This document shows, one piece after another, positions 1 to 28,921 of a DNA stretch of 28,921 nucleotides. The translations under genes were made by a program, and so were the position numbers. The stretch is taken from positions 1 to 28,921 of the IMG/VR virus record IMGVR_UViG_3300030450_000116; one strand, written 5' to 3'. The notes below the pieces were generated by a model. The model made no database searches and had not been told where the DNA came from. It saw nothing but the letters and a program-made list of their open reading frames with translations. Every line of letters begins with the position of its first letter. The stretch's first letter is position 1. This stretch comes from a virus.

Positions 1-99
1 AATCATTTTTGATAAAAACTCCAATTCTTCAGCAGTACCCTCACCGTATTTGTGGTCTAAGGCAACCCCAAATCTAAACTGTTCACCCTGTTCATACAT
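1..99. repeat. Terminal direct repeat, left copy (circular overlap)
   Basis: This stretch is identical base for base to 28823-28921. An exact 99-base end overlap is what a de Bruijn graph assembler leaves when a circular or circularly permuted molecule is written out linearly, and an open reading frame continues through the join. The unique genome is therefore 28,822 bp. A true short terminal repeat is possible but less likely, because the repeat lies inside a gene. Confidence 0.95.
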
Positions 100-321
100 A
101 TTACAGCGGACACATTGGATTTGACAATTTTGTTCATGCCACCTTGTTGAGTGGTGTCTTCTCGACTGGAAGTGACCACATTGCATACCTGACTTATAAT
201 GCGAAATGCGTGAGCAGGTGAAGCATTGTACTGAACCCTCAGCCGTTGCTTCCCTTAGTCTAATATAAAGGCTAAACCATTTATCTAGTTCTTTTTTGAG
301 TTTGCTTATTGGTTTTTTCAA
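1..321 (-). CDS. ninG: NinG-like recombination protein, N-terminal part (gene crosses the join)
   Basis: This is the first 107 codons of a 136-residue protein that continues at 28822-28733 once the ends are closed. NinG (Rap) of lambdoid phages acts in homologous recombination, probably on branched DNA. Cysteine pairs lie at residues 33/36 (CFTC) and 70/73 (QCVRCN), with a GHF motif at 49-51 followed by a basic His/Arg stretch; this is the spacing of the NinG zinc/HNH-like core. There is no ATG upstream of the core. The likely start is TTG at 321-319, which overlaps the TGA stop of the preceding gene as TTGA, the same coupling style as the ATGA overlaps in this operon. It is the last gene of the early operon and follows SSB and annealing-protein genes, which fits a recombination role. 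Confidence 0.8.
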   Translation of the reverse strand, partial: MKKPISKLKKELDKWFSLYIRLREATAEGSVQCFTCSRISHYKSGMQCGHFQSRRHHSTRWHEQNCQIQCVRCNMYEQGEQFRFGVALDHKYGEGTAEELEFLSKMI

Positions 322-560
322 TGGCTGTATATATATTGTGAAATAGTAGTTGTCTTACCAAACCTTGTTTTCTTTTTTAAAGGTATGCTGTCTATATAAT
401 AACCGTTTTTTCTATGGTTGTGTATTATAGCTGATAACCTTGTTGCACCATATTCTCGTATAGCATCATAACTTGTTATCTTTCCGTAGGTTTTTAAGTG
501 CCAAAGAACTGCATCTGATTGGCTTTTAACTTCGTGTTCTTGTATTCTAATTATTTTCAT
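318..560 (-). CDS. Small helix-turn-helix protein
   Basis: This 80-residue protein carries a winged-helix/HTH signature: residues of the form DAVLWHLKTYGKITSYDAI, then YGATRLSAIIHNHRKNGYYI, typical of the small HTH proteins found in many phages. It probably binds DNA or helps control transcription; no target is visible. I chose ATG at 560 rather than 596, because the ATG at 560-558 overlaps the upstream stop TGA at 559-557 (ATGA). Its own stop overlaps the TTG start of the NinG-like gene. The longer reading adds only 12 charged residues from another frame. Confidence 0.75.
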   Translation of the reverse strand: MKIIRIQEHEVKSQSDAVLWHLKTYGKITSYDAIREYGATRLSAIIHNHRKNGYYIDSIPLKKKTRFGKTTTISQYIYSH

Positions 561-772
561 TTCATTCCCCATTTTTGTTTTTCTTCTTCTGTCCAATAAT
601 CATTTGCTTCTAAATCATCTGCAAATTTTCTAGCTTCTTTATATAATTTTATATTCTTTTTTTCAATATAATTTATAAATTCCTCCATCCAATATATCTT
701 TTCTAAATTAGATTTGTTAATACTTAATGCCATTTGTAGAATTTCTAGTGGTGCTGTTTTTTCTTTTTTCAT
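557..772 (-). CDS. Small hypothetical protein (71 aa)
   Basis: I do not recognise the family. The protein is highly charged, Lys/Glu-rich and probably all helical, with a central WMEEFINYIEKKNIKLYKEA stretch. It is held in the operon by ATGA overlaps at both ends: its start ATG (772-770) overlaps the upstream stop, and its stop overlaps the start of the HTH gene. Such packing supports translation. Its place among replication and recombination genes suggests an early accessory role, but nothing in the sequence names it. Confidence 0.65.
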   Translation of the reverse strand: MKKEKTAPLEILQMALSINKSNLEKIYWMEEFINYIEKKNIKLYKEARKFADDLEANDYWTEEEKQKWGMK

Positions 773-1137
773 TTTAATAGTTTTTGTGATTGATAATAAG
801 GAACAGTCTTAGGGTCTTTCCCTAAAGTATGAACTTCGTAATACGCTGCGTCTAATCTTTCTTTTTTGTGAGCGTAAACCCATTTGTAAAACGTTCTGAT
901 GTTTAAAAAGGGTTCATCTTTGCCAAATCTTATACCTATATGAAAGGCATCAACTACTTGGTTAAAGGTCATATTGCCAAAACGCTTTTCTCTTATAAGG
1001 TCTGCTGCAAATATGTTAGACAAAGCTGCCATTGTTTTTCCGTCAGTTTTATGACCAATTTCTACTGATGTCTTAGCAACTAAGTCTAATACTTTTTCAG
1101 TTAAGTCCTGCAAGTTTTCTTGTTTAAGTGGTTTCAT
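769..1137 (-). CDS. Conserved-looking hypothetical protein beside the replication initiator (122 aa)
   Basis: This helical protein has no membrane segment. A motif in the middle, MTFNQVVDAFHIGIRFGKDE followed by LNIRTFYKWVYAHKKER, looks like a compact helical domain ending in a basic helix. It lies two genes downstream of the winged-helix initiator and the DnaA-like gene, so a role as replisome accessory or helicase loader is possible by context only. Both ends overlap neighbours as ATGA: the start with the 53-codon gene, the stop with the 71-codon gene. Function unknown. Confidence 0.65.
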   Translation of the reverse strand: MKPLKQENLQDLTEKVLDLVAKTSVEIGHKTDGKTMAALSNIFAADLIREKRFGNMTFNQVVDAFHIGIRFGKDEPFLNIRTFYKWVYAHKKERLDAAYYEVHTLGKDPKTVPYYQSQKLLK

Positions 1138-1295
1138 AAATCTAACTTAATATTATTTTTTTTACAATAATTTTCTATTCTATTTATAACTTCAATAATA
1201 CCTTTTCCATAACTAATTTCTTTACTGTTTCCAAAGTTAATTTCTTCTTCTGCTTCTTGTTTTAATTTTTTTAATAAATCTTTCATTGTTTCCAT
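1134..1295 (-). CDS. Small hypothetical protein (53 aa)
   Basis: This reading frame fills most of the gap between the initiator gene and the 122-residue gene. It starts with ATG at 1295-1293 (METMKDLLKKL...) and ends with TGA at 1136-1134, overlapping the next start as ATGA. The product is Lys/Glu-rich and predicted helical (QEAEEEINFG, then GIIEVINRIENYCKKN). An A-rich leader precedes the start. The exact stop/start overlap and the fit to the gap are the evidence that it is real; no family is recognised. Confidence 0.6.
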   Translation of the reverse strand: METMKDLLKKLKQEAEEEINFGNSKEISYGKGIIEVINRIENYCKKNNIKLDL

Positions 1296-1305
1296 ATTTT
1301 ATTTT

Positions 1306-1908
1306 TTAAATTAATTTTTTTGCTTCTTGCCAAGCACTAATTTGTGAGTCTATCTTTGACATTGTTGGTTTATTTTTATCTCGTTTTTCCCAAGTCCTGA
1401 CTGCTGCTTTCCAATCTTTCATTTTATTTTTGCCAATATACCAATTTTTGCTTTTATAAAAATCAATAAACGCTTCAGGGTCTATATTATTATTTCTTTT
1501 ATTACAATAATTTTTAACCTCTTCAATAGTTGGTTTTTTAAAAAGAGCCTTATTACTATATGTAATATTATTATTAGTATATACTTTAGTATTACTATTA
1601 TCTGTTAACTTTTCTTTACAAGGTATATTAATCAAAGTTATTATACGTGTTAATATTTGTTTACTACCTTGTTCATATATGTTAATACGCTTAATGTAGT
1701 TATTATCTTCTAATGACTTTAACCATTTTTGTATTGACACCCTGCTAACTTCATAAAGCCTACAAAAATATTGTGTTGATGCTGTACATTTACCATTCAT
1801 ATTACATAGTGCCGTTATCTCTGCATATAATAATTTAGCGTTTGGTGTTAGCTTTTTATTATACCTAACTTCAGCAGGGATAACAGCATAGTAATTGGGT
1901 TTGGTCAT
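1306..1908 (-). CDS. Replication initiator / replisome organiser with winged-helix domain
   Basis: This 200-residue protein opens with MTKPNYYAVIPAEVRYNKKL, then LTPNAKLLYAEITALC and a winged-helix stretch at about residues 41-75 (TASTQYFCRLYEVSRVSIQK, ending in NNYIKR). After a polar linker the C-terminal part (about 125-176) has the DPEAFIDFYKSKNW and MKDWKAAVRTWEKR motifs seen at the end of many phage replisome organisers (DnaD/helix-turn-helix initiators). Such proteins bind the phage origin and recruit host helicase machinery. It overlaps the DnaA-like gene upstream by ATGA at 1905-1908. The role is inferred from the domain plan and the SSB neighbours. Confidence 0.7.
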   Translation of the reverse strand: MTKPNYYAVIPAEVRYNKKLTPNAKLLYAEITALCNMNGKCTASTQYFCRLYEVSRVSIQKWLKSLEDNNYIKRINIYEQGSKQILTRIITLINIPCKEKLTDNSNTKVYTNNNITYSNKALFKKPTIEEVKNYCNKRNNNIDPEAFIDFYKSKNWYIGKNKMKDWKAAVRTWEKRDKNKPTMSKIDSQISAWQEAKKLI

Positions 1909-2414
1909 ATTATTTCAATTTGAAACTTATAATCTTGGAGTGCTAATTTAATTAATTCTAACTGATTGTAAAATTCTCTGTAAGAAACTTTTATATCTGT
2001 ACCAAATTTGCCACATTGAACCCTAAGTGTTGTTTGATGTTTATTACTATTTCGCACCCCATTTTCTTTTAAGTAGTTTTTTAAGTGTGGTAAGTCAAAA
2101 AATTCCTTTTTAGCATTTATGATACTTGTATAAGCCGTATATACTTTGTTGAAAGTATCTCTGTATTGAGCCCAAGAAGAGTAATTTGCTTCGTGTGCCC
2201 TTTCATAATGATACACTAAAGTTCTATCTCGTTTTAACACCTTTGCAATAACCGAATGGTGTGTATTATCTTCAATTCTTGCAATTACTGATGCTACAGC
2301 TCTAGGTACTTGTAATTCAGTTCTTCGGCTTTTATAAGACAAAGAACCTTTGGTCAACCCCATTAATGAAGTAGTGAGGTTGCATAAATTTCTGAAGTTA
2401 TCTTCTGCTGTCAT
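1905..2414 (-). CDS. DnaA domain IV-like DNA-binding protein
   Basis: This 169-residue protein resembles the DNA-binding domain (domain IV) of DnaA: GLTKGSLSYKSRRTELQVPR matches the DnaA pattern of a short helix, the K/R-SR motif and an R-R-A helix, and HHSVIAKVLKRDRTLVYHYE sits where DnaA has the DHsTV recognition helix (here DRTLV). There is no AAA+ ATPase domain, so it could bind DnaA-box-like sites without ATP-driven melting. About 85 further residues of unknown nature follow. I chose ATG at 2414, just after the SSB stop; the longer reading from 2459 only adds residues overlapping the SSB gene. It probably acts at the phage origin or as a competitor of host DnaA. Confidence 0.65.
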   Translation of the reverse strand: MTAEDNFRNLCNLTTSLMGLTKGSLSYKSRRTELQVPRAVASVIARIEDNTHHSVIAKVLKRDRTLVYHYERAHEANYSSWAQYRDTFNKVYTAYTSIINAKKEFFDLPHLKNYLKENGVRNSNKHQTTLRVQCGKFGTDIKVSYREFYNQLELIKLALQDYKFQIEII

Positions 2415-2415
2415 A

Positions 2416-2724
2416 TTAAAACGGCATGTCTTCATTGTCCTGTGTATTTTCTTTAGCACCTTGACTTATCCAATATCCGTCAATAGAGTGGTAATATTTG
2501 CCCTTAAATTCTCTTGAATAAACATTTACCATAACTGTAATATCAAGACCCTCTTGTATATCTCTTAGCTTTTGTATTTTATCTCCAAAGAACCCAATTA
2601 CGACCTCTTTGTTAAAGTCTGCGTTTTGCTCTATTAATATAGATTGTCTTTGCCATTCTTTTCCTGCTTTACTGACACCACCCTCAATGTCTAGTTTCTT
2701 AATTAGTTTTCCTGTAATTTCCAT
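2416..2724 (-). CDS. ssb: Single-stranded DNA-binding protein, DUF3127 type
   Basis: This 102-residue protein has the features of the DUF3127 family, an OB-fold SSB-like group common in Bacteroidetes: MEITGKLIKKLDIEGGVSKA, KEWQRQSILIEQ, VVIGFFGDKI and a C-terminal acidic tail ending DNEDMPF. The DMPF end mirrors the DIPF tip by which bacterial SSBs recruit partner proteins. It should coat single-stranded DNA during replication and recombination. It is the first gene after a terminator-like hairpin (2748-2802) and directly precedes the DnaA-like gene. Confidence 0.8.
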   Translation of the reverse strand: MEITGKLIKKLDIEGGVSKAGKEWQRQSILIEQNADFNKEVVIGFFGDKIQKLRDIQEGLDITVMVNVYSREFKGKYYHSIDGYWISQGAKENTQDNEDMPF

Positions 2725-2747
2725 TTTTATTTATTTGTTTAATTATT

Positions 2748-2802
2748 AAAAAAAGGAGTGGCTAGTTTACCTTAGGTGTTACCCAATTCGTTAAGCCACC
2801 CC
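2748..2802 (-). terminator. Intrinsic terminator or attenuator inside the early operon
   Basis: On the minus strand the sequence GGGGTGGCT (2802-2794) pairs with AGCCACTCC (2763-2755) as a 9-bp stem with one G-U pair. A 30-nt loop separates the arms and seven T follow (2754-2748). This is the form of a rho-independent terminator, although the loop is long. No promoter of either kind found here lies between it and the SSB start at 2724, so it may act as a partial terminator or attenuator that lowers expression of the genes beyond it. Confidence 0.6.
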
Positions 2803-2810
2803 AACCTATA

Positions 2811-3194
2811 CTATTTTTTAAATTCTTCGCTTTCATCTTCACCAAAAACCCCTAACTCATAAAACCCTGTAAGTTTCAGAACAGCACGACTTAATGCTCG
2901 TTTCTCTGCCATCTCCATAACATACCAAGTATTAGTGTTTCCGTCTTTAAACCCTGCACCTTTTAATGCAGAACCAAATGTTTGTATAACTGCATTTTCT
3001 TTTTTTGCCTTAGCTTTTACAACACAAAAGTCTTTTTGACAATTTATTACATCATAGTCAATACTGATGCCCTCTATGGCTTGTATCTTTTCAATTCCTG
3101 ACCTTGTAATGATTAAAAAATGCTGATGCTTAAATATATCATCTTTAGTTAAACCGTACCTAATATATTTTTCTTTTAAAATTTCTGTTTTCAT
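2811..3194 (-). CDS. Probable single-strand annealing protein / recombination protein
   Basis: This 127-residue protein ends with the motif YVMEMAEKRALSRAVLKLTG followed by an acidic tail (VFGEDESEEF). That MAEKRA...RAVLKL...GEDE pattern is common at the end of phage ERF/Rad52-like annealing proteins and related families. The N-terminal half alternates beta strands (DYDVINCQKDFCVVKAKAKK) before AVIQTFGSALKGAGF. It sits directly before the SSB gene, the usual partner of an annealing protein, and NinG is in the same operon. The start is ATG at 3194 after an A-rich leader. It is short for a full Rad52-like protein, so the family call is tentative. Confidence 0.5.
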   Translation of the reverse strand: MKTEILKEKYIRYGLTKDDIFKHQHFLIITRSGIEKIQAIEGISIDYDVINCQKDFCVVKAKAKKENAVIQTFGSALKGAGFKDGNTNTWYVMEMAEKRALSRAVLKLTGFYELGVFGEDESEEFKK

Positions 3195-3227
3195 ATCTTT
3201 TTTTTTGTTAAAATTAATAAATTTATT

Positions 3228-3527
3228 TTAAAACTGCTGAATGATAAAACTTTTATTTCCCACCTCTATAACTTGTGTCCAATCTCTTATTTCATCTAAG
3301 TCAGGATATTCTTCTTTGTCGTAATCCTGATGAAACTCGTCTAAGTCTTCATATTCTGTATATTCGCAGCATAATGCAATAGGGTCAAATTCTATTTCTT
3401 CACCTGTACTTTCTTCATATTCTTCAAGGTAGTCAAATAAACTTTGTAATCCTACTCTGCTAAAATTGTTTGGGCGTTGTTCTTCAAACCACCTGCAAAA
3501 TTCGTATTCGCTTATTGATGTTTTCAT
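3228..3527 (-). CDS. Very acidic small early protein (99 aa)
   Basis: This protein has about 28 Asp/Glu against 7 Lys/Arg, concentrated in YLEEYEESTGEEIEFDP and EYTEYEDLDEFHQDYDKEEY, giving a strong negative charge. I do not know its function. The size, the acidity and the position early in the infection operon resemble DNA-mimic inhibitors of restriction or DNA-binding proteins, but this is inference from charge only. The C-terminus (QVIEVGNKSFIIQQF) looks like a beta hairpin. Its ATG overlaps the stop of the upstream gene as ATGA (3524-3527). Confidence 0.65.
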   Translation of the reverse strand: MKTSISEYEFCRWFEEQRPNNFSRVGLQSLFDYLEEYEESTGEEIEFDPIALCCEYTEYEDLDEFHQDYDKEEYPDLDEIRDWTQVIEVGNKSFIIQQF

Positions 3528-3727
3528 TTCGTTTTTATATGTTTAATTAATTGTTTTTTTATATATTCTATATATTCTGCATCAATCCATTCTAAAAAGT
3601 TATAGCTATCAAAACAGACTTGAAAATCGTTGCCGTATTCATCTGTTCCTCTTAAATATACTTCGTTTTCGTGAGCTTGAAAGGTATTAATATCATTCAT
3701 TCTTTTGTGTATTAATTCGTCTTTCAT
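3524..3727 (-). CDS. Small hypothetical early protein (67 aa)
   Basis: The family is not recognised. The N-terminal part is polar (THE form FQAHENEVYLRGTDEYGNDF suggests strands), followed by FLEWIDAEYIEYIKKQLIKH, a likely amphipathic helix. The start ATG shares a base with the upstream stop (TAATG at 3727), and its own stop overlaps the acidic gene as ATGA. This coupling is the main support for translation. Confidence 0.6.
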   Translation of the reverse strand: MKDELIHKRMNDINTFQAHENEVYLRGTDEYGNDFQVCFDSYNFLEWIDAEYIEYIKKQLIKHIKTK

Positions 3728-4032
3728 TATACTATATTTATTATTATTGCTTTAAACTTTCTAGCGTGGTTATTTCTTTCTAAATATAATTCTTGATATT
3801 GCCTTAATTTAGACGGTGTGTCGTAGTCATAACATTCGTCTAAGTTTAAGCCTGTGCGTTCTACATAGTCGTCTAACGCCTTATCTATTTGCTCTAGTGT
3901 TCCAAATATTCTAATGGCTCTTGAGCCCTCTTGAATATCTGAAAAATACGTATGCGTATTATTGTTATACTTTCTTTCGGTGCTATAAGTACCATTTGGG
4001 TAAAAATAGAAGTCTTGACATTGTAATTTCAT
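3727..4032 (-). CDS. Hypothetical early protein (101 aa)
   Basis: No family recognised. I chose ATG at 4032, four bases after the stop of the upstream gene and preceded by AAGG, over the longer reading from 4068, which would overlap that gene by 32 bases. The product starts MKLQCQDFYFYPNGTYSTER and contains GTLEQIDKALDDYVERTGLN, a likely helix. It is soluble with no metal-binding motif. It belongs to the early operon driven from 4656-4685. Confidence 0.6.
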   Translation of the reverse strand: MKLQCQDFYFYPNGTYSTERKYNNNTHTYFSDIQEGSRAIRIFGTLEQIDKALDDYVERTGLNLDECYDYDTPSKLRQYQELYLERNNHARKFKAIIINIV

Positions 4033-4036
4033 ATCC

Positions 4037-4252
4037 TTAAAATTTAGTTGAATAATCAAGAGTGTCATAATACCTACTTTTTACTTGTATATATATCTCT
4101 CTGATTTCTTGAAAAGACATTTTATCAATATCAAACATTGATAGCCTTACATATTCGGTTAATAATTCAGGTTTGTTTTTTTGTACATCTTTTAAGCTAA
4201 TAATAGCTTCTTGCTTATTTGTAGCTTCTTTCATTTTAAAATTTGTTTTCAT
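4037..4252 (-). CDS. Small hypothetical early protein (71 aa)
   Basis: This predicted helical protein has Lys/Glu-rich stretches (MKEATNKQEAIISLKDVQKN) and ends SRYYDTLDYSTKF. A second in-frame ATG seven codons in (4234) could also serve as the start. It lies 11 bases after the first gene of the early operon. Function unknown; no domain seen. Confidence 0.55.
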   Translation of the reverse strand: MKTNFKMKEATNKQEAIISLKDVQKNKPELLTEYVRLSMFDIDKMSFQEIREIYIQVKSRYYDTLDYSTKF

Positions 4253-4263
4253 TTTTCTTTTTT

Positions 4264-4629
4264 TTAGTGGTTAGGTTTATACTTTGTTAAATTTATTCCA
4301 TATTGTTCAATTTGTGGATAGTTTTTGAATAGAAATTCTGTTCTATATTCTTTAAACTGCTCCCAAAATTCATCAAAATTAATTAAAGGATAATCAATAG
4401 GAGTTAAAATTTTAAAGCCTAAGTTTTCGTTTTGTGTGCTAAAAATTTCTATTAAATAACTATTGTTTATCCTTTCTTGATAATCTTTTAAATTATAGTA
4501 TCTAGGCGTTTCTCTCCTCATTCCTATCAACATAAATTCGTTGCTAATTCTGTGCAAGTGTTCGTCAAGTTCTTTTTTTATAGGTGTAATGTAGTTTACC
4601 TTTTCAAAGTTTAAATCTAGTGTTTTCAT
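4264..4629 (-). CDS. First gene of the early operon, hypothetical (121 aa)
   Basis: This is the promoter-proximal early gene, about 20 bases downstream of the expected transcription start of the TATATTTG promoter, with an A-rich leader (AAAACAAAGAAA) before ATG at 4629. The product is soluble and mixed alpha/beta, with DEHLHRISNEFMLIGMRRE and NFDEFWEQFKEYRTEFLF, and many aromatic and acidic residues. Proteins made first in infection often take over or block host functions, but no family is recognised and that role is inference from position. Confidence 0.6.
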   Translation of the reverse strand: MKTLDLNFEKVNYITPIKKELDEHLHRISNEFMLIGMRRETPRYYNLKDYQERINNSYLIEIFSTQNENLGFKILTPIDYPLINFDEFWEQFKEYRTEFLFKNYPQIEQYGINLTKYKPNH

Positions 4630-4655
4630 TTTCTTTGTTTTAATTAATAATGGTA

Positions 4656-4685
4656 CAAATATATAACAATTATTTTAATTAACAA
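4656..4685 (-). promoter_or_regulatory. Early promoter, Bacteroidetes sigma type
   Basis: Reading the minus strand, TTG (4685-4683), 19 bases, then TATATTTG (4663-4656). This matches the known Bacteroidetes housekeeping promoter, a -33 TTG element and a -7 TAnnTTTG element with a spacer of about 17-20. Transcription should start near 4650, giving a 20-base A-rich leader before the ATG at 4629. It is placed correctly to drive the early operon with the host RNA polymerase. Confidence 0.7.
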
Positions 4686-4739
4686 CTATATAAACACAAT
4701 TATTTACAAAGTTATTAACAATTTAAGTGTTTATAACAT

Positions 4740-4759
4740 AGGGCAACTTTAAGTGCCCT
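4740..4759. other. Hairpin in the control region
   Basis: AGGGCA (4740-4745) and TGCCCT (4754-4759) form a 6-bp inverted repeat around ACTTTAAG, whose ends can add two or three pairs with a bulge. No T-run follows on either strand, so it is not a typical intrinsic terminator. It could be a protein-binding site, a weak terminator for late transcripts that have passed 4814, or part of an origin. Confidence 0.4.
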
Positions 4760-4813
4760 CTAGTATGTTACCATTAAAAAGAAAAGAAAGTGCCTAAAAC
4801 GGCTAAAGGGGGG

Positions 4814-4891
4814 CTATAAATTAAGCAATAAGATGCCTATTATAATAAGCATATAAATAAGTAAGAGTTTTCCGTTGGGGTTGTCGTCCAT
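4814..4891 (-). CDS. 25-residue single-span membrane peptide
   Basis: This very short frame starts at ATG 4891-4889, sharing one base with the TAA stop of the phosphoesterase gene (TAATG), and ends TAG at 4816-4814. The product is a polar head MDDNPNGK followed by a hydrophobic run (LLLIYMLIIIGILLLNL) long enough to cross a membrane once. The TAATG coupling and the membrane character argue for a real product. As the last gene of the lysis region it could be a holin regulator or small lysis factor; function is inferred only from hydrophobicity and position. Confidence 0.5.
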   Translation of the reverse strand: MDDNPNGKLLLIYMLIIIGILLLNL

Positions 4892-5613
4892 TATAAAGGC
4901 ATTAAGAGGTTAATAGGTATATCACCACCCAGCACAACCCCACAAGCAATAGCAGGTTTCTTTCCTCGTTTGGCATACGCCATAGCATAAGTGTCATGGT
5001 CTATGCCACACCCTACCTGCATACCAAAGACACGAAAATTTTGTCCGACATAGTGTTCTATGTAACATTGTGTGTGTAGATGTCCTTGCACCGTATTCAT
5101 CATATCAGCTCTGCATTTAGTTCTTGCTGTTCCTGCTTCACCATGAATATACTGCACACCGTCTATCTCTAATCTATCTACAAAATCCCAATTAGGTACT
5201 TCTAACACTTCTTTGTATGACTTAATCCACTTACTAGGTATTAATGATGTTTGTGCTTTTCGCATAATCATTCGGTCATGATTGCCCAAAATTACAGTAG
5301 CTTCAGGAAAAGCATTATACCACCTTGCAATTCGCCTAATAGCAACTTCAAGTTCTTGTTTTCCTGTGTATTCTGCTTCAATATCTATCTCATGAAAACT
5401 CGTATAATGATTATCTATGCAATCGCCAATTATGACGACATCTGTACAATTCCAAGTGTAGTATTGTTCTTGACAAAATTCTAAATAGCCGTCAAGACAA
5501 AAAGGTTCATGCAAGTCGCCAACAACTAGGACATTCCTAGTGTCAGCTTCTCGCATTTTCTGTAAGGCAGCTACCTCGTGGGGTTTAAGTCTGTATCTAT
5601 TACTTTTTACCAC
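4891..5613 (-). CDS. Calcineurin-like metallophosphoesterase
   Basis: All the metal-binding motifs of the family are present: GDLH (residues 32-35), GDCID (63-67), GNHD (110-113), HG (157-158) and GHLH (177-180). These bind two divalent metals and hydrolyse phosphoesters; phage members may act on nucleotides, nucleic acid ends or cyclic nucleotides, and the substrate here is unknown. It is 240 residues, normal for the family. The start is GTG at 5613, inside the end of the upstream small membrane protein gene (14-base overlap). It is placed in the lysis module, not with the replication genes, so a host-interaction or counter-defence role is possible. Confidence 0.9.
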   Translation of the reverse strand: MVKSNRYRLKPHEVAALQKMREADTRNVLVVGDLHEPFCLDGYLEFCQEQYYTWNCTDVVIIGDCIDNHYTSFHEIDIEAEYTGKQELEVAIRRIARWYNAFPEATVILGNHDRMIMRKAQTSLIPSKWIKSYKEVLEVPNWDFVDRLEIDGVQYIHGEAGTARTKCRADMMNTVQGHLHTQCYIEHYVGQNFRVFGMQVGCGIDHDTYAMAYAKRGKKPAIACGVVLGGDIPINLLMPL

Positions 5614-5782
5614 TATCTGCGATACCTTGACCGACTACAAGTGTAAGGAGTGCATAGAATACGTTGGTTGCAGTTTCTTCATCTACACCCAAATATTTTA
5701 CAATTAAAGGCACTACAATTCCTGCAATTGTGTACCAAAATTTCTTGCTCGAAAGCATTTGACTGATTAACCATTCTTTCAT
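5600..5782 (-). CDS. Probable holin, two membrane segments (60 aa)
   Basis: Two hydrophobic segments are visible, FWYTIAGIVVPLIVKYLG (about residues 16-33) and VFYALLTLVVGQGIA (about 41-55), joined by a short acidic loop (VDEET) and followed by a polar end ADSGKK. The VVGQGIADSGK ending is common in small holin-like phage membrane proteins. Holins form holes in the inner membrane that release or activate the endolysin. It lies just downstream of the DUF5675-like gene, in a module of small membrane proteins. It overlaps the next gene by 14 bases. Confidence 0.65.
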   Translation of the reverse strand: MKEWLISQMLSSKKFWYTIAGIVVPLIVKYLGVDEETATNVFYALLTLVVGQGIADSGKK

Positions 5783-5784
5783 AA

Positions 5785-6279
5785 TTATTTATTTTTGATT
5801 ATTAAATTTATTTTCACACCGCCCAAATTAACAATTTCTTTCATTAGTAATTCCATAGCCAACCTTGAGTTTTTAACAAGGTCTTGTTCAGTTCCTATTC
5901 CTACTAGAACGCAACCCCTTGTATCTTTTGCTGTATTGCCTGTATGAAATAGGATTAAATCTCTATTTGGAACATCTTTAACTAATAAGTGCAAATAGTC
6001 TTTTGTAGCTGATTCTCTTGCTAATCTCATTCTTACTGGATATTCACCTGCTGGTATGCAACTAATATTTCTTTGATTGTCACGCCACGCATTTTCTAGG
6101 GTGTCACACATTAATTCACCGTTTAAATACAATTTGCCAATAACTGATTTTTCGCTAAATACCTCTCTGATAATTAAGAGGTTAATCTTATGCTCTATTT
6201 TAGAGATAGTAGACTTTTGAGACTTTAACACCTTTGACTTCTTTAACAAATTCTTTACGCATTTTAATAGCTTTTTCAT
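5785..6279 (-). CDS. DUF5675-like protein, probable cell-wall or lysis function
   Basis: From about residue 30 this 164-residue protein matches the DUF5675 pattern: REVFSEKSVIGKLYLNGELM, CDTLENAWRDN, IPAGEYPVRMRL, and LFHTGNTAKDTRGCVLVG. The His-x-Gly-Asn and Gly-Cys motifs recall the His/Cys active site of L,D-transpeptidases (YkuD), so an enzyme acting on peptidoglycan cross-links is a reasonable guess. Members are common in Bacteroidetes phages near holins, as here. The first 25 or so residues are Lys-rich and dual-coded with a 43-codon gene in another frame; no other start codon fits the domain, so ATG at 6279 is kept. Confidence 0.65.
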   Translation of the reverse strand: MKKLLKCVKNLLKKSKVLKSQKSTISKIEHKINLLIIREVFSEKSVIGKLYLNGELMCDTLENAWRDNQRNISCIPAGEYPVRMRLARESATKDYLHLLVKDVPNRDLILFHTGNTAKDTRGCVLVGIGTEQDLVKNSRLAMELLMKEIVNLGGVKINLIIKNK

Positions 6280-6331
6280 CTGCCTTTTTCCATTTAGGGT
6301 TTGTACTATTTAATTTTCGTTTTTTACTCAT
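6200..6331 (-). CDS. Small basic protein overlapping the DUF5675-like gene (43 aa)
   Basis: The start ATG at 6331-6329 lies in the last codons of the 59-codon holin candidate, and the frame ends TAA at 6202-6200, overlapping the DUF5675-like frame by 80 bases. The product is strongly basic (MSKKRKLNSTNPKWKKADEK, then AIKMRKEFVKEVKGVK) with a Trp, and is likely helical. The shared ATGAGTAA junction with the upstream gene supports it, but one of the two overlapping frames might not be used. Function unknown. Confidence 0.45.
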   Translation of the reverse strand: MSKKRKLNSTNPKWKKADEKAIKMRKEFVKEVKGVKVSKVYYL

Positions 6332-6503
6332 TATCTCGTTTCTTTTTTTGGTAATACCATTTATTCAAAGTATAAAAGATTGACACTAATAAAAGAACGA
6401 TTTTTAAAATCGTTTCTAAATTAGAGAATGTTGCTACGCTTAATATTGTTGTGTTTAGTATCACTACATCTGCTACGTCGTTTGCTAATTGTTTTAATGC
6501 CAT
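6324..6503 (-). CDS. Holin-like single-span membrane protein (59 aa)
   Basis: After a mildly hydrophobic N-terminus (MALKQLANDVADVVILNTTI) there is a clear membrane segment, ILKIVLLLVSIFYTLNKWYY (about residues 32-51), then a basic tail QKKKRDNE. This hydrophobic-then-basic layout is that of small holins, with the charged tail in the cytoplasm. It starts at ATG 6503 and ends TAA at 6326-6324, overlapping the next small gene. With the 60-residue two-span protein it makes a possible holin/antiholin pair. Confidence 0.6.
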   Translation of the reverse strand: MALKQLANDVADVVILNTTILSVATFSNLETILKIVLLLVSIFYTLNKWYYQKKKRDNE

Positions 6504-6564
6504 TCTCTAAATATGTTTTAAGTTTAGTTATATTTTTTTCTTTTATTTTATATCTCTTTTTCAT
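6421..6564 (-). CDS. Possible small basic protein (47 aa)
   Basis: The ATG at 6564-6562 shares a base with the TAA stop of the connector gene (TAATG), the same coupling used elsewhere in this genome. The frame ends TAA at 6423-6421 and overlaps the 59-codon holin candidate by 83 bases. The product is Lys/Arg-rich (MKKRYKIKEKNITKLKTYLE) and soluble. The second half probably reflects the other frame's codons. It may work mainly as a leader that carries ribosomes to the holin start; real but doubtful. Confidence 0.35.
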   Translation of the reverse strand: MKKRYKIKEKNITKLKTYLENGIKTISKRRSRCSDTKHNNIKRSNIL

Positions 6565-7139
6565 TAATCTGATGCATTTAAAAAATCTCTTAACGTTAGC
6601 TTTGTGCCTTGCCTTCTAGGTCTTTCAAGGTTCATATTGGAATAGTAAGAATTTCTGTCAGGCGAAACATCTGCACCTGAATTTGTACTGTATTCAGGAA
6701 AGCTGCTTGTGTTGTTTCTTATGTAGTCAATCATTCTTTCCATGTAATATTCTGCTGTGTTAAGAACTTCATTTCTAAGGTGTTGTGCCTCTTCTGTACT
6801 TAACGCATTGCCTGTTTCTGATGTCTTAGAAAAGATATTTCCATTTTCAATCTTAAATCTAAGAAACGGAAGTGCCATGTATAACGCAAATGACGGCAAC
6901 ATCTCACCTATATAGTCATTTAATAAAGTTGCATACGCTTCGTTTCCTACGTTGTTGACTGTTCCTGCTGTAATTAAGTCCTTTAATTTTTGGTTAAGAT
7001 TTGTTCCTAACTTAGTTTCAACATAGAGTTTTTGAGCTTGTTTAATATACGGAAGTAAAAGAGCAGGTTCAACATTTAAGCCGATAGTCGTGCTGTCTTT
7101 TAGTTTTTCTTCTGATATGAATAATACATAATTTGCCAT
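6564..7139 (-). CDS. Head-tail connector (adaptor) protein, DUF6712-like
   Basis: This 191-residue helical protein directly follows the portal gene. The pattern LPYIKQAQKLYVETKLGTNL, then LLNDYIGEMLPSFALYMALP and a late helix AEYYMERMIDYIRNN, fits the DUF6712/gp6-like adaptors that sit on the portal ring and join head to tail. The C-terminal tail (about residues 150-191) is polar and Arg-rich and may be flexible. It starts with ATG at 7139, three bases after the portal stop. Confidence 0.65.
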   Translation of the reverse strand: MANYVLFISEEKLKDSTTIGLNVEPALLLPYIKQAQKLYVETKLGTNLNQKLKDLITAGTVNNVGNEAYATLLNDYIGEMLPSFALYMALPFLRFKIENGNIFSKTSETGNALSTEEAQHLRNEVLNTAEYYMERMIDYIRNNTSSFPEYSTNSGADVSPDRNSYYSNMNLERPRRQGTKLTLRDFLNASD

Positions 7140-7142
7140 AGT

Positions 7143-9137
7143 CTAGTTATAATATCCGTTATTTTTCATTTTACGTGGTGGTATTGCCACTAAATTGTCA
7201 TTTTTCTCAGCAGTAAATCCCTCTGACCTTGCTTTTGTATATCCAATCAATTGAGAACTACTAATTTTGCTTTTTGCATTTCTTAAAGATGTTTTGTAAA
7301 TTCTACGACTCCAGTAATGGAAACATTGGGGGCCGCCCTTGTATAGCCAAATTGAATAAGTTGCTGCACCTTCAATTCCAAAGCCTGGATTGACAGCCAT
7401 TTTACCCATCTTTAAAATATCCTCTTTACGATATATTTTGTTTGCTGATTCCATTTTGCGACAGAATTCTCTTTTAGTTCCTGATTTATTTACTAAAAAA
7501 TCATCATTTTCATAAACATATCTAACTTTATAATAGTCATTATAAGACCTATTAACTCCGTCTTGCTCACTTCTAGCATTCGGTCTTGCTGTTCCAGTTG
7601 AGGTTAATTCTATTTTGTCATTTGCAAATTCATTAAGCGTTTTCTCAAAATCAAAATCTTGATGTTCACCGTCAACAACTTCTTCTTCAATTAATTCCCA
7701 ATCGTCAGGTATATCTTCTAAAGTTTCTAAAAACGCTTCTAACTCTGTCTTGTTAAAATTCATTAGTTCATCGTGGCTCTCACAAGCCATATAAACCGTT
7801 TTGCCCTCGTATTCGTGTTCATGGTAGCCCTTACACCCTAAAGTCTTTGAATGCTCTTCAGCCTCTTCTATGGTGCTAAAAACAGGCTTACCGTCTATCA
7901 TTCCAACTTTTGAATATTCGTCACGCACAACCTCTTGGTCATTTAAAGGTGGTAAGCCTAACTCTTCACGTATTTCATCTTGTGTCATTACATCTCTTAT
8001 TGTAGCTGAATCAAATTGAACCGTTATAGGTTTAAGCTGAACAAAACTAACAGGCATATCCATATTATTGACTGTAAATATTTTCCTTAAAACCTTAATG
8101 ATATGCTCTTGAAATGGGGCAACAACAGTATTAAGATAAAAATTCGCTGCATTTACAAGTTCGTCTGTATTTGACGAAAACCCATTAGTTGAATCAATAC
8201 CCATTAGCGTTTTTGATGTCACTCTATGACCACTAAGAATGTTCTGCACCAAGAGTTCTTGGAGTGCTAAATATTGCTTATCTAAATCGCTAGGTGTTAT
8301 TGCTGTAATCTCAGGGGTTCTTGTTTTATCGTCAGAGAATGTCAATATGAATTTCCCTGCGTTCTTTTCTGATGCGAATTTATCTGTAAGGCTTTGTTCT
8401 ATTTGAAATCTCTCTTCTTGTGTCGGCACTCCATTCGCAAAGCTGACCATAAAACTTCCTGAAAAGCCATTAGAGATATTATTAAGGTGAAACTCAGCCA
8501 CGCGTTGGTCAACCAACGCCCAATTATTTGCTGCTAAATAGTCAGGTGTGTGATATACATTCATACTAGGACTATAAAGACCTGAATATAAAATCTGATT
8601 TGCACTTGTTCTGTCTTTAGTATTAAAGGCAGGTACTCTGTAAGGCTTGTGAGTTCTTGTGTTAGCCCAATCAGAAGAAACATAATAGGCTTCTACTTTT
8701 CCTAACTCATTAGGTTTTTCTGCCCTGATTTTCTCAACTCCAATATGATAAATTTCTGCGATTTGTGTTCTGTCCTGTGACCATACAATATTAAGAGCAA
8801 ACGCACCTTGTAATTTAAAGTCAAAGCTAATCTTTTTAATTACTTCGTGTAGCGTTTCATTACTGTTAGCTTCTGCAAAGAATTTCTTTAGCTTTACAAT
8901 AGCATCTAATTCTCTTTCGTCTTCGTCATCAATCACTAAGTCTTCACCTGCTATCATTTCTGCTGTCGCATTAATTATCGCTGCTTGTGTCGAGCTGTTG
9001 TAATAAAGGTCTATTAAGAATTGTGGATAAAGGTTCGCCCAATCATCTGTGCCATACGAAATCCATTCTTTACCTCTAGTTTCAGTAACTACTGGTGCTG
9101 TTGAGGTGCTTAAATCTACGCTAATTATGTTTTCCAT
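7143..9137 (-). CDS. Portal protein with a long C-terminal extension
   Basis: The first 400 or so residues have the character of a phage portal: WANLYPQFLIDLYYNSSTQA, AAIINATAEMIAGEDLVIDD, a helical stem region and VVAPFQEHIIKVLRKIFTVN, then QDEIREELGLPPLN. The portal ring is the DNA channel of the head and docks the terminase. From about residue 430 an extra part begins with Cys/His-rich GCKGYHEHEYEGKTVYMACE and ends with REFCRKMESANKIYRKEDIL and GGPQCFHYWSRRIYKTSLR. This extension is of a kind seen in Bacteroidetes phage head proteins; its function is unknown. At 664 residues the protein is longer than most portals. Confidence 0.8.
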   Translation of the reverse strand: MENIISVDLSTSTAPVVTETRGKEWISYGTDDWANLYPQFLIDLYYNSSTQAAIINATAEMIAGEDLVIDDEDERELDAIVKLKKFFAEANSNETLHEVIKKISFDFKLQGAFALNIVWSQDRTQIAEIYHIGVEKIRAEKPNELGKVEAYYVSSDWANTRTHKPYRVPAFNTKDRTSANQILYSGLYSPSMNVYHTPDYLAANNWALVDQRVAEFHLNNISNGFSGSFMVSFANGVPTQEERFQIEQSLTDKFASEKNAGKFILTFSDDKTRTPEITAITPSDLDKQYLALQELLVQNILSGHRVTSKTLMGIDSTNGFSSNTDELVNAANFYLNTVVAPFQEHIIKVLRKIFTVNNMDMPVSFVQLKPITVQFDSATIRDVMTQDEIREELGLPPLNDQEVVRDEYSKVGMIDGKPVFSTIEEAEEHSKTLGCKGYHEHEYEGKTVYMACESHDELMNFNKTELEAFLETLEDIPDDWELIEEEVVDGEHQDFDFEKTLNEFANDKIELTSTGTARPNARSEQDGVNRSYNDYYKVRYVYENDDFLVNKSGTKREFCRKMESANKIYRKEDILKMGKMAVNPGFGIEGAATYSIWLYKGGPQCFHYWSRRIYKTSLRNAKSKISSSQLIGYTKARSEGFTAEKNDNLVAIPPRKMKNNGYYN

Positions 9138-9143
9138 TGTTTA

Positions 9144-9941
9144 TTATTTCGGTTGTGCTAAGTAAGTGTACATTAATCGTCTTTCTGCTGCTGTTAAAAC
9201 TGTGCCTTTATAGATTAGAATATTTTTGATATATCCTTTCATATTGTCTGTATCGTCTGCTGCTGCACCTATATTGCTGATTCTAAAAGCATCATTGTCA
9301 GTTAAAGAAGTTGAACCCCACGCCTTGTCTGAATAAGTGCCACCGTCAACATACAGTCTTAGGTCACCTGTTGCACCATTACTTCGTGTAAATATAACTG
9401 TATAATATTTATCAACAACAATAGTATCTGACGCTTCTGTGAAATTATTATTCCCTGCCCCACCTATTTTACACCTAAAGCCTGTCGCATCATTAATTCT
9501 AAAAAAGTTTGAAGAATCAGAACCATAGATTGCATTTTGTGATAAGTCGGTAAACATAATATTGGTAACAATGCTAAAGTCTTGATTTGCTAAAATTTCA
9601 ACGTCTTCAGCCATATCCATAAATTGTGTTCCGTCAAAAGCAGGTACGTAAGGGTCAATAGTATTTTCCCTATCCCAATGGGGTTTGTCAGCTTGAGTGT
9701 CTTGAACGCCATTATAACCCTCACCTGTAAAGTCCGTCCATAGATTAATCAGGTCACCTGTTGCCATAGTGTTAGCAGTTGTACTGTGTACAGGGTCTAA
9801 AGCAGCACCTGCTGCATTTTGGTCAGCTTCAATAAGGTTGTTATCTTTTAACCACATTTCTAAATTGCTGACACTAGCAGGTGTCCACCCTGACGTTTCA
9901 GGTGTAGAAACTAAACTTAATCCTTGTTTAAGAGCTAACAT
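9144..9941 (-). CDS. LamG/concanavalin-like structural protein
   Basis: This 265-residue protein has the layout of a LamG-type jelly roll: SNLEMWLKDNNL, VPAFDGTQFMDMAEDVEI, FSIVTNIMFTD, YYTVIFTRSNGATGDLRLYV and DNMKGYIKNILIYKGTVLTA. Such domains bind sugars or proteins and are common on virion surfaces. Placed between head decoration-type genes and the portal, it may be a head fibre or an adhesion protein. The start ATG shares a base with the upstream stop (TAATG). Confidence 0.7.
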   Translation of the reverse strand: MLALKQGLSLVSTPETSGWTPASVSNLEMWLKDNNLIEADQNAAGAALDPVHSTTANTMATGDLINLWTDFTGEGYNGVQDTQADKPHWDRENTIDPYVPAFDGTQFMDMAEDVEILANQDFSIVTNIMFTDLSQNAIYGSDSSNFFRINDATGFRCKIGGAGNNNFTEASDTIVVDKYYTVIFTRSNGATGDLRLYVDGGTYSDKAWGSTSLTDNDAFRISNIGAAADDTDNMKGYIKNILIYKGTVLTAAERRLMYTYLAQPK

Positions 9942-10225
9942 TATTCAGGGTCTTCATAATAACAGATTGCTACGCCACTACTTAAAGTGATTGCTGTAAC
10001 TTGTAGAAACAACGTAGTACCCGCAGGTATTGTAGTATGTAGGTTTGCGATAGCACTTCCTGTTACTGCTGTAGCGTTACTAGCCGTTATCGCAGAGATA
10101 ACACTTTCAACAGGAAAGTGAATTGCATAATACTTTTTGCTTGTCATTGCAGTTGTTGCTATAACATCACATCTGTTTTTCCCTAATTGCTCTGTTAAAA
10201 GTTGTTGTACATTTTCTATTGCCAT
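9941..10225 (-). CDS. Small beta-rich structural protein (94 aa)
   Basis: The sequence is Thr/Ala/Val-rich and predicted to be mostly beta strands (VISAITASNATAVTGSAIAN, TIPAGTTLFLQVTAITLSSG). It opens with a short helix (MAIENVQQLLTEQLGKNRCD). This is typical of small virion decoration or fibre-base proteins. It lies between the 158-residue structural gene and the LamG-like gene and is coupled to the latter by TAATG. No exact family recognised. Confidence 0.55.
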   Translation of the reverse strand: MAIENVQQLLTEQLGKNRCDVIATTAMTSKKYYAIHFPVESVISAITASNATAVTGSAIANLHTTIPAGTTLFLQVTAITLSSGVAICYYEDPE

Positions 10226-10236
10226 TTTTTAATTTT

Positions 10237-10713
10237 TTATTGTCCGTAATATATATAATTTGTTGAAGCAGGTTGGTCATACTCTGTGTACTGAACTTCC
10301 TCGCTTCCTGATTTTTCTCCTAAATATAGTTTCCCTATCGCTACAAGCCCTTGAACTACGCCATGAGTTGGACCCACTGGCAATACATCTGTTTCGCTTA
10401 CAGGTGCGTTCCCTGAACTTATTGCTACTGCACCACTCCAACTGACTTCATATAATTCATACTTATAATATCCCGCAGGTTTTAAATTTACAGAAGTATA
10501 AACAGTTGGACTTGCACTATAATCAAATTCTAATTTTGTATATCTGTCATTAATAGTTTCCAAAGCAGGGTACACATAAAATACTGCACCGTCTAAGTCA
10601 TTTGTAAATTTAGCTAAGTGCCTTATCATTGACGAAGAAACACTTGTATCAATTCTTTTTGCTTCTGTTTCTATATAAGCGTCAAAATTAGTTTCACGAA
10701 TTGCTTGTATCAT
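10237..10713 (-). CDS. Hypothetical virion protein (158 aa), first gene after a terminator/promoter
   Basis: This beta-rich protein with many Tyr and Ser (AVFYVYPALETINDRYTKLE, GYYKYELYEVSWSGAVAISS) ends TNYIYYGQ, typical of virion surface proteins. Its ATG is 3 bases after a TCTATTATAT core (10726-10717), and a strong terminator lies just upstream, so it probably heads its own transcript with the 94-residue, LamG-like, portal and connector genes. No family recognised. Confidence 0.55.
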   Translation of the reverse strand: MIQAIRETNFDAYIETEAKRIDTSVSSSMIRHLAKFTNDLDGAVFYVYPALETINDRYTKLEFDYSASPTVYTSVNLKPAGYYKYELYEVSWSGAVAISSGNAPVSETDVLPVGPTHGVVQGLVAIGKLYLGEKSGSEEVQYTEYDQPASTNYIYYGQ

Positions 10714-10716
10714 ACT

Positions 10717-10747
10717 ATATAATAGAAAACAGACTTAAATATTTGCT
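10717..10747 (-). promoter_or_regulatory. Late promoter candidate P5 (full bipartite motif)
   Basis: On the minus strand AGCAAATA (10747-10740), 13 bases, TCTATTATAT (10726-10717), then AGT and the ATG at 10713. The upstream box is identical to that of the copy at 14395-14425. It begins nine bases past the T-run of the terminator at 10756-10777, exactly where a new transcript would be expected to start. The start would be at or next to the ATG, so the mRNA could be leaderless. Confidence 0.6.
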
Positions 10748-10755
10748 AATGTAAG

Positions 10756-10777
10756 AAAAAAGGTGGCAAAAGCCACC
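10756..10777 (-). terminator. Strong intrinsic terminator after the capsid genes
   Basis: Minus strand GGTGGC (10777-10772), loop TTTT, GCCACC (10767-10762), then six T (10761-10756): a perfect 6-bp GC-rich stem with a U-tract. It lies after the 188-residue structural gene that follows the major capsid gene. The next gene downstream has its own promoter-like element, which supports real termination here. Confidence 0.85.
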
Positions 10778-10815
10778 CCTAATCCAAGATATATATGAAA
10801 ACTACTAATTAAAGT

Positions 10816-11382
10816 CTAGTTACTATCAACACCACCTAACGTAAACCCTGCGTTATCAAATGGGTTTGTAGTATAGTCAGGTACGAATTGGAACGGTTTA
10901 TTCTCTAAGCCATCAAAGGTCAGAGTGTAACCATTTCGGTCACCAAATGCAGCTCCTGAATCCATAGTACCTGCGTTTAATTCCATTCCATTCACACTCC
11001 CTAAACACACTATTACGTCATGTCCTGTAGCCGTTACTGTTTGGTTTAACTGTGCAAATATTATTGTTTTTGTTGCTCCTAACAACTTCACTTCGTTTTG
11101 GTCTTCTTTAGTTAGTCTATTAAGTATAATATTTACAGTTGGTGTGTAGAATATTGTTCCATTCTCACGACTACCTGTAATTGTATCTGTAAGACTAGCA
11201 ACACCTAGAGGCATTGTATATCTGTATAACATATTACTACCCATTTCTAAGTCTGTAATTGCTCCACTTGCTGTTGGTATTGAAGTCACTTGGTCATAAA
11301 CTGCGAAATATATATATTTTATTCCACCTGATATTCTATTACAATCAAGTCCTCTACCTTTTGTTAATGCTGTACACGCCAT
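10816..11382 (-). CDS. Structural protein following the major capsid gene, possibly major tail protein
   Basis: This 188-residue protein has a Cys-containing start (MACTALTKGRGLDCNRISGG), then IKYIYFAVYDQVTSIP, NGTIFYTPTVNIILNRLTKE and DRNGYTLTFDGLENKPFQFV. Proteins of this pattern occur next to capsid genes in Bacteroidetes phages and look like beta-barrel tube or decoration proteins. Placed directly after the major capsid gene and just before a terminator, it is probably made in large amounts. Whether it is the tail tube or a head decoration cannot be decided from sequence alone. Confidence 0.6.
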   Translation of the reverse strand: MACTALTKGRGLDCNRISGGIKYIYFAVYDQVTSIPTASGAITDLEMGSNMLYRYTMPLGVASLTDTITGSRENGTIFYTPTVNIILNRLTKEDQNEVKLLGATKTIIFAQLNQTVTATGHDVIVCLGSVNGMELNAGTMDSGAAFGDRNGYTLTFDGLENKPFQFVPDYTTNPFDNAGFTLGGVDSN

Positions 11383-11409
11383 TGATTTTTATGTTTTAAA
11401 GGTTAAAGG

Positions 11410-11433
11410 AGCAAGGGTTTTTACACCCCTGCT
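11410..11433 (-). other. Hairpin between the capsid and the following gene
   Basis: On the minus strand AGCAGGGG (11433-11426) and CCCTTGCT (11417-11410) form an 8-bp stem with one G-U pair around an 8-base loop. No T-run follows, only CCTTTAACCTTT, so it is at best a weak terminator. It may instead protect or separate the abundant capsid mRNA from the downstream message. Confidence 0.5.
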
Positions 11434-11447
11434 TCTTGTAATTTGTT

Positions 11448-12371
11448 TTATGATTGTCTTACAATGTCAGCACCAACTCCTGTCTGAACACCACCTGACC
11501 ATCTAGCAACTAAACGCATATTGTCACTTCCGTCTAAAGCTGCCATATCCATCAAAGTAATTCTAGTCGCATCTGAAAGCAAATCAGTTCCGTAGAATAA
11601 GTTAGACTTTTCTGCTGCTACTAATTGATTGTCAACCATTCCTGGACAAACTGCAATCTTGTAACCCTCAAATACAGGCTCATAGTCACCGTTCATATTG
11701 TAAGCGTTTACATATCCTAAAGTAGAAACTGCTGATACATAGAAAGCGTAAGTTTTTGGGTTCATGTAAATATGCAAATCCTCTTTTCTTAATACAGGAG
11801 ATATATTCGCTGCCATATCTGCTGTTAATGTTTGTAAGTTTGCAATAATGTTAGCTGCTGTATAAGCACCTGACGCTGAAGATTGAATAACTGTTGCATC
11901 AGCATTAGTACCTGTTGGCATTAAATATCCATTCGTACCTAAGAACCCCTGAAACTCTCCTGTTGTTCCACCTGCACCTTCCCAAACACTTTCTTCTGTT
12001 GCTTGTGCTATAATCTCACCCATATAAGAAATCACATAGTCGTCAAAACTTGCAGGTGGTGGTGCTCCTGCTCCTGCTCTCATTTGTAACGCTTCCCATG
12101 AATCTAAAAGAGTAGATTTGCAAAGGTCTAAATTGATTTGTAAATTTTTAGGCTCTAATACCTTTTCTGTAAGTGCTAAAGTACCTGCATCTGTAAAGTC
12201 ACAAGTAGCATCAACAACTACTGATGAACCTGCCATTCTTTGTATATTAGACTTGTACTTGATATTTTCTATCATTGTTAAGTAGTCTAATGATTTTGCT
12301 TCTTTCAGGGCTGCTGCAATATAAAATCCAGCCGCTTTTCCTGCATAATTTGATGTTGTAGTAAACGCCAT
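11448..12371 (-). CDS. Major capsid protein, HK97-like
   Basis: This 307-residue protein comes directly after protease and scaffold genes, the classical order. It shows the expected features: an N-terminal helix (YIAAALKEAKSLDYLTMIEN), acidic beta stretches, LRKEDLHIYMNPKTYAFYVS, then FEGYKIAVCPGMVDNQLVAA and a C-terminal ARWSGGVQTGVGADIVRQS. No long N-terminal delta domain is present, which fits the use of a separate scaffold protein. The start is ATG at 12371. Confidence 0.85.
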   Translation of the reverse strand: MAFTTTSNYAGKAAGFYIAAALKEAKSLDYLTMIENIKYKSNIQRMAGSSVVVDATCDFTDAGTLALTEKVLEPKNLQINLDLCKSTLLDSWEALQMRAGAGAPPPASFDDYVISYMGEIIAQATEESVWEGAGGTTGEFQGFLGTNGYLMPTGTNADATVIQSSASGAYTAANIIANLQTLTADMAANISPVLRKEDLHIYMNPKTYAFYVSAVSTLGYVNAYNMNGDYEPVFEGYKIAVCPGMVDNQLVAAEKSNLFYGTDLLSDATRITLMDMAALDGSDNMRLVARWSGGVQTGVGADIVRQS

Positions 12372-12391
12372 TTTTTTTGTTTTTTAAGTTA

Positions 12392-13096
12392 TTATTTATT
12401 TAAGTTATACAAAAACCGTTCTTGTTTAGATAACTTGTTATATTGTTTTTTAGTTAATGCAGGTCTTTCTGCACTAAATTTATTTGTATTTATTGGAGCA
12501 TCAGCAGGACTTTCTGCTAGTTCCGTTTTAAGTTTTTCGTTTTCAGCTTTTATTGCTTCAACTTCTTCTGCTGAAAATTCTACAACCTCTTTCGTTGTTA
12601 TAGTTTTTGGGTTTTTAGACGGCTCAACAGTTTCTTCTGTCATTTCTTCAACATCACCATTTTCACCGATTTGTTTTTTAAGGTCAGCAACAGCGTCTTC
12701 AAGATTTTTAATTCGCTTTTCCATTCCTTGCCAATCATCAACAGCAGCTTCGTCATCATCTTCACCTCTGTCTTCACCCATTTCTTCTTTATCTTCTTCG
12801 TAATCGTCTTCTTTTTTAGCTTCTTCTTTTTCTTCTGTTTCACTTTCAATAACTTCAGCGACAACACCCTCAACCTCAACCCTAAAGCTAACACCTGTAT
12901 CTGTCTTATAAGTTCCGATTGGTAAAAGTATCGTTGTTCCATCTTCTGTGAGTACCGAAATATCCACACCTGCTTCAAGTTCTTCGGCAGTTGATACAAA
13001 GATTGTACCGTCTTCGCTTTTCGCTTGCCAAGCTAACTGTAATTCTTCGTCTTTATTAAGACCAAGTGCTACTAATATTTGTTGTTTTAAATCCAT
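12392..13096 (-). CDS. Probable head scaffolding protein
   Basis: This 234-residue protein has a very acidic middle (about residues 95-150, runs of Glu/Asp/Lys), a coiled-coil-like stretch (MEKRIKNLEDAVADLKKQIG) and a second (SAEEVEAIKAENEKLKTELA). A basic C-terminus ends KKQYNKLSKQERFLYNLNK. An acidic helical body with a basic C-terminal capsid-binding end, lying between protease and capsid genes, is the usual form of a scaffold. The N-terminal 90 residues look like a small beta domain. Scaffolds guide shell assembly and are removed by the prohead protease. Confidence 0.7.
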   Translation of the reverse strand: MDLKQQILVALGLNKDEELQLAWQAKSEDGTIFVSTAEELEAGVDISVLTEDGTTILLPIGTYKTDTGVSFRVEVEGVVAEVIESETEEKEEAKKEDDYEEDKEEMGEDRGEDDDEAAVDDWQGMEKRIKNLEDAVADLKKQIGENGDVEEMTEETVEPSKNPKTITTKEVVEFSAEEVEAIKAENEKLKTELAESPADAPINTNKFSAERPALTKKQYNKLSKQERFLYNLNK

Positions 13097-13126
13097 TGTG
13101 TCTTTTTTTAATAGTGAGTTATATTA

Positions 13127-13155
13127 ATATAATAGAATAGTTATTTATTTATTTG
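13127..13155 (-). promoter_or_regulatory. Late promoter candidate P4
   Basis: Minus strand CAAATA (13155-13150), 13 bases, then TCTATTATAT (13136-13127). The upstream box lies in the last codons of the protease gene. Here the ATG of the scaffold gene (13096) is 30 bases further on, so this copy would give a leader, unlike the three copies 3 bases from an ATG. It is placed to drive scaffold and capsid genes. Confidence 0.55.
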
Positions 13156-13753
13156 ATTTTCTGATTATTTCGTTAAGTGCTGAAAGTATCTCTAAATCTG
13201 TTGGTTGTCTTTCTGACATCTTTTGCATTTTATCTGTAAAATAGCCCTCAATAGACAAACCTTTTAAAGAACCGTCTTTAATCTTAGCCCATAAGTCGTC
13301 ATTCTCAATTTTCATTTTTACCATCCACGTTCCTTTTGGTAAACTAAATCCGTATAATGTACTCTTATCTTTTTTACTATCTTCTATTATCCAACTTTCA
13401 ACAGTTAAAACTCCTGACACTCTATCTTGGTGTTCATGAGTTGCTTTGTGGTGGTTGTTGTTTTTCAAATATAACTCACTCGCTTTTCTTACAGTTTCAG
13501 GGCTGAAATAAACATAATAATCTGAATCTGTATTTGGGTCATATCTAAATATTTGCTTATTCGGTATCAAAGCAGGGCTAACAAGCATTCTCTTTTCTTT
13601 ATCAACCTTAGCAAATGTCAAGTTGTTTTTCTCTTTTCCAAAGAAAACAAAGTCTTGTTCGATTGCAGGTGCAGCAACTAAGCTGATTGCGTCAATAGCA
13701 AGTTCTTCACTATTTTCATCTATTACTAATTCTACTATTCTTGTATTTTTCAT
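13145..13753 (-). CDS. Prohead protease, XkdF-like (S78-type)
   Basis: This 202-residue protein matches the XkdF/Peptidase_S78_2 pattern: EKRMLVSPALIPNKQIFRYD, YYVYFSPETVRKASELYLKN, KATHEHQ with the likely catalytic His, VESWIIEDSKKDKSTLYGFS, PKGTWMVKMKIEND and SLKGLSIEGYF with the likely catalytic Ser. The enzyme cuts scaffold and capsid precursors during head maturation. It is directly followed by scaffold and capsid genes. Start ATG at 13753, two bases after the upstream stop. Confidence 0.85.
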   Translation of the reverse strand: MKNTRIVELVIDENSEELAIDAISLVAAPAIEQDFVFFGKEKNNLTFAKVDKEKRMLVSPALIPNKQIFRYDPNTDSDYYVYFSPETVRKASELYLKNNNHHKATHEHQDRVSGVLTVESWIIEDSKKDKSTLYGFSLPKGTWMVKMKIENDDLWAKIKDGSLKGLSIEGYFTDKMQKMSERQPTDLEILSALNEIIRKSNK

Positions 13754-13755
13754 AA

Positions 13756-14391
13756 TTAAAATGATTGACTTGGTTTTTCAGGCAAACTTGCCTTATTAAA
13801 TGCACCTTCTATCCTTGCATCAAAAGATTTTCCTTGTGTAGCTAATTTTTTAAACTCAGATAGACCGGGCACTTTTATACCCATATCTTTTTCAACAACT
13901 GTTAATTCTTTTGCTATGTTATTTAACTTTTCCACTGCCTTTTGAAGATTGTTTCCTGTCATAAACAAATCTTTTTTAGCATCTTGAAAATATTTAACCT
14001 CACTATCATAAACATTTAATTTTTTAACAATTTCCGACCTCATTCCTTTAATTACTTTCACTAATTTATCTGTATCTGTTTGGATATTATATAAAAATGA
14101 AATTTTGTCTTGCCCTTCTTTTATTAATGTTTTGATTTTCTCAGATGCTTTTTCGCCATCTTGTATAATTCCTAAATTGATTTTTTGAGCTTTACTTAAT
14201 TTTATTTCATCAGCCTTATATTCTTTTAATTCTTTTGCGTATTCTTCATACGTCTTTTTTCCTATTGGTGTTGGTTTCATTTTATTATAGTGTTTTGGGT
14301 TAGCTTTTTCACAGGCTTCTTTGGTGTCATATTTACACTCACCTCTTTCACCCCATTTATATTTTCCATCTTTGCATTTAGTACACGGCAT
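13756..14391 (-). CDS. Zinc-ribbon and coiled-coil protein of the head module (211 aa)
   Basis: The N-terminus MPCTKCKDGKYKWGERGECK, followed by DTKEACEKANPKHYN, has Cys-x2-Cys and two further Cys, a likely zinc knuckle. From about residue 60 the protein is Lys/Glu-rich and coiled-coil-like (KASEKIKTLIKEGQDKISFL, NLQKAVEKLNNIAKELTVVE). It precedes the protease gene. A role in head assembly or as a minor virion protein is inferred from position. The ATG at 14391 is 3 bases after a late promoter-like core, so it probably begins a transcript. Confidence 0.6.
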   Translation of the reverse strand: MPCTKCKDGKYKWGERGECKYDTKEACEKANPKHYNKMKPTPIGKKTYEEYAKELKEYKADEIKLSKAQKINLGIIQDGEKASEKIKTLIKEGQDKISFLYNIQTDTDKLVKVIKGMRSEIVKKLNVYDSEVKYFQDAKKDLFMTGNNLQKAVEKLNNIAKELTVVEKDMGIKVPGLSEFKKLATQGKSFDARIEGAFNKASLPEKPSQSF

Positions 14392-14394
14392 AAT

Positions 14395-14425
14395 ATATAA
14401 TAGATTTAATTAATTTTTATTTGCT
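14395..14425 (-). promoter_or_regulatory. Late promoter candidate P3 (full bipartite motif)
   Basis: Minus strand AGCAAATA (14425-14418), 13 bases, TCTATTATAT (14404-14395), ATT, then ATG at 14391. Both boxes and spacing equal those of the copy at 10717-10747. It lies between the tape measure gene and the zinc-ribbon gene, where the tail module ends and the head module begins. Confidence 0.6.
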
Positions 14426-14427
14426 TT

Positions 14428-16122
14428 TTAAATTGTTGCTCTTCTTCTAATAATGGCTAGTTTATTTTGATTGTTGGTTATATCATCAGAAACAACGTAG
14501 GCTCTTGCAGGTTCAACTTCTTCACCACCACCTAAAGTAAACGACCCTGATAACATTTCAGGGGCAGGTGCCATACCACCCCCTGTTGGTACACTCGTTC
14601 CACCACCATTTCCTCCTGGTGTTTTTGTTTCCATTATCTTTTTTACATTTGCAAGACCAGTTACAATAGCAGCAGCAGCAGCAGCCCACCTTGCAGGTCC
14701 AACTAACGTAGGGTCTTTTAAAACAGCATTTGCAGCAGCGTAAGTATCTATAATTGCTTGTGCTAAGGCAAACTCTTTTTGTTCCCCTGCCAATGCACCA
14801 AGTGCTCCTGCTAGTTTTGAATAATGACCTAGTTGGTCGTTAAGTGTTTGAGCTCTTAACGCTCTTTTTCGTTTTTCAGCTTCTGCTACTATCTTAACTT
14901 CCATAGCCTCTAATTCTTCTTTATCGGCTAAAGTTCGTCTTGCAACTCTTAACATTTCAGCTTCCCAATTGTCTAGTTCTGTCATTTCTAGTTCATTGGC
15001 TGCTGTGGTTGCTTCCATTAAGGTCTTTTTATTTTCAGCTAATTCATCTTCTAAAGCAACTTTATTAGTTAATTGTTCAGATATTTGTCCTGTAATTTCT
15101 TCTTCAAGTTGAAGCTGTTCAATAATTACCTTTCCTAAAGCTATTTTATTTGCATCAGTAGCATTAGCTTTAACTGCTAATTCTGCTGCTACCCTTTCTT
15201 GTGCTAAGTCAATTGACCTTCTTTTAAGTTGCTCGTCAAGTATTTCACCTAACTTTTTATTTGCTTCAACCCTTTCTTCAATACTCCTACTAACATCATC
15301 TCTAATCTGTCTTTGTTCTTCTGCTGCTTTTTTATCTTTTGCTGCTGCTGTTTCATTCGCTAAAGCTGCAAATTGTGCTGCCTTTCCTGCTGCTGTTAAT
15401 GCTTCGGAAAGTTCCGCAATAGCTTTAAAGTCTATGTCACTAAATTCTTTACCTGCAAGGTCTAAGAATTCATTAACGGCACTATTTGCTTCTCGCCAAT
15501 TATCTTTTATGGTAATGGCACTATCTTTCATTGCGTCACCTGTTTTCCTAATCTCTCTACCAAGTCGTTTCATAGCCCTAGCATTAGACCTGATGGCTTT
15601 GATATTATCTTTTCCAAAGAAATGACCCATACCCTGAAATGCCATTATTAAAAACCTTATAGCTAATTCAGTAGTTTGAATAGCTTGTTTAAAAGGCATC
15701 CACCCTAAATTAATAAAACTTACCATTACCTTTTTCCACGCTTCAAATTTCTCTGCATTCTCGCCTATCCATTGTGCCAAACGTACAATTATATTTACTA
15801 CTTCATTAAATACAATACTTATAAAATGACCTGCCTTTGTCATTGCATCAGCAGCAACTTGGTTTCTCATAAAGGCTTCTCTTAAAGCCATAAACCCACT
15901 AATTAGCAATCCAATACCAATAGCTTTAATTGCAGCACCAACTGCTCTAATAGCAATACCTACTTTTTTAAATCCTGCCGCACCTTTTTCGGTAGCAGGT
16001 TTTAATTGCTCGGTTTGTTTTGTTGTATCTTTTAAGCTCTTATCTAATTGTTTAACATCTTGTGTTACCTCTTTAATGTTAGATTTTGCTTCAAAATTTA
16101 AGATTGTTGTTTCGTCTGCCAT
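14428..16122 (-). CDS. Tape measure protein
   Basis: This 564-residue protein has the usual tape measure layout: an N-terminal coiled coil (SNIKEVTQDVKQLDKSLKDT), a hydrophobic Gly/Ala section (about residues 50-85, VGAAIKAIGIGLLISGFMAL), further hydrophobic helices (about 100-170), long Glu/Lys/Ala coiled coils and a Gly/Pro-rich C-terminus. It sets the tail tube length; at about 1.5 angstrom per residue it predicts a tail near 80-85 nm. A run of six alanines (about residue 480) comes from a short CTG repeat. Start ATG at 16122. Confidence 0.8.
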   Translation of the reverse strand: MADETTILNFEAKSNIKEVTQDVKQLDKSLKDTTKQTEQLKPATEKGAAGFKKVGIAIRAVGAAIKAIGIGLLISGFMALREAFMRNQVAADAMTKAGHFISIVFNEVVNIIVRLAQWIGENAEKFEAWKKVMVSFINLGWMPFKQAIQTTELAIRFLIMAFQGMGHFFGKDNIKAIRSNARAMKRLGREIRKTGDAMKDSAITIKDNWREANSAVNEFLDLAGKEFSDIDFKAIAELSEALTAAGKAAQFAALANETAAAKDKKAAEEQRQIRDDVSRSIEERVEANKKLGEILDEQLKRRSIDLAQERVAAELAVKANATDANKIALGKVIIEQLQLEEEITGQISEQLTNKVALEDELAENKKTLMEATTAANELEMTELDNWEAEMLRVARRTLADKEELEAMEVKIVAEAEKRKRALRAQTLNDQLGHYSKLAGALGALAGEQKEFALAQAIIDTYAAANAVLKDPTLVGPARWAAAAAAIVTGLANVKKIMETKTPGGNGGGTSVPTGGGMAPAPEMLSGSFTLGGGEEVEPARAYVVSDDITNNQNKLAIIRRRATI

Positions 16123-16134
16123 TGTTATATATTT

Positions 16135-16980
16135 TTATAAACTAACCCCTGTTTTTATTTGTGTGAATGTAATGTTTGACAGCCATTCAATATTCATATT
16201 TGTATCACCCCTCACCCTCATAGCAAAGTTCTCGCCACTTGTTATTCCTGTTGGTCGCCAATTTCCTGTTTCACCACTACTTTTAATATCATCTCGTTCT
16301 CTGCTTATAGTCATTGAACCACTTTTATTAATTACTACACCTCTTTCAACCCAACTAGCAAAGTCACCGACTGCACCCTCACCTGCTGAACCCCCTATTC
16401 TTACTGCTACAACGTCTGCGTGAAAGTACATAATTGTATTTTCAGGAATAGCAAAAAGACTTGGTGAGCAATTATTTAAATAGCTTACAGTATTTGTTCC
16501 GTCAGTTGTTCTTGTTCCATACATTAATTGAACGCTTTGCTTGTAACCTGCAAATGTCACACCTGAACAATTACCACCTAATACTATTGATTGGTCGGCT
16601 GTAGCTTCTGCTCTTCTGCCACCCACAAAAGAATTATTAACTCCATTTGCAATCTCATTACCTGTTCCATTTATAAGGCAATTATTATTATTACCTCTAA
16701 GTGTATTAGTAGAACCATTTATTTGAACAGTATTTACACCTCGCTGTGTAGTGTTATTTGCTCCGTTTATTTTGTTGTTTATATTATTAATATTTTCTTG
16801 CAAATTAGTATTTAACCTAAAAGCAACACAAGTTCCTGACGCACTATCATAGGTATATCCGTACGCTTCACATTGTAATTGATTAGGCAGTATCTCATTA
16901 TTTGTGCCATCAGTAAAAAGAACAACGCCTGTATTTGTTATTTCGTAAGGTTTAACTGTATATCCTGTTAAGTATTCCAT
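16135..16980 (-). CDS. Tail fibre or tip protein with Asn/Gly-rich beta repeats
   Basis: This 281-residue protein has a central Asn-rich stretch (about residues 58-130) of short repeats such as INGANNTTQRGVNTVQINGS and LRGNNNNCLINGTGNEIANG, then GGRRAEATADQSIVLGG. This pattern suggests a beta-solenoid or YadA-like head, as in trimeric adhesins and phage fibres. The C-terminal part (about 200-281) looks like a beta domain. It is placed between the large tail protein and the tape measure gene. A receptor-binding role is likely but not proved. The start overlaps the upstream stop (TAATG). Confidence 0.6.
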   Translation of the reverse strand: MEYLTGYTVKPYEITNTGVVLFTDGTNNEILPNQLQCEAYGYTYDSASGTCVAFRLNTNLQENINNINNKINGANNTTQRGVNTVQINGSTNTLRGNNNNCLINGTGNEIANGVNNSFVGGRRAEATADQSIVLGGNCSGVTFAGYKQSVQLMYGTRTTDGTNTVSYLNNCSPSLFAIPENTIMYFHADVVAVRIGGSAGEGAVGDFASWVERGVVINKSGSMTISRERDDIKSSGETGNWRPTGITSGENFAMRVRGDTNMNIEWLSNITFTQIKTGVSL

Positions 16981-19733
16981 TATGGTATAAGTATAAATTC
17001 AACGGTGGCTAAATCGTTTGGTTTGTAGTCAATTCTATTAACTCTAAACGGTCTATTCTTTATATAAACAACATCATAAAATTTAAAGGTCGCTATATCT
17101 GATGGATTAAGATTTACCTTTAAAGTCATTACCCTTGTGTCAGGGTGATACAGCTCATTGAAATAAGGCTGCCAATAAGTTGAATATAAATTATTCACAG
17201 CAGATTGTCCGATTGGCATTATATATCCATAAGTACCAAAATTAAAATCTACTGTCGTTGAGGTTGTTTCTATTTCGGACAAATGACTAAACTGTAAAAA
17301 GTCAGATTGGTTCTCACTAAACTTTCCGTTTTGTGATGGTATAAAATAAGTCAGCCCTGTATCTACAACTCCATTATTATAGAATATTCTAGGTGAATTA
17401 TCAAAGCCCTCAAAAGCACCGTCACCTGTTTTAGTGAAAACACACGGCACTATAAAGTTTGAAAATTGCTCAAATAATGGCTTACAAACAGTAGCTGCAA
17501 AAGGTTCTGCAATTATTTCTTTCTCACCCTCTAGTATAGTAAATTGGCGTGAATCAAACTCCCTGCTTCCGTATAGCTTACCTGTAGAATTTCTATAAAT
17601 ATCAAAAGCAATATCTTCATCATCTTCAACAAACTTAAAAATAGTTTCTTTATTTAAGTCAGAAAGTGGTTTTAATTCCATTTCTGAAACATCTATTTTG
17701 TCTGTCCAATCGTGTACCTTACCATCAAACCTTGACGATAAACTTAAATCAGTTTGGTTGCCACCTGAATTTGTATTATTAATAAAGACATCTTTGTACG
17801 GCTCTATAAGTATATTATTAGGGTTGGTTTCATCTCGCATAGTCACAAGATTAAACATTGTGAATATTCCTTTCAAAAATTCCCATTGCCCTAGTTCACC
17901 CCTTAAAGTATTTAGTATAGTGCCGTCTGTCATTTTTGCAGGGCTTACTGTTCCGTATAAAGTTGAATAAGTATTTGATGACGAACCTGTTGATTGACGC
18001 ACTAAATTAGTTCCAGTAGAAGCGTTGAACCTGCACTTTAAAGTTTGTGTGTTATTTAATATTGTAGTTACTGTTCCTGAGTATGTTTGTGTGCTACTCG
18101 CTGTACTGCCTGAAAAAGTTGCTTGGTCTATAACACCATCTGAATCTGAATACCACTCTATTGTCACATCTGTTGTGCCAAGCCATTTTAAACGCACTTC
18201 ATAGTTTATTTCATATTTTGTGTTATCAGCTGTTGATGTAAATACACTCGTTGAAGTATTAAACCCAGCTTCAGGTGGAAAGAATATAACAGAGCTTACA
18301 AGGTTAAATATTACTGTTCCATAACTCCCTGTAGGTGCAAAATTAGTATCTGCATATGCCTTCCTTGCCATACCTGTTAATTCAGGATTGTTAACTGATG
18401 CTGAACCCCAATTAAAGTCCATAAATAATTTCTCAAAATCTGCTGTATCAAAAAATGCTGATGTATAGTCAAACCCTGCGTCTGAAAAGATTTTATTAAT
18501 TAAATATTTTAATTGAATGCAAGGTCTGAAAGCACCCTCTAAGGATATTAATTCAGGCAGGTCAGCAGTAGCCCCTGAACCAGTAGAACCATCAGCAGGA
18601 AAGATTTGCCCTGTCCAATCTATAAAAGGATATTTTAAAACGTTTGTATGGTCAGTCGGACTTGTTAAACTTGCATCATAAGCAAATGAAGATGTACCAA
18701 TTTGATTAATCAAAGGAAGCCCAACAGCGTTATCCCAACTATTCTTAATTGAATCTTTATCGTATAAGTGATTTAATTCTGTAAAATTTAAGTCTGCAAA
18801 TTTCTTATCTTTTAATGTATCTGCTAAGGCAATTACATCTGAATATAAATTGACATCATAGCTTATTTCACCCTCATTATCTTTTACATTAATCAACCTT
18901 AAATAGCCTTCAAATAAAATAATACCATCTTGTTTTAATGCGCATTTTGTACGCATATAAGGGTTAAAGATTATACCGTCATTTGCTCTTGTAACATCAA
19001 ACATATTATTGAATATCTGATTGTTTCTTTTCGTTGCAGGTAAATTAAAATCTTTAGAATATGATTGTACTTTTTCAGCGACATTTTTAAAGTTATCAAT
19101 ACTTAAACTTAAAGGTATATCTTCTTCTTGGTAAAGGTCACAATCCACTTGACCGTCTATTAAATAAGCGTAAATTCCTGAAGGTGATGCAGGTGTTTCA
19201 GTAACCGTAATACTGCTGATTATTAAGTTAGAATTTGCAGTATTGTAATAGACTATGGTAACAATATCATTTGGTGTCTGTGCTACAAAATTAAGCGTTT
19301 GTTGTGTAGTATTAGCAGTCAATAATTGCCCTTGTATAACAGCATTTGTATTAGGATTAAAAACTTTGGGGTTTATAATTCCTGTTGTTGCTGTCATATT
19401 TATTGTTACTGTGTATGATACGCCTACTGTTAAGAATGATAGCTGTTGATAAACTCCAGAATATGAAGATGGCGTTACAGAATTAAGGTATAACTGTTGT
19501 GATGTAACTGATGCGTCAGCAGGTGTTGATACAAGTGTATTATTCCATCTGTACCAAGTATTAATAATTGCAGGTGGTGTATTCGTAAGGTGTGCGTCAA
19601 TACTTCCTGTTGTATTATATGCTGCATAATTTGTAATACTGTTAAAATTAAGGCCATCTGTTAAATAAGCATTGCCTTGTGATAAAGAGATATTATCATA
19701 AACTTGAGGATATAAAACTAATTGTGTATTCAT
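16980..19733 (-). CDS. Large tail tip / hub protein
   Basis: At 917 residues this is the largest protein here. The N-terminal 170 residues are Thr/Asn/Ser-rich and look like a beta-sandwich, possibly carbohydrate-binding. From about residue 190 comes IYAYLIDGQVDCDLYQEEDI, PLSLSIDNFKNVAEKVQSYS and KDFNLPATKRNNQIFNNMFD, a pattern typical of Bacteroidetes phage tail hub proteins. A further beta-rich insert lies at about 500-600, and the end (YDVVYIKNRPFRVNRIDYKP) is hub-like. It probably forms the tail tip and contacts the host surface. Both ends are coupled to neighbours by TAATG. Confidence 0.7.
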   Translation of the reverse strand: MNTQLVLYPQVYDNISLSQGNAYLTDGLNFNSITNYAAYNTTGSIDAHLTNTPPAIINTWYRWNNTLVSTPADASVTSQQLYLNSVTPSSYSGVYQQLSFLTVGVSYTVTINMTATTGIINPKVFNPNTNAVIQGQLLTANTTQQTLNFVAQTPNDIVTIVYYNTANSNLIISSITVTETPASPSGIYAYLIDGQVDCDLYQEEDIPLSLSIDNFKNVAEKVQSYSKDFNLPATKRNNQIFNNMFDVTRANDGIIFNPYMRTKCALKQDGIILFEGYLRLINVKDNEGEISYDVNLYSDVIALADTLKDKKFADLNFTELNHLYDKDSIKNSWDNAVGLPLINQIGTSSFAYDASLTSPTDHTNVLKYPFIDWTGQIFPADGSTGSGATADLPELISLEGAFRPCIQLKYLINKIFSDAGFDYTSAFFDTADFEKLFMDFNWGSASVNNPELTGMARKAYADTNFAPTGSYGTVIFNLVSSVIFFPPEAGFNTSTSVFTSTADNTKYEINYEVRLKWLGTTDVTIEWYSDSDGVIDQATFSGSTASSTQTYSGTVTTILNNTQTLKCRFNASTGTNLVRQSTGSSSNTYSTLYGTVSPAKMTDGTILNTLRGELGQWEFLKGIFTMFNLVTMRDETNPNNILIEPYKDVFINNTNSGGNQTDLSLSSRFDGKVHDWTDKIDVSEMELKPLSDLNKETIFKFVEDDEDIAFDIYRNSTGKLYGSREFDSRQFTILEGEKEIIAEPFAATVCKPLFEQFSNFIVPCVFTKTGDGAFEGFDNSPRIFYNNGVVDTGLTYFIPSQNGKFSENQSDFLQFSHLSEIETTSTTVDFNFGTYGYIMPIGQSAVNNLYSTYWQPYFNELYHPDTRVMTLKVNLNPSDIATFKFYDVVYIKNRPFRVNRIDYKPNDLATVEFILIP

Positions 19734-21163
19734 TAGATAGTTTGTGTTCTTTCCATTCTACTTTTTTCAATCTCAATAGTATATTGCATTAGCTTGTCAT
19801 TAGCAATAGTCTTTGTAATATAATTTGAAGTTGTGACTGTTACAGGCTCAACATATTTATTTGTAATAGTATTTGCGACATCTGTTGAATAGCCATTTAA
19901 TATATAAACTTCTGTGCTATTAATTAACTCTTTAAACCACACCCCTTCTGCTTCTGTAACAAAGTCTGTATTAATCGTAATCTTTTCTTTTGAATTTACT
20001 CTAAAGTTTTTCTTGCCACCTTTATACCCTGCTATTTTAAAAGTGCTTTCATTCCAAGTACCACTCTGTTGTGTATAAGAAGTCCTGTTAGTTGTTATTG
20101 ACCTTGTTGACTTCATATTAAAAGTATAGTAATCCCAAACACCCCATTGGTTTAACCAAGTAAGCCTTATTGGCTCATATCCTTTGAGGTTAGGACAAAG
20201 AATATTAATCCTGTACCTTTCGCTTATCTCTGCATCTGCTGCATCTTCTGCAACAACTGTATAGTAAGCTAAAGTGCCATCGTCAATATGGTCTTTAAAG
20301 TCTGATTTGTTATAATAAAGGTTTGCAGGAAAAGCCCCTAAAAACATAATACGAGTATCTACATAATTTGAAACAGAGCTAAACCCCCCCTCAGCATAAC
20401 CTGTATATATAAGTGCAGTATCTATTAATACATCTGAATCATTATAAAGTCTAAACTTAAACCTACGCACCCTGTCAGTTGATGCAGTTAAAAAATTAAA
20501 AAATGGTAAAGTACCGTAGTCAGTAGCCGTTGCATATTGAGTAGTTGGTGCATTGCTTAGAAACTTACCTACTGACGAAGTATCATTTAAAATAAAGTTG
20601 CTCATATCATAGCCATAATTATCTCCTGAAACTACTGCCCCTAATGAATTAAGTTTCCCTAAAGTCAATACATTGTCATATTGTAAAACACCGTTAAAGA
20701 TTGTATATTGTTCGCTGTTTTCACCAAGACCTGTTGCAACGCTTACTGCACCCCCTGCCGTATCTGAATATTCTATTCTAAATTGAACAGCAAAGAATTT
20801 CACTACATCTGTGCCGACAGCACACTCATCAATCAAATGGATAGGGTGTGTTTTGTCTGAACCTTTATAGCGACTACCATTAGCAAATGTACTGCCCTCA
20901 TAGCGTGGTTTTACTTGTGTTTCTACAATAGACCGAAAATCAAATATTCCAACACCCTGATTATTAGGAGTTGTTTTAAAAGTACCTACAACTGAATCTG
21001 CGTTACTTAGATTAATTGCCTGACGACTTATATGAACCTCAGCAATAAATTTGACCTTAAATTTTGTTGCTACAATTAGGGGATAAGATACTGCAAACAT
21101 TAGTTGTTGTCCTACTGGTACAGGTGCTTCGTATAATGGTTGTTGTTGTATTGTTATTGACAT
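19733..21163 (-). CDS. Tail protein, probably distal tail (476 aa)
   Basis: This beta-rich protein has FIAEVHISRQAINLSNADSV, IFDFRSIVETQVKPRYEGST and PIRLTWLNQWGVWDYYTFNM, motifs shared by a tail protein found beside the hub in many Bacteroidetes phages. Position just before the large tip protein fits a distal tail or tail-tip subunit. No enzyme motif seen. Start ATG at 21163, 12 bases after the gp10-like stop; its stop shares a base with the next start. Confidence 0.6.
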   Translation of the reverse strand: MSITIQQQPLYEAPVPVGQQLMFAVSYPLIVATKFKVKFIAEVHISRQAINLSNADSVVGTFKTTPNNQGVGIFDFRSIVETQVKPRYEGSTFANGSRYKGSDKTHPIHLIDECAVGTDVVKFFAVQFRIEYSDTAGGAVSVATGLGENSEQYTIFNGVLQYDNVLTLGKLNSLGAVVSGDNYGYDMSNFILNDTSSVGKFLSNAPTTQYATATDYGTLPFFNFLTASTDRVRRFKFRLYNDSDVLIDTALIYTGYAEGGFSSVSNYVDTRIMFLGAFPANLYYNKSDFKDHIDDGTLAYYTVVAEDAADAEISERYRINILCPNLKGYEPIRLTWLNQWGVWDYYTFNMKSTRSITTNRTSYTQQSGTWNESTFKIAGYKGGKKNFRVNSKEKITINTDFVTEAEGVWFKELINSTEVYILNGYSTDVANTITNKYVEPVTVTTSNYITKTIANDKLMQYTIEIEKSRMERTQTI

Positions 21164-21175
21164 ATTTTTTTATTA

Positions 21176-21727
21176 TTACATTATTCTTGTTGCTTCTGTT
21201 ACTGCTAAGGTATTGTTAATCTCAGTTTTAAGAGTTTCCATCATACCTTTATCAAATTCCTTTAACCCAAGTCCTAAAGGCTTTTGAAAGAAACTAAGGC
21301 TTTTAATTCCATCTCGTTTTATTTTTCTTCCTATAATAAACGCTAGACTTAGGTTAGTAATAAACCTGCCTGACTTTTTATCTCTTCCTTTTAAGCCTTT
21401 TTTCTTAACCCACTTAGCTAATATTCCTGGTGGAATTGGTGGTGTGTTTCTCTTAAAATTATAAGGACTAGAAACTACTTTATTATTAAAGTCTTTGTAA
21501 GACTGGGTTTTTGCATAACCTGAAACACCCTTGTCAAGAAACTCACCATAATCAGCCATAAAAAACTTTACAGAAAAAACACCTCGTTCTTCTTCAGTAA
21601 CTGAAAACTTAATAGTTTGTCCTAAATTAGTTTTACCACCTTTAGCTCTTGCTAAGTTAGCTTTTGACCTATTAGCTACCTGCTTACCAAAAGAAGTTAA
21701 ATAGTTTTTAAAGCTGTCTGTGTCCAT
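21176..21727 (-). CDS. HK97 gp10-like head-tail joining protein
   Basis: This 183-residue, Lys-rich protein has GEFLDKGVSGYAKTQSYKDF and PPIPPGILAKWVKKKGLKGR, typical of gp10-like proteins in which a YGxFxDKGVSG-type loop and an IxxWVKKKG helix recur. Such proteins form part of the neck where head and tail join. It lies between a beta-rich structural gene and the tail protein genes. Its ATG shares a base with the upstream TAA (TAATG). Confidence 0.65.
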   Translation of the reverse strand: MDTDSFKNYLTSFGKQVANRSKANLARAKGGKTNLGQTIKFSVTEEERGVFSVKFFMADYGEFLDKGVSGYAKTQSYKDFNNKVVSSPYNFKRNTPPIPPGILAKWVKKKGLKGRDKKSGRFITNLSLAFIIGRKIKRDGIKSLSFFQKPLGLGLKEFDKGMMETLKTEINNTLAVTEATRIM

Positions 21728-22176
21728 TATACAAGCGCCACAAATGTTTCAACTTGAATATCTGCACTTCCTGAAGGTCTTACTTGTACGCTTGTAATGT
21801 CTTCTAAAGTTGGAAACGCAGGGCTTGTATCTTCTTCACCAATCGCACCATTTTCTGCTTGAAATAAAACGTGCGAGCCACCTGCTCTTACCGTAACTTG
21901 ATAATTAGTGTTTGTAGTTACTAAAGCCAACTTCATATCTTCTGTGTCGCTTAAATTTGTAATCCTTAAATACTTGCAATTCTCAACATCTAAAGCTCCT
22001 GCTGAAGTATGAGGACTTGCTGCAAACGTACATATTGTTGTTGTGTTTGAGTGTGCTGCTGTTAATATTCTTTCGTAAGTATCAACAATACTTGATGTTG
22101 TAATACTATTTGTTGACCCCCTTAATGCACCGTTGAGGGTTACACTCTCGGAAATTGTTACTGTTAAATCTGCCAT
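21727..22176 (-). CDS. Beta-rich virion protein (149 aa), tail tube or decoration
   Basis: This Thr/Ser/Ala-rich protein is almost all predicted beta: MADLTVTISESVTLNGALRG, CKYLRITNLSDTEDMKLALV, NYQVTVRAGGSHVLFQAENG. Proteins of this type are common in marine phage genomes as small structural proteins. Within the tail module, after the terminator-like protein, the tail tube is one possibility; a surface decoration is another. The leader shows TATATAATATG, a partial form of the late core element. Confidence 0.55.
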   Translation of the reverse strand: MADLTVTISESVTLNGALRGSTNSITTSSIVDTYERILTAAHSNTTTICTFAASPHTSAGALDVENCKYLRITNLSDTEDMKLALVTTNTNYQVTVRAGGSHVLFQAENGAIGEEDTSPAFPTLEDITSVQVRPSGSADIQVETFVALV

Positions 22177-22177
22177 A

Positions 22178-22243
22178 TTATATATTTATTGTTATTTTAA
22201 AAAATCCTATTTCTATTTTATATTTTCCTATTTTGAATTTCAT
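22178..22243 (-). CDS. Possible 21-residue micro-ORF filling the gap
   Basis: An ATG at 22243-22241 shares one base with the stop of the tail terminator gene (TAATG), and the frame ends TAA at 22180-22178, one base before the next ATG. The product is a Lys/Ile/Phe peptide (MKFKIGKYKIEIGFFKITIN plus one Ile) with alternating polar and hydrophobic residues, as in a beta hairpin. The frame spans the whole gap, which argues for use, but in such AT-rich DNA it could be chance or merely a ribosome carrier. Confidence 0.35.
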   Translation of the reverse strand: MKFKIGKYKIEIGFFKITINI

Positions 22244-22773
22244 TATTTGCCTATTGGATTATCTGCAACAGGTATCGTACAAGTTTGAAAGTCATTTTGA
22301 ACCAACACACCTATTGAAAACACCCACCCTGTTAAAAGATTATCAAACCTTTCTTGAAATGGCTCTAAGCTATATTCACCCTCTGTAAAATAAACAGGGT
22401 CGTTAATATCTAGTTCACCTGCACCCTGCCATTTACTATGTCGCATCATTCCTATTATATCAACACATACTTGCAAACAGCTTGACATTACTTCTTGCTC
22501 ATTACTTAAATAATTAGCCGATTGAAAATTAGCTTCTGTCCAATTCTCTTTTTCAGTTACAGCATCCATAACAAATAGCTGAAAGTTATAAATTAATTGA
22601 GATTGCCCTGTGCTTACACTAACAGGGTTGATATGAAACAAAGGGTACAATGTTTCGTTACTCAAATCAATTTTCCAAATATCACCTGTAGTTGTTGTCT
22701 TTAACTGATGATGTTCTTCACCCAACTGTTTAAGGGTGTCTATGACGTTGTTATAAGTTTTGTTTGCTATCAT
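22243..22773 (-). CDS. Probable tail terminator / tail completion protein
   Basis: This 176-residue protein starts MIANKTYNNVIDTLKQLGEE and contains QLIYNFQLFVMDAVTEKENW, then SCLQVCVDIIGMMRHSKWQG and a beta-rich end with LLTGWVFSIGVLVQNDF. That alternation is typical of the tail terminator-like proteins of Bacteroidetes siphophages, which cap the tail tube. It starts inside the end of the frameshifted chaperone frame (23-base overlap). Confidence 0.6.
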   Translation of the reverse strand: MIANKTYNNVIDTLKQLGEEHHQLKTTTTGDIWKIDLSNETLYPLFHINPVSVSTGQSQLIYNFQLFVMDAVTEKENWTEANFQSANYLSNEQEVMSSCLQVCVDIIGMMRHSKWQGAGELDINDPVYFTEGEYSLEPFQERFDNLLTGWVFSIGVLVQNDFQTCTIPVADNPIGK

Positions 22774-23017
22774 CTATATTTACTTTATTACTTAAATTTA
22801 AATCTGTTTCATAACTTAACCAAGTCAAACATTCTAATAAGTTCAATTTAGATATTACTTCTAACTTACTTATATCTTGGTTGCATAACCTGTGCATTAT
22901 TCCAAACCACCCCCACTTTTCTGCGAATTGTTTATCTCCAAGTCCTTCGCTATCTCCTGTGTCCGTTCCACTAAAAATGATGGCAAAATCGTTGACAATT
23001 CTGTCACGAAACCCCAA
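22751..23017 (-). CDS. Tail assembly chaperone C-terminal extension (made by -1 frameshift)
   Basis: This 88-codon frame has no ATG of its own; it opens at TTG within the T9 tract 23016-23024. It contains FAEKWGWFGIMHRLCNQDIS and LNLLECLTWLSYETDLNL, the WGW/LTWL pattern of the T part of lambda gpGT-like chaperones. It overlaps the end of the 213-residue chaperone frame and is in its -1 frame. The product should be a fusion of residues 1-174 of that protein with these 88, 262 residues in all. The fusion is made in small amounts and recruits tail tube subunits to the tape measure. Confidence 0.8.
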   Translation of the reverse strand: MGFRDRIVNDFAIIFSGTDTGDSEGLGDKQFAEKWGWFGIMHRLCNQDISKLEVISKLNLLECLTWLSYETDLNLSNKVNIDDSKQNL

Positions 23018-23538
23018 AAAAAAACCAGTGCCGTTTGCACTTGCTCTGCTGACATTTGTTTCATTTTCTCAGCCCTTATTGTTATGTTGCCATCATAAGC
23101 AGCTATTGAATATATGTCTTTCTCTTTCTCAACTATTGGTCTAAAAAGAATTGCCATTATTTCAGGCATACTTTTTTCTATTCCAATCTTGATAAAGTTT
23201 TCAAGGTCTGCATATTCACCTAAAGTTATTTCATCTAAATTAGGGTGAAACGCATATTGCACTTCATCTATTTCTATAATCTTTTTAAGCTCAGGGTTTT
23301 GCCGAGCCTGTAACTCACTCAGCTTTTCCATTAAAACTGCAACATCTTTTAAAGCCAATTCATCTATTAATGACTTCGGAATATCAGACATAGCTGCTAT
23401 TGTTTCTCTTGCTTCTTTTGCCTTTGTTCCTGTTTGTGCTGCAATTAGCTTAATCCATTTTTCAAGGGTAACATCAGCCCAAGAGGTAATAAGATTATAG
23501 TTTTTCTTTTTGCCCTTCTTCTTAATTTTTACTTTCAT
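22897..23538 (-). CDS. Tail assembly chaperone, zero-frame product (gpG-like)
   Basis: This 213-residue, mostly helical, Lys/Glu-rich protein lies right after the large terminase gene and upstream of the tape measure gene, as tail assembly chaperones do. Motifs: ITSWADVTLEKWIKLIAAQT, KSLIDELALKDVAVLMEKLS, NLDEITLGEYADLENFIKIG. Reading through GTT TTT TTT TGG gives VFFWGFVTELS and then a 38-residue tail; slipping back one base gives the longer product. The ATG at 23538 follows a late promoter-like core by 14 bases. Confidence 0.8.
   Translation of the reverse strand: MKVKIKKKGKKKNYNLITSWADVTLEKWIKLIAAQTGTKAKEARETIAAMSDIPKSLIDELALKDVAVLMEKLSELQARQNPELKKIIEIDEVQYAFHPNLDEITLGEYADLENFIKIGIEKSMPEIMAILFRPIVEKEKDIYSIAAYDGNITIRAEKMKQMSAEQVQTALVFFWGFVTELSTILPSFLVERTQEIAKDLEINNSQKSGGGLE
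23016..23026 (-). promoter_or_regulatory. Programmed -1 ribosomal frameshift site
   Basis: The minus strand reads GGTTTTTTTTTGGGG, with nine T at 23024-23016. In the zero frame it is GTT TTT TTT TGG; a one-base backward slip on T-TTT-TTT gives TTT TTG GGG and enters the 88-codon frame. It is of the X-XXY-YYZ type with all T. The GGGG after the run could help stall the ribosome. Confidence 0.75.
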
Positions 23539-23552
23539 AGTCTTATCTTGTT

Positions 23553-23562
23553 ATATAATAGA
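23553..23562 (-). promoter_or_regulatory. Late promoter candidate P2 (core motif)
   Basis: TCTATTATAT on the minus strand at 23562-23553, in the 41-base gap between the large terminase stop and the chaperone start. The upstream box at the usual spacing is degenerate (AGTAAACTA, ending 13 bases before the core). The distance to the ATG is 14 bases. It is placed to drive the tail module. Confidence 0.5.
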
Positions 23563-23579
23563 AATTTGTTAAAAATAGT

Positions 23580-24893
23580 TTACTGCACAAAATACTTTCC
23601 AAAGTTACTATCAATTTCATAATAGCAACGCATAGCCATTGCATCTGCATAATCAGGTGACCTACCTATTATGCCCTTAATTGTTTCTTTTGAAAAGATT
23701 TGTAACTTATTATCTTTGTCTGCATCTTTCATTCTTACCTGTTCACATTCTTCAATGATTTGGTTTTTTATATTTACATCAGGGCATATTACACCCACTT
23801 GCCCTTTGTTTATTAGGTCGGCTAATTTATAAAAGCATTGTGTCTTTAGGTTCTGATAGTTTTCACCTTTCAATGCCCTTGCATTATTAACAAAACCAAT
23901 ACATCTTAAATAATCTTTAACACCCCCACCAACTCCGTCCTCATCAACAATAATATTCCTTAAAGGCACTTCATGTTCTTGCTGTAAAGCCCTTACTTCG
24001 TCCACAACCTCATTTACAGACGATTTAAGCATACTTCTTATCTTTTTAATATGTAACCCCTCCCAATACATTATAACCGTCTTATCGCTTCCAAATCGCG
24101 CCACATCACAACTTATGTATTTAGCACCACTAACTCCTTTTTGATTAAAGATATTTAAAATAGCATCATAATCAATTAAGCTATCATTACTTGCATCATA
24201 TTCCCAGTTACCAAATAAAAGCCTTTGTTTTGATAATTCGTCTAATGTTAATAATTGTGTCTTATAATATTTAGATATATATTCATTATCGTCAACTAAA
24301 CTTTGTATGAATTTTCTGTGGGGTTTTTGCTTTCCGTCTTTTGCTGGTCTATAATACTGAGTGTAAACCCAATTCTTTGCAGGGTTACAAGTCATTAGCA
24401 TTTTAGGTATCAAACCATAGTCATCTAATTTATACCTCATTCTTGACGCCACTATGTTTTTAGCTTTCTCAGTTATTTGATTTGCTTCATCTATAAAAGC
24501 CCCTGTGATTTCTAAAGAACCCAAGTTGTCAAAGTTTTTGTCAGATGGATATAAAAACAAATCTTTAAGCATTATTTCAGAACGATTAAAAAATGTTATG
24601 ATATTTGACCCTGCATTGAAATTATAATGCTTACTTGCTTTTATGCCCCACGCTTCACATACTTCAAAAAAAGTGTTAAGTGTTGTTTTCTTTAAACTAT
24701 CAAGTTTTGACCTACCCATTAAATATCTAGTCTTAGGATATTTTAAGCACATTAATATTAACCATGCACAACCTACCCAAGACTTTCCACCACCTGCTGC
24801 ACCACCAAAAAGAACTTCTGTTGTAGTTTTGTCAAATAGATATTCTATTGCTTGTTCCTGTGTGTCAGTAAAGTTAGCATCAATGTTCAACAC
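23580..24893 (-). CDS. terL: Terminase large subunit
   Basis: This 437-residue DNA packaging motor has a Walker A motif GGAAGGGKS (residues 30-38), Walker B with catalytic acid ITGAFIDEA (DE at about 134-135), and a C-terminal RNase H-like nuclease with the Asp motifs ISCDVARFGSDK (about 248), NIIVDEDGVGG (about 315) and DYADAMAMR (about 420). It translocates DNA into the head and cuts concatemers. The start is GTG at 24893 (or TTG at 24890), because an in-frame TAA lies two codons upstream; it overlaps the end of the small subunit gene by 14 bases. Confidence 0.92.
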   Translation of the reverse strand: MLNIDANFTDTQEQAIEYLFDKTTTEVLFGGAAGGGKSWVGCAWLILMCLKYPKTRYLMGRSKLDSLKKTTLNTFFEVCEAWGIKASKHYNFNAGSNIITFFNRSEIMLKDLFLYPSDKNFDNLGSLEITGAFIDEANQITEKAKNIVASRMRYKLDDYGLIPKMLMTCNPAKNWVYTQYYRPAKDGKQKPHRKFIQSLVDDNEYISKYYKTQLLTLDELSKQRLLFGNWEYDASNDSLIDYDAILNIFNQKGVSGAKYISCDVARFGSDKTVIMYWEGLHIKKIRSMLKSSVNEVVDEVRALQQEHEVPLRNIIVDEDGVGGGVKDYLRCIGFVNNARALKGENYQNLKTQCFYKLADLINKGQVGVICPDVNIKNQIIEECEQVRMKDADKDNKLQIFSKETIKGIIGRSPDYADAMAMRCYYEIDSNFGKYFVQ

Positions 24894-25233
24894 CTTTTAT
24901 ATTTACGTTAATTTTAATTGGTTCGTCACCTGAACTTAGGTCTAGTTCACTGCGTTCAATATATCCTCGTTTCTTTCCTTTTGTCTTTAGAAAGAATATT
25001 GTTGCTGATGTATTGCCATCACCTATTTGTTTATGTAATTGGCTTTCACCAAAATCTAGTGCTATGTTTTCAATCTCTTTAACTGCTCTTGCAAAGTCTT
25101 CATCTTCTTTTAGCCATTTATAATATGTGCTTCTAGGTATATCGGTTTGCTTACAAGCTACTGTCACTACACCTAAACTATTTTCTAATGCCTGTAAAAT
25201 TGCTTCCTTTTTTATATGTCTACTTTTGTCCAT
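24880..25233 (-). CDS. terS: Terminase small subunit
   Basis: This 117-residue protein has an N-terminal helix-turn-helix (VTVACKQTDIPRSTYYKWLK, about residues 22-42), a helical middle and the motif GDGNTSATIFFLKTKGKKRG (about 75-95), common in small terminases. The small subunit recognises the packaging site and regulates the large one, which follows directly. It starts where the glycosyltransferase gene ends (shared bases at 25233). A homeodomain-like regulator is the alternative, but context favours terminase. Confidence 0.8.
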   Translation of the reverse strand: MDKSRHIKKEAILQALENSLGVVTVACKQTDIPRSTYYKWLKEDEDFARAVKEIENIALDFGESQLHKQIGDGNTSATIFFLKTKGKKRGYIERSELDLSSGDEPIKINVNIKGVEH

Positions 25234-26099
25234 TATTTTATTTTCTTTAATTCCATACCGTAATTATCTACACCGTTTTTTATTTTAATATTTTTCTTTT
25301 TAATTAACTTTATTTTTTTAAAAGGCGTATAATCTACGTGATGATGTATTCGCCCAAATCTAAATACTATTTTTGAAACGTCAGGGTGTATATCTACCTG
25401 CATTTGACTTTTAGGTAAAGTGCCCTCTTTGTCGTAAAACTCTGCTGAATTTCCACCTCTTAAAACTTGTGTAGTAGTCTTTAATTGCATAAAAGCATTA
25501 AATTGAATAGTGCAATACCCTGCTTTTAACATATCCAAACTTAATATAGTATCTTCATTGTATCGTCCTCGCCATTTAAAAGGAGCATCATTTTTTATAA
25601 GATTACAGCTATATATTCTTGTATTCTTTACAAATGGTGGCAGTTTCGCCTTACGAGGTACAAACATATAATAATTTGGTCCTGCCATTGCTACATTCTC
25701 ATATCGTTCAACAAAGTCTTCCATAGCTCTAAAACAAGACCCATTATGTACTGGTATTTGTAAATTATTATTCATTCGTAAAAATCTTTCAATATTATCG
25801 TCCATCACCCAATGATATGCAAAGCCACCTTTCTTTGAATGTTCCCATACAAAATTCCTTGCTGCGCCTGGTCCTGTACTTTTAGACCTGCCTAAATTAT
25901 CAAGAACTTCATATTCATCTAAATACTTTTCAGGTAGTATTAAAATCTTTTCCTTATCTATTACTGCTGCATAATCTTTATAATCACTTTGTTCAATCAC
26001 AATATAATAAGGCACATTCATTTTCTCTAAAGCCTTACTGGTTAATCTACTATCCGCCCTGCCTTTTGAAACTATATACAACGGATATTTAGGATTCAT
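25233..26099 (-). CDS. TET-associated-type glycosyltransferase, putative DNA base modification enzyme
   Basis: This 288-residue GT-A-fold protein matches the TAGT pattern: PLYIVSKGRADSRLTSKALE near the N-terminus, GPGAARNF (residues 76-83), HWVMDDN with the metal-binding Asp pair (100-101), and RYNEDTILSLDML with NEDT at 181-184. In known phages such enzymes add sugars to hydroxylated bases to protect DNA from nucleases. No TET/JBP oxygenase or hydroxymethyltransferase was seen here, so the acceptor is unknown. I chose ATG at 26099 (MNPKYPLYIV), which overlaps the ParB-like stop by 11 bases; the longer reading from 26129 lies further inside that gene. Confidence 0.7.
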   Translation of the reverse strand: MNPKYPLYIVSKGRADSRLTSKALEKMNVPYYIVIEQSDYKDYAAVIDKEKILILPEKYLDEYEVLDNLGRSKSTGPGAARNFVWEHSKKGGFAYHWVMDDNIERFLRMNNNLQIPVHNGSCFRAMEDFVERYENVAMAGPNYYMFVPRKAKLPPFVKNTRIYSCNLIKNDAPFKWRGRYNEDTILSLDMLKAGYCTIQFNAFMQLKTTTQVLRGGNSAEFYDKEGTLPKSQMQVDIHPDVSKIVFRFGRIHHHVDYTPFKKIKLIKKKNIKIKNGVDNYGMELKKIK

Positions 26100-26679
26100 C
26101 TGTATATGCTTTGTCAAACTGTTTTTCAATAGCTGCTTGTGGGTACCATAAACTTTTAGTTTTATCAGTAATATTTTGACCTATAAGTTTAGAGAATTTT
26201 TTTATATCATCTTCATTTTTAAAAGATATAATAAGTTGTCTTTTTGGCGTTAAGTCCTTATTGTTAAATTCAGGCATACCACTCCATTCAAGTTCTGCAT
26301 CTAGTTCGTTTTTATCATCAGAATTTTCCCATACATCTAACCCCCATTTGCTAATTTGTATTGTGTTCCATTCGTTCCCTAACATAGCCCAATCCCATTC
26401 ACCAAATCCAACATTATCTTTGATTATAAATTCTTGTTTTTGTTCTACTGTTAAGCCTTTGGCTATTTTTACAGGAACTTCTTTTAGACCTGCTTCAATA
26501 CAAGCCTTATGTCTCATATTGCCACCTAGTATTATATTGTTTTCATCTATAACTATTGGTCTTAATTCTAACATTTCTGGAAAATCCTTAATGCTTTCTA
26601 CAAGTTTTTTGAATTTATGGTCTTTAATAATTCGTGGGTTTGATACATTTGATTGTATATCGTTGATTTTTAGTTTCAT
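26089..26679 (-). CDS. ParB/sulfiredoxin-like domain protein
   Basis: The N-terminal 100 residues of this 196-residue protein form a ParB-like domain: KFKKLVESIKDFPEMLELRP, IVIDENNIILGGNMRHKACI with the GGNMRHKA motif at about residues 53-60, then EVPVKIAKGL. Such domains occur in phage proteins with nuclease, nucleotide-binding or DNA-modification partners. The C-terminal part (DLTPKRQLIISFKNEDDIKK, IGQNITDKTKSLWYPQ) is a second small domain. The gene overlaps the glycosyltransferase by 11 bases, so the two probably work in one pathway. The ATG lies 3 bases after a late promoter-like core. Confidence 0.75.
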   Translation of the reverse strand: MKLKINDIQSNVSNPRIIKDHKFKKLVESIKDFPEMLELRPIVIDENNIILGGNMRHKACIEAGLKEVPVKIAKGLTVEQKQEFIIKDNVGFGEWDWAMLGNEWNTIQISKWGLDVWENSDDKNELDAELEWSGMPEFNNKDLTPKRQLIISFKNEDDIKKFSKLIGQNITDKTKSLWYPQAAIEKQFDKAYTDES

Positions 26680-26682
26680 AGT

Positions 26683-26710
26683 ATATAATAGAATTTTATG
26701 TTATTTATTT
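26683..26710 (-). promoter_or_regulatory. Late promoter candidate P1 (first copy)
   Basis: Minus strand AAATA (26710-26706), 13 bases, TCTATTATAT (26692-26683), then ACT and ATG at 26679. The upstream box overlaps the stop codon of the previous gene. It would drive the ParB-like, glycosyltransferase and terminase genes. This is the first copy met downstream of the sigma-like gene. Confidence 0.6.
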
Positions 26711-26962
26711 AAAAGGTTCGTTAATACCTCGTTCACCAATTAGTTTTTCTTTTGCACTATCCCAAAGTTTATCACCTCTTTTTTTTTTACTTAATGACGC
26801 TTCAGTTCTTTTTAGGTTCGGTATGCCATCTGTTGGTTCACTGTCCATGTATAGACCACATTTACATAAGGCTTCTGCAACCACTACTTTGTTATTAATG
26901 ATTTTCATAGTGGCTTTTTGTAACTCTTTAGAATTACCACATTCGCATTTATATAATGTCAT
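26705..26962 (-). CDS. Small zinc-ribbon protein (85 aa)
   Basis: Two Cys-x-Cys pairs, YKCECGNS near the N-terminus and ALCKCGLYMD about 25 residues later, form a probable zinc ribbon; the rest is basic and polar (KRTEASLSKKKRGDKLWDSA). No family name is certain. It overlaps the DUF3310 gene by ATGA (26959-26962). Zinc ribbons of this size may bind DNA or RNA polymerase. Confidence 0.6.
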   Translation of the reverse strand: MTLYKCECGNSKELQKATMKIINNKVVVAEALCKCGLYMDSEPTDGIPNLKRTEASLSKKKRGDKLWDSAKEKLIGERGINEPFK

Positions 26963-27231
26963 TTTCTAACTCCAGTCGGTGACAATGCACCTGTTCTTGT
27001 TTCACTGGTTAAAGCATCTAATTCAAAGTGTAAGTGGTTTATTGCTTTTCGTAAGTCTTGTATTCCACCGTCATCATGTTTATTTTTTGACCGCAGCAAA
27101 TAAGTTACTGCCGTTCCAACATTATAACTAAGGTCAAAATTAGCTACAACATCTTTTGCCATGTAACCGTTCTTTCCTTTGTAGTATTCAGGTATTTCTG
27201 TTTCTTCGTAGTTGCTATTAGGTATCACCAT
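26959..27231 (-). CDS. DUF3310-like protein
   Basis: This 90-residue protein matches the DUF3310 pattern: EYYKGKNGYMAKDVVANFDL, then LSYNVGTAVTYLLRSKNKHD and a DLRKAINHLHFELDAL helix. The family is widespread in phages of many hosts, often in nucleotide or regulatory gene clusters; its reaction is not established to my knowledge. The start ATG overlaps the end of the upstream gene by 14 bases. Confidence 0.75.
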   Translation of the reverse strand: MVIPNSNYEETEIPEYYKGKNGYMAKDVVANFDLSYNVGTAVTYLLRSKNKHDDGGIQDLRKAINHLHFELDALTSETRTGALSPTGVRK

Positions 27232-27409
27232 TTTGTAATTTGTTTAATAGTTGTTGACTTGTGTAAATTGTTCTATTTTTTTTAACTGCCCTGTATTCAT
27301 TAAAAAGGCAAGTAAAATTATCATTTTCAAAAGTCCATAGTGAGTTCACATTCTTTTTTATGTGGTCACGCAGAACCGACTTAATTGTTTTATATGTTCT
27401 TTTATTCAT
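27218..27409 (-). CDS. Small hypothetical protein (63 aa)
   Basis: I chose ATG at 27409 (MNKRTYKTIKSVLRDHIKKN), which overlaps the upstream stop as ATGAATAA, over the 99-codon reading from 27517, whose first 36 residues are the shadow of the zinc-binding gene. The product is basic with NSLWTFENDNFTCLFNEYRA in the middle. No family recognised. Confidence 0.6.
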   Translation of the reverse strand: MNKRTYKTIKSVLRDHIKKNVNSLWTFENDNFTCLFNEYRAVKKNRTIYTSQQLLNKLQNGDT

Positions 27410-27803
27410 TGTATTTTTTATAAAGTTTTTTAATACCGTCAAAACAAGTTGAGATACACGAACCACAATTTGTTGAGGGGCTGTAAGAAGTATTATATAT
27501 TGTGTTGTAAGTTTCAATCATTCTTTTTTTAGCTGCTTGGTTTTTTGCTTTACCTGTTTTTAAGTCTTTCCACATATCTAATATTTCTTCTATTATTTCT
27601 TGTGGCAAGTCGTCAGGCGTTTCCATTTCCATTGTCTTAGCCCAATACTTCTGTGGACATTCCATTGGTGCTATCCTTGCTTTGATTTTCATAAAACATA
27701 AACAGCGTTTGCATTGTCCTAAGACGTTAGAGTAATACACACACGCTTTGCATATTGCTAACCTGTCTTGGTAGATATTATCAGGAACAAAAAACCTATT
27801 CAT
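27402..27803 (-). CDS. Cys-rich zinc-binding protein (133 aa)
   Basis: The N-terminal half has the pattern RLAICKACVYYSNVLGQCKR, CLCFMKIKARIAP and MECPQKYW, that is Cys-x2-Cys, Cys-x2-Cys-x-Cys and Cys-Pro, of a type often seen in Bacteroidetes phages. The C-terminal part holds three more Cys in NCGSCISTCFD. It likely binds one or more zinc ions; function unknown. It overlaps the sigma-like gene as ATGAATAG at 27796-27803, so the two are co-translated. Confidence 0.65.
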   Translation of the reverse strand: MNRFFVPDNIYQDRLAICKACVYYSNVLGQCKRCLCFMKIKARIAPMECPQKYWAKTMEMETPDDLPQEIIEEILDMWKDLKTGKAKNQAAKKRMIETYNTIYNTSYSPSTNCGSCISTCFDGIKKLYKKYNE

Positions 27804-28362
27804 TTAGTATTTCTTTTAATGCTGTTCTTACTTTATCTATTGTGGTGAATAAGCTATTACGACTAATGCCTGTTTTTTTAGCAAGGCTGTCAAGTGTATT
27901 GCCGTCATAATAATACAATTCAAAAACCTTTCTGTCATACCAATACATCTCACCTAATGCTGCGTCAATCTTATCTAATTTTTTAAAGCCTATATTTTCA
28001 ACAACTTCATCAGGTATATTGTACAAATGTTTTGTAGGTACAAGTTCGCCTGTTTCTGTTATGTCATAAGTGGTGTTAGTAGCATAGTCGTCTATATGCG
28101 TATAATATTTTTTATACTTATAATAAAACGGACTTCGTGTGCTTGTTAATGACCTCTTTAAAACAACAGCACCGTATCTTGTAATTCCGTCAAGACCGTC
28201 TTTGTCATATATTTTCTTTAATGTTTCAGGGTTCATTTGCAAAAAATACAACATTAACTCTTGCACTGCTTCTTCAATATCTGTTTCATTTTGTGTAAGT
28301 CCATAGCACATGGTTTTAAACTTATCATTTAGGCTTGATATTTCCTGATATATTTTATTCAT
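27796..28362 (-). CDS. Sigma-70-like (ECF-type) RNA polymerase sigma factor
   Basis: This 188-residue protein has two helical parts joined by a linker, as in ECF sigma factors. Region 2 is represented by NETDIEEAVQELMLYFLQMN and nearby basic/aromatic residues (SPFYYKYKKYY). Region 4 at about residues 130-188 has ALGEMYWYDRKVFELYYYDG followed by a helix-turn-helix, LDSLAKKTGISRNSLFTTID, and KVRTALKEIL. Region 2 is weak, so an HTH regulator without core polymerase binding cannot be excluded. Its place between the early operon and the first late promoter-like motif suggests it directs late transcription. Confidence 0.65.
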   Translation of the reverse strand: MNKIYQEISSLNDKFKTMCYGLTQNETDIEEAVQELMLYFLQMNPETLKKIYDKDGLDGITRYGAVVLKRSLTSTRSPFYYKYKKYYTHIDDYATNTTYDITETGELVPTKHLYNIPDEVVENIGFKKLDKIDAALGEMYWYDRKVFELYYYDGNTLDSLAKKTGISRNSLFTTIDKVRTALKEILNE

Positions 28363-28711
28363 TTATTTGCTCTAGCTTATCTATTTTGTCAACAACTTCA
28401 ATAACCAATTCATTTAAAACAATCTTATACGCCCTGATTATACCCCTGTTTCCTTTTGTTTCTAGCCCTGCAAAAAAACCATTAGTTGCTATTGATACAT
28501 TTATTGGAATAATCATAAGCCAATCATACCAATTATTTTCTCGCACTCCGTTTCCATAGTTATTATGGTATTCAAGAATTGTTTGTATGACTTCTAAATA
28601 ATTTTGGTATTTGTTTTGTGATGCAACTTCCTTAGCAAACTCTTTGCACATTAGCATATAATTTTCAATAATTGCTTTGTGTTCTTGACTTGCATAAACA
28701 GTTTTTATCAT
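28355..28711 (-). CDS. Hypothetical protein ahead of the sigma-like gene (118 aa)
   Basis: No family recognised. The N-terminal half is helical (SQEHKAIIENYMLMCKEFAK), the middle holds a hydrophobic stretch (WYDWLMIIPINVSIATNGFF), and the C-terminus is a long helix (YKIVLNELVIEVVDKIDKLE). It overlaps the sigma-like gene by 8 bases, so it might modulate it, for example as an anti-sigma partner; this is inference from position only. It lies 21 bases after the NinG stop. Confidence 0.6.
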   Translation of the reverse strand: MIKTVYASQEHKAIIENYMLMCKEFAKEVASQNKYQNYLEVIQTILEYHNNYGNGVRENNWYDWLMIIPINVSIATNGFFAGLETKGNRGIIRAYKIVLNELVIEVVDKIDKLEQINE

Positions 28712-28732
28712 TTGCCAAATTTAGCAAAATAT

Positions 28733-28921
28733 TTACTCTATCCCTTTTTCTTTTTTTAACTTATCAACAGCCGATTTGTAATAACTTATTTTTTCTTCAT
28801 AATCTACTCTGCTAAACTTCATAATCATTTTTGATAAAAACTCCAATTCTTCAGCAGTACCCTCACCGTATTTGTGGTCTAAGGCAACCCCAAATCTAAA
28901 CTGTTCACCCTGTTCATACAT
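28733..28921 (-). CDS. ninG: NinG-like recombination protein, C-terminal part (gene crosses the join)
   Basis: This is the 3' end of the gene that begins at 321. The window copy opens with Met-75 of the full protein (MYEQGEQFRFGVALDHKYGE) directly after the QCVRCN zinc motif encoded at 114-100, then a Lys/Glu-rich helix, ending KEKGIE with stop TAA at 28735-28733. The part at 28823-28921 repeats 1-99. Taken alone it would look like a 62-residue orphan; joined it gives a complete 136-residue protein. Confidence 0.8.
   Translation of the reverse strand: MYEQGEQFRFGVALDHKYGEGTAEELEFLSKMIMKFSRVDYEEKISYYKSAVDKLKKEKGIE
28823..28921. repeat. Terminal direct repeat, right copy (circular overlap)
   Basis: Identical to 1-99; see the left copy. 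One copy should be removed when the genome is closed. Confidence 0.95.

Follow-up and report, generated by a model that had tools for sequence, protein, structure and literature searches.

The window analysed here, a viral record of 28.9 kb, carries nearly all of its genes on the minus strand. The 10-mer TCTATTATAT occurs in it exactly five times on the minus strand, in each case the coding strand, and not once on the plus strand; in 100 dinucleotide shuffles the mean number of copies was 0.29, and five were never reached. A preliminary description had located these copies in gaps just before genes. All five coordinates were confirmed (Table 1), and the cores do lie in gaps, each before a minus-strand gene, but at P1, P2 and P4 the accompanying upstream box reaches into the end of the gene before it. 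As had been described, the core continues as ANT and then ATG in three copies (P1, P3 and P5), and the upstream box is found 13 bases before the core, reading AGCAAATA at P3 and P5, TCAAATA at P4 and TTAAATA at P1. The fifth box, at P2, had been set down as degenerate, which needs qualifying, as it reads AAACTA and fits the group consensus AA[AC]TA. The idea that the box is a stop-codon effect, suggested by its overlap with TAA at P1 and P2, was ruled out, since the box is clear of the stop codon at P3 and P5.

Table 1. Candidate promoters and the sigma-like gene of the window
Feature	Position	Strand	Sequence elements	Predicted start or leader	Matrix score	Context
P1, candidate late promoter	26683..26710	-	box AAATAAA 26710-26704; core TCTATTATAT 26692-26683	putative +1 26679, the A of the ATG of the ParB-like gene	38.1	unit: ParB-like, glucosyltransferase-like, TerS, TerL; site conserved before w08 orthologues
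P2, candidate late promoter	23553..23580	-	box AACTATT 23580-23574, overlapping the TerL stop; core 23562-23553	putative leader of ~11 nt to ATG 23538	25.4	unit: run of virion structural/tail-type genes; site conserved before w12 orthologues, there often apparently leaderless
P3, candidate late promoter	14395..14422	-	box AAATAAA 14422-14416; core 14404-14395	putative +1 14391, the A of the ATG	25.8	unit includes prohead protease 13145-13753 (Peptidase_S78_2)
P4, candidate late promoter	13127..13154	-	box AAATAAA 13154-13148, falling within the end of the protease gene; core 13136-13127	putatively leadered, start codon 13096	25.7	unit includes Phage_capsid-like gene 11448-12371; in relatives leadered wherever the w22 start was called
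P5, candidate late promoter	10717..10744	-	box AAATATT 10744-10738; core 10726-10717	putative +1 10713, the A of the ATG	11.9	unit includes portal 7143-9137
Phage sigma factor, 188 aa	27796..28362	-	R76 codon 28137-28135			predicted two-domain: sigma2-like helices 2-92, linker, sigma4-type HTH 124-185
Host-type -7 element	28716..28723	-	TAAATTTG	12 nt before ATG (28711) of the gene upstream of sigma		presumed to serve the sigma operon as its sigma-A promoter
Tandem host-type -7 elements	4656..4714	-	TAACTTTG 4714-4707; TATATTTG 4663-4656			precede the early operon, which opens with gene 4264-4629 and has the replication initiator and SSB genes farther along

In a scan of the window with a matrix built from relatives only, the five sites took the five highest scores, the next best match reaching 8.1; the top score among 20 simulated windows was 11.5. 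By matrix score alone P5 is weak against this simulated maximum; its orthologues, however, score 10-30. The same scan found no late-type element before the genes for the replication initiator and the single-strand binding protein (1.3-2.7 kb). The common element thus precedes packaging and structural operons and is absent before early genes, and the genes downstream of it (terminase, tail-type structural proteins, protease, capsid and portal) fit the label "late". Between the ParB-like gene and the terminase, the minus-strand gene at 25233-26129 encodes a protein that matches PHROG 842 (beta-glucosyl-HMC-alpha-glucosyltransferase, 3.9e-51), a possible DNA-modification or other glycosyltransferase.

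Conservation and geometry of the element in related phages

Relatives were collected from IMG/VR by searching with the terminase and with the sigma-like protein, 80 loci each and 1.6 Mb together. TCTATTATAT is among the commonest 10-mers of this 1.6 Mb (198 forward versus 37 reverse), and the matrix has 138 and 91 matches on the coding strand of relatives versus 0 and 0 on the other strand. Together with the shuffles and the performance of the relatives-trained matrix, these strand counts rule out chance or AT-rich composition. On the non-coding strand, TCTATTATAT itself is found 30 times in the TerL set (L006-L085) and seven times in the sigma set, in all cases lacking the upstream box, and there it probably represents a conserved coding stretch.

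The site profile consists of two islands, one at -18 to -12 (AA[AC]TAAA) and one comprising the core followed by A, N and T, while the flanks between and outside the boxes vary and bases upstream of -21 are unconserved. The first AA of the upstream box (-18/-17) is invariant in 149 of the 149 sites used; position -16 is A in 53% and C in 46%. In 20 related whole contigs of 24-33 kb, orthologues of these five genes are again preceded by sites of the relatives-trained matrix: 15 contigs have the full set of five, and the others have three or four. On the opposite strand of the 20 contigs, the matrix gives three matches above 10 in all (scores 10.9-13.0). At the P1 position, some lineages have a different first gene, or TerS first. 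Changes of the core are coherent genome-wide, all five cores reading TACATTATAT in G002 and likewise in G003. Conservation by descent only was ruled out, because the five sites precede non-homologous genes and yet share both boxes, their flanks vary and their cores change coherently within a genome. The check named beforehand was whether the motif is absent from relatives that keep the sigma gene and the gene order; instead, it is retained ahead of the same five genes, with a sequence that covaries with residue 76 of the sigma-like protein (see below). Many of the contigs G001-G021 are 28-30 kb long and have the same gene order with different break points, suggesting a circularly permuted genome of ~29 kb.

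The distance between core and start codon bears on where a transcript would begin. Among 150 distinct sites, the ATG lies 3 bases past the core in 78 and 5 bases past it in 27. All sites with the ATG at distance 3 or 5 have a purine at core+13, and where the ATG is at least 9 bases away, 93% of the sites have an A there. For the start site and LEADERLESSNESS, a purine at core+13 that is also kept outside start codons points to +1 at that position. We therefore suggest that transcription would begin ~12 bases past the first core base pair, at a purine, which at P1, P3 and P5 would be the A of the start codon; these three mRNAs are likely leaderless, while P2 and P4 would give rise to short leaders. 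Most flavobacterial mRNAs are leadered (87% by >10 nt in F. johnsoniae, and 5.5% of mRNAs are leaderless in F. psychrophilum; PMC6847099, PMC9723704), whereas most late starts of the present phages would be leaderless.

With the ATG placed exactly 3 bases past the core in 137 of 294 sites, and with Bacteroidota lacking Shine-Dalgarno signals (PMC6847099), the core might also be regarded as a translation-initiation signal that is read on the mRNA or by the ribosome just before the ATG. However, at the other sites the distance from core to ATG runs from 1 to 33 bases with the same two boxes, and neither the presence of the element at only 5 of ~45 genes nor an upstream box 30 bases off suits a ribosome signal, so that we consider this explanation highly improbable.

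The phage sigma-like protein and its relation to the core

As the preliminary description had proposed, the phage carries a sigma-like gene. Its product matches phrog_1740 (RNA polymerase sigma factor; 1.5e-6 over residues 18-188), and its Foldseek matches are sigma factors, the best solved ones being the ECF sigmas M. tuberculosis SigL, Bartonella RpoE and E. coli sigma-E (E 3.5e-4 to 7.6e-3); RpoE-like phage proteins are among the viral matches. The Pfam model of sigma region 4 scores 22.2 bits, under its curated cut-off of 25.7, region 2 has no match, and a PDB sequence search with the sigma profile gave nothing significant (best E 0.44). The AlphaFold model, which is of low confidence (pLDDT 66; TM ~0.3), contains the two sets of helices listed in Table 1 and between them a low-confidence, disordered linker. 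The neighbouring genes w02 and w04 gave no informative family match.

The element and the sigma gene occur together. The Flavobacterium phage 11b-type clade, the TerL of which is 55% identical to that of the window, served as a control; in its 80 loci (0.90 Mb), no sigma was detected by HMM and the matrix found 4 weak matches, versus 138 in 0.87 Mb of the window's clade. Likewise, no good late-type site was found in Flavobacterium phage 11b (complete) or in most of Cellulophaga phage phi10:1. When viral contigs were scanned for the motif first, all 74 newly fetched loci among the matches listed were found to carry genes of this phage group, and 77 of 79 motifs among these matches precede orthologues of the expected genes. 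Also among the matches listed, the sigma gene is present in 15 of 15 contigs >25 kb, in one of them cut off by the contig edge, and the contigs that lack it are fragments of 12.6-23.5 kb. Relatives of the sigma protein are encoded by hundreds of marine viral contigs; tblastn found none in the cultured phage records of the phage collection, and a scan of genome contigs found no prophage or host copy, the sole match being a mis-binned phage contig. L247 (PBGL02000003.1), a 29-kb contig filed as a Euryarchaeota MAG, has the phage sigma (63% identity) and two late cores and is very probably a mis-binned phage contig.

Covariation between the protein and its presumed sites was analysed in 345 contigs with 244 distinct sigmas, keeping core positions -1 to 4 (counted from 0) neutral in site scoring and counting sites that scored above 15; this threshold excluded two seeming TCTATTATAT sites of the Y76 lineage, which had a low score (9.5) and no proper box. 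With sigmas bearing R76, the second core base is C at 320 of 325 sites, while it is A at 13 of 13 sites with N76 and at 5 of 5 with Y76 (18 of 18 together). One exception is L399, with R76 and one TACATTATAT site. In a tree built without that region, the sigmas lacking R76 form three lineages. Among the well-filled sigma columns, 76 alone has no residue shared between the 178 C-type sigmas and any A-type lineage. Across ~1,230 columns of seven phage proteins, the groups are told apart only by columns 76 and 78 of the sigma; the six other proteins (w02, w04, w06, ParB-like, TerL and w12; ~1,040 columns) contain no separating column, the Y1 lineage being without three of these genes. A tree-based sign test yielded 2-3 independent pairs, all in the expected direction; it is not significant alone, being too weak with only 2-3 independent changes of residue 76. 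As judged from these alignments, the promoter sequence appears to depend on the phage sigma.

The absence of any covarying column in the ParB-like protein, whose gene is missing in some lineages, or in the other five tested proteins also speaks against the possibility that the element is an operator or another protein site, bound by a repressor or by the ParB-like protein encoded after P1, or used in packaging or replication. The first unit does encode a ParB_N-domain protein, but the element has a single orientation and always stands at operon starts; an operator is the least probable of the alternatives that we considered. A late promoter read by a host sigma, primary or ECF and perhaps aided by a phage activator, while the phage "sigma" does something else, would have a fixed two-box layout like any promoter, and flavobacteria possess several ECF sigma factors (PMC9723704). 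However, the element is unlike TAHHTTTG, and related 11b-like phages, which probably have similar hosts, are without it. Moreover, the core base tracks residue 76 of the phage sigma over three lineages, which a host factor would not explain. We therefore regard a host sigma as improbable, if somewhat less so than a translation signal, and favour recognition by the phage sigma.

Compared to the other sigmas, those of G002 and G003 carry L68I, S74C, R76N, S77N and Y87N, exchanges at nearly invariant places that cluster within residues 68-87, with neither the HTH (156-178) nor the upstream box altered. L359 and the N76 lineage, the two lineages with a C at the third core base (TACATTATAT), share I68 at a position that is mostly L in the others and that may be a second specificity contact. 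In the AlphaFold model, residue 76 would be located between helices 45-73 and 78-92. An hhalign comparison of the sigma with E. coli RpoE gave no equivalence for residue 76, and considering this failure, the low-confidence model and the weak sequence matches, the residue is not reliably placed on a known sigma structure. In ECF sigmas, sigma2 residues of this general area read the upstream edge of the -10 element and the master base (PMC6411747), and swapping of a loop redirects specificity (PMC8103513). By analogy, residue 76 may correspond to these sigma2 contacts.

A predicted late transcription programme and its known counterparts

The preliminary description had also set the element apart from the host TAnnTTTG type, and the core indeed does not match TAHHTTTG. 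Host-type elements are found elsewhere. In 16 of 21 genomes, TAHHTTTG is located precisely 12 bases ahead of the ATG of the gene preceding sigma, at 361-367 bases from the sigma ATG, and none of the 21 genomes has a late-type site before the sigma operon, a host-type -7 element being found there instead. By host promoter geometry, the mRNA of the gene upstream of sigma may also be leaderless. Pairs of -7 elements similar to the tandem before the early operon, 40-51 nt apart, are seen in G005, G007, G012, G017, G018, G019 and G020.

The original proposal, a bipartite late promoter read by the phage sigma-like protein, is borne out by the five gene starts conserved in relatives, the covariation of the core with residue 76 and downstream genes that fit late expression; conservation, position, strand, co-occurrence and covariation are computed observations. 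The five two-part signals are very probably promoters recognised by the phage's own sigma, and we assign them with high confidence, as late promoters, to the host core RNA polymerase in combination with this two-domain protein. Host sigma-A would first read the TAHHTTTG promoters before the early and sigma operons, and the phage sigma would then direct the polymerase to AA[AC]TAAA-N11-TCTATTATATA(N)T(A) at the five late operons. This order is likely, its timing being deduced from gene content. Like start site and leaderlessness, binding and the assignment of domains to boxes are inferred: the HTH of the sigma would probably contact the upstream box and the sigma2-like domain the core, with residue 76 taking part in recognition of the second core base, C in the case of R and A in that of N or Y.

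T4 gp55 and SPO1 gp28 and gp33-gp34 are phage late sigmas, which turn the host core polymerase towards late promoters that have a consensus of their own; T4 gp55 promoters are -10-only (TATAAATA) and need a co-activator and a clamp. The present system resembles these in that a phage-encoded sigma would serve late promoters with their own consensus. In contrast to the -10-only promoters of gp55, there is a second conserved box at fixed spacing, and in contrast to both T4 gp55 and the SPO1 sigmas, the sigma appears ECF-like and to have an HTH of its own, in a genome of only ~29 kb whose host probably belongs to the Bacteroidota.

With ECF sigmas such as E. coli RpoE and M. tuberculosis SigH, the protein shares a predicted sigma2-linker-sigma4 layout, a size of ~190 aa and putative specificity residues in sigma2, and its candidate promoters are likewise stringent and bipartite, with rigid spacing and an upstream box containing AA[AC]T (PMC6411747, PMC8103513). 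ECF sigmas consist only of sigma2 and sigma4 with a linker of <50 residues; here the predicted layout comes from a model of pLDDT 66, and region 4 is sub-threshold. The core is TCTATTATAT or TACATTATAT, without the CGT of ECF -10 elements. For the AAC of ECF -35 elements, the upstream box has an invariant AA, the next position being divided between A and C as detailed above. Furthermore, there is no sign of autoregulation, no recognisable anti-sigma neighbour was noticed, the similarity is below family thresholds, and the protein would be a phage late regulator rather than a stress sigma. The data support a protein that would function in the manner of a phage late-sigma system; we do not claim strict membership of the ECF group, given the lack of a CGT -10 and of autoregulation and the weak sequence similarity. 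Bacteroidota sigma-A (sigma-ABfr) promoters (TTTG / TAHHTTTG; PMC6847099, PMC9723704), of the type presumably used for the early and sigma operons, likewise have an AT-rich -7 region, but the late core is without TTTG. Within the open-access literature, we found no earlier description of this sigma family or its promoter and no Bacteroidota phage late sigma with a mapped promoter; phage late sigmas as such are known, but the present two-domain family and its promoter seem not to have been described.

It is an even call whether residue 76, with residue 78, sets a promoter alphabet in which R reads C and N or Y read A at the second core base, such that neighbouring lineages have changed over the sigma along with all five late promoters and may by now be orthogonal to one another, most of their late mRNAs being leaderless in mainly leadered hosts. 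If this code is true, R76, N76 (G002) and Y76 (L058) sigmas would pair with their matched cores among TCTATTATAT, TACATTATAT and TATATTATAT. As natural variants have changed the sigma and all promoters together, the specificity code is directly testable in a heterologous Bacteroidota system and might provide a small tool for orthogonal expression in organisms in which E. coli promoters do not work. Host promoters, one sigma and five late promoters would amount to a complete and simple predicted programme for an abundant uncultured phage group.
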